Shown: piece by piece, positions 1-64,000 of the stretch | Numbering within the stretch: the first letter of the stretch is position 1 | Layout of the letters: each line of letters begins with the position of its first letter | DNA from: Clytia hemisphaerica | Taxonomy: Eukaryota > Cnidaria > Hydrozoa > Leptothecata > Clytiidae | DNA length: 64,000 nucleotides | Direction: 5' to 3' | NCBI GenBank assembly: GCA_902728285.1 | Contig: CACVBU010000743.1 | Location: forward strand, 839,068-903,067 | Program-made: the position numbers and the translations under genes | The notes under the pieces: model-generated | What the model saw: only the letters and a program-made list of their open reading frames with translations | Database searches by the model: none | Told to the model about the DNA's origin: nothing

Positions 1-240
1 TAATCGGAAAATATTGTCCTCGGTGGGAAAATATTCTGGAATTTCAGCCCTGGGAAATTGACTTTAACTTATCCCCATTCGATATTCAATATTGAAAAAT
101 TTGTACTTCAAAACCATCCCCACTGGAATTTTTAACCTTGGAACAATAGAATTTCTATCCCCATTGGGATTTCAATAGGAATTTTTATTTCCACTGAGGA
201 AAAAAGTTCCACCGGGCCTGTGAGACAGGGGTGTTTCACT
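1..240. mobile_element. Right part of an ACACC-ended MITE family
   Basis: The segment ends in GTGAGACAGGGGTGT near 237. It resembles 42590-42853 over most of its length; both contain phrases such as 'cttcaaaaccat.cccactgga' and 'attgggatttc.ataggaattttt'. The same terminal motif bounds the element at 34757-35078. The left end lies before the window. It sits in the intron upstream of the first visible MPEG1-like exon. Family membership is seen directly; transposase class is unknown. Confidence 0.6.
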
Positions 241-282
241 GTATTTGCCTAGTTTAACAATCTTTCTTTTTCCATTTTGTAG

Positions 283-1814
283 GTATGTTTGTATAAGTGA
301 TGACTACGAATTAGGATCTCAATATTCAATCCCTTTTGCTGGATTCTTTAGCTGTACTACTGGTAATCCGCTGGCTTTGAAGAAAAAAACAGGTATAAGC
401 TTGATCATTACTTTATTACAGAAATATTACTATGCAAGTATTTAACGGCCTTGAAATTTGTATAATCTGAAATTAACACGATTTTTCTGCTTTTTCAAGG
501 AAACAGCGGCTGATTTTAATCAAGGGGGTTTTTACTAACACAAAATTTTTTAATTTTATAGATCTAACTATAGATTTGTTCTTTTTACACCCGATTCTTG
601 GGACCAATTTTGATGGTCGTTGAGAATCGATTTGCTACATCCTCTATAAATAGCAAATCGTCATGGGGAGGAAGTTGGCATACCACCTTACTCTACGTGA
701 GAAAATAAACATGCTAATTTTGTTGACATTATTTCAGTTATTTCAGCACTTGAAAGTCAACTTCACAGTGATGGTCCACAAAACTGGCCTAAAGCTTGCC
801 CACAAACTTACACGCAGCATTTAGCTGCTGTTGATGAAAACTGTGAAATTAATTATTGTGTCAAAGCAAATTCACTATCTGCTCATGGATTAGCGATTGT
901 ACGAAGACCACCATTCCGTTCTTTACCAAAGATGAATAGAAACATTACAATCCCACTAACGCTGATCAATGATGATACTGGCAAAGTATGGTTCAAAAGT
1001 CCAATGGACCAGAAATGGATTATGGCTACGAAAAGGTAATAAAACTTATTACTAGTCCCTTAGTTCGTTCTATACGATTCTGATAGCGTTTATGATTATA
1101 CTAAACCATGACATTTAAAATCAAAAAATGTGAGTTGCACTCTTGGTATGGCAAAGTATAACAACCCAACAAACATTTTTATTCTACACTTTTTTTTGAC
1201 TTCGTTCCTTTGTTTACGCTCTTTTTATAATAAGAACCAGTAAATTTTTGATGAGGCTCGCATGTCTTTATCTTTTTGGCACTTTGAGCCTCAAATTATT
1301 CTTATCATGTTCTTATTTATATTATATAATTTTCACTACTTTGAAAACCCTTAATCTCTTGAAATCGAGTAATTCAATTCCGATTTTAAGCTTAATTGTT
1401 CGCATAAAAATGAGTATTTGCATGATTATGAAATTCTTCACTGCTTTCTTCTTCAATAGCACTGTCATGGAGCATCTTGCTGATGATATCAGCGATACTG
1501 CTACCGACAACATCAAAGGTCGTGCGATTTACAATCTGAAATCTGCTATGGAGCGTTTAACACCTGCCGAAAAGAAAGAGGCTCAAATCTCCAAGTCTAC
1601 AGGATCAAATAAAGGTGATTCCCAGCCAGTTTCGAATGGAACAGCTGTGGGAATCACCATTGGTGTTATTGCGATTCTTTTGGTCATTGTTTTGATGGTT
1701 TTTGCGAAATGTCAACGAAAGAAAAAGCAGAAAGGGTTTACCGAGATTGGTGCAGGCGGTTCAAATGGGCCTTTGGATTCGATGCAAACGAGCCATGACT
1801 ACCAAGCGATGTGA
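283..1814 (+). CDS. MPEG1: Macrophage-expressed gene 1 / perforin-2-like protein, C-terminal exons (5' partial)
   Basis: Perforin-2 is a MACPF-family pore-forming innate immune effector of phagosomes and endosomes; this is its C-terminal part. Three exons splice in frame: 283-394, 738-1035 and 1460-1814 (stop TGA 1812-1814). The first begins [18 protein letters not shown], matching the MPEG1 hallmark VC.S.DYELG.QY..PFGGFFSC..GNPLA; the second encodes the NWPKACP...QHLA segment of the P2 domain. The third exon encodes a linker, one transmembrane helix ([19 protein letters not shown]), a basic stop-transfer (KCQRKKKQK) and a short cytosolic tail ending DYQAM. The tail's YQAM fits a YxxPhi endosomal sorting signal, in keeping with the family's trafficking. 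Exon 2 has two in-frame acceptors (738 or 747), so a 3-residue difference is possible. The MACPF domain and signal peptide lie before the window. Identity is confident; exact splice choices are inferred from GT-AG and phase (phases 1 and 2 agree). Confidence 0.88.
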
Positions 1815-1863
1815 TTCTTGCAGAATTCTCTGGAAGCCAAATATATTAAAAGTCCATGCTTAT

Positions 1864-1955
1864 TCACGGACCCAACAGCTGATTGGTTGTGAGTGCATAA
1901 AATCAGTCAATACGTTACTTGCACAAAATCGGTCCGTGGAAGACATTGTAATTGT
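1864..1955 (+). repeat. Short repeat with CACGGACCC / GGTCCGTGG ends, copy 1
   Basis: It begins with TTCACGGACCCAACAGC and ends with GGTCCGTGGAAGACATTG. The same order of motifs (CACGGACCCAACAGC, then ATCAGTCAATA, then GGTCCGTGGAAGACATTG) recurs at 17526-17635 inside an intron of the m-AAA protease gene. It starts about 50 bp after the MPEG1 stop, so it probably lies in the 3' UTR. Probably a MITE. Confidence 0.6.
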
Positions 1956-2690
1956 ACATATTGATGAATACACACACATGAAATTGAGATGTCTTTTTTG
2001 TCTACTATTTTTTTAACAAAATTTCTATGCGGTAAAATTTTTGCTGAATTTTTCAGGATCATTACTACAAAACTATAAGTTTCATGTAGCGTTCACTTAC
2101 TCTAAAGATAAAAATGAAATTATAAATACCACGAATAACTTAAAGATTTTTCTCTTTTTTCGTATTGCATAAATCAGGTCGAAGATCGAGAATACGAATA
2201 GGGAGGCGAATACGTTAGATTCTGATTTTTAGATCCTGTCATTTGACAACATAAAGTTAAAGACATACCAGATGAGACAATGAACTCTTTATTAAGCTCA
2301 ATAGCCAGTGCCACACGACTATGCAATTTATAAACGCTTGAAAAAAGTGTTATTTACCAGACAGTGTAATGTTTGTACTTTGAGTGCCCATTAATTAGAC
2401 ATTTGGAACTGTAAATTTCTTGGGAACTCGTCAACTCGAAAAATACCTTGCCTCTGAGTTTTGATATGAGACTTAAGACTTAGGATCTTAGAATCTCAGG
2501 ATTCAAAAGGTTTAAAATTGTTCTAATAAGGCTGGGAATATAGCCTAGAAGCTATTAAAACTCTCCAAAATCGAAATAGCAAACGAAATAAAGTGGAAGT
2601 GCTGAATCATCACGTAATTCTCGCCCGAGCTTTAAATTCTGAAAAACGGTAAAATATACCCAAAATCATTAACATTTGAAAACTTGTATG

Positions 2691-3384
2691 TAAAGTCTAT
2701 TCACAATAAGTGTGCACTTTTTTTCTTTTACCTATAACTTTTGAAGGAATTCTTCAATCTTTATAAATTTGGTATCGTTGGAGAGATATTTGTGAGCGGA
2801 ACAATTTGAAATAAAAAAGTCTTTAAAAAAATTCTAAAAACGAAGATGAAAATAAAGAAGAACAAAATGAAGATCTTAAAGAAAAGTGCTTTAACTTTCA
2901 TTTTCACTGGAGAGATTTTTTGATCTTAGGAGGTCATCATTGTTAAGAAATTTTATTTAATTTTTATTTAATATTTAATTTATTCAATATAAAGTTATGA
3001 TACAAAGTTAATAAGTGATTGACCCCCAAAAACAGCAGAAAGCGTTTTTAGACGTCAATCAGATGAAATCAAACTTTGTTTGATATCTTTTGACTGAAAG
3101 ATTATTTTTGAGAGATTTTTTCACAGTGATGACGTTCGATGATCAAGAATTCGAGAATTCACTTCAGTGAAAATGATAGTTAAAGCACTTTTCTACAAGA
3201 TCTTCATTTAATTCTTCTTCATTTTCATCTTCATTTTTAGAATTTTGTAAAAGATTTTTTTATTTCAAATTGTTCCAATCGCTAATATCTTTCCAGTAAT
3301 TCTAGATTTATAAAGATTGAAGAATTTCTTCCAAATTTATAGGTAAAAGAAAAAAGAGTGCACACTTATCGTGAATAGACTTTA
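2691..3384. mobile_element. Foldback element, ~220-bp inverted arms
   Basis: The left arm runs about 2691-2911 and starts TAAAGTCTATTCAC. It is the reverse complement, with scattered differences, of 3165-3384, which ends GTGAATAGACTTTA. Both arms end with TA, which fits a TA target site, but no longer duplication is visible. The ~250-bp centre has no coding content. Confidence 0.75.
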
Positions 3385-3389
3385 GTACT

Positions 3390-4030
3390 TTTGCCAAATA
3401 TCGTCGTTTTTTCTTCAAACAAAGACTGAGCGAGATACCGACAAAAGATATGGCAAATACCATCACACTGTACAAATGGTACACCATCCCCGCCCAAATA
3501 ATCTGTCAATAACCCTTACAATACTTCCGTCTATTATTAGATTAGAAGTTCTGTCAATCAAACGATATCTATAGAATACCAAACTGCACAGTCACTGCGT
3601 GGTAAGACGCGTGTAGTAAAATAATGATTGATAAATGCGTCTTTAACGTCACAATTTCGTACTAGTACACAACAAACAGGAAGAAAATAATTTATTTCGT
3701 CGTCTCTCTTTTCCTCGTTTTCGTTGTTGCCTCTGTGTAATGGCTTTTCTCTTTATCCTCTAACCAAAAAATTTCTAGAAACAAATTAGAACTCTGCCAA
3801 TCAAAATAGTTATATTGTTTTAACTAAGATTGAACACTGCTTCTGAAACTTCCTAAGCTAAAACCATTCGCAGGAGTTAGAAAGATATTTCTGCCTTTTC
3901 ACCTAAAAAACCGCAGGTGTAGTATACTAGTATAAGGAGCATGAATCCGTTGGAGTGTCTTGAGGATCAGTAGAGTCTGACTATGGTAGATGCCAGTAGA
4001 CAGTAGCCTTGTCTGTCTTTTTGAAAAGAG
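3390..4030. other. Intergenic, nothing recognised
   Basis: AT-rich sequence without a plausible exon, RNA gene or clear repeat. Confidence 0.5.
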
Positions 4031-4032
4031 CT

Positions 4033-4440
4033 AAAGGTCTTGTTAGACGATAACATTCGGTAACATTTTTGTGTAACATTTTCTAAAAATAGCAAATGTT
4101 GTACAAAATGTTACCGTGTAACATCGATTAACATTCAGAAACATTCAAATGTTAACGAATGTTACGCACAGATAGCAAATCAAAAAAAAATGATTTGCTC
4201 TCATGGTTAACATTTTGAATCAAAGGATGCCGCCATTTAAAGGGAATTTAAAAGGATACTTCAAGTGCGCACGTGTTTTTTCGCCGATTTTTCTCTCTTT
4301 TTTAATAAAAAAAATCAAATGTTATGCACAAAATGTTTGCGTGTAACATATGTTAACATTTCTTGAGCACATTTTTGAAATCTTCTATTTTTAGAAATGT
4401 TAGCAAATGTTACACAAAAATGTTACCGTCTATCACGACC
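4033..4440. mobile_element. Foldback element rich in 'TAACATT' motifs
   Basis: The left terminus AAGGTCTTGTTAGACG and the right terminus CTATCACGACCT are inverted repeats. Both arms carry repeated GTAACATTTTTGTGTAACAT-type motifs, and the paired ...CTAAAAATAG / CTATTTTTAG segments extend the arms to ~60 bp. No coding content. Confidence 0.6.
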
Positions 4441-4444
4441 TAGC

Positions 4445-5028
4445 TAAGTCATTTAATTTTTAACCCCAGAGCTGACGCCCTCGAATTACCGCCTGTGCCG
4501 CCAATTTCCGCCCTTTTTCCCGTCAACATTAGTATCTAGAGTTTTGGCGCTTTATCAAACCTTTCTTTGGGTTTTGGCACTTGATAAATTTATGCAAACG
4601 CTGCAAATTATGCAACTTTCAGTTTGGTACCGTTATGCAACAGCAGTACGTAGTTCATGGTTGTGGGTAGTGTAGTATGATAAGCTTATTAAAAAGTCTT
4701 GTTTTGCTGATCAGCCAACGAAATGATGTAGCAAATTTTTGTTTGGGCAAAGAATCAAACACTAAACCTTGCAGAGTCAGCAGTTGATTGCATAATAAAG
4801 GACTTGTTTCATTTGGAAAAAAATAGTCCTTGAATTTTAATTTATAAATATTTTTATCATTTTCATCATCCATCATCACACTACACAGGGCAACACATAA
4901 ACAGCAGAGTGGTAAGCAAGGTTAGCTAGCTAGATAAACATGTTGTAGTACCTTTTTCCTGTGTTGCAATTTTTCCCTCTGTAGACAGGAATCCATCCAG
5001 TCAGTTATATATAGACTTTTAAACTCCC
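4445..5028. other. Intergenic, nothing recognised
   Basis: No convincing exon or repeat; the short minus-strand ORF at 4655-4879 has no recognisable domain. Confidence 0.4.
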
Positions 5029-5548
5029 AGGGGATGTCAATCGAAAAATTTAATCGAAGCCAATCGAATGATTGATTTTCGAATAGCCGAATTGATCGAA
5101 CGCCAATCGGATTTCACATCTTTTTTTGATTGGATTTGATTACTGTTCGATTGGTGTTCGATTGATGATTCGAATAGTTTCGATTAGCTTCGATTGCATA
5201 TACTTTTCGATTGATTCGATTAGTTTAATGTTCGATCAATTCGATTTATGTTGGATTGGCATTCGATTAATTCGATTTATGTTTGATTGGCATTCAATTA
5301 ATAGACCTTTTTTCAAAGAGGCCACCCTGTTGAATAATTATGTAGTCCAGCAGAAAAACAATGATAAAACCATGCATAATTATTTGCAAAAAAAAAAAAA
5401 TATGCATGATACAGTAATTATGCATGGCTCTATCATTGTTTTTATGGCTGGACTACATAATTATCTAACAGGACGTCCTCTTTGAAAAAAGGTCTAATCG
5501 ATTTATGTCTGATTGGCATTCCATTGATTCCATTTATGTTCGGTTGGC
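5029..5548. repeat. TTCGATT/CAATCGAA-type degenerate tandem array
   Basis: It starts with CCAGGGGATGTCAATCGAA (also seen near 49129, and as CAGGGATCGATGTCAATCG near 53098). It continues as dozens of degenerate TTCGATT/CAATCGA words, ending in a clearer unit of about 40 bp (TTCGATTTATGT..GATTGGCATT) repeated four to five times. The array is interrupted by a hairpin MITE (5304-5490). Confidence 0.7.
5304..5490. mobile_element. 187-bp hairpin MITE inserted in the TTCGATT array
   Basis: Near-perfect inverted repeat over almost its whole length. It starts AGACCTTTTTTCAAAGAGG and ends CCTCTTTGAAAAAAGGTCT, with an A-rich turn around 5390-5402. It splits an array unit: flanks are ...ATTAAT before and AATCG... 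after, giving a 3-bp AAT (or TA-type) duplication. An uninterrupted neighbouring unit (ATTAATTCGATTT) shows the empty site. Confidence 0.85.
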
Positions 5549-5594
5549 ATTCGATTTCTCTGAATGAAAAAAATTTCCTAGAAATCTTGAATTT

Positions 5595-5727
5595 TCTGAC
5601 CCTTATAGAGAGACTTAAGTTTTGTGATTTTTGCTACCCTCTTAGACTTTGAAAGGTGAAAAAGCCAACCCTTACCGTCCGCACATACCCATCACCTCTT
5701 TTTTTCCTAAGTACCCCCACCCCCAGG
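5595..5727 (+). mobile_element. Right-end fragment of the CCCGGG-ended hAT-like family
   Basis: It carries the family's right-end signature: CCGCACATACCC, then TTTTTCCTAAGTACCCCCAC, followed by CCCCAGG. Upstream are degenerate versions of the family's internal word (gacccttatagagagac, taccctcttagac). The left end is not found. Compare the complete members at 24641-24995 and 45359-45731. Confidence 0.5.
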
Positions 5728-5807
5728 AATTAAGAAAACATTCTTCCGCTAACTTCTTTTGGCGGGAAGGGAAAATTTCATGGTGGTGTTACAAAAAATT
5801 TTCCAAA

Positions 5808-6101
5808 NNNNNNNNNNNNNNNNNNNNNNNNNNNNNNNNNNNNNNNNNNNNNNNNNNNNNNNNNNNNNNNNNNNNNNNNNNNNNNNNNNNNNNNNNNNNN
5901 NNNNNNNNNNNNNNNNNNNNNNNNNNNNNNNNNNNNNNNNNNNNNNNNNNNNNNNNNNNNNNNNNNNNNNNNNNNNNNNNNNNNNNNNNNNNNNNNNNNN
6001 NNNNNNNNNNNNNNNNNNNNNNNNNNNNNNNNNNNNNNNNNNNNNNNNNNNNNNNNNNNNNNNNNNNNNNNNNNNNNNNNNNNNNNNNNNNNNNNNNNNN
6101 N
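5808..6101. other. Assembly gap (294 N)
   Basis: An unbroken run of N. Any reading frame through it is meaningless. Confidence 1.
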
Positions 6102-6145
6102 GGACACTATGCAATATCCACCAATCAGCTTTAAATTCCCTTTAA

Positions 6146-7236
6146 GAGCCATTTTTTTTAAAAAAATCTTCAAGAATAAAGAAAGTGTGATACCTCACCC
6201 TCTTAGATTTTGATGAAATTTTGACCAAATGATCCATCACACAAGAAAATAAGACCATGAAAATTTCACCTTGATATCTCAAGTAGTTTTTTGAAGATAC
6301 AGAGTCTCAAAGATAGGCTACTAAGCGGAAATTGGACCCCTTAAAAATCATGAACTCTGGTGGGGAGCAGATTTTGAAAGCCAATGAATTTTTATTCAAG
6401 TACATTAGAAAGCTGATTTACAGTGGATTTCAAGAACTTTTTGTAGGGAATCAGAAAAAATCAAATTGAGTCTCCAAAAATTTTTTCCCAAAAATCTCTA
6501 GCCACCTCCTGTAGAGGGCTTCAAACTTTGTGTAATCTGGGTTTTTGGAAGCACTTTTTAGCTGTCTGCTGATGGTCCTTGGAGACTTTTTTGAAGCAAA
6601 CTTTTGACCTGGAGTGGTTTACTGGTGGTTTTGGCCACAAAAAATAACATTTTCAGGATTTCTATTTTTTGTGTAACCGTCAAAAAATGGCCGAAAAAAT
6701 TGCTATTTTGGCAGATCTGGAGCAAAATTCAAGATGGCGTATCTTTTTTAACCCCCTACCCCTACAAATTTTTTTGAAACTTTCAGTAATGCTTCCTTAG
6801 TAGGGTCTAGTTTATAACCTCAAAAAAAATCTCAGTGAGGGCTTGAAAAGTCTCTTAAAGATATGATCAATTGAAAATTTGCTTAACTTCGTTGTTTTGT
6901 TTTTTTTCCCTCCTAAAATGCTAAATCAGGCCCACTTAAGGGCTCTAAAGGTAAATTCTTGTCAAAATATTGGTTGATCTTCTCTAGCCAACTAATCATT
7001 GGCATTAAGGGAACAACTGTAAAAAAATTCAGGTCATTTCCATTAACAGATGACATTTTATGACTGTTTCTTTATTTTTAAGTATAGAATATGTAAAAAA
7101 ATGGGACTGACATCTGGCCTTTCCTACCATTCCAGGGCCTATATAATTTCCAGGAAAAGCCTCAACCTTTCACAGTTTGGTGAATATTATTCTGAAATAT
7201 AAGATGGTTACTTCAACTAAATGGGTTTAACAGTAC
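6146..7236 (+). mobile_element. TTAA-bounded segment, left member of a ~1.05-1.09 kb inverted pair
   Basis: It starts GAGCCATTTTTTTTAAAA and ends ...TTTAACAGTAC, with TTAA immediately before (6142-6145) and after (7237-7240). It is present in inverted orientation and high identity at 11163-12209, which is also bounded by TTAA on both sides. Its own ends are not inverted repeats of each other. It may therefore be two oppositely inserted copies of one TTAA-targeting element, or the arms of a 6.06-kb foldback. No ORF of note. Confidence 0.75.
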
Positions 7237-7240
7237 TTAA

Positions 7241-7595
7241 TTCCTATTCAAAAACTTTTTAGACTCATTCAGAAATCCTACTTTGACAATAATTTGGGCT
7301 TTACCGCAAAATTTCTAAGTCCAAGTGTCGTGATTAACTTTAGACTGTCCAATATTTCTTGTCCAGAAGATTTAAACATCATTGTTTGCAGTATCTCATA
7401 AAATATCACCCTAGTAATGTTGCTTAGTTATTTAAGAATCAACAAGTAAGGCTGTCAGTGTACACAAATATAGAGATATTGGACAGTCTAAAGTTAATCA
7501 CGACACTTGGACTTAGAAATTTTGCGGTAAAGCGCAAATTATTGTCAAAATAGGATTTCTGAATGAGTCTAAAAAGTTTTTGAATAGGAATAAAC
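7241..7595. mobile_element. ~350-bp foldback element between the large arms
   Basis: The left arm starts ATTCCTATTCAAAAACTT and the right arm ends AAGTTTTTGAATAGGAAT. The arms pair over about 125 bp, including CTAAGTCCAAGTGTCGTGAT and its complement. It abuts the inner TTAA of the left arm. Confidence 0.8.
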
Positions 7596-8036
7596 CAGCT
7601 GCGCTGGAAGCTCCGGCTTAAGAGATTAAAAGATGTGAAAGATGAGCTTGTTGAGTTAGTTGTGTTAGAACGTTGCCAACAAACTGCTAATCAGAACAGA
7701 TCAGAAAGCAAAGTAATAATTCTATTGCAGAGCGAGTATGAGAAATAATCTTAACGAATAAATAAACCAGCTGGAAGTATAGCTCTTCTAAGTGATTACA
7801 CGTGCACTTTCTTGCCTAAAGAGCCAACCCCACCCCCCGCCCACTCATCCTCGACTAAAAAGTTCAAAATTGGAGCTAAAGGAGATAAACATTTAGAAGT
7901 CAATATTTCCAAGTTCTTGATTTGATTGTCCAGATAAAATTTCGGGGAGAAAAATAGCCTAAATTAGAGGCCACGGGCTTTTAGCTAAGCATTATTTTTT
8001 CTGTTGGGATAATACTTGGGGGAGAGTAGGATAAAC

Positions 8037-9590
8037 ATAGTGTGCACCCCCCCCAGAATAGTGGGGGGGGTTTTGCTGATTTGGGTCGAAAATTTTCAGG
8101 TGGGATTTGGGGTTTTCCAGGTTTTTGGTGGGAGAAACAAGTTAAGGTGGGAGTTAATTTCTTTAGGTGGGACTTTGGGTGTTTTGGAAAAAGTTATTAA
8201 AGTAAAATTTCTTATTTTCAGATTTTATGACTTTATGATATATTTTTTTTATATATTTCATAAATGTATATAATAGACATATTAATATATTTTGGATTTA
8301 ACACAGGTTAAATTGCGGTTTAACTTTTGTTTAAAGCGCCTATATACAGTATTCGAATGGCTGGGTGGCCGCCCTCCGCCAACTAAGTCTACTTTGCTAA
8401 TAGCCATGTGACGTCATGTTCAAAATGGCCATCACATCTCCCTGTTCAAGTCGACACTCTAACTGAAAGCTGACAGGATGAGATATTTTACCTCCCTCCC
8501 TCCCTGCAGTTATGGTTGTAGGCGAATCCTCACTTATTTATACTAATATTGTAGTTATCGGGACAAATTTTCCCCAAAACTTCTTATTCGAGGATTAGCC
8601 ATAATTTCATGCCAAACTTATATCTAACGACTCACACTTACTTCTAAGCCATCTGACTACTTGATTGGTTTCTACCCAGGGGAGGGTCCATGTACAAAAA
8701 AGCGGCATGCATCATGGGGTGGGTGGGTGTTTTCAAAAAAATTTTGCTGTTTAGTACTTGTGCACTATACATGGGGGTATCAGGGTCAAATTTCTGATTT
8801 GCTGTTTAGTATACATGTACTATACAGGGGTGTCAGGGTCAAATTTCGGATTTTCTGCTTAGTATTTGTGTACTAAAAAGCCAAAATCAAATCAAATTGT
8901 AATTTATTTTAGATTTTCACCGGAAATCTTTCAAAATTCTCAATTGTTTTTGTCAATTTTCGAGAAAATTTTTTGAAAATTTTTTGAAATTTTTTTTATG
9001 GGAAGAATAAAAAACTTGCCCCAAAGTTTCAATTTTTTTGGCTTAAAATTTTTATTTTATGAAGAGGTGTAAGGGTATATTTGTTAGTTTTCTGGATAGT
9101 ATATTGTACTATGTAAGGGTGTGTTGGGGTATATTTGGCAGTTTGCTTGATAGTATATTGTATTATACAGGGGGTGTCAGGGTGTATTTGTGAGTTTGCT
9201 GGATAGTACTGGATAGTATATTGTAAAATATAGGGGGTGTTGGGGTGTTTTTGGGAGTTTGCTGGCTAGTATTTTGTACATTTTGTACTATAGGGGTAGT
9301 GGGTGTTTAAAATCGAAATTTGCTACAAAGTACTGATACATGCCGCTGTATTGTACATGGACCCCCCCCCCTGTTCTACCCCTGATGTAGGTCATAGGCA
9401 AATGGAAAGTTAAACATATGTAATATATTGCATCTTCATATTATGGTAAAGAAGTTTTGTTTTGTTCCTCGAATTAGTATATTTTTTTTGTTTTTAGCTG
9501 GGATCTGAGAGTCTGGGCTGAAGGTGGGAATTTTAGGATAAGGTGGGACCTGAATTTTCAGGTGGGACCTGGAACCCCCTTGCACACTAT
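8037..9590. mobile_element. 1.55-kb element with ATAGTGTGCA ends and 7-bp TSD
   Basis: Left end ATAGTGTGCACCCCC and right end TTGCACACTAT, flanked by GATAAAC on both sides (8030-8036 and 9591-9597). The subterminal regions contain GGTGGGA(C/T)-type words in multiple copies. A second element (8677-9373) is nested inside. No transposase is encoded, so the superfamily cannot be assigned. Confidence 0.75.
8677..9373. mobile_element. Nested CAGGGG-ended element with internal tandem repeats
   Basis: The left end CAGGGGAGGGTCCATGTACA and right end TGTACATGGACCCCC...CTG are inverted repeats flanked by TTCTACC (8670-8676 and 9374-9380). CAGGG-type ends recall hAT elements, though an 8-bp duplication would be expected. 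Inside are degenerate ~55-65 bp repeats built on TAGTAT.TTGTACTATA..GGGTGT (8740-8880 and 9061-9310), one block on each side of a unique centre. Confidence 0.8.
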
Positions 9591-9660
9591 GATAAACCAA
9601 ATAAAATGGTACAATATAGTGTATGTAATAAATAGTGGTATATTTGGAAAAAAACTGTTT

Positions 9661-10770
9661 CGGGTTTGAAAAAATCTTCAAAAGGAACGGTCGCCCCAGC
9701 CAATGAAATTACGACAAAGTCCAAAAAATATCATTTTCAGTTATAACACTGTGAAAATTTGTTCAAATTTACACAGGAATTGTGTTTTAGTATCCTTTAC
9801 TGAATTCTCATAGTGATATGTTTGTAAAAAATCTGTGTCGGGTTTGAAAAATCAAAGGAACGGTCGCCAGCCGCGATGAAATTACGACAAAGTCCAAAAA
9901 CGATCATTTTAAGCCATAATACTGTGAACATTTCTCCAATCTTGTTCAAATTTACACAGGAATTGTGTTTTAGTATCCTTTATTGAATTCTCATAGTGAT
10001 ATGTTTGTAAAATATCTGTGTCGGGTTTGAAAAATAAAAAAGAACGGTCGCCAGCCGTGATGAAATTACGACAAAGTCCAAAAACGATCATTTTAAGCCA
10101 TAATACTGTGAACATTTCTCCAATCTTGTTCAAATTTACACAGGAATTGTGTTTTAGTATCCTTTATGGAATTCTCATAGTGATATGTTTGTAAAATATC
10201 TGTGTCGGGTTTGAAAAATCAAAAGGAACGGCCGCCAGCCGTGATGAAATTACGACAAAGTCCAAAAACGATCATTTTAAGCCATAATACTGTGAACACT
10301 TCTCCAATCTTGTTCAAATTTACACAGGAATTGTGTTTTAGTATCCTTTATTGAATTCTCATAGTGATATGTTTGTAAAATATCTGTGTCGGGTTTGAAA
10401 AATCAAAAGGAACGGTCGCCAGCCGTGATGAAATTACGACAAAGTCCAAAAACGATCATTTTAAGCCATAATACTGTGAACATTTCTCAAATCTTTTTCA
10501 AATTTACACAGGAATTGTGTTTTAGTATCCTTTATTGAATTCTCATAGTGATATGTTTGTAAAATATCTATGTCGGGTTTGAAAAATTAAAAGGAACGGC
10601 CGCCCAGTCAAAAAATGATGAATACTGTACAAAACAGGATCATTTTCAGCCATACACATAACACCACAAAAACTGCTCAGAACGTTTTCAAATTTGCACT
10701 GTAATGTTGTAATTTTAGTATTCTCTTTCGAATTCCAATGGATGTGTGTTTGAAAGTTTCATTCCATTGT
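9661..10770. repeat. 184-bp tandem satellite, about six copies
   Basis: CGGGTTTGAAAAA recurs at 9661, 9839, 10022, 10206, 10390 and 10574, giving spacings of 178, 183, 184, 184 and 184 bp. The central four copies are nearly identical, while the first and last are clearly diverged, as expected for homogenisation by unequal exchange. Units include AAATTACGACAAAGTCC and ATTTACACAGGAATTGTG. The minus-strand ORF crossing it is an artefact of the repeat. Confidence 0.95.
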
Positions 10771-11158
10771 CAAGTTACAGAGTTTTATGGTTTTGCGCGT
10801 CCATAAAACTAGAGAAATTAGCCATATGCAAGATTTAAGCACTCGAGCAGCTGACGATTCATGGCCAAAATTTCTCCAAAGTCTTTCCACATTGTTAGAC
10901 CAGTATGCATCAAACTTCTCATAAATCATGTCCAAAACATCATGAATAATGATGAAAATGATCACTATCTTTCACTGAGATTTGCAGCTAAGCCCACTTT
11001 CGGCAGCCATCTTTTTCTAAAATACTTTCGCAATATTATCGAAATCCAGATAATCCGTTTTTATTAAATCGGAATAGATCATCGGATTAGATAAACAAAA
11101 AAAAATGTCTTGACCGTCGTCGGACGAGAGAGAATTTAAGGCTCCTAGGCCGGAGCAA
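10771..11158. other. Spacer between satellite and right arm, nothing recognised
   Basis: No coding or repeat signal could be supported. Confidence 0.4.
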
Positions 11159-11162
11159 TTAA

Positions 11163-12209
11163 GTACTGTTAAACCCATTTAGTTGAAGTAACCTGCTTAT
11201 ATTTAGGAATAATATTTACCAAACTGTGAAAGGTTGAGGCTTTTCCTGAAAATATAGGCCCTGGAATGGTAGGAAAGGCCAGATGTCAGTCCCATTTTTT
11301 TACATATTCTATACTTAAAAATAAAGAAACAGTCATAAAATGTCATCTGTTAATGGAAATGACCTGAATTTTTTTACAGTTGTTCCCTTAATGCCAATGA
11401 TTAGTTGGCTAGAGAAGATCAACCAATATTTTGACAAGAATTTACCTTTAGAGCCCTTAAGTGGGCCTGATTTAGCATTTTAGGAGGGAAAAAACAACGA
11501 AGTTAAGCAAATTTTCAATTGATCATATCTTTAAGAGACTTCAAGCCCCCACTGAGATTTTTTGAGGTTATAAACAAGACCTACTAAGGAAGCATTACTG
11601 AAAGTTTCAAAAAAATTTGTAGGGGGTTAAAAAAGATACGCCATCTTGAATTTTGCTCCAGATCTGCCAAAATAGCAATTTTTTCGGCCATTTTTGACGG
11701 TTACACAAAAATAGAAATCCTGAAAATGTTATTTTTGTGGCCAAAACCCACCAGTAAACCACTCCAGGTCAAAAGTTTGCTTCAAAAAAGTCTCCAAGGA
11801 CCATCAGCAGACAGCTAAAAAGTGCTTCCAAACCCAGATTACACAAAGTTTGAAGCCCTCTACAGGAGGTGCTAGAGATTTTTGGGGAAAATTTTGGAGA
11901 CTCAATTTGATTTTTTCTGATTCCCTACAAAAAGTTCTTGAAATCCACTGTAAATCAGCTTTCTAATGTACTTGAATAAAAATTCATTGGCTTTCAAAAT
12001 CTGCTCCCCACCAGAGTTCATGATTTTTAGGGGTCAATTTCCGCTTAGTAGCCTATCTTTGAGACGCTGTATCTTCAAAACTACTTGAGATATCAAGGTG
12101 AAATTTTCAGGGTCTTATTTTCTTGTGTGATGGATCATTTGGTCAAAATTTCTTCAAAATCCAAGAGGATGAGGTATCACACCCTGAAGACTCTTTAAAA
12201 AAATGGCTC
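11163..12209 (-). mobile_element. TTAA-bounded segment, right member of the inverted pair
   Basis: Reverse complement of 6146-7236 with a few short indels. It begins GTACTGTTAAACCC and ends AAAAAAATGGCTC, with TTAA at 11159-11162 and 12210-12213. Confidence 0.75.
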
Positions 12210-12912
12210 TTAATTGTCCTTTGACTTTCAAAAAATAGTATTTAAAAATTTTGAATTTATAATAATTACAATTTAAACAAAAAAATTGATACTTCATTAG
12301 TGAAATATTCAATAAATTCCAAGTTTCAATTTTCAGTGGGCGTTTTTCTAGTGCTTTGTTGATCGCGCAGTTTTTGCGTCACACAAACTTTCTCGGCCGC
12401 TGGTAATAATTATGCATTGCCAAAATTGGAAGAAAGGATTTCATCAGTTTTATGCATATATTAAATTGCGAGATATTCTATTGGCCGTGCGAGCGCACTT
12501 TTCTTAGACTAGTCGGAATACTTTCTTTTACTCGCGGGATTGATGGTAACTTTTCATCTGTCATTATTTTTAAAATGAAGCACAACCAAAAAAAAAAACG
12601 AAACTTCTGAAAGTTGCGTATTTCCAGTGAGTAAACGATTCTGATAATTAACAAAATTGATAATGATGATTTTTTTTCGGTCAGGCAAATGTCTCGTATT
12701 GGGGGTTCTAGTCTTGACCCCTAAGCCTAAGCGAGATTGAAGCGTTTGGGTAAACGAGACAAAACTCCAAAAAAGCTGGTGTTTTGAAGCGCTTCCATGC
12801 GATCGAAATATCACTATTTGTGACGCACTTTTAAATGCAATAAAAAATGAAATTTTTCTATGTTTCACTTTTTTGCACCTATTCTTCAAAATAAAAATAT
12901 TCAAGATTTTAG

Positions 12913-13581
12913 CCCTTTCAGTCCCAAGGTTTCTGCGGCTAATATTCCAGAGTGAATTTCGTGATTTTCACCTATACATAAATAATGAAGAATAACTCGA
13001 TGACAAAGAGGCTATTTTCAATGAACTTTTGACCCTTTTTTTCTCACATATTTTGGGACATTTTTACACCAAAGCCATTTCCATAAGACCTCTAGGTCCA
13101 CTGCACTAGAAAAGATCAAAACATGGTGATCAAAGTAAATTTCAATCAAAAGTAGAGATATAAAATAGTAGAAATAGTAGTAATAATAGAAAAATTTCAT
13201 TGATCAGACCACTGAATATAGAAAATATGGGTTACTATCTACCAACTGTCAAAAAATTAGCAATTATAACTGTGTACATCACTCACAATCAAGATTTGAA
13301 TTTCAAAAATCAGCCTTTTTAGAGATAGGAGGTTTTGCCTGTAAAAAAATTACTGTATCTTACACTCGGCATATCTTTTGATAGAAAAATGTTATTGACT
13401 TTAAGCGGTTTTTTGTATGGTGTGCCAAAATCTCTCTATTTTGATTTGAAATGGGTTCCAGGCATCCCAAATGCGCCGAAACTGCACAAATAAATAAAAT
13501 TTACACCCCCGCTATGCGGGTTCATGGGACACAGCGCACTCACTAGAGTACCCGCTATGCGGGTGCGTGGGACAGAAAGGG
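12913..13581. mobile_element. CCCTTTC-ended element with TTAA-like flanks and GCGGG hairpins
   Basis: The left end CCCTTTCAGTCCCA and right end TGGGACAGAAAGGG form a 14-bp inverted repeat with one mismatch. The flanks are TTAG on the left and TTAA on the right. CCC starts with TTAA flanks are the piggyBac pattern, so a piggyBac-type MITE is a reasonable guess. Near the right end two imperfect ~50-bp repeats each contain the palindrome CCCGCTATGCGGG. Confidence 0.55.
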
Positions 13582-14112
13582 TTAAGTTCTTCTTTTATTC
13601 AATGATTTTTTACAGCACTTTGTTGACAATCTAACTCTAGCATCAAATTCCTGCTTTCTTCAGTAAATTGAAAATGAGAATTAATTAAAAAATTAAATTA
13701 AATTAAATTAAAATAATAATAGGCAGACACTGTCCTGGTATGAAATATGTGTCTGATGTGATATGAAATGGGAACACTTATGTAAAAATAAAACCTTTAC
13801 AGTAAGCTGCTTTAAGAATTATTTGACACAAAAATTATTTTTCTGAAAGTACTTAGAAGTTTGTATAGCTTCAGAAATATAGAAGTCTATGAGGCTTTTT
13901 TAACTGGGAATGTAAATGAAGGGTTATGAATATTTGTGACATATTTAATGAAATTTTCATTGAATACAGAACAAAATAGAAATTATTGAGAGTGAATTGT
14001 TTCAACATCAAATAAATACAACGCTACAAAAAAAGATCATGCAGTATTGAGGTCAATCTTGATGTAACTCCAAATCCTACTCCATTTCAACATCTTCATT
14101 TAACCAATCAAT
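13582..14112. other. 5' flank of the m-AAA protease gene
   Basis: It holds an (AATTA)n microsatellite at about 13685-13712. A ~45-bp stretch at 13755-13800 (AACACTTATGTAAAAATAAAACC) also occurs near 26797-26826. No core promoter element can be assigned with confidence. Confidence 0.4.
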
Positions 14113-22547
<8,435 letters not shown>

Positions 22548-23892
22548 CAATCTCTCACTACCACTAACCAAGTAACACTATTTAGTTTTTATTCCCTATT
22601 TTTCATTGGTTGGATTTTTTTAAATGAAAGTATATACATGTGAGAAGTTATACAATGGCATCCAAACTCGCTTGTTGCTACGACCTTCTGGCTGATCTTG
22701 GTTTTAATGAGAAGGTGCTCTTCTTGCTTTTTGTTGTATATCTGCAAGCGATGATTTATTTTTTATTTAGAATATTTTGTAGTGTTTTCGCCTCCTCAAA
22801 TATTTTTTTTCAAGATTTTTATGAAATTCTCATCGTCGTGGTTCTGTGAGTGTTGCGAGAAAAGTAATTTTTTAGATAGGCGCACTTTTAATTGTGGCAC
22901 AGATTAATTTGATGTAAAAATCTGATAAAACGAGTTCTTTCTGTATTCACAGAATTAACATATTTGGGAGTTATAACAGGAAATTCTTTTTTTGAATCAC
23001 GTGATCAATAAAAGACTTGTACAACGATTGATGAGCCTGGCGAGCAGCACAAAGTTTTTACTCCAAAAGCACCAAGACTTGAATTATTTTAACTGCTAAT
23101 ATTTTTTAACATAAGAAGAGTGCTGATGACTTATTGTCAAAATATGTATTTATGAATTAATAGAAAAAAAAACAAAATTTTTGGTAAACCAAAAAAACTT
23201 AAACGATCGAGTATTATTTGTACATAAGATGTGTTTATTTTACAAAAAGACATCATTATAAACTAAACATTATTTTTGTGTTGCTTTTTTTTGTAGCATT
23301 GTCTTAAAATGAAATACATACAAAATAAACCAAAAAAAAAATTAAAAATTAAATCAAAACTCAATTTTATTTACAACACACAAATTTTGAATTAACAATT
23401 TCTCCAAAAATTATTAATGAAGAAGTCTCACCTTCAAAAAGTTTTTCATTTTACACTTTTTGGACTTTTATTTCTTGACGTGAGAATTTTGGTATCTCTG
23501 TGCGAATGAAAAACATCTGTATAGTTTTCATATCAAGGTCACTAGAAAAGAAAATTTAGTCCCTATTCAACTCTCAAAAAGAAATTTGGAATAATAACGT
23601 TATAGACGCACGCGTTTATAGGAACCTGACTAAGACTCTAGTGTAGTAGTCTGTTCTTAATCTGTCTTTTTTAGGTCTCTTTCTTAGAGTGTGCTGAAGA
23701 ATTGACTATAGCTAAGAGTATACTGCGATACGTGAAGAATTAGAATTTAAGACTAAGAGAGTAGATTTGTATTAGGTTAATGAATGACTTTTTTTATATC
23801 TGGAAAATACTCTAGCTTTGAATTTAGTCTTTTTTTCAGCTGACGTTCATCTCTTTAAAGGTTTTATTTTTACATAAGTATTTCATATCAGG
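22548..23892. other. 3' UTR and 3' flank of the m-AAA protease gene
   Basis: Non-coding. An AATAAA polyadenylation signal lies at 23007-23012, about 460 bp after the stop, and is the best candidate. Further A-rich sequence follows. No gene recognised. Confidence 0.45.
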
Positions 23893-24470
23893 CCAGTGTC
23901 TACCTATTGTTATATTGTGCTGATATAAGCAAAAAGAAAGTTTTTTTTTCCTCTTTCTGATCAATGTTATTGCACGTCCGTGATAGTGTTACTGTTTGCT
24001 TAATCAAGTCCAATCAAGTCAAAACCACGAAACTTTGTCTTTAATTTCAGCTTTTGAGTGACTCGACTGGCAGAAAAACCACACGAGATTGTTTATAAGA
24101 CTAAAAAATTTTTTAAAAGAATGGTGTAAATCCATTTCATCATGAATATTCTTAACTTTTTTGGGAAAATCATATAAATGTTATATAAATTAGTTCAAAA
24201 AAATTATCCTAAAATATTCTTACAGCATTTTTAGGTTAGGATCCTAATTCAGACTAGATTTAACATTTAGTACACAGTTCTCAAGAAAAAAAATGGCAAT
24301 TTTGTGAAAGGAGTGAGCCTTACTTGGGGTTAATTGACAATTTACATGTTTTTTTATAAGCATTGCACTTGTAAGCATATCCTAGGCTCAGATATGGGGA
24401 AAAATTAAGCATATGGCAAGCATTACTTGAGCCTACGAAAAATGTTTTTTCCTGATTTTGGCTGTTTGGA
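23893..24470 (+). repeat. Segmental repeat, copy A
   Basis: The first half (GTGTCTACCTATTGTTATAT... to ...ATAAGACTAAAAA, ~23895-24107) recurs at 24490-25063. The second half (AAGAATGGTGTAAAT... to ...CCTGATTTTGGCT, ~24118-24470) recurs at 26132-26480. Identity is very high. Copy A lacks both the insertion at 24641-24995 and the ~1-kb segment that separates the halves in copy B, so it acts as an internal empty-site control. Confidence 0.85.
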
Positions 24471-24640
24471 CCTACCTACCTACCTACCTAGTGTCTACCT
24501 ATTGTTATATTGTGCTGATATAAGCAAAAAGAAATTTTTTTTTCCTCTTTCTGATCAATGTTATTGCACGTCCGTGATAGTGTTACTGTTTGCTTAATCA
24601 AGTCCAATTAAGTCAAAACCACGAAACTTTGTCTTTAATT

Positions 24641-24995
24641 CCCGGGGGGGGGGGGTACTAGGTTTGCGAGGTGACGGGTATGTCCGAGCCAAAAATCGAA
24701 AATCGACCCTTTGAGAGACAAAATTTTGGTGATTTTGGGACCCTTTGAGAGACTTTTTCCTAAATTTTGGTCCATTTTTTCCAAATTTTGGTTTGATTTT
24801 CACCAAATTTTGGTCAAAGTTCTTGGAAATCGTGACCCTTTGAGAGAGAAATTTTTGATTTTTGTGATTTTGGGACCCTTTCAGAGACTAACTTTTGAAT
24901 TTGTACCCCTTTGAGAGACTTTTGGGGAATGAAAAAAGGTACCCTTATGGCTCGCACATACCCGGCACCCATTTTGCCTAAGTACCCCCCCCGGG
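24641..24995. mobile_element. 355-bp hAT-like MITE of the CCCGGG family, with empty site
   Basis: Ends CCCGGGGGGG...GGTACTAGG and CCTAAGTACCCCCCCCGGG are inverted repeats. The perfect 8-bp duplication CTTTAATT flanks it (24633-24640 and 24996-25003). The sister copy at 23893-24107 reads straight through as GTCTTTAATTTCAGC. An 8-bp TSD is typical of hAT transposons. Internally GACCCTTTGAGAGAC-type words repeat about six times. The right subterminal signature is CGCACATACCCGGCACCC. Confidence 0.92.
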
Positions 24996-25066
24996 CTTTA
25001 ATTTCAGCTTTTGAGTGACCCGACTGGCAGAAAAACCACACGAGATTGTTTATAAGACTAAAAATG

Positions 25067-25320
25067 GTACACGTTTTTTTTATATGAACAAACTTTATAA
25101 GAACATAAGGCTTCGATGGTCAAAATAATAAGAACAAATAATAAGAACATTTTAAGACTTTGCAGACTCTAATTTCTTAGGAAAATTGACAAAAATACTC
25201 ACAAAATGGTGAAAGTAAGAACATGGTTAAAAATATTTTTAGGCTTACGATCCAAAAAGTTAAGAACATCTAAAGGCTTGAAAAATTTTGGATGTTCTTA
25301 TAAAGGGTATCGAACAAAGT
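25067..25320. mobile_element. TA-type MITE, CACGTTTTTTATAAGAACA subfamily (right end decayed)
   Basis: Left end TA|CACGTTTTTTTTATATGAAC followed by ATAAGGCTTCGATGG. The right part ends GGATGTTCTTATAAAGGGTA, which lacks the terminal CGTG. Homologous to 32180-32434 and 41620-41858. Confidence 0.65.
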
Positions 25321-26120
25321 AAAATCCATGACAAAAAAGATTTCATATCTTTCTTTTCAAAGCAGACATCTTATCTTTTTTTTAAATCTTGTTCTATAAA
25401 TTCCTTAAAGAGTGAAAAATAATTTTATCCTACCTAAGTTTGCCCTTATCCCTACATTTCATTTTATTATCAAAAATGAATTATTAATCAACTAGAGTTA
25501 ATAATAGTCTAACCCTTATTTTATCTGATTTGCTACCCCATTGTTTTTCATCTCTCTAGGGTTTTATAAACCTTTTTTTATTCAGTACCTTCTAAACTTT
25601 GCTTTTTATTTTGTTATATCCCCTCTCTTTCTTATGTTATACACTTTGTATTATAAAAAAGGGATTCTTCCAATAATATTGTTGGGAGATATTTACATAT
25701 GTAAGGTCATGTAGGGTCAACCCGGCACATCGTTGGTATGTAAGTAATTTTGGTGAACCTCAAACCCGAATGACTTCTTTTTCTCTGATGGTGGTTAGAA
25801 AGAGTGCTAATATTTCTTCTTAGTTTTGCTTACTCGTCAACTTTAATTCGCAAGCTTTTTCATATTGGATTGACACGGATGTGGAGCAAGATTGGATCAG
25901 AAACCCAAATGAATTCTTTTTCTCTGATGGTGTTTAGAAAGAGTTCTAATATTTCCTCTTAGTTTCTGAGTATTAAAGGTTTTGTTTTTAAATAAGAGTG
26001 ATATCGTTTGCTTACTCATCAATTTTAATTCACAAGCTTTTTCACATTGGAGCAAGATTGGTCAGAAAGAGAAAAATAAACATCTTTTTGCTTATATCAG
26101 CATAATATAACAATAGCAAG

Positions 26121-26792
26121 ACTTTTTTTTTAAGAATGGTGTAAATAATCCATTTCATCATGAATATTCTTAACTTTTTTGGGAAAATCATCCAAGTATG
26201 TTATATAAATTAATTCAAAAAAATCATCCTAAAATATTCTTACAGCATTTTTAGGTTAGGATCCTAATTCAGACTAGATTTAACATTTAGTACACAATTC
26301 TCAAGAAAAAAATGGCAATTTTGTGAAAGGAGTGAGCCTTACTTGTGGCTAATTGACAATTTACATGTTTTTTATAAGCATTGCACTTGTAAGCATATCC
26401 TAGGCTCAGATATGGGGAAAAATTAAGCATATGGCAAGCATTACTTGAGCCTACGAAAAATGTTTTTTCCTGATTTTGGCTTTTTTTGGCTTTTTTTGAC
26501 TGGAATTTTAAGGCTTTTCAGTATTTCCCTAAATTTTTGCTTTGGATATAAGCATCCCTCAAGCATTTTTTCAGCCTTATTAAGCTTTCGACCTAAGCAT
26601 CTCTGAGCCTGTTTTTCGGATTTTCATATGCTTATAAAAAAACATGTAAAATTGAAAAAGCTCTAAAAATGGCATTCTTAGCTTGAGTAGCAAAATTTCA
26701 TGATGGTGATATTCTTAGCATTATTCTTAATTTTTTGGCCATTTTCATCATTGGCATTCTTATAAAGTGTATTCTTATAAAAAAAGTGTGTA
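26121..26792. mobile_element. TA-type MITE, ATAAGAATA subfamily, split by a nested element
   Basis: The left part (26132-26363) and right part (26647-26792, ending CTTATAAAAAAAGTGTGTA) together match, in reverse complement, the copy at 45882-46200. The nested insert is 26364-26646. The left terminus is lost. Confidence 0.7.
26364..26646. mobile_element. TA-type MITE, CATGTTTTTTATAAGCAT subfamily (nested)
   Basis: Inverted ends CATGTTTTTTATAAGCAT / ATGCTTATAAAAAAACATG flanked by TA on both sides (26362-26363, 26647-26648). Empty site: the related copy at 45882-46200 (reverse complement) reads GACAATTTATAATTGAAAA without the insert. A second copy of this nested element lies within 24118-24470 (left part only). 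Confidence 0.85.
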
Positions 26793-26799
26793 TGAAACG

Positions 26800-26925
26800 G
26801 AAACACTTCTGTAAAAATAAAACCTTTAAGCAAAGAGGTCCCAAGTACTACATTTAGTCTCCTGGGGTTCGAACCCTTGACCCTGCGCATTATAAGCTGA
26901 ATGCTTTAATGGTCACAGTTGTTGA
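26800..26925 (-). repeat. Possible tRNA-derived SINE remnant
   Basis: On the minus strand the order is GCATT(CAGCTTAT)AATGC, a 5-bp anticodon-arm-like stem, then GGTCAAGGGTTCGAACCCC, a good B-box/T-loop. Downstream follow AAAGGTTTTATTTTTACAGA and sequence shared with 13755-13800. The A box is poor and the anticodon loop is 8 nt, so this is not a functional tRNA; a SINE head is an inference. Confidence 0.25.
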
Positions 26926-26929
26926 GTAA

Positions 26930-28032
26930 TATTAATTTTTCATACTTGCTGGTTTTGTTTATGTTATTTTAAAAGCATGGACTTTATTTCCAAACTTCTC
27001 GACGCTTTTAACGTTCAATTTTTCAGCGCAATGTTATATGTTGACACATTTAATTGAAAATCATAGATAACAACGAGAGAGAAATAACAGAAAAATGTTA
27101 CAATCGGAAAAACACGAAGTATATCAGCACATCCGATATTCATCATTGACATTAGAAAGTAATGACGTCACAAGGAGGTGTCGATGCCGCCCAATCCGCC
27201 CGGATGCTTTCTACGATATCTTTCTTGCTACATGTGTCAAAGAGAGTTTAGAATATCAATCAATTGTGAGTAAACGCCTCGAACAGAATAGCGAACATGG
27301 CGGACAAAGTGATAAAGCGCAATCGAGCATCGTACATCATCATTGAATTTTAAGATCTGTGAAGGATATGGGCTGTATGTGGTTTTAAAGACTTCAATTT
27401 TTAACTAGATGTAACCGACAGACTGAAATAATGAAAGATAAACTAAGATAACATGGGATCAATCTGTACTTTTTGGGAAGGTAATTGGAGCTGAGAACCT
27501 TGGTTGTCGACTACATAATGAACCATTTTACAACAAGATGGTTTTATGAATTACTGTACATACAACTAACTGTGGATTTTTCTTCTTAAAAGACCCCTTT
27601 TTTTGTTGGTGGATGTTTTGTAATGTTGACGAAGATGTCTATGAATCTGATTTGATTGAAATTAATTATTAGATTAAGCGTATAAAATATATAAAATTCG
27701 ATTTCAATTTTCTTTGTTGCACGAAGGATCTACACAAGCCTAGACATGATTCTTTGCAAACAGGAAAATTCCATCACAACTGTGTGAAATTTTACATTGA
27801 TATGATATTTGTCCCATTTATAAATTTATTCTCATTGAAAATTTGAAAATTGATCGTTTAGAAATAACATAATTTAGCCGGTGCGACAGGGTGCGAGTTC
27901 TCTCACCAATGGAAATCTGACAAGAAAATTTCATCTCATCCACATTGGGAAATTACATGACAACACACCTCTTCACAAAAATTAAATTGAGAAAACATAA
28001 TTCAGTACCATTCCACTGGCTTTTTTGGGCTA
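26930..28032. other. Intergenic; one unexplained small ORF
   Basis: The 83-codon ORF at 27095-27346 (+) has mixed composition but no recognised domain and no clear splice context. Otherwise nothing was seen. Confidence 0.35.
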
Positions 28033-28041
28033 AAAACAATC

Positions 28042-29685
28042 GAGTCTGCTAAATGACGCGCCCCTTACGCGCCCACGCGCCCACGCGCCTTGAAAATTTG
28101 ACGCGCCCTATGATTTCGACGCGCTTTCAAAATTTGACGCGCCCTAGAATTTCGACGCGCCTTCAAAATTTGACGCGCCCTAGAATTTCGACGTGCCTTC
28201 AAAATTTAACGTGCCCTATGATTTCGACGCGCCTTGAAAATTTGACGCGCCCTATGATTTCGACGCGCCCTAGAATTTCGACGCGCCTTGAAAATTTGAC
28301 GCGCCCTAAGATTTCGACATGCCCTAGGGTTAAATGCACAAATTTGTCCCTTCACAGAAAACCCAACTTCTTGTAATCATCTTTGACTTGGGAATTTTTG
28401 AAACGTTTTCCATTGTCGCTGTCTTTGTTAAGTGTACATCTCAATTTGGAAAAGAGTGATTTAAAATAATAATTTGATTACTGCAGTGACGTAGAAAAAA
28501 ATCATGTACTGAAAACACGAATTATGGCTTGGTAATAAAATACTCGGGAAAAAGGTTTGTATCCTCAATCGCTCATAGAACGACACTGGGATAAAAACAA
28601 CATTCTTTATGAGACATGGAGAAAAGTCTGATTTTGAAATCAATCAAAAGATTGAAAGTGAAAACTTTAAAAAAAAACTGTAAAACAATAAAAACTTCTA
28701 GATAAAATACGATACAACAAAAACACTACAAAATAAATCTACTGGTATATATGTAAGAAGCTTTTTACACGAAATAAATTTTTCACAAAAACAGGCATGA
28801 TGAGTAACAACGTAACAGATAAAAATTGTTTCGTTAATTCTGTTTCAAAGATGGGGTGGGCCACTTGAACCAAAGTTTATCAATTAAACTGCAACTTGTT
28901 TATGATTCTATTTGATGAAAAATGATTCACGTGGCCCCGAAGCTTTACCATTCTAAGCGTTTTTTATGCGTAAGCAAGACTCTCACCCGACGTCAACCTC
29001 GTTCCCTGCGCATTATCAGCTTTTTGATGCTTACTGATAGCGCTAGATAATACCCTGGCATTGGCTGGTTTTCGAACGCGAAAGATTACGTAATTCAAAA
29101 ACAAGACGTCAGATTTCATTCGTTCCTGGGTTTGAAACCATTGCATTGCAGTGTAACTTTGTAACGTCAGATTTTTTTATGACGTATTGTTTTGAGAAGT
29201 TCCCCCTCTGAGAGGGGGAACTCGCATCAGCCAACACCAGGGTATTCTCTGGCGTCAATCAGTAACGTAAATAAAGCCTGGGATACACGGGGACGAGGTT
29301 GACCCGACGTTTGAATATGGAGGATAAATCAATAAAGTCGAAGTAATTGTTCTCATTACTGTCAGTTACTTAGGTAGTGTCAAATTATCAGGGCGCGTCA
29401 ATTTTTTAGGCGCGTCGATATTTTAGGGTGCGTCAAATTTTTAGGGCGCGTCAAATTATCTTGGTGCGTCAAATTATCAGGGCGCGTCGATATTTTAAGG
29501 TGCGTCAAATTTTTAGGGCGCGTCAAATTATCAGGGCGCGTCAAATTATCAGGGCGCGTCAAATTACCAGGGCGCGTAGGCGCGTGTGTGCGTAACATTT
29601 TAGGGTGCGTGGGCGCGTAAGGCGCGAAGGCACGTTAAAAATATGAGGGCGCGTGGGCGCGTAAGGCGCGTCATTTAGCAGACTC
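28042..29685. mobile_element. 1.64-kb Mutator-like foldback element with GACGCGCC arrays and 9-bp TSD
   Basis: Ends GAGTCTGCTAAATGACGCGC / GCGCGTCATTTAGCAGACTC are exact inverted repeats. The direct duplication AAAACAATC lies at 28033-28041 and 29686-29694. Each arm (~28042-28330 and ~29390-29685) is a tandem array of ~17-bp units, GACGCGCCTTGAAAATT alternating with GACGCGCCCTAGAATTTC. A 9-bp TSD with long complex TIRs is the Mutator/MULE pattern. The centre has no transposase. It holds a ~150-bp piece related to the centre of 34757-35078 and a nested element at 28994-29301. ORFs across the arms are artefacts of the array. Confidence 0.9.
28994..29301. mobile_element. 308-bp nested element with CAACCTCGT ends and 9-bp TSD
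   Basis: Inverted ends CAACCTCGTTCCC / GGGGACGAGGTTG; duplication ACCCGACGT at 28985-28993 and 29302-29310. It contains GAGAAGTTCCCCCTCTGAGA, a short hairpin, and AATAAAGCCTGGGA. A diverged right end recurs at ~62690-62738 (AATAAAGCCTGGGAAGAGCA, then GGGACGAGGTTG). Probably a small Mutator-like MITE. Confidence 0.85.
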
Positions 29686-29694
29686 AAAACAATC

Positions 29695-30838
29695 ATGGCT
29701 CAAAACAATGGATTTTATATCCACATTTAAACTTTTATCCCAGTGAGCAACAAAGTTCACCAAGGGATGTCCTTTATTCACGATAAAAAGCGATTTTATG
29801 TATTCAAGATAAATCTAAGGAGACGGTATAAAGCAAAACTGACATGTCTCCAAAATCGTCGTCTACTTTGTCGACAGCGGTAAAAACACCAAAATACCGT
29901 CGTCTGCTTAGTGAATCGGTCGTACATCAACTATCGACTTCGGTTCGCTTCTTTCTATTACTGAGTTTATGTATCGATATCGGGGGGGGGGGTGGAGATC
30001 AATCATTCTCAAAAATAGGTAAAGGCAATCATAGTCATCAAAGATTAACTCTCAAAAATAATTTTCATCCGAAGTATAAAATCTTTTAAAATATACATAT
30101 TAGATTTGACATTGACACGTAGCGATCATACTTAATAAATTATGTACTAACATATAAAAAATAATTGCCATTTAGTTCACCATGAACTAAAAATACTTCC
30201 AGTCGAATAAGCTATCTGCTTTAATTAAGTTCCTTTGGTTTTGTTCGTACTGTTGTAAAGAGCCTAGTATATTAATGCTAATGTTTGGGATGACCTTCAG
30301 CAGCTGCTTGATACTTGTATAGTTATGCAATGCAATGTTAGGCAATGCGCCTTGGTAAATGATGATTTCTTTGACTGGAATAATTCAGATCACACTTAAC
30401 TCTGCTCCATAAAAAAATACTGAAGCGTTTGAAAAACGGCCCGTTGATGCCTAATTACCGTGGTAATGATATATTGCGTACGGCTCGAAGAACTTTCATG
30501 GTCTACCATGGTAATAACGGGTGTCAATTCCTTTGATACGTTCTACCGTCGAAATGACAAAATATGGATTAGCAGAAAATCAGATTCTACTGTTATAACT
30601 ACAATGTTTGACCGGTATATTGACCTGTCCTGCCGTGGTCATAACATATTGGCTCAGTGTTCTACTGTCTATGATGTGGTGATAACAAAAAAATTTTCGG
30701 TCCTCGGTCCTGCTCTGCAGGGTAACATACCTTACTCGGGTATGTTAACGGTCTAATTACAACGTATGTTTAATCAGCCCACAATCCTTTTCTGCCATGT
30801 TTCTACTAAGGTTGGCTTAGTACGTCGAAGTGTTCAAC
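29695..30838. other. 3' flank of the GPCR gene; nothing else recognised
   Basis: It contains short ORFs (29844-30089, 30460-30756) of unconvincing composition and a G-run at 29981. No repeat delimited. Confidence 0.35.
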
Positions 30839-32047
30839 TCAGCTCCCTTTGATTGTCATTTCAATGGTTTTTGGACTTGATCCTGTTGATTTCGCGCTGT
30901 TTCTTCTCAGAGAATGCTCAGTCAATGTTTTGAATTTACCTTGTAGTAAGATCTTAAATGCTTTTCGAAACCTCCGATGAAATATGATATAAATAAAAGG
31001 GTTTAAACAACTATGGATAGCCGGTAAAAGGACAATGAAGATTGTAAATGTTGCTAAGGATAGTTCAGGGTGTTCTATTTGGAATGGTACTATGCATTCC
31101 GGGCATTGTAGTAAAATGATGATGATAATAAAATTGGGTAACCAGCATAGTGCAAATGCACCATAGATGACAGCTACGGTTTTAGACGCACTAACTTCTT
31201 GTTTTCGTTTCTGAGTTGCGTGGTCATCTTGTCGTAAATATGATGGAGCTAAAGAGGAGATCATTCTCTGTTGTTCCAGAGCTGTCTTCAGGATGAGGGC
31301 GTACAGAACAGCCATGATGATCAACGGGACAAGATAAATTACAAACACGATAGCCAACATACCATAAGTGTTATCTACCAAACATTTGCGTTTCACACCC
31401 TCGTTTATAAACGAACTTGATTGGATAATTCCATCCTGTGCGTCCCATTTAAAACTACCTGCCACGCCCCATCCTATAGAGTATAACCAAGTTGCGCATA
31501 TGATTTGAATGGTCGTGCGATGATTAAAATATCGCTGGTATACAAATGGCATACGGACGGCAATAAATCGTTCGATAGCCATTACGAAAAGATGTGATAT
31601 AGAACACGAATGAAATATCGAATCGGCGATATTGAATAAACGACAAACATGAATATCGAAACAAAAACCGTCGTAAAGATAATCATCGATTCGTAACGAA
31701 ACCACAAATAAAATAACTCCGATATCGCATATATTCAATGATGCCACAAATAAGTTGGTCCACTGTCGCCGTAATGATCTAGAGGCTAGAATCACAGTCA
31801 CCGCTAATGTATTGACAAGAAAACCAACGATAAAAACGACAATTAGGACACCGAAAATCACACGATTCAAAGCAGTGTTATCATAAGATTGGCAGTATGG
31901 ACCGAATGTGATGTTCATTTGTGAGCCGTTTACTGTCGGTGCCGTAGTTGTTGACCCGTTTATTAATGATGGTAGAATGCCTGTCCAGTTTGACATTTTT
32001 CTGTTTATGTGAATTCCACCGTGTGTTATTTCGTTAACCAAATTCAT
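30839..32047 (-). CDS. Class A (rhodopsin-like) G protein-coupled receptor, 402 aa, intronless
   Basis: Seven-helix plasma-membrane receptor. The extracellular N-terminus has sequons at N20, N30, N40 and N45. Conserved positions: N79 (1.50) in GFLVN, D108 (2.50) in SLNICD, C135 (3.25) paired with C222 in ECL2, D142 at 3.32, ERF 159-161 in place of DRY, W187 (4.50), P241 (5.50), CWLP 301-304 with F at 6.44, and NPFIY 349-353 (NPxxY). D3.32 is the amine-binding aspartate of aminergic receptors. The aminergic partners are absent, however: 7.43 is Ala, 7.40 is Leu, and TM5 lacks the catechol serines. The ligand class is therefore open (amine-like or peptide). There is no signal peptide. M18 (KMSNWTG) is an alternative start. 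The C-tail is basic and Ser/Thr-rich. The ORF is uninterrupted. Upstream and downstream regions hold only repeats. Confidence 0.93.
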   Translation of the reverse strand: MNLVNEITHGGIHINRKMSNWTGILPSLINGSTTTAPTVNGSQMNITFGPYCQSYDNTALNRVIFGVLIVVFIVGFLVNTLAVTVILASRSLRRQWTNLFVASLNICDIGVILFVVSLRIDDYLYDGFCFDIHVCRLFNIADSIFHSCSISHLFVMAIERFIAVRMPFVYQRYFNHRTTIQIICATWLYSIGWGVAGSFKWDAQDGIIQSSSFINEGVKRKCLVDNTYGMLAIVFVIYLVPLIIMAVLYALILKTALEQQRMISSLAPSYLRQDDHATQKRKQEVSASKTVAVIYGAFALCWLPNFIIIIILLQCPECIVPFQIEHPELSLATFTIFIVLLPAIHSCLNPFIYIIFHRRFRKAFKILLQGKFKTLTEHSLRRNSAKSTGSSPKTIEMTIKGS

Positions 32048-32179
32048 GAGTCAAATGATCACTACGTTGAAATAAACCAACTATTTCTGCTGTTTGGTTA
32101 CTTTGGTGTGTTGCAAAACTATTTCTTTTGCTTTCAATTTAATTTTTCATCGACTCTGAAAGTAAACGATAATACAATA

Positions 32180-32434
32180 CACGTTTTTTTTTTATAAGAA
32201 CAAACTATATAAGAACATAAGGCTTCGAGGCCCAAAAATTTAAGAACATTCTAAGAACATTCTAAGGCTTTGGAGACTTAAAAACATGCATTTTCTTAAG
32301 AAATTACATCAAAATACTCAAAAAATGCTGAAAATAAGAACATTTTAAGAACATTTTTAGGCTTCAAATCCAAAAAACTAAGAACATCCGAAGGCTTCGA
32401 AAATTTTTGACGTTCTTATAAAAAAAAAAACGTG
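32180..32434. mobile_element. TA-type MITE, CACGTTTTTTATAAGAACA subfamily, complete
   Basis: TA|CACGTTTTTTTTTT...ATAAGAACAAAC at the left and GACGTTCTTATAAAA...ACGTG|TA at the right. Internal AAGAACATTCTAAGG words repeat. It lies about 130 bp upstream of the GPCR start codon, so it could carry promoter sequence for that gene. Confidence 0.8.
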
Positions 32435-32736
32435 TAAATGATAAAGAAAAGCTCAATAGTCAGAAAACAAATTCTAACCTTGTCAATGTAAACAAATATT
32501 CAAATGCCAACTGAGTAGGAGAGTTTTTAAACTATTTTTCAACCATCCTTGTAAGCTTTTGCTCTTCCCCGTAGAGCTAGATTAGAGATTTATTTGCAAT
32601 CAGCCAAACACCATACATTGATGGCCTAATCCATACCTTTCTAGGGTCAATATTTACTCAAAATCCTATTATGTTTATCAAACATGTGAAAATCAGTTAG
32701 ATAAAATAGTTTAGAGGGGTAATAACCTGAAGCATA

Positions 32737-33154
32737 CACGTTTTTTATAAGAATAAACTATAAAAGAACATATGTCTTCGATGGCCAAAATATTAGGAAC
32801 AAGTTAGTAAGATTTTAAGCCTTTAAGGACTCATGAACACTTGAACACCCGATTTCTTAGGACAAAGGACAAAAACACTCCCAAAAATGTTGGAAATAAG
32901 AATATGTTGTTCGAAGGCTTTAAAAATTTTGGGGGTGCTTTTTCATTCATACCCTTACAGTGCATTTTTTTTTCAAATTTTAAACTCTTTTAGAGCAAAA
33001 AAAAAAATCGAGATTTTTGGGCTTTGCTGAAATTTCCACCCATACAGTGCATTTATCAAAAGTTCACCCTTACAGTGCATTTCTGCTATTTTAAAAAATA
33101 TACCCTCTACCGCCGCACATACCCGTCGGTCAATTTGCCTGACTCCCCCCCCCC
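32737..33154. mobile_element. Fused fragments: TA-type MITE left end and CCCGGG-family right end
   Basis: 32737-32930 matches the CACGTTTTTTATAAGAA family. From ~32936 it changes to the CCCGGG family, with CCCTTACAGTGCATTT words three times, then CCGCACATACCCGTCGGTC and CCTGACTCCCC...CCCGGG at 33154. The missing partners of both ends suggest a deletion junction. Confidence 0.6.
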
Positions 33155-33159
33155 CGGGT

Positions 33160-34570
33160 TTTATTTCTTTCAATACAAGAATTGACCAAGACAACCCCTT
33201 CTCTATAATTTTAATTCCATTAAATAAAATATCAAATGCTCAAATTTGCTTCTTGGTTTGCCAGAGGAAACGTATAATCACTTGTTACTTCTGCACACAT
33301 TACCCTAAGGAGCTTTGAGTAATTAAAAGCACAGATAAAGATTTTTGCTATTTGTTTTCGAAATCCCTTGCAATGACGTTTTTCACTTGACTTTACAAAC
33401 TATAACATGTACACTCAAAGTGATGAAATTTCACTAACAAGTCTTGCTACTTGACTTTCTAGATTTGTCTATCAGCCATCATCGCACTTCTATACTAAAA
33501 AAACGAATATCTTCTTAAAAAAGCAGACACAATGATAGGAGTTCTTTTTTGGGTTTAGACTGATCTTTGTTCTTCTTTGGATTAACTTTCTCGATATTAA
33601 GTATGTTTTTCGAAACTTTTAAAGATTTCTGATATATGCGAGGGTTTTAATTCCTTTAGAGGGGCTAAACTGTTAGACTAGTAAGCGTCTGCATTTCCTT
33701 GGACACAGAAACGCGGGGGGAAATAGTGCTTATAAAGACTTCTTATAAAAATAGAATTTGCCGCGGGAGAGTGGTTTGGAAAGACAGTATTCAACAAGCG
33801 CAGTGAGCCCTATGCAAGCATAAGCTCCAGCAAAATACAACGACATGGTTTACTATACTCTACTAAACTGCTGGACTTTCAATGGACAAAGGGACAATCG
33901 ATTGATTTCACTATGTTCGACCGAAAGTATTTGGTATTTGTTACATAGCATTTTTACCTCAAACCTCAAGATGGTCAAGGGAAATTACAGGCCGTCTAAA
34001 TACCACCTTTGTCCTGAGAGATTTGCACTGTCAGCATTTCAGATGACGTCAATATAAGATTATCAAATAAAGTTTTGTAATATTTGTCTTTCTTGTTTGT
34101 GCGTTGAAATGTTGATTGATCAAACTAACGGGTCAAGCATTATTAGTGTATGCCTACTTTTATAGAAACTTATGTAAAAGTTTCTATAGAAACATATGTA
34201 AAAGTTTCTATAAAATCTCATGACTTTTTGACCTTTTCATCTTTATCAAAAGCTACTGAGCTGCTCCTTTTGTTTTAATCGAATGAAGCTACACGTTATT
34301 TTTGCTGATAGTTCGAGACCTAAACGTGACAAATGTTCAGATCCTTGAAGAGGGGGGTTTGTAGGGGCTCGAAATACTATTTACCCATCAAAGTTTTTGC
34401 TGAATCCCGGTTTCCCGGACTTAAAAAAACTAAATCCCGAGACAAAAACTAAAAATAAGACTAATCATCGTCACCGTCTGATTTTAAAGTATCGTTTTCC
34501 CGTCTCTTTTTTCGTCAAATCCCGTAATACCGTACTAAAAAGGGCTAATCCCGTCACACCGTATTCTTAA
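33160..34570. other. Intergenic, mostly nothing recognised
   Basis: Includes a short local duplication of AAACTTATGTAAAAGTTTCT around 34165-34220 and CCCG-rich words at 34400-34560. No gene. Confidence 0.4.
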
Positions 34571-34571
34571 T

Positions 34572-34696
34572 ACTCATGACGTAATGTTTTATACGGAAGC
34601 ACCCTAAATAGTTTGGGCGTTTGCCACTAATTTTTGGTTTTAATTCAATACACCCGATCTTTTTGCGTGCTTCCGTATAAAACTTTACATCATGAA
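34572..34696. mobile_element. 125-bp hairpin repeat
   Basis: ATGACGTAATGTTTTATACG (continuing GAAGCA) at the left pairs with TGCTTCCGTATAAAACTTTA at the right. Confidence 0.6.
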
Positions 34697-34756
34697 TAAC
34701 ACAAATTCTATACTGTTACCGACTATATACCCAACTAAACATTTTGATCCATTGAG

Positions 34757-35078
34757 ACACCCCTGTCTCAGTGCCCCGGTGGCATGATTTCAGTACATGA
34801 TTTTTTTCAGTACATGGTTTCAGTACATGATTTTTTCCTACGTCACTGCAGTAATCAAATTTTTATTGCACTCATTTGTAATCATCCTAAATGGCTTGGG
34901 AATTCAAGAACTGTTTTTTATTGTCGCTGTCTTTATTCAATTTATATCTCAATTCACAAATGAGTGCAATAAAAATTTGATTACTGCAGTGACGTAGGAA
35001 AAAATCATGTACTGAAACCATGTACTGAAAAAAATCATGTACTGAAATCATGCCACCGGGGCACTGAGACAGGGGTGT
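34757..35078. mobile_element. 322-bp ACACC-ended hairpin MITE with 6-bp TSD
   Basis: ACACCCCTGTCTCAGTGCCC / GGGCACTGAGACAGGGGTGT ends. Arms pair for ~125 bp, including GATTACTGCAGTGACGTAGG. Flanked by ATTGAG (34751-34756 and 35079-35084). Related ends occur at 1-237 and 42590-42853; related centre at ~28400-28510. TCAGTACATGATTT is tandemly repeated in each arm. Confidence 0.85.
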
Positions 35079-35084
35079 ATTGAG

Positions 35085-36304
35085 CTTCTTAGACATCCTC
35101 ACCTTCTCATGTGTCCTGATGTGTACCTTGTTGATTCTCTCCGTCTCTCAATAATAAATTCAGCCGAGCTGGTTGACTGTGAACCCTATAAACCAATCAA
35201 AAGGCTATATATGAAAGCCCTAGAATTAATGGGCTATCCACAAAGAAAATTGACTCTATCAATCCATAGTGCGCCTCCACAATGCTAAGACTGTACCTTT
35301 CGTCGATCTTTTTTCCTTTTACATCTTACATTACCCTCATATGTGCATCATCACTATTGCCAAAAATGTTTAACACTTGTAACTTTGCTTGTCCTGCTCA
35401 GACGTATGTATACTATCTAATCTAGTAAAAGGATTCCCCTGGAATTTCAGAATCCTCTTACGCAAAACACATCCAGACATGAAAAAAGATTATGTTCTTA
35501 AACCTGAGTTTAAAGGCTCTGTCGATTTCCTTGGATTGACGTCATTGTAATATACTCCTACAAGTTAAACAGCTTCGTCCGATCAAGTCAAATTCATTAC
35601 ATAACGCCATGGCCGAGGTCCGCAAGGACACTTTTTAACTTTCTCATTTTAATACATTTAGATTGATACCCAAAATGTGTAAATATAGTAAAACGCCAAA
35701 AGAAATCACTGAATTCGAGATGGTCATACTAACGTAATTCTAGGACTTTCTCAGGCCTTACTGTAGGTCTAAATCAATTGTAGTTTGATCGTGATCCAAG
35801 CCACGATAAACTTCCAAGATGAAAAGAATCTCTGCAAGCCCAAAGGGTACATCATTACACTGACCCTTCATTCCAAATAAAGTCCATCACAGTGAAGACA
35901 CGGGATACATCATAACAATTTATAAGTTCAATATAAATCTAATTAACAAGTCTGATGTCATTATGACGTTACTGTAATCTCTCTCGTTAAAGTTTTATAA
36001 GTCGATTTTGATATCATCCTGGATGCGAGGGTGTTCAGTATTAATCCCACGCGAACTTAAATCATGAGTAAGATTCGTTTTGTACGCCTAAATCTACACC
36101 AGTTAATGACCAAAATGATAAAACCACCTACTTATAAATTTTGGAATATTTTCAACCCGGCTAAACCATTTATAGAACGCCCGTTATAAATATTTTAGCC
36201 AAGGATCTTCTCGCTAGCTTTCCAAATTGGCCACCCGTATTCTCCAGATGTCTAGAAAACTTAATCGTCTTCAATCAAAATCACATTCCAGGCAGGCTTT
36301 ATTG
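35085..36304. other. Intergenic, nothing recognised
   Basis: No convincing exon, RNA gene or repeat boundary. Confidence 0.4.
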
Positions 36305-36352
36305 GACGAAAACCCGGGAGGGGGATTCTTGGGCAAAAAGGGGTACGGGATA

Positions 36353-37388
36353 CTTTAATGAGATAAACTTTTGCGGGGATTAAATTAAGGGCTCTGACCA
36401 TATTCCAAAAATAGATTTTGGTATTTGAACATAAAAGTTATATTTCAGGTTCCTTAACACTTTTAACAAAGAATTGCCTTTATAAATTGCTTTTTAATCG
36501 AATCCCTTAAGAGTAATTAAGAATTTAATTGCAAAAATGACGTTATGAACTTTAAAAAGATGTTAATAATATGTTGCATCACCCTCTTTTACAAAAAGTG
36601 CTTAGTTTTAATGGGTAATTAACTTTTTTGTTTCAAAATTTCTTTACACTGTCCGCAAAGAATTGAACTATTTTAAATATTGCGGAAAATTTTTCTAAAA
36701 AGATGTGTCAAAAGTTATGACTGTTTTTTTAAGCAAAATCCAGATGAGAAATTGATGAAAAACCACTATTTTGAAGATTTCGAGACAAAGAAGCATTTAC
36801 AAAAATTTTCCGCAAAAATTTTTATTGTTCGGTAAAAGATACACCATCTACTACGAAAAAATTTTCAAAATGTTTTTTCTTCGCCGAAACTAAGCTCTTT
36901 AAAGTTGAAATACTCTTCCTCGTAAAAGTCTCCATTCTCTTCTTCATCAAATTTTTTCAATGCAAGTTTTAAATTTTCAGATTCAAGAATAGTTTGTCTA
37001 ACAGAAAATGTATAACATGCCATAGTTTTGTTAGTTACATCAGTCAGAAAAGACATTTTAAACACGGCAATTATGAAAAATTCACTATGGTCAGAGCCCT
37101 TAAGTCCCAATGGAAATTTGGAAGGACCTCATCCGCGAAATATTTCTAAACAAAACTCAGAATATATCAAACAAATACTATTTGAATGGTTACTTTTCGT
37201 CAAAGACGCGCAAATAATGTGTATTTCAACAACCAACATGCATAATTTGACAGTAAAAGTCACAAAATCGTGAAAATATTGCCACCCAATAGTGCCACCC
37301 GAGAAATTAAGTCCCCGCGAAATTTTTGGATTTCGCGGATAGGCCCAACCGGGAAATTTAATCTCCGCGAAAGTTTATCCCATTAAAG
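36353..37388. mobile_element. Nested element with CTTTAATGGGATAAACTT ends, TA target
   Basis: Left CTTTAATGAGATAAACTTTT and right AAGTTTATCCCATTAAAG, continuing inward with (C)GCGGGGATTAAATT. TA on both sides (36351-36352, 37389-37390). Confidence 0.65.
36389..37099. mobile_element. 711-bp element with GGGCTCTGACCATA ends and TTAA target site
   Basis: Left GGGCTCTGACCATA, right TATGGTCAGAGCCC, flanked by TTAA (36385-36388 and 37100-37103). TTAA duplications occur with piggyBac and Kolobok elements. The 81-codon acidic ORF inside (36865-37110, -) runs out through the end and is unlikely to be a gene. Confidence 0.75.
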
Positions 37389-38113
37389 TATGCTGCTGGC
37401 CAGGGTACCTTCATGCAAAAACACTAAAATAGAAAAATCAGTCCCTTCGTAGGGTCAGTCCGTTCGTAGGGTACCATTTTGAAGAAATTTTTTAAAACAT
37501 TGGAAGATTTTGAGAACATTCTGGAATTTCAGTCCCATTCGCAAAATTGTTCAAAAAATGAGTCACACGTAGGGTCCATCCCGTCGGTCGGCAGGAGTAG
37601 TATACCCCTCACCCCTGGGACGAAAATCACCTGGTGAAACAGGAGGTCTAAAGTCTTCCAACTTTCTCTCAATTCTCTATTCCTTTGTGCCTTGACCTTA
37701 CAGTAACAATTGTACCTTAAGCCAGCTCCTGTCATGATTTATCGCCAACATCAACACACCTTTTACCATCTCTCACTCCACAAGTCAATCACTAAAACTT
37801 GAACGATTCTAATCAAAAATGTAAAAGATATACAGTATACATTAGAAATGAAATTTTAAACAAATTTTGAAATTGGAGAGACTGTATTTATATTCATCAA
37901 GAAGAAAAGAATGAAATTAAATATTGGGACAGCTTGATCCTTCATAAGGACAAACATCACTTGAACTTTCTAGTGGATTTTTTCATATTACCCTGAGAAC
38001 ATATCATATGACAGAAGAAAAATGATTCGTTTATTTCATAAAAGGGCCCACAACTTTAACTTGCATAATATTTGAAATCAATATTGATTTATTTGACGGC
38101 TAGTTCGAAACGC

Positions 38114-38155
38114 AGGTCACAGGTCAACAGGTCACAGGTCACAGGTCACAGGTCA
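38114..38155 (+). promoter_or_regulatory. Array of six AGGTCA half-sites (DR1/DR2 spacing)
   Basis: Half-sites at 38114, 38121, 38129, 38136, 38143 and 38150 are separated by C, AC, C, C and C. AGGTCA direct repeats spaced by one base are the canonical DR1 element bound by RXR, HNF4 and COUP-TF family nuclear receptors. The mirrored array lies at 38945-38986. Binding is inferred, not shown. Confidence 0.6.
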
Positions 38156-38944
38156 ACAAAGTGCAGACCGGAAAAAAGATAATAAGATCATAACATTACA
38201 TAACATAACATCAATACATAACGCATTAAATTACAAAAAAGTAATACATGCTATTTAGATATTATAAAATGACAATTGAATAAAATAACAACCTAGTGAC
38301 ACTTACTTACAAAAATAATGACAAAATCATAAAATATGATGCCTAACAAGACAAAAGCACGAAAAATATTTATTATACAAAATGTGATGTGGATGGTGTG
38401 AATGGATAAAAAATGGCACCAAACAGAAGCTTGCAAGGTCCCTAAGAGAGTGGTTTTAGAAGGATGGAACTAATTAATTATTCAGTTATTATTTTAATGA
38501 CTTAATGACAACTTTTGACAAAAATGTTGACAGAATCACAAAATATCATGTCTTACAAGAGAAAAACACCAAAAATATTTAGCATACCGAATGTGATGAT
38601 AACAATATGGCTGGATATAAAATTACACCAATCAGAAGCTTGTGAATTCTCTGAGAAAGTAGTTTTAGAGCGATGAGTTTTATTATATGTAACCATCATA
38701 TAACATTACAAACATTACAATATGTAATATACCTGTTATACGTATAATATGGTTTTAAATCTTCTGGTCTGCATTATACACGGCGCAAACTGCGAAAGAT
38801 CCATAAAAGCACATGGTTAAATTTTGATGTTTGAAATGGTTTTATATGGATGAAATTGCTTGAGAATTATGTTTTTGATAATTCTTTGTATTTTCCAAAC
38901 ATTTTCCTCTGCAATGACATTGATTAGAGTCAACCTGTCATCAC

Positions 38945-38986
38945 TGACCTGTGACCTGTGACCTGTTGACCTGTGACCTGTGACCT
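38945..38986 (-). promoter_or_regulatory. Mirrored array of six TGACCT half-sites
   Basis: Half-sites at 38945, 38952, 38959, 38967, 38974 and 38981. They are the exact inverse of the left array, including the position of the single 2-base spacer counted from the outer end. Confidence 0.6.
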
Positions 38987-39012
38987 GCGTTTCGAACTAG
39001 CCGTTTATTTGA

Positions 39013-41619
39013 CAACCAATAATCTGGTTCCAAACTACGCAAGTATTTTCTTGGAAAATATGTCAACCTAATATAATATTATCTACATAAATCTGCCCAA
39101 TATTGAAGGCTTCTGCTCAGCCTCTAATGAAAGTTTCTTAGATCATGATTAATTGTAGTAATAGAGGTCTACAAATTAGACAACCTAAATTGGTTCAATA
39201 GGGAGACGCCAAAAATTTTAAGCTCTTAAAGTTTCTTTTTTCAAAATGCAAAATACATACGAACCGTCGACAGTCAAGGCCAATATGTGTATGCGCTTTT
39301 ACAACTTGAGCCTCGATTTGGCCATAAGCTAACGGCAATTTAAGAAAAATCCTTTTAGACTTTAAGAAAGGTCAGCGTTTTAGAAAAGCTGCACAATTTT
39401 GTATTTCAGTTTGGGGGTATGCTTAGCATTATGTTTATTTTTTACCGCAGTTTGAGCCTAAGTATGCTTATAAACGTTATGCTTATAAAAAAGAGTGTAC
39501 TTGAACGAAAACTGAATGCTGAACCAGAATTTATTGGCTCAAGATTTATATTCATAGCATTTATCATGAAACATAGCTTTTCAATAATTATGACCACAGA
39601 GTACCAATAAAAAAGAAAGAAAAATCTAAGAATTTTGACCACCTCAACTGTGCAAATTCACTTTCAAGTGGGTTTAAAACTTGAAAAGCCTCTCAAAATA
39701 ATCCGCTCTAACCAATAAATAACAAACAACCTGGACAGGGCTTTCTCCAAGAAAAAACTTCGTCTTGTGGTAAGTCAATAATATTCATATATGCTGAGAA
39801 CTTTGGTTTGTTAACCGTTGTAAATCTCTTAAATCAGTAAGAGCCTTCTTCAAAAATTTTCTTTTGAAAGATTACAATAAAATATTCTTCTAATCAAATA
39901 TGATGATGTAATTGCCCCCTGCTCTGATGACATTATCCTAAACTCCAGGAGGTGGAACTCAAGAACTCAATTTGAGTTCCATCCGATAGGAACGGAATAC
40001 ATGAAAAAATGGTCTCTTAGAAGAAAGAATTATCTAAACTAGGCTTTAAACTAAATTAACGAAGACTATCTCGTGGGGTCTTATTTAAGGTTTGGGTGAA
40101 CGACAAATTTCACCATACTAAAGAGACGCGAAAGAAATTACGATTTGTAAAGCTAGATATTCCATTCGCCAGCCAAAGCGTATATTCAAGGTAATAAATA
40201 TACCGGTGAATCTGGTAAGAATTGCCTTGGATCCAGAATTGCCGGAGCTAATTTCTAACTTATCGACTAAACAAAAAAATCTCCTACAATCTAGCTAGAG
40301 TAGAATCTTCACTTTCCCAAGTAAGAAAAAGTAAGGCCTTCAGATTTGTGCCGCATTTAGAACGACAGATTCATTCTAACCCTTTCCTTTTTAAGCGGCA
40401 TAATTTTCAAAATCTGGAGATGGGTTCTACTTTCAATCTGACGTTTGTGTGAAAACCACGTGGGCTGTACGTTTTGGATGGTAAATAAGTCGCTCTATTT
40501 CCCATCGAATAAAGTACCTTCATGGCTTTGAAATCAATGAATCTTCCATCTGCAGCTTCAATAAAACCAAGCGAACTTCAGGGACTAGTTTATAAGTTTG
40601 GTCGATACCTAGTGCCAGCAAATCATACATGAAAAAATCCCTTCTCATTCTCTTCAAAGAATTTTGACCCGGGATTTATTTGATAGTATTTTAGACTTTC
40701 TTTCAAAATCTGGTGTACTTTTGGGTAGTATGAGATTGAGAAATTGAGTTTTTGTTTGGTTTGAACTGTTGAAAAGTTTTGTAATATTCTTCTGAAGAAA
40801 ATGAAAATTGAAGACCTGTGAAGATGAAAACTGACCCATCAAGTTTATAAACGCCCTATAACAAGTTGATGATGAAATTAGAATATTTATTTTTTAAAGA
40901 ATTATTTCATTTATTTGAGTTAGTCTTCTATAACGTCATGGTGTCAAAGTTCAATCTACTCTAATGACAGGTGGAAAATATTGAAGGAATTTATCAAATA
41001 TTCGTTAGACCCGCCTCCTTCTTGATCGACTTATAAACCAGGCTATTCAAGCCTAAGGTAGGCCAACCATATCAACCGAATAAAAGAAACTTAGAACCAT
41101 TTTTAGAACCATCTGAAAGGTTTGCCAAAATAAATCAGTGAAGGAAAAGTCTTAGTTATCGTCCCAGTTTATGTATACACTAGGGATTTCCACAAAAACA
41201 AGAATCCCTCGTCTCTATTACGATATCACTACAACGACTACCGATAATTTACCCCTTTACTAAAAGCCTTTTATAAGCGAGATTCAGAAAGTGAAACCAT
41301 ATAAAACTTTCCGCATACATCACTTCTTATGTAATAATCTCTCCAATATTTCGTATCCTTTACCTACCAGCTCAGAAGCCAATCGCTTCATTGATAAAAA
41401 ATAATCGTGAGAACCCCTTGTGAAAGAATTTTCACATTTTGAAAGGTCCCAAATAAAAGGAAAGTTGAACTCGCCTTTAATTTACATCAGTTTGTCAAAA
41501 CAGTACTGACACCGTCTTGTTAATTGCCAATAAACAGAATAAGGAATTTCACGGGAGCCGAATTCATCAAGGAGGAACAACGGGTAAAACATGGATGGGG
41601 AGATGAAAAGCAATTATTA
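39013..41619. other. Long intergenic stretch, little recognised
   Basis: A decayed ATAAGCAT-type MITE end (TATGCTTATAAAAAAGAGTG) lies at ~39474-39500. No ORF above ~60 codons looks like a gene. No RNA gene seen. Confidence 0.4.
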
Positions 41620-41858
41620 CACTTTTTTTTCAAAAGAACATCCAAAAATTTTAAGGCTTTGGATGTTCTTAACTTTTTGAGATTCAAGCCTAAAATATGT
41701 TCTTAAAATGTTCTTATTTTAACTATTTTGTACCAATTCCCCTAAGAAATCGCGTGTTTTTGAGACCATAAAGCCTTGAAATGCTCTTAAACTTGTTCTA
41801 ACTTTTTGGCCATCGAAGCTTTATGTTCTTGTATAGTTTGTTCTTATAAAAAAACGTG
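41620..41858. mobile_element. TA-type MITE, CACGTTTTTTATAAGAACA subfamily
   Basis: Left TA|CACTTTTTTTTCAAAAGAAC and right TTTGTTCTTATAAAAAAACGTG|TA. The centre matches 32180-32434 in reverse orientation. Confidence 0.75.
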
Positions 41859-42589
41859 TATAAGAATATTAATCAGCTCCCAAAAATCTTGATTACGTCG
41901 CCTTTATTTTAGTCTGCAAGGTGATCCCTTGAATAAAGATTTTATGATGATTACTCTTTCCTATATACTGGTTCCTACCTTGGACCTTCCCCTTACAGGA
42001 CATTATATCATTATAGGATTAAACTTCTTAACTTTATGTTTTATGATCGATTTATGATTTCTTTGACCCAAATACTTATTCAAACTTTAACCCAACGATT
42101 AATAAATGCAAAAATGTTACCCTAGAGCTATTACCATTATCATGAAATCACTCTTTTAGGGCGAGCTTAGGTGTGCTACTTTAAATAAATAAGACAAATC
42201 GGAGAGCTACCACAAAGTCCCGTCCAATTTTTTCGTAAATCTCTGCTAAAAGTAAGATTCCATTTCATGTTGGTAATAAATCTCTCTATCCAGGGAGATC
42301 AATTTTCACGGTCCTCCTTCCGTCGTATTGAGAAATTCCTTCACATTTATTTTCACTTTTCCAATTCTCTCCTCTACGTTCTAATTTCCATAAAGTCTCT
42401 CCCACACCTCAAGGGAAATTTTGCAATTATTTGCTTTTCACAGGATACAGCTACTTTAGAGGGCTTGTTTTTGCTTGTTTGGTTTAACATATGAATTTGT
42501 TGGGATTTGGGGAGTTATTTATCCGCTCGTTTCTCCTTTATCGTAAAGAGAGTTTTCAATTTGAAAGTTTTCAAAAAAGTTTCTATAAT

Positions 42590-42853
42590 ACACCCCTGTG
42601 TCACAGATCCGGTGGGACCTCACCTCAATAGTTAATCTGGTCAAAAAATCGACATTGGTGAAAAAAATACCCTACAATTTTTGTCCCACTTGGAAAGTGA
42701 CTTTGACTTCACCTACATTTAAAGTTCAATGCAAAGAATTGCACTTCAAAACCATTCCCACTGGATTTTCCGCTAACAATAGAATCTCTATATTCATTGG
42801 GATTTCGATAGGAATTTTTAAAAATCCCCAACGGGGCTGTGAGACAGGAGTGT
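42590..42853. mobile_element. ACACC-ended MITE, second subfamily
   Basis: Ends ACACCCCTGTGTCAC and GTGAGACAGGAGTGT. The body matches 1-237 in the same orientation. No convincing target duplication. Confidence 0.65.
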
Positions 42854-43004
42854 CATATTAATCCCTATTCCATTTTATGAAATTTCCCTAAAAAGTACAT
42901 TGAACCCCCTGCTTATTCCACGTACTTATTATAAATTCAACCTTAAGAGTACTTATGTCATAAATGTCATGAAATCATTCAATTTGTTTAAAAAAATTAT
43001 TGGC

Positions 43005-43262
43005 TTTTCCAGGAAAAAATTTAATATTGGGGGTGGAGGATATAACATTTTTTGGAAATTTGCCCCCCAGACATTGTAATTTTGACACCCCCGGACAGCA
43101 GGTCCAACCACCCGGACAAACATAAATTGACCCCCTGGACATTAAAATTACCCCTTAACAGAGCAAGTTAACCCCCGGACAAGGCAAATTCGTAGATTTT
43201 TCACTACCCCCTGACATTATATCCTCCACACCCATGTACGAACATTTTCTGGAAAAGCCCTT
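43005..43262. mobile_element. ~258-bp MITE with GGCTTTTCCAG ends and CCCCCGGACA words
   Basis: GGCTTTTCCAGGAAAA / TTTTCTGGAAAAGCC at the ends and GGGTGGAGGATATAA / TTATATCCTCCACACCC further in. The centre is a degenerate array of (A)CCCCCGGACA-type words. Confidence 0.65.
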
Positions 43263-44214
43263 GGTACTCACTTGGTTTTTAATTCAAATCTAACTCAGAC
43301 GAAAACCTAATAAGCCCCTCAAATGCAAAGCATCACTGTACATCTGTACATCACTTTTTGACTTTTTTTTACTGATGGCCGTGGTGGTACAAACGTTTCG
43401 GGGGAAAAGCGAATTAAGGGCCTGGGTGCGATTTTGATACAGGCCAAGAAGGTCAATTTCAAGTACCATACACAACCACATCACAAACAGACAAATATTC
43501 GAATGCAAATACTTCATATGTCGAGCACTTTTCCTAAGGAATGTTTTCTTGCACTTGAAAAATATTGAAAACACACTCTTCAAACGTTGATGGATGAACT
43601 GACACTTAATCCCAACCCTCTTATTTCACCTAAGAGAAATTAAATCTTTTAGCTGCTCAATTTACTCTAATTCTAATATAAGATTGTTCTATTAAATACT
43701 CCCCCTTAACATTAATCTTAGAGTTTCACCTTATTTATTACTCTGTACCAGAGTGTATCTCACGTTTATCGCTTTGTAGATAATGACAACAGACCCTCTG
43801 CGTCGATGAATTTTGAAATAAGCCGTAGACGAGTTTGTGTACAGACAACTTATTCATGGGTAGGAGTGGAGTATCTTTCTCCTATCTACAAGGCGTAAAA
43901 TTTGTTACTATTTATGTACTGATGATTAGGATATGTATTTGCTAAGCTATTTTCCAGACTTAGATTAATGTCAAAGTAAAAAGTTCCGGATTTCTATTTC
44001 CTGTCAATATGCAAAGCCAAAATCTTCCATATAAAAAGAAACTTTTCGCCCTCAAAATTCTTCAAAATTAACCAAATTTCAAGACTAAGTGCTGTGTGAA
44101 ATCTAGTCTGAATCGTAAATCTCTATAGATATACTTCCTATAAGAAACTTTTTTCGATGATGAGCAGAAGCCTATGTAAAATCCTTTTTCCGTTTCCAGA
44201 CGGAAACCTTACTT
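43263..44214. other. Intergenic, nothing recognised
   Basis: The 97-codon minus ORF at 43290-43583 has no recognisable domain and is probably chance. Confidence 0.4.
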
Positions 44215-44492
44215 TGACCACTGAATACACTCTTCTCGAGATGCATAAATTTATTGTTGTCCTCGTTTTCAAACAGATTTCATTGCTATAAAATTACATA
44301 TTCACAATGATAATTGTGTTGTTTACAGCTCATAAGAAAGACATTTTGAATTTCAAGCACTTTTGTTTTAGAGTTTGCCTTTGGAATTTAAATTGGTTTA
44401 AATGTATAATTTTATAGCAATGAAATCTCTTTGAAAGCGAGGACAACAATAGATTTATGCATCTCGAGAAGAGTGTATTGTATTCAATAGTC
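44215..44492. mobile_element. 278-bp hairpin MITE
   Basis: Left GAATACACTCTTCTCGAGAT and right ATCTCGAGAAGAGTGTATTG. Arms pair for ~95 bp, through GTTGTCCTCG and ATTTCATTGCTATAAAATT. Confidence 0.75.
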
Positions 44493-45350
44493 ACCTGCCG
44501 CAAAAAAGACGTCAAACCAATGTCCTACCAATTTGTCTTATGACATCCAAACCAAGTACGTCGTTAAAACATTCAAACGACGTGAGTGCTTGTCCTCATA
44601 AAGCGTCTTTATCTTTCATACCATAACTATCCAAAAACCAAAAATCAACTAGTGACATTTTCACATATATTTTGTTATGAAAGCAAATTTATATAGATCT
44701 GCCATCTCATCACTTACGGTAGTGGCTTTTAACTATTTAGTCTATTTCGTCCTTCTTTTTTCTCCTTTATGTTATTTGATTATCGTATCGTACACTAGAA
44801 AACCGATTTCTCAATCTCAAGCAATTAGAGGATTTTCTGTAAAGCTCCTCTCCTAAAATTAAGGGATCAATGGTCACAGATATGCTCTTTTTTGAAAGGG
44901 CTAGAAACAAAAAGAGATCATAATATTATTATGTCCCTTTAGCCATTGTAGGTGTTAGAAACGTTCGGTAAAATGCATACTGTAAGTGAACCTTTTCACT
45001 GTTCAATGTCTATATAGTGTAATGGTCTGATCAGGGTTTTATCTGATTTCGAATGTCATTTTGTTGGCAGCACATGCCGTCGTTTAGAATTCGAATGCCC
45101 CGGGCCCTTTATTTACGTTATACCAATAACATTTCGAATGACCATCTCATCACTATAAAGTTCACCTATCATTCTAAAATCGATATTAGATATAGGCATT
45201 TTGGTATTCTAGGGCATCGAGAACAGACGTCAATTTAGTCTAATGCGAGTGAATGATTTTGAAGGCACTTGATTTCATAACTGACCCATTATCGTGTACG
45301 AAATACAGTTAGATGCTTGCTCAAGAAAACACTTTGAATAAAGATAGTTA
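44493..45350. other. Intergenic, nothing recognised
   Basis: No supported feature. Confidence 0.4.
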
Positions 45351-45358
45351 GTGCAAGC

Positions 45359-45731
45359 CCCGGGGGGGGGGAGGGCACTCAAGGTAAATGACCTACCAGA
45401 CGTTCGACCCTTAAGGGTAGGTTTTTCATAGTTCAGCTAGTGCACTGTAAGGGTAGGAAATTACAAAACTGCACTGAACTGCACTGTAAGGGTAAGAAAT
45501 TGTGATAAAAGGCCAATTTTTTGGTAAAATTGGCACAAAATTGCTCAATTTTGGAGGAAAAATTCCACTTTTTCTTGGAAAATTGCAAAAATTTTGCAAA
45601 AAGTTTGAAAAAGTGCACTGTAAGGGTATGATTTTTCATGGAAATTCACTGCACTGTAAGGGTCCGATTTTAGAAGCCAAATTTTGGGCCGAACGTATGT
45701 TCGTTTTCAGATCGAGTGCCCCCCCCCCGGG
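45359..45731. mobile_element. 373-bp hAT-like MITE of the CCCGGG family
   Basis: CCCGGGGGGGGGGAGGGCAC at the left and GTGCCCCCCCCCCGGG at the right. Perfect 8-bp duplication GTGCAAGC (45351-45358 and 45732-45739). Internally the word GCACTGTAAGGGT recurs four to five times in place of the CCTTTGAGAGAC word of 24641-24995. Confidence 0.9.
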
Positions 45732-45881
45732 GTGCAAGCTCAACCAGTTAAGTAAAAACAAAAATTGACATGCATAACGATAAAGTCTATAATGCTCACA
45801 AGGCCCGGGGGTGGTGTACTACTTAACCAAAAATGGATACTTGCGGACTGTAAAGGCTAAGGGTTGTTCTTTCACCTTCTA

Positions 45882-46200
45882 CACGCTTTTTTTATAAGAA
45901 TACACTTCATAAGATAGAATGTCCATGATGAAAATGGCCAAAGAATTAAGAACAAAATGCTAATAGAATATCACCATCATGGAATTTTGCTACTCAAAGC
46001 TAAGAATGCCATTTTAGAGCATTTTCAATTATAAATTGTCAATTACTCCCAAATAAGGCTCACTTCTTTTCACAAAAATGCAATTATATATACTAAATGT
46101 TAAATCTAGTCTGACTAAGGATCCTAACCTAAGAGGCCCCCCCCCTAAGAATGCTCAAAATGATGTAAGAATACTTTAGGATGATTTTCCCAAATCTGCC
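45882..46200 (-). mobile_element. TA-type MITE, ATAAGAATA subfamily (truncated)
   Basis: TA|CACGCTTTTTTTATAAGAAT at the left; the far end is lost. It preserves the empty site for the insertion seen at 26364-26646. Confidence 0.7.
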
Positions 46201-46323
46201 TAAGGGAAGGGTTGCACAAATCAGAAAGATCGGAAAGTATTAAATTAGTTTCTGTAAGGGTTTTTCACAGACTCGAGTCAAAGAAAGAAGAATGCACAAA
46301 GGCAAGAAAGGGAAGAAAGTATA

Positions 46324-46555
46324 CACGCTTTTTTTTATAAGAATACACTTTATAAGAATGTCCATATTATAAGAATATGCTAAGCATATCACCATCATGG
46401 AATTTTGAGACGTATGTACTAAATGTTAAATCTAGTCTGAATTAGGATCCTAACCTAAGAATGTTGTAAGAATATTTTAGGATAATTTTCCCAAAAAAGT
46501 TAAGAATATCCATGATGAAATGGATTTACACCATTCTTATAAAAAAAAAAGCGTG
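46324..46555. mobile_element. TA-type MITE, ATAAGAATA subfamily, complete
   Basis: TA|CACGCTTTTTTTTATAAGAA and TTCTTATAAAA...GCGTG|TA. An internally deleted version of the longer copies at 26121 and 45882. Confidence 0.8.
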
Positions 46556-46854
46556 TAAGAACATTTTCCGAAAGTTTTGGTGGAGAATTATTCTTTGAAA
46601 ATCGAAGAAATCTTTGTGTTGTGATGAGAATGTCTCTCTAAGGGTCACCTTTTTTCAGCTAGAATCAGACTCTCTAAGGGTCGGTTTTCGGAGGTCTCCA
46701 ATGCATATACTGTACCCCCTCATCGGCCATGGGCCAACCCCAGCAAGTACCCCCCTCTCGGGGGCCACAGGGTCAATCTTTCTCCATTTTCCTCCTTCGT
46801 TTTCTTGACATCCGCCGCCCGATGCCCATCATGATAATAGAGGCCCTATATAGG

Positions 46855-48585
46855 GAGGCCCGGAATTCCCGAGTTATTTTTTCCGAGTTAAAAAAACCGA
46901 GTTAAAAAAAAACCGAGTTATCCCGAGTTATGACGTCATTTTTGGAATTTAGTGACGTCATTTTTCATTTCATAACTCGGTTTATTTTGCTTCCTTTAAC
47001 TTTCCGAGTTATTTTCCATTTTTTAACTCGGGAATTTTTGCTTCCTTTAACTTTCCGAGTTATTTTCCATTTTTTAACTCGGGAATTTTTGCTTCCTTTA
47101 ACATTCTGAGTTATTTTCCATTTTTTGACTCGGGAATTTTTGCTTCCTTTAGCTTTCCGAGTTATTTTTGAATTTTTAACTCGGGAATTTTTGCTTCCTG
47201 TAGCTTTCCGAGTTATTTTCCATTTTTTTTGGCTTGTAAAAACAGCCAATAGTTCCAATAAGGGTCACAAAATCCCGAAATAATCAGTTTTTTCCTCAAT
47301 TTTTGCGGCACATACCCGTCATCTCGCAACCCTAGTATCCCCGGGGCTTCTATAAAGCCGAACGGGTCTTACACGATCCCTCCATTGTTTTTCAATAACA
47401 CAGGGATGTGCCAAGCCAAGGGCGACTTTTCTGCTTCTAAAAATTTAGTGTTCATTCATTCGCTTACGTTACGTTTATTCTTTGTACGTGTGACAACGAG
47501 TGACAAAAAACTCGACTAGCAGTTTCCTCGTTGCTTAAAGGTAAAATTTTCCAGTATCTTTCACTTCACATTGCGCAGAATGGGGTTTGATGTTCGAATT
47601 ATTTTTATAAAAAGACGGGGGTAAACATTCGAATAACAATATACCTTCAGGTCAACATTTAAAGACTTTCCACTTTTTTACCCGCAAGTCTAATTAGAGC
47701 CTTATGACACAAAAAGATTCGATTCATAATTCGAATGTTTTGCAAAGGTCACATGCGTGCGGGAAACTTTCGAATGTTTTTCTGTAAGTTGATTTGGTGA
47801 GTGTGTGCACTCTGGACAGTTTTGTTTATTTATTTTTTAACATCTCTCATAAAAATCTACGAATAGTCTGTGAAATGATTGATTCAAGAATCGTTGGTGA
47901 TTCATTCAAATTTTTTACAGCGAAGGGGGAAGGACTCAGTGAATTTTTCTGAGAATCTTGTCATGTCATTTACAGTATTCTTTAATGAAATAGGGAGGAA
48001 ATATGAATTTTGAAATAGCTTTATCTCATCACTTACCTGCAGTATTTTTTGAGATTTTATTTATGCTGTGATATTTTTGAAGGGCTTACACTTTGTTTAT
48101 CTAGCAGGTTTTAACTTCAGTTCTTGCTTTTCAATTAAATATTCACTTGTTTGTTGATTATTCATTTTATTAAGCAAGTTAAGGTTTTTCTAGTTGGTAA
48201 TGGATGGTTTTGTCTTTGATTTAGGTTGGTATGGGATCAATAGATTAAAACTGGTGGTTTTTTTATGAAGAAAAATAACTCGGAAAGTTAAAGGAAGCAA
48301 AAATTCCCGAGTTAAAAAATGGAAAATAACTCGGAAAGTTAAAGGAAGCAAAAATTCCCGAGTTAAAAAATGGAAAATAACTCGGAAAGTTAAAGGAAGC
48401 AAAAATTCCCGAGTTAAAAAATGGAAAATAACTCGGAAAGTTAAAGGAAGCAAAATAAACCGAGTTATGAAATGAAAAATGACGTCACTAAATTCCAAAA
48501 ATGACGTCATAACTCGGGATAACTCGGTTTTTTTTTAACTCGGTTTTTTTAACTCGGAAAAAATAACTCGGGAATTCCGGGCCTC
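46855..48585. mobile_element. 1.73-kb Mutator-like foldback element with 51-bp repeats and 9-bp TSD
   Basis: Ends GAGGCCCGGAATTCCCGAGT / ACTCGGGAATTCCGGGCCTC. Duplication CTATATAGG at 46846-46854 and 48586-48594. Each arm carries CCGAGTTA words, two TGACGTCA palindromes, and a 51-bp tandem unit (CTTTCCGAGTTATTTTCC, then TTTTTTAACTCGGGAATTTT, then TGCTTCCTTTAA), about five copies at left and four at right. A unit length divisible by three makes long repetitive ORFs in both arms, which are not genes. A CCCGGG-family end fragment (~47230-47342) interrupts the left arm. The centre encodes no transposase. Confidence 0.9.
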
Positions 48586-49586
48586 CTATATAGGCAGGCG
48601 GGGAATGCGAACCGCTCCGCCCTCACAATCCGCCTTTTATATTGTCGACTGGTCAAACGCACTGAGGGTATTAGGTCAGAAGTGCAAGTTATTGTTCTTT
48701 TAGTATGTTAGGCCAATCGGAAATGCTCACATGCGTCAAGCGCGTCAAGTTGGAAAATCGAAAAACGGCATGGCGGCAAAATGAACGAAGCACCATGGAG
48801 CTGTTCACTGACACAAACATTGAAGATTCATATTCTCTTCTCTCTTCTGGATCTCTTACTTTTCAAGACTCTGCACTTCTTTTGTGAATGGTATGATCGA
48901 TTATTTCTGTTGTTTTAAGCCATCAGAACCCTTTACTCCAGAGCTCAGAAGGGAAGATTTCCATCCAGTTTCCATTGATTGCAGAATTCGACAACACTTA
49001 CACATATCAGGGTAGCAGGCTGCAGGGTGACAAAAGGGTTCTCGAAATCATGAGTAACTTGTAAAACAACATAAAAGTAAAACTTTTTACAATTTCTGTA
49101 AGGCGGCATGCAATCACAAATATCTCCAGGGGATGTCAATCGAACTCAATCGAATTCAATACACCGTTTAGGAGTCTCGCCATTTCACGGTACTCCATTG
49201 CAGAGGCCCGGTAAAAATGGTAGGTAAAAATGCGCACTTTAGTACTGTGAAAGGTTAGAGGAATGTAAACATTGTGAATTTTTGTCTCTCCTTTAAAGAG
49301 AATGATTTAGATATTTGAACATGATATCAATGATAATTTTATAAGTCTCTCCTGAAAATTTCACAAAAATTCATCAAGAGGAAAAGAAGTTATGATTAAA
49401 AGGAGTTCTTTACCTACCGTTTTTCTGCTATGTTTCCTTATGAGAACCAGATGTTTACCTACCGTTTTTTTACAGAGGAGAGTGAATTTTCCGTGATCGC
49501 TAAAATCAAAACAATGGAAAATTAGATTGACGCGTGCGCAGTCGACACTCCTTGGTGTATTTGGAGTCGAATCGATCGAATTCAAT

Positions 49587-50542
49587 ACACCTTTCCCGTA
49601 ATTCAAATTTCTCAGAAATGACCCGGGAAAATGTGCGCTCCACCGTTGTGTATAAAATTGTTTGGGAGGTAAAAAACGCGTTTTTGCCTGCTAGGGGTTA
49701 GGAAAAGTGGGATTTGAGCCTCTAACTTTTGACAGCAATCTTCTTTTGGCAAAATATTTTCAGGGTGGTATAATATCATAGATAGATTGAACATTGAGGG
49801 GATTTTGTTCGACAGAACTTAAGAAAAGCTAAAAAAAACAACTTTCCCTAAGGGAACGCAGGCAAAAACGGGTTTGTTTACCTCCAGAGACCAAACAGTG
49901 GAGAGCATCAAAATAATGCACGCGCATTACATAGTGTCCTCCCCCCCTTTATAAAGGGGGGGGGAAATCAATTTTCCAGTTTTGAATGGGTAAGGGGGGG
50001 AAATGAAAATTTGAATAGTAAAGGGGGGAAAACATCGATAGTTGGCAAATTTGGTGGGGGGAAGTGTGAAATCACTTCAATTTTATCTCAGCAACCAAGG
50101 TCATTCCACATGATATCATGTGATTAGATCATGATTGAAAATTAACCAATTTTCGTCTATTTTCGTATTCCTTTGCAGCAAAATTTTACGTCTGTGTCAG
50201 GTTGAAATTTGAGAAATTTATACGGGTATATGGGGGGAAATGATATTTTCAGAATTTTCTGGGGGGAAAGCAAAAAAGAGGGGGGAGATTTAAAAAAATC
50301 AAGAATTTGGTGGGGGGAACAAACCCTGGAGGACACTTACTTTAGATACTTTTGATGGGTTCTTTGAGTCTCTCAATCATCCAATTTGGAAATCCGATGA
50401 TTCACCATTTCTCTCACACTGTTTGAATCCGCTCTCCTGTAGGGATAATAATTCGGGAGCAGTGGTTCGTCCGGCAGTGTGGAAAGGAAAAGGTCAAGTT
50501 GTCACACTATGGCATTAGTTTTACGAATTACGGGAAAGGTGT
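49587..50542. mobile_element. 956-bp ACACC-ended element with 7-bp TSD
   Basis: ACACCTTTCCCGTAATTC / GAATTACGGGAAAGGTGT, flanked by ATTCAAT (49580-49586 and 50543-50549). A second element is nested at 49934-50338. Confidence 0.8.
49934..50338. mobile_element. ~405-bp element with AGTGTCCTCC ends and GGGGGGAAA words
   Basis: The ends AGTGTCCTCCCCC / GGAGGACACT are inverted. Between them the plus strand carries about eight runs of six or more G, each usually followed by AA. No target duplication recognised. Confidence 0.6.
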
Positions 50543-51138
50543 ATTCAATCAAAGTAAATCGAAGTGATTGTTCAAAACGATCGAACTCAATCAAAGTGAT
50601 TGATCGAACAATATTGAATTCAATCAAAATGGGAAAAAGATGTAAATCTTCGATCGTCTTCGATTGGTTTCGATTGTTCGATCGATCACTTCGATTGAGT
50701 CAGGGGGGGGTCAACATTTATAATACCAACCCATAGCCCAAAAACCTGACTTTTGACCTTTTGAGCTAAGTTAACACCACCACCCCAAAATTGCTATCGA
50801 TACCAACTTGAAAATCATAATTTTCAAAAAAAGGGGGGACCCACCCCCTTATTTTGGTATCGATACCAACATGTATTTTTCAATTAACCAACAACGAGCA
50901 ATTGTTTTATTTTTTGACGATATATTTCGATCTATTGATCATCTTCAGGTCTAAAATTCAATAAAAACAAGATTATAAAAATCTCCGATAAAAATGTATA
51001 TGTTCACATATCTACAGTAAAAAACAACCATAAGCTTACAGAAAAAAGTGAGAAATGAAAATGCTACTGCAAAAAAAAATGTTGCTACTAAGGAAAATCC
51101 CATGTGACAACAAACAATAAAAGAATAAAAAACTACAA

Positions 51139-51582
51139 TTAAAACTTGACTACTAATGTACGGCTTCTATACTCGTCTTTTGTGTTCAGTTGAGGCTTTA
51201 ATTGATTAATAAAAAGTGCCTCTAGTGTCATTAAATGGCTTGCCGAACGAGAACTACCTTTCAAAATGGCTACGTCATCCATTGTTAATGAGTGCTGGCA
51301 TGACGTCATGTGAATGGTAACGGGTGCGTTTTTCCTACCGTGCTCCTTAATTCGGGTGATAAGATGTCGCCGTGTTTGGCCGACATAGCACGAATTACAT
51401 CGTGGACAGGTAATTTTATAAACTACACCACTTTTTAAGGATTTTTCCACGGAGGACTTCAATGATGGTAGCACTGTTTTTAACTTTTTCAAAGTAAATA
51501 TGACACGACAAGGGGCTTTCAACTTTCCAAGGTTATATTTCAATTCCTCAGATAATTTTCCCCTGTATTCAACAAAAAACAT
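51139..51582 (-). CDS. Penelope-type GIY-YIG endonuclease domain protein (147 aa), detached from its reverse transcriptase
   Basis: GIY-YIG nucleases nick DNA; in Penelope-like retroelements the domain sits C-terminal to the reverse transcriptase and makes the target nick. Here VVY (53-55) and YVG (66-68) form the GIY-YIG signature. R71/R72 and the later E121 (TLEALFIN) fit the catalytic Arg and Glu. C59, C62, C65 and H81 match the Cys/His cluster placed inside this domain in animal Penelope elements. The N-terminal ~50 residues (EYRGKLSEELKYNLGKLK) match the linker after the Penelope RT. An in-frame stop lies five codons upstream of the start, and no RT is found in the surrounding kilobase, so it is either a truncated retroelement or a captured domain. 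The frame itself is intact. It is carried inside 50701-53061. Confidence 0.85.
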   Translation of the reverse strand: MFFVEYRGKLSEELKYNLGKLKAPCRVIFTLKKLKTVLPSLKSSVEKSLKSGVVYKITCPRCNSCYVGQTRRHLITRIKEHGRKNAPVTIHMTSCQHSLTMDDVAILKGSSRSASHLMTLEALFINQLKPQLNTKDEYRSRTLVVKF

Positions 51583-51937
51583 TTTCGGCTCATCTTACCA
51601 ACATGATTGACTCTTTGAATTTGACAAAATATCATCACCCACTCCCTAATTTAGTACCAATACCAATCTGACAAATTTGAGTTTAAAGCTGTTTAAAGGG
51701 GACCCACCCCCTCCCACACAAACAGGGTACTAAGAGAAACTTCAAAAAAACTCATTTTTGAAATACTCTTTCTTCAACACAACACAAAAAATGTCATATG
51801 CTAAAATAGAAAATGACTTGAAACTGACAATATATTAAAAACAAACCCAATGAAGCTAGCAAAATCAATCTGAATCAATATTATCTGAATATAATAATTG
51901 ATGTGCAAAAACTAGGAGAAGCTATTATTAGTACATC

Positions 51938-52577
51938 CAACGGATTAGAATAGGTGGATTAACTTCTCTCGTTGCTCCCAAGAGAGATCCATTGTCTTCT
52001 CATTGTTACAAGAAAAATCTGTAAATGACTCTGCGCACTCCTCGTTTAGTTTTTTCATTGTTTTTATAAGAACAATTTTCCAATTTATACAGTTTCGAAA
52101 ACGAATTTGTCCTATGATTCGATCAATTTTGATGATTTTGCAAATATTTTAAATCCTGCACTTAAGTTTTAGCATCAACAAACGCTAGACCAGTTTTAAT
52201 GTAAATTTTTAATCTTTTGTCAATGGCAATCTTCAGATAAGTGAAAATTAACGTATGGTCTATAACTAAGAAACTATCGATGGGTCACGAATGGGTTGCA
52301 TACTGGTGAAAGAAGACTGTATTTAGAATTAGGAAAATAAATTTCAAATTATTTGGCTAATTTTTGCATTGGATAGAAAGGGCTAAAAAAGTGCATTTTC
52401 TTATTTAAAATGTACCACGTGATACGTAATGACCAATGAAAATGTTGAAAGTAATGATTTTTTACAACTTTTTTACAACTTATCAAGTTTTAATTGCTAG
52501 CAAACTCGTAAAAAAGTTTGATAACCTAACGAGGAGTGTTTTCTATGAGTTCTTAATCCACCTATTCTAATCCGTTG
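51938..52577. mobile_element. 640-bp nested element with CAACGGATTAGAATAGGTGG ends and 7-bp TSD
   Basis: The outer ~25 bp at each end are perfect inverted repeats. Flanked by GTACATC (51931-51937 and 52578-52584). No ORF. Confidence 0.85.
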
Positions 52578-53388
52578 GTACATCATTTTAGAACAGAATA
52601 GATTCACTCATTACCAAATGCTATCACAGAAAAAATGTTTTTGCCTCAGGCTTGATCAAAAATAAAACTTAAAAATATCGAAAAAGTCCAAAATAAATAA
52701 ACTTCAAAGTCATTTATACTTATTACTCATTTACAGTCATTATACTCAAAAGCTAAAACAAATCCAATTGAAACCTGTTTAGACTGATATGTACCCCGGG
52801 GTATTTTCCAGCTATAAGGGCAAAAATTAGGAAAGTTTTGCTGTCATTTTGATATGGATACCAACTTTCTGAATCATATTATTTAAAAAAAGGGATACCC
52901 ACCCCCTATTTTGGTATCAATACCAACTGAGGATAACTCTTTTTTTCTAAAAAAAGGGGACCCACCCCCATCAATACCAACTTGACTTTTCAGACTTTTA
53001 AAGGAAAAAAAGACACCACCACCCGGCTATGGGTCTGGTATCTGGATGTTGACCCCCCCTGATTGAGTTCGATCGATTGACGGGGATGGTATAAACCAGG
53101 GATCGATGTCAATCGAAAATTTTGATTGGCTAACCAATCAAATATAATCAAAACCAATCCAAGTGATTATGACCGAATCAATCGAAGCCAATCGAGTACA
53201 ATCGAACCAAATCAATCTTGTCTGACCTCCATCATCCATTTTTGGAGTGTATTCTTGAAGGAAAATCATGACCTTGTAAAAATGCCCAACATTGGATTTG
53301 ACAAATGCATCAGTATTCCGACAACGAGTAAAAAAAAACATATAAAACGAAATATGAATCGCCGGAGAGGAGGCACTTCTTTTATAAG

Positions 53389-54459
53389 CCAGACACCCAC
53401 GCTTCATAGGATCGATCATCAGAACGGCTTGATGACAGATCGATATATGATCGATGGATTACTTAACAATCCGGATAGGAGATCGATCAAGGATCGATAC
53501 TCAAGATTTTTTTAAGCCTATGAATAGTTATCGATTATTTATCGATCTATCATCGATCTTATCTTATCTACCCTACAGTGTAGACCTAAAGCTCTAAAAC
53601 AGCATCCAATAACATGAAAACCAGAATATGATTCTTCAATGGGAACCAAAACTATAAAGTGCACTTACTAACATCAATTTGACAGATCTAAAAAAATTAA
53701 TAACCACACTGTCATCATTGACAATAAAACAAACGATTTTCTGTCAAGAGCCTTGTAAACATTCCAACAACTTCCATCGAAATGATCTATCACAGCTCAG
53801 TCTACCATTTTTAGCGCGGTCCGAGGATTGAGCCGAGAACGCTCCGCGAACTCCGCGAACTCCTGCACGGGTGAAAAACTTCAATCTGTCAATCATTTTC
53901 TCAAGCAAAGAGTACGCGAAGCGATTCTAGCTTTACGATAGTGCCGCAGGTCATCAATGGATAGTATTCAATTATCATTATCCCTTTATTTTCCTTCCTA
54001 GAACTTTTGCAAAAAAAAGGAAAAATAGAAAAGTTGTATTTTTTACTGCTCTATTCACATAATGAATCTTCTATGTGGCGTTTTTTTGCAAACTTCAAAA
54101 AACTGATTTTTGCCCCGCGTTTGCTGGATTTTGGCTTAAGTGCTTGAGTGCAGCATAGGGTACAAAGTCCAAACATGGGTTTCCCGTAATTTTTGTGTGA
54201 AGAGTTAGGTCTATACTGCCCTATCGACTCATACTCGATTTACAATCGATAACAAATCGATTAACGATCAATGACAAATCAGTATACTTGATTGAAATAC
54301 TAGCTTGATAATGGATCAACGAAGGATCGATACTCAAGACTTTTAATGGCTGAATCTTCCATCAATCTCCTATCTGGATCGTTAAGTAATCCATCGATCA
54401 TATATCGATCAGTCATCGAGCCGTTTCGATGATCAATCCTATCAAGTGTGGGCGTCTGG
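53389..54459. mobile_element. 1.07-kb foldback element with ATCGAT-rich arms
   Basis: Left CCAGACACCCACGCTTCATA and right TATCAAGTGTGGGCGTCTGG. Arms of ~210-260 bp pair through GATCGATATATGATCGATGG and TAGACCTAA / TTAGGTCTA. Flanked by TATAAG (53383-53388 and 54460-54465). Confidence 0.8.
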
Positions 54460-54465
54460 TATAAG

Positions 54466-55102
54466 CAACCATGTGCTTAAAAAATCCAAAGTTCCGACTT
54501 TGAGGTTGGGCCCCTAAACCCGACTTTTCTTAAATTTTGGGAAGCTTATTAGGATTAGGCTGTCAAGAGTCAAGAAATTAGATTTAGCTGTTTTTATGAC
54601 CCGTCTTTTTTTTTGAATTTGGTGGGCTGGAACTAAAGTTTGTGATTTACAACCCTTATAGTTGTAGCATAATTCTGAACATGCAAAAAGGGACCCTTAA
54701 AGGTGGTGCATTCTTTTTGCTATAAATTATCTTTACGCAAATTTGATTGGTCCTTTATTTCTAATTACAGTATGTCAAAATGCCGCTTAAATGAACTTTT
54801 ATCAATATTCTCTCAGTGACAACATTTGACAACATTTGACACTCAAAAATCTTTTGTTTTCAGACAAAAGTGACGTCGGAAAAAAAGACTTCTAAATTGT
54901 AAATTTATTTTATTGATTCAGACTATTATTATACCGTCAGACTAAAAAGTGTCGGACTAGTGACATGCACTCTTTGAGAAATAGGAATGACAGAAATAAA
55001 TGATGATAATTATACCTTACTGGACACCTAAATTACTAGAATAAAGGTTTTAGGAGTGTGATTGACCACACACCTCGAATTTTCAAATGACGCCGCCTGG
55101 TA
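54466..55102. other. Intergenic, nothing recognised
   Basis: No supported feature. Confidence 0.4.
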
Positions 55103-55320
55103 CCGTGAGATTAGGTAACTTACATCAGTGGAGGCTAACATGCATAGCCCTCAAATGAAAGACCTGGCTGGTCATTAAAATACAAAATTAAATCAAAACA
55201 AAAATGGTAGAGTAGAGCTGCAAGCGGAGCTGCGTAGTTGTATTTTAATGACCAGCCAGGTCTTTCATTTGAGGGCTATGCATGTTAGCCTCCACTGATG
55301 CAAGTTACCCAATTTCACGG
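55103..55320. mobile_element. 218-bp hairpin with nearly identical 83-bp arms
   Basis: Arms 55103-55185 and 55238-55320 pair almost perfectly, including GGAGGCTAACATGCATAGCC and GACCTGGCTGGTCATTAAAA. The loop is 52 bp. No target duplication is evident. Confidence 0.85.
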
Positions 55321-56482
55321 CAGTGGTCAAATTTAGGTTTTGGATCCACTTTCAGACCCCTCGAAAATCTGATTTTGAGCAGTCCTTACTGCTTTTAGAC
55401 CAGTTAGTATGGCTGTGTTTGTTAGTGATGAATTCATAAAATAAACTGTTTTAGAAGAAGGATTTTGAACAGTTGATCAAAGACAGGTTATTTTGAGCCA
55501 CATCTTGACCCATTTGCAAATCAAAATCTAAAGATGATACCTTCTTTCGTCACAGCCCCTCGGGATTGTTGTTCACTGGGTACTGGGTCTGATTGTCCAT
55601 TCTGTACAAGATCCTCCAGGATCCTCCAGAAAAGATGACTGAAAGTAAAACACCCCAGAAACCAATTATTTTTCCACTCATCCATGTCTTCAAACTCTCG
55701 CTTAAAAAGTACTTCCAGTACAATTTGTTAAACCTCTTCTAGCCTTCTGTTAGCAAAGATAAATTTGAAATTACCACTACAAAGAACAAAATTTAAAAAA
55801 AAGCTGCTTATTGCATGCATTTTGGTAGAATATTTGTGTGGTTTACTGTTGTATTAGCTGAAATATATTTTCTTTTGTTTTGGTCATAATCTGTTTCAGA
55901 AAACTAGAACAACTGCTCATTGAATTGCTGGACATTTTTCTATTTGGCCTAGAAAGTGTCAGGCTTCCAAAAATGCCCCATCATAATGTAATGTTTGTTG
56001 AAGTAATGATCATCTTTTCATCTTTGAAACAATATGTCTTTTAATGTGATATAGAAAATTCCCAAAAGTCATTTAATTGCTTTCTTGAGATTTCTAAACC
56101 AATCAATTTGATATATAAGGTCTGCTGGTGTAGAGACATAACGACTACACAGACATAACCTGTAGAGGCATAACCTATTGCTGAAGCCATCATCATCATA
56201 AAGATAAAAGAAATCAAATTCAGATTAAACAAGGTTCTATTGGCAGTTTTCTAGGCTACAGGACCATCATTGTGAGAATTCCAACTTGTCAAAAATTGTA
56301 TGAAATCAGGGAAACTTTAGATAATAATAACCCTGGGTCTTACATTTGCTTTGCATTCAGCTCAAAGTGACCCATGTCCCATTAAATGTTTTTTCTTTTG
56401 CTTCTTATTTTAGTTTGATTTGCCAACATGTACCCGTGTTATGATTTTTGATTCACTGTGATTCATGTGTTCTTTTATTTTT
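55321..56482. other. Upstream region of the first RRM gene, probably intron or promoter
   Basis: No coding signal. A good acceptor (TTTTATTTTTAG) at 56471-56483 suggests the RRM gene has a 5' UTR exon upstream. Confidence 0.4.
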
Positions 56483-56514
56483 AGTGTAGATCTATCTCAA
56501 TAGAAATTCTAAAG

Positions 56515-57444
56515 ATGTCTGACGGAGTCAAAGTCTTTGTTGGAAACTTGCCTGATCGATGTCCAGAGAGCTCTCTCCAAGATCTTTTCTCTCCATATGG
56601 AAAAATTAAGGGCATTATCATGGTTAAAACTTATGCTTTTGTCCATTTTGAGTCAGAACGTGATGCAAAAAAAGCTGTTGATGATCTGCACAAAACCAAA
56701 CTACTGGGAAAAGAACTCACTGTTGAAATTGCCAAAAGTAAACAACCTCCCAAACGAGGTCATGGTGGTGCAGAAAAGCGACCAAAGAACTCTGGATTAA
56801 GTTTAGGGTCAATTGGTGGCCCTCAAATGGGTGGCCCTCCTATGGGTGGAATGGGTCCAGGTGGTATTTTAGGGATTGGCCCTGGTGGGCCTGGGGCAGG
56901 CTTACCAAATGCTGCTCTAGGGCTTCTCAATGCAGTTAATGCAGTCAAAAACATTGCAGGAGCAGTCGGTCAAAATAATGATCAAAACTCCATCTTACCA
57001 ATGCCAAATTCCAATCGTGACACTTCTCGTGATCGCGCTCCACCACCATCAGATGGTTATGTTATCTATGAGAGATTCTATGTTGATCGTGCACACCCTC
57101 TCTTAAAAGGTCTTCCTGTCCCTGAACTTCCACGTGTTCAGGATGTCATTGCAAGTCGTGATTCCTTTCAAAAAGATCCATATGCTCAAGATGTCTCCAT
57201 TCGCGATGACCCATATGCTAGCAGTGCTAGTAATCGCAATGATGATTACGGAGCTGGCTACCAACAAACTCGCCGTGATGACACGTCCAATGTCAGGGAT
57301 GATTATTTTGCTCCACGTCGTGATGATTCTTTCCAAGCTAAAAGAGAAAATGTTGATACCTCTTACAGAGAGAGAAGTCCAATGTATAATAGAAGAGACT
57401 ACGATAGAGACTCACGAAACAGGTTGTATGATGATCGTTATTAA
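56515..57444 (+). CDS. RRM RNA-binding protein with Gly-rich and Arg/Asp/Tyr-rich regions (309 aa)
   Basis: Likely a nuclear RNA-binding protein. One RRM spans residues 5-77, with RNP2 VFVGNLP (7-13) and RNP1 MVKTYAFVHF (36-45), closest in style to RBM4/Lark. A GGPQMGGPPMGG-type Gly/Pro/Met stretch (97-130) and an Ala/Asn helix (133-150) follow. The motif GYVIYERFYV..HPLLKGL lies at 181-200 and a low-complexity RDD/DDPY tail at 212-309. The start ATG follows a likely UTR acceptor 30 bp upstream and gives a complete RRM. The coding part is one exon. The neighbour at 58469 shares the RRM and the 181-200 motif at the same residue positions, so the pair is a tandem duplication. No gene symbol is certain. 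Confidence 0.85.
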   Translation: MSDGVKVFVGNLPDRCPESSLQDLFSPYGKIKGIIMVKTYAFVHFESERDAKKAVDDLHKTKLLGKELTVEIAKSKQPPKRGHGGAEKRPKNSGLSLGSIGGPQMGGPPMGGMGPGGILGIGPGGPGAGLPNAALGLLNAVNAVKNIAGAVGQNNDQNSILPMPNSNRDTSRDRAPPPSDGYVIYERFYVDRAHPLLKGLPVPELPRVQDVIASRDSFQKDPYAQDVSIRDDPYASSASNRNDDYGAGYQQTRRDDTSNVRDDYFAPRRDDSFQAKRENVDTSYRERSPMYNRRDYDRDSRNRLYDDRY

Positions 57445-58438
57445 AGATGATCTCTGTCTGCTTATACTACTTGCTTCCCTGGGGCACAAACATTGTCAAA
57501 GATGATTTCAATGAATTCCATTTACTAGCCATTCAACTTTTGACCTGATGTTTTTTATCAATTACTTTTTAGATCACGAATTAATATCTCATCTTGTTTC
57601 TATATTCTCATTGATCAAAGAAATATTTTGTCCACAAACCATTTTTCAAACCTCTTTGGCCATTTAACATAGTAACAGCAATGTGTGTGACTTTTTAAAT
57701 CTGTGTCTCATCAGTTATATGAGATAAACCAACTTGTTGTTTTTATCATTTACTCCACTTTGTATATTTTACCATGTAGATTTTCTTTACTTGAGAAAGT
57801 TTTTATTTGTTAAATTTCTTGGTAGCTACTCAGCTTACAGCAGCTTATCATAACTTCATTATCCCAACGGTGTTTGTATCTCATCAGTACAGAACTCCAT
57901 TCAAAGGGCCTGAAATAACAATAGGACTCACTCGAGAAAGATCAGAAAAATCAAGTACAGAAACTCGTACTGCATCAGAACTAAATCCAAATTTTCTTTT
58001 ATTGTCTTCTTTTCCACTTCGTTATTCCTGCTCGCCAGTGCTCACTATTTTGTATATAAGCTGTTTTCTTAAATCTGTTTTCATTAGAATGATTTTCTCA
58101 CTGGTTTGCCGCCATTACGTTATATTCCACTTTTTCTCTGTTACACTTTCTTGTGCTTCAATCTATGATTATTGCCTAAAATCTTTGACTAAACTCTTCC
58201 AATATCAATTTCTCATTCAATAGTTGGCCATCAATCAGAAACATCATTATCTCTCTTACCAATAAACCAAGAATTGTTATTTCAGGCCCAGAATCACTTT
58301 GTATTTTTTCTAACAATTTTGAACTGTCTCCAACTATTTCCAATTGTCAATAGTTTTTTCATCTTCATTTTAATTATTTCTGTGAGTAGAAGTCAAAAAA
58401 TCTAACCTAACCTTTTTTCATTTTTCTTATCTTTACAG
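57445..58438. other. 3' UTR of the first RRM gene and spacer
   Basis: AT-rich. The ORF at 57807-58223 follows a possible acceptor (TTTCTTGGTAG), but its sequence is of mixed, unconvincing composition. A polypyrimidine tract and acceptor (CTTATCTTTACAG) at 58438 precede the next gene. Confidence 0.4.
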
Positions 58439-58468
58439 TTGATAAAAAAAGTAACAAAATAAAGAAAC

Positions 58469-59156
58469 ATGAATAAACTACATATCGGAAATCTTCCTGA
58501 TAACCTGGAAAAAGATACTTTACGTGACTTATTTAAATCCTATGGAGGGGGCCCTACCGATGTGAACATTATTCAGAATTATGGTTTTGTTACTTTGCCA
58601 ACTAGCCAAGCATGTCAAGATGCAATAAAAGGTGTGGATAAGACAAAATTATTTGGAAAGACTTTATCAGTTCAAATGTCAAAAGCCAAGAAAACTGGCG
58701 GTGGTGGCAGGGAGAACAACAATAAAAGAGATAGCGGAAATAATAGAAGAGATAGTGGTCCCAATAATAGACGAAGTGGACCTTATAATCGAAATGATGA
58801 CAGGAGAAACCAAGGACCTATGATTGATCCACAGCTACAACAGCTTGGAGGTATTCTAGGGGCAGCTCCCCTCATTTTAAATGAAATAACAAAAGCAGGT
58901 CAACAGTTGCAACAACAAGATAATAAACCAGATCCAGACATCCGTGTAAGAAGGGAAGTAGTACACGTAAGAAATGTACCAGGTGCAGATAAATATGGCT
59001 TTGATTCTGGTTATGTTATACATGAACGGTATTATGTGTTGCCTTCTCATCCTTTATTGAACGGGCTTAATGTATCTCAACTTCCCACACTTGGTCAAAC
59101 CAACTGTGCTAGAACCAGATGATTTTTTGATGGAAGATATCGATAATGGAAGGTGA
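58469..59156 (+). CDS. Second RRM protein, paralogue of the first, with an apparent 1-nt frameshift near the C-terminus
   Basis: The open frame runs 58469-59122 (217 aa). RRM 2-73 has RNP2 LHIGNLP (4-10) and RNP1 IIQNYGFVTL. An Asn/Arg-rich linker RENNNKRDSGNNRRDSG (81-97) follows, then a hydrophobic/Gln helix (121-150) and GYVIHERYYV..HPLLNGL at 181-200, exactly where the first RRM protein has it. In this frame the protein ends GQTNCARTR. One base earlier or later the reading continues after LPTL as VKPTVLEPDDFLMEDIDNGR, then TGA at 59154-59156, an acidic tail of coding character. A surplus G in TTGGTC (59091-59096) would explain this: assembly error, allele, or recent mutation. A UTR acceptor lies at 58438, and AATAAA occurs at ~59362. 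Confidence 0.8.
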
Positions 59157-59491
59157 TAAATTCACTTTGTTAATATTGCAAAAGGGTCTTCTTTCGAAGA
59201 GTTTAAAGTAGTAGACCTTTTTAGGGACATTTCAACTGATGCAAGCAAAAAGAGATTTGAAAAGATTTGTTGTTATACTCATAACTATAAAGCATGATAA
59301 TTGTGTAAATTTTAAAAACTTTTAAAGATGTAAAATTTGGACTTACAGTAGCCATTCATTTGTAATAAATTTTTAAATCGACTCTAGATTTACAGTTCTT
59401 TGTCTGTAGAACTATTCCACAAGTAAAATTTTATTTGATGTTACTGTATGAACTTTTATTAAACCCATATGCTATTCCTGACAAATCTTAA

Positions 59492-60249
59492 CCCTATTAT
59501 TATCAGGCTTTTTCGGATTTTGTATTCTCAAGGGGGGGTGTTTTCCACCAGCCTTGCATATTTTTTGATCTAGAAAAGATATGGACTTGAAATTTGGCAG
59601 AAATGTTCTCTACTATAAAAGGAGTTCATGGAAAAAATTTTGAGTTGATGACGTCATCATAAAGGTGATGACGTCATCACAAACTTTCACATTTATCGCT
59701 GACCAATGAAAAAGTACTATTCAATAAAATAGCAATTAAAGTTGAACGAATGGAGATTTTTTAATTCTGTTTTGAATTTCTAAAAGCCAAAATAAATACC
59801 TTTAACATATTTGCCGGTTTTTAACAAACTGATAAAATCAACGTTTAAAATCCATGCAGAAAATGAGTAAATTTTTTCAAAAAACAATGACGTCATTTTT
59901 GATGACGTCAGCAGTTTTTGAAAAAATTTTAAATATTTTTTAAAATTTATTATTGATACCTAAAACCTGTCAAAATTTGAAGTCAGTTGGATGCCTACAT
60001 CAAAAGTTATATGCTAAATTTAAGATTTTGGGATTATACAGGGTTTTAGCTGGATTTTATGATATGCCTGCACAAAAAAGTCATAAAACTTGATCTGGTC
60101 GGTGTATAATTGTAAAATTTGGTACACATGCTGCTAATAGGATTATATTAAAAGTCAAAAACTTTCAGAGTGTTAAAAAAAATTTTCAATGAGCTATTAG
60201 CAAAAGAGTGCCAGCCTGGTGGAAAACACCCCCCCTGATAAAAATAGGG
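59492..60249. mobile_element. 758-bp element with CCCTATTATTATCAGG ends and four TGACGTCA sites
   Basis: The left end CCCTATTATTATCAGG and right end CCTGATAAAAATAGGG are inverted; the flanks TTAA (left) and TTGA (right) suggest a piggyBac-type target. GGGGGGGTGTTTTCCACCAG and its inverse follow, the left copy displaced by a 24-bp insertion. Perfect TGACGTCA palindromes lie at 59649, 59669, 59888 and 59903. Confidence 0.7.
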
Positions 60250-60564
60250 TTGAATAGCGAATAAGCCAATATTTGAATATAGATGTATAGACTCGACTAG
60301 TTCAGATTCACCTTTTGAAAACGGTTCTTAGGAAGTTGACTGGGTAATTTCTAAGATTTAGGAATTCTGTTAAAGACCATCCTATAAATTACTAGCCTCT
60401 GAATTATTTGTTCTTTACTTTGAATTCCTATTAAATGTCATCAGAAAATAGTAAACAGAAAAAATTGACAACAATATGACCTGCAAGAAAACTTGATTAT
60501 GGAGTGTTGAACTGTGTGCTAAAATGGCGGCAGATTTCAGGAAATTGATTCACTACATCATACT

Positions 60565-60993
60565 ATGGAGGAAGCAAATGAAGTGGCAAGGCATTATTTT
60601 GATCAATTTGATAAAGAATGGATGGATAATATTGATATGAAGGATATGAAAGGAAAACCTTATGAAGGGTTTGCATGTATTGATGTTAGAGCCAGATCAC
60701 TAATGGGTCATGCAGAGGAACAAATTTTTGCAACAGCTTATCTCTAAATGAAAGATTTGAAAGACATACTTAGAATGAAAACAGGAATGACCAAATTCCC
60801 TCGTAAAAAATATGGTTTGATTCAAATGATTGATGGTTTGTTGGAAAAAGAAAAATCTGAAAATAAAAAATTGAAGGAAAAAGACTCTAACAAAGACACA
60901 ACTGATCTTCCTATGCAAGATGAGCTGAAGCGTTCAATGTCTGAACGCGACAAAGAAAATGAGGAAGTTTCAAGTAAAAAACTTAAGATTTGA
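60565..60993 (+). pseudogene. Coding-like ORF pair split by one in-frame TAA
   Basis: 60565-60747 (60 aa, MEEANEVARHYFDQFDKEWM...) and 60748-60993 (81 aa) are in the same frame, separated only by TAA at 60745-60747. The whole reads as one hydrophilic, charged ~141-residue protein with a Lys/Glu-rich coiled-coil-like second half and a C-terminal SSKKLKI that could be a nuclear signal. The frame continues upstream to an acceptor-like TTTCAG|G at 60540, suggesting an earlier exon. No family recognised. Either a recently disabled gene or retrocopy, a sequence error, or readthrough; GT-AG splicing does not remove the stop in any obvious way. Confidence 0.5.
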
Positions 60994-61846
60994 AGTCAAT
61001 TACTTAATCTCCCCTCCCCTGTCTTATGAACCTACCTTAATTCATCCATCCATCAAAATCCCTTTCTCAGATCCTCTTTCAGGTATTCCTCCACTCTTAT
61101 CTTTAAGATTTAGGATATCGTAAAACCTTTTAATGTACATTTACACTTTATTGATTGAGGGACATTTGTGATAATTTTAGTCTGGAAGTCTGGAAAAGTA
61201 GATGTACAAGACCATCGAGTTTTAAATCTCTGAGGGCTAGAATGGAATCTTGCTAACTAGAAAAAGCCTTAAGATTCGTGCTGCAATTTGAATAACAGAT
61301 TGAATCTAGTGTTGTCTTTCTTTTCACTCAGCACATTTCTTGAATTCTTGCGATAGATTTTAGTTTCCATCTGGCATGTTTAAAATACTCCTGTGTTTTC
61401 GGTGGGGAATAAGTGCCTCCATTGCCATCCAAGAGTTTTTTCTCTAGCCCATTTAAAGTCATTGGCACTGCTTAAGACGTACCTTAGATTTATATTAGAA
61501 GCTTTTTACGTAAATAATTTTTAACAGATTTATATCTATTTAACACAGATTTTATGTAGAGATTTTTTTTTTTTATATATTTTCATTTTATATTTTCATT
61601 TTCATAAACGGTTTATAACCAATCACCTTTCTGTCAGAATTCAATTAATTATATAAGTCCATTTTGGCATTCACAATGCTTACACTTCTTTGGAATACTT
61701 GAATATTGTTTTCAAGCCTAAAAATTAGATTGAAACCCCAATTTTGTTCATAAGGGTGTTATGTTTTTCCCAATGAAAGGTAATGTAATAGATTTTAATG
61801 TTTAGTTTACCCTTTAGCACATATACCTACCCTTTTTTTCCTAAAG
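60994..61846. other. Intergenic or intron, nothing recognised
   Basis: AT-rich; no feature supported. Confidence 0.35.
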
Positions 61847-62492
61847 GTAAATTGTTTGAGGTTGAAATTTTCAGTAGAGAAAAAATCCAAATATTTGTCA
61901 ACTATGCTTCTTTTGCTGAATCCAATCAAAGTTGCGTGACTAACCGATGGAGTAATCAACTTTCCCAACAAAGTAATTGGATCAAAATGAAAATGGAGTA
62001 AGTAATTTACTTTTGCCAGGGATTTTTTTTGGATTGTGTCTGCAAGTTTTTAATAATTTTTGAAAACAAACCGAAGCTTTTCTATTGGTTTGAAATCAAT
62101 ATGGAATTAATGTCAACAATTTGACCAGGTAACCTTTTTATTTTGAATGGTGATTACTTAATTTTTTAACATACTCTTGTTTAAATTCATGGCGATGATG
62201 AAAATGTTATTTGAATTTCTATGATAACATCAACAGTCCCACTGAGCCATAAATTATTTTGACATTTGATAGAGTTTTACACAAATAAATTCTTTTTATT
62301 AAAATGAGGAGGAAGTCTAAGTCCCAACTTTGGAGGATAAAGAGGGACCTAGAAGGATGTCATTATTATAGATTCCATAGACTTGACACTGGTTGTATAT
62401 TTGGCTCATTTTCTTTCAGAATCAAAGTTTATGAAGTCAACTGCAAAATATTGCATGATCCTAATTCAAAGTTCTTACATGTACTTTTCTAA
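61847..62492 (+). CDS. Two candidate exons of an unidentified gene
   Basis: Exon 61847-61995 is bounded by CCTTTTTTTCCTAAAG and a consensus donor GTAAGT. It encodes KLFEVEIFSREKIQIFVNYA then SFAESNQSCVTNRWSNQLSQ. It ends in phase 2, which fits an exon from 62420 (after TTTTCTTTCAG) encoding IKVYEVNCKILHDPNSKFLH and stopping at 62490-62492. Phase agreement and good splice sites support a gene, but the 5' part is not identified and no family is recognised. It might belong with the ORF at 60565. Confidence 0.3.
62157..62250 (+). repeat. Direct repeat, copy 1
   Basis: Contains ATTCATGGC(G/A)ATGATGA and a perfect GATAACATCAACAGTCCCAC (continuing TGAGCCAT) shared with 63180-63252. Confidence 0.6.
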
Positions 62493-63376
62493 CGACAACT
62501 AACAATAAGGTAATCTATCTTTGAATTTGACTTTCTGTTTTCCTTTTGACTTGTTAAGCATACACTGATGATAAATTCTCAGCTCACTTTGAGTTCACAT
62601 GAAAAGACAATTTTATACATTGCTGAGTATGCTATGATTGTATTATCAGGTGTTGGCTGTCCTGGTGTTCAAATGCCAGGATATTATCTTGCGTTATCAA
62701 TAGTGTGAATAAAGCCTGGGAAGAGCAGGGACGAGGTTGAGTAAGGTCAATTTAGTTACGAGAGAATATTTCCTTGTAAAATTATTAACAGTAGTCCCCG
62801 AAAAAGCCAATCACGCTTCTAAGGGTATATAGTGGAAATCATTTTAGCAATGTGATTTTGCAAGGGTGGTTTACCAGTACTCCTAAGTGTTGAAGTTCTT
62901 TCTTTAATGAATTTAACATTGATTTTTAAAATTTTTAAGATAAAGTAGTGAAATCTCTCTCTGAAACACCTTCTGTTGCAATATAGTTTTGGTTTTCAAA
63001 CATGATTTTGTGACTGTGTTTTGAGAGGAAATAGAATCCAAGTTAATCTCAACCTTCATACATTATATGAATGGTTGCTTCATGCCTTGTAGACATTACA
63101 CTCCAAAGCTAAGCTTTGGTTGACTCACTTAATTAGGTGCTCATGTTTTTCCTAGTTAATTTTGAAGTGAGATGGTCTAATTTTAATATTCATGGCAATG
63201 ATGACATTTCGTTTTGAATTACATGATAACATCAACAGTCCCACTGAGCCATGCATTCGGAATTGTTTTCTCTTGATTGTTTGCCTTGCCCTCCTCTAGT
63301 GTTATTGACATTTCAGAAAGAGAAAACACAGAAAAATGTGAACTGATTCTGCAGCGTTTTGTGATTATAAAATCTT
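62493..63376. other. Intergenic with diverged repeat pieces
   Basis: It holds a right-end fragment of the CAACCTCGT-ended family (62690-62738) and the second copy of the direct repeat (63180-63252). The ORF at 63277-63540 runs into the terminal repeat and is not supported. Confidence 0.4.
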
Positions 63377-64000
63377 TTTGGACCTACCTCCGGGTACCCC
63401 GGTGGAGGTCCTATAAATTAACCTGTGTTTGTCCGTTTGTTCGTCTGTTACCAGCTTTTCTCGAGATTGGCTCATTAGTTTTTTCTGATTTTTGGCACAA
63501 AGATGCAAAATGGCAATGGGCAAAATTTGACGGAGCCTGATTTTCGAGAAAATTTTTTTTAAATATGCCGGAAAAACTGTTTTTTTTGACATTTTTGAGA
63601 TTTTTATCATTAGTTTTTTCAGATTTTTTGCTCAAAGATGCGTATTAACAATACCCAAAACATGGCAGAGTCCGATTTTTGAGAAAAAAATTTTTCTGGC
63701 CGAAAATGCTGGAAATCGCTGTTTTTCTAAATTTTCGACTTTTTCCTTATAATTGTTTATTTTTTCATTCAAAAACATTATTAGTAGCAATGCCCACCAT
63801 CAAGCATGTTTCAATTTTCAATAAAATTGATTTTGAAGCCGGAACTATTTAAAAATCGCCGGAACAACCTATTTTTGCCGGAAAGACAGTATTTCTTGAA
63901 TTTCTCAAGCTGTACTTTATATTTTTATGAAATTTTGCACACTGATGCAAAATGGCAATACCGAAAATGTGACGGAGCCCATTTTTTTCTCGGCCGAAAA
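63377..64000 (+). repeat. Tandemly structured element with a GGACC/GGTCC hairpin head (continues past window)
   Basis: It opens with TTTTTGGACCTACCTCCGGG, then TACCCCGGTGGAGGTCC, a self-complementary head. Degenerate units of ~120-170 bp follow, each with 'GC.(A)AAGATGC', 'ATGGCAATA.C.AAAA' and 'CGGAGCC.(T)TTTT' style words, seen at ~63500, ~63630, ~63790 and ~63940. Confidence 0.7.

Follow-up and report, generated by a model that had tools for sequence, protein, structure and literature searches.

The window, the whole 64-kb stretch of DNA analysed here, contains a 907-bp element (38097–39003) that carries a row of AGGTCA motifs just inside each of its ends. Two AGGTCA-like half-sites in direct repeat with a 1-base spacer make up a DR1 nuclear-receptor site, and each end of the element holds four perfect pairs; the eight perfect DR1 pairs of the window all lie inside it. 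The locus thus raises the question of whether such arrays belong to the transposition machinery of the element itself or serve to engage host nuclear receptors. The original prediction had put forward both readings, a transposase-binding satellite that coincides with DR1 and an element that exploits nuclear receptors.

Anatomy of the element and its neighbours

As predicted, the 907-bp element is flanked by a perfect TSD: it is bounded by inverted 16-bp termini and by the 9-bp sequence TTTATTTGA, identical on both sides at 9/9 bases (Table 1). Its arms are 60 nt long and 90% complementary, with the outer 16 nt perfect, so that terminal inverted repeats are present. Perfect AGGTCA motifs start at 38114, 38121, 38129, 38136, 38143, and 38150 on the plus strand and at 38945, 38952, 38959, 38967, 38974, and 38981 on the minus strand, and all 12 point inward when read from each end. 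Six perfect motifs inside each end had been predicted correctly, as had the left-hand spacing of 1-2-1-1-1, whereas the right-hand spacing is 1-1-2-1-1 in either reading direction. A search of the interior for ORFs of at least 120 aa returned none; its direct repeat pairs 38286–38466 with 38495–38675 (181 nt, 75%).

Table 1. Coordinates of the features of the 907-bp element in the window
Feature	Position	Strand
Left TSD, TTTATTTGA	38088–38096	
Left 16-bp inverted terminus, CGGCTAGTTCGAAACG	38097–38112	+
Left array, six CAGGTCA units, half-site spacers 1-2-1-1-1	38113–38155	+
Interior, no ORF of at least 120 aa, imperfect 181-nt direct repeat	38156–38944	
Right array, six units, spacers 1-1-2-1-1	38945–38987	-
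Right 16-bp inverted terminus	38988–39003	-
Right TSD, TTTATTTGA	39004–39012	

Tandem Repeats Finder gives the 7-mer CAGGTCA as the repeat unit. The DR1 spacing is therefore a consequence of a 7-bp tandem repeat and not an independent feature. AGGTCA occurs 46 times in the window, where shuffles give 25.95 (sd 5.80); the element accounts for 12 of the 46 occurrences.

A scan of the window for exact inverted 10-mers 200–6000 bp apart with perfect 9-bp TSDs returned this element and two others. The one at 28042–29685 (TSD AAAACAATC) ends in the inverted terminus GAGTCTGCTAAATGACGCGCC and carries long inverted arrays whose units are built on 18 bp; its ends number 318 + 310 = 628 in the genome at up to three mismatches (control, 0). 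The one at 46855–48585 (TSD CTATATAGG) has GAGGCCCGGAATTCCCGAGTT as its terminus; the unit of its inverted arrays measures 51 bp, and its genomic ends number 518 + 498 = 1,016 at the same tolerance (control, 1). Both are putative MULEs, judged by TSD length and anatomy, and their array units are unlike CAGGTCA and contain no receptor motif. A single window thus holds three high-copy families with 9-bp TSDs and unrelated inverted tandem arrays. Since all three have arrays and only one has a receptor-like unit, arrays of this kind may well serve the elements' own proteins.

Other repeats were seen in the same window. Short tandem repeats resembling TTTCAGTACATGATTTT at 34783–34836 and 34999–35052 face each other as reverse complements about 160 bp apart and are perhaps a small foldback element; a string similar to TTTCAGTACATGATTTT also lies near 28500, inside the 28042–29685 element. 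At 9632–10604 there is a 184-bp tandem unit (4.6 copies, 97%), and a 147-aa ORF with a GIY-YIG match (51139–51582, minus strand; E 1.6e-5) is perhaps a mobile-element remnant.

A dispersed family with two terminus types

Across the 417 Mb searched (951 contigs), the terminus pattern GGCTAGTTCGAAACGCAGGTCA with up to three mismatches marks 715 ends (359 forward and 356 reverse), hereafter type A, compared with one for the reversed control. The copy count that had been proposed as a check accordingly places the array in a genome-wide family. From the 715 ends 100 places were listed, and copies were delimited from fetched loci as two ends less than 5 kb apart (n = 44). A perfect 9-bp TSD flanks 42 of the 44; MULE TSDs measure 8–11 bp (PMC6446971), and 9 bp is the usual length. 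The TSD sequence is not fixed, although 40 of the 42 have A or T at the fourth position. The two exceptions are mismatched at 5/9 bases (L011) and at 6/9 bases (L042), the latter matching if one base is skipped.

Loci L001–L030 were picked by similarity to the left end including the array, and for this reason array counts are given from L031 on, where picking was by an exact terminus plus first half-site. Among 49 such ends (out of 105 type-A ends), the number of units is one in 3, two in 1, three in 9, four in 3, five in 5, six in 25, seven in 2, and eight in 1. AGGTCA is exact in 171 of 192 inner units, the commonest altered unit being CAGGTCG (10). Spacers measure 1 base in 164 cases, 2 in 27, and 3 in 1, as read by a parser that permits small shifts only. 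The array thus varies in the manner of a satellite. Four type-A ends (L066, L072, L078, and L079) have one half-site each and share the flank tgtcgtttgact; they are apparently one transposon end carried within a different dispersed repeat, and they remain in the unit-number counts, among the ends with one unit.

The same array occurs behind a second terminus. We took 20 stretches at places with four half-sites and without a listed type-A end nearby, using the first suitable ones in contig order, and in 20/20 the array adjoins CGGTTAGTGTAAAACR, with one base changed in three. Four of the first fifteen positions of this type-B terminus depart from type A, but the CAGGTCA unit is kept. With up to three mismatches its pattern marks 488 + 484 = 972 ends (control, 1 + 2), a count that may overlap with the 715 of type A. 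Six of 21 type-B array ends (L088, L094, L095, L097, L101, and L102) carry a type-A interior, so here the outer 16 bp seem to have been swapped or altered without a change in array or interior. Such ends, together with the unrelated arrays of the three window families, allow one to ask which part of the end sets transposase specificity. In type-B ends, which were preselected for at least four exact units, the 107 inner units comprise 91 with an exact half-site, 6 with GGGTCA, and 10 with another form.

Four AGGTCA in a row with 1-base spacers occur at 58 + 50 places in the genome, and the reversed control pattern at none. A chance motif is ruled out by these counts (108 vs. 0) and by those of the terminus pattern (715 vs. 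1). A quirk of one copy is likewise ruled out by the presence of the array under both terminus types and in a transposase-encoding copy described below. The DR1 match could have been a coincidence of the copy in the window; it is instead family-wide, yet the number of units ranges from 1 to 8 per end.

Within the arrays, inner units show no clear gain in conservation over the interior in either set of copies: changes per site in 44 copies are 0.041 (left) and 0.040 (right) for inner units vs. 0.023 for the interior, and in the 18 copies from L031 on they are 0.023 and 0.079 vs. 0.034. Tandem arrays are difficult to align, and the array divergence is therefore inflated; the low divergence of the terminus and first unit is unusable, as copies had been picked by those parts. 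Conservation of the array was tried as a proof of function and is unsupported by these figures. Because it gives no independent proof, the argument is carried by architecture.

A transposase-encoding copy and the probable role of the array

A 10.4-kb copy on contig C327 (G000:C327:310,531-320,919) has a type-A terminus at both ends, its own 9-bp TSD (ATGCCAAAG), and six half-sites on the left and eight on the right. Of 512 candidates, 40 were scored in a search with its outer 568 bp, which yielded 73 matches. The one full-length match is the query's own place, the other end of the copy matches positions 1–85, and all remaining matches fall within positions 1–59, the terminus plus array. These ~59 bp are the sole part found to be common to the short copies and the 10.4-kb copy. 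Among the matches and ends listed, comparison of coordinates by eye placed no further transposase match next to a zero-mismatch end.

One exon of the 10.4-kb copy (L063:4633-5232) matches 98 genomic places, including relatives at 51–72% identity, and the Pfam MULE model matches 91. By hand comparison, five of the 98 (on C628, C656, C341, C453, and C662) overlap independently found MULE-model places, and the exon is thus probably MULE-related by transitive homology. Scored directly against MULE, L063 reaches 13.5 bits (E 0.099) and its relative L084 15.3 bits (E 0.027), both under the cut-off of 27.6. TSDs of 8–9 bp also occur in the hAT, P, Merlin, and KDZ superfamilies, and MULE was chosen over these because the exon's relatives overlap the MULE-model places. 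Profile libraries returned no DNA-binding or SWIM domain in the searched open frames. The transposase exon, run against the Protein Data Bank, had two matches, both weak and to a ribosomal protein (E 0.45 and 0.54), and an NCBIfam search gave weak matches alone, far under cut-off. The residues QIDKTF, GMDREKA, and NAIESTH, which we take to resemble a D-D-E set, and CEC...CAH over two frames, presumably resembling a SWIM finger, were picked out by eye, without confirmation from any library. Further open frames of the copy (L063:3030-3713, 7243-7716, and 7874-8455) contain no domain at or above the Pfam cut-off.

The observed inverted ends, 9-bp TSDs, shared terminus and array, variable unit number, and occurrence of the array under two terminus types point to one explanation. 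The element at 38097–39003 is very probably a non-autonomous MULE that a MULE transposase like the C327 one mobilises in trans, and its array would be a series of sites bound by a DNA-binding protein of the element itself, most likely the transposase. Both the binding of the array by transposase and the mobilisation of this copy by a C327-type enzyme are predictions from sequence. A MULE transposase supplied in trans would bind the repeated 7-mer at both ends; repetition would lend specificity to a short motif and help the two ends to pair; and cutting at the 16-bp termini would be followed by insertion with a 9-bp stagger. Of the two readings first proposed, the transposase-binding satellite coinciding with DR1 is favoured, as the array adjoins the terminus in both short and transposase-encoding copies, for which a search found nothing else in common, and its unit number varies as in derivatives of Muta1. 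The family has a subterminal tandem array at both ends that differs in unit number among derivatives, as do Muta-type elements. The receptor match of the array is then probably a coincidence of the 7-bp repeat.

The array could instead be read by a separate regulator encoded by the element, as VANDAL MULEs of Arabidopsis are by their VANC anti-silencing proteins; the VANC21 motif YAGTATTAY was gained by tandem repeat formation (PMC5735166). The further open frames of the 10.4-kb copy, to which no function is assigned, could encode such a protein, but they may equally be other transposase exons. The position of the array at two ends, adjoining the inverted terminus, is as for a transposition site, and we consider a separate regulator very unlikely. 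A functionless array, a neutral satellite by the terminus that was lengthened by replication slippage and copied by transposition, would suit both the variable unit number and inner units that diverge about as the interior does. The alignment difficulty of tandem arrays inflates that divergence, however, and the unit stays the same between the two ends, between the two terminus types, and in the copy that encodes transposase, with at least one perfect DR1 pair kept in 49 of 52 type-A ends (L031–L080). Neutrality thus appears extremely improbable.

Nuclear receptors and the spread of DR1

The perfect DR1 AGGTCANAGGTCA occurs 1,252 + 1,275 = 2,527 times in the genome, ~35 times as often as the control pattern (40 + 33 = 73). 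Of 100 listed sites, at least 78 are in family ends, each being no more than 100 bp away from a listed end with zero mismatches; mismatched ends may be among the remaining 22. Hundreds of element copies have scattered the DR1 site through the genome. Its spacer is C in 92 of the 100 listed places.

The zf-C4 model has 14 genomic matches, some of them halves of one domain, of which ten were translated and read. Animals are expected to have more nuclear receptors than this, and the set here looks small. Of two zf-C4 domains compared with solved structures, one is closest to HNF4-alpha and the second, a partial domain, to COUP-TF1. The RXR P-box, CEGCKGFFKR, is absent from the ten matches read (the rest of the 14 being mostly half domains). 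The P-box CDGCRGFFKR was seen in three of the matches read at loci L105–L114.

With DR1 sites and HNF4-like and COUP-TF-like DNA-binding domains present in the same genome, receptor binding of the arrays is possible. The element might then exploit its host, with HNF4- or COUP-TF-type proteins binding the arrays and acting as transposition cofactors, activating the element's promoter, or steering it to open chromatin. In human cells, receptors do bind sites that Alu has dispersed (PMC1785376, PMC3252374). The arrays nevertheless stand at both ends of gene-less copies, their C spacer is what the tandem unit dictates, and the arrays of the other window elements are without receptor motifs. Had only receptor-tolerated changes been kept, altered half-sites should have the form RGKTCA; this is so for 0 of 21 in the type-A ends from L031 on and 6 of 16 in type B (all GGGTCA), a pattern that is not uniform. 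Exploitation of receptors therefore looks highly improbable. From this second proposed reading, the motif match, its genome-wide number, and the receptor genes stand, with no sign of use.

A related proposition, that a DNA transposon supplies most of the genome's perfect DR1 sites and that its ends would be bound by host HNF4- or COUP-TF-type receptors, is unlikely on the sequence evidence. If true, the receptor would compete or cooperate with transposase at the ends, coupling transposition to receptor activity, and insertions would become receptor sinks or enhancers. Among the open-licence papers returned by a search, judged by titles and opening lines, none concerned receptor sites at DNA-transposon ends; Alu and Six1 papers came up instead, which leaves room for an earlier account of the DR1 coincidence. 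With arrays that match a receptor site, the family offers a natural experiment: is a flood of receptor sites used, ignored, or silenced?

Comparison with known systems

Taken as a transposon, there is nothing unusual in the element: MULE-type transposons with subterminal tandem repeats are known from mosquitoes too. Muta1 of Aedes aegypti has a terminal motif followed by nine 12-bp subterminal repeats, 8–9 bp TSDs, and many non-autonomous derivatives that have only ends in common and vary in repeat number, and 10 of 12 long-TIR MULE families of that mosquito have repeats of 9–15 bp (PMC5225508). The present family resembles these elements in its short terminal motif and subterminal array, its TSD length, its derivatives that share only ends, and its variable repeat number. 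It differs from Muta1 in its 7-bp unit, its inverted end of ~60 bp, and the size of the transposase-encoding copy (10.4 vs. 3.2 kb). Activity has been demonstrated for Muta1, whereas the present family is known from sequence alone.

Galileo of Drosophila, a member of the P superfamily, also has tandem repeats within its inverted ends, which hold further binding sites for its THAP-domain transposase (PMC3688188); it belongs to another superfamily, and binding of the array is putative here. The VANDAL elements of Arabidopsis are MULEs that likewise carry short motifs amplified into tandem repeats, which in their case are read by an element protein, VANC21 binding its densely arrayed nine-base motif (PMC5735166). 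The present array is found at the ends only, whereas the VANDAL motifs are spread over several non-coding regions and act in anti-silencing. Alu is likewise a mobile element that multiplies direct-repeat receptor sites across a genome (PMC1785376, PMC3252374). Alu is a retroelement with demonstrated receptor binding, whereas the present element is a DNA transposon with tandem DR1 arrays at both ends, where receptor binding is no more than possible.
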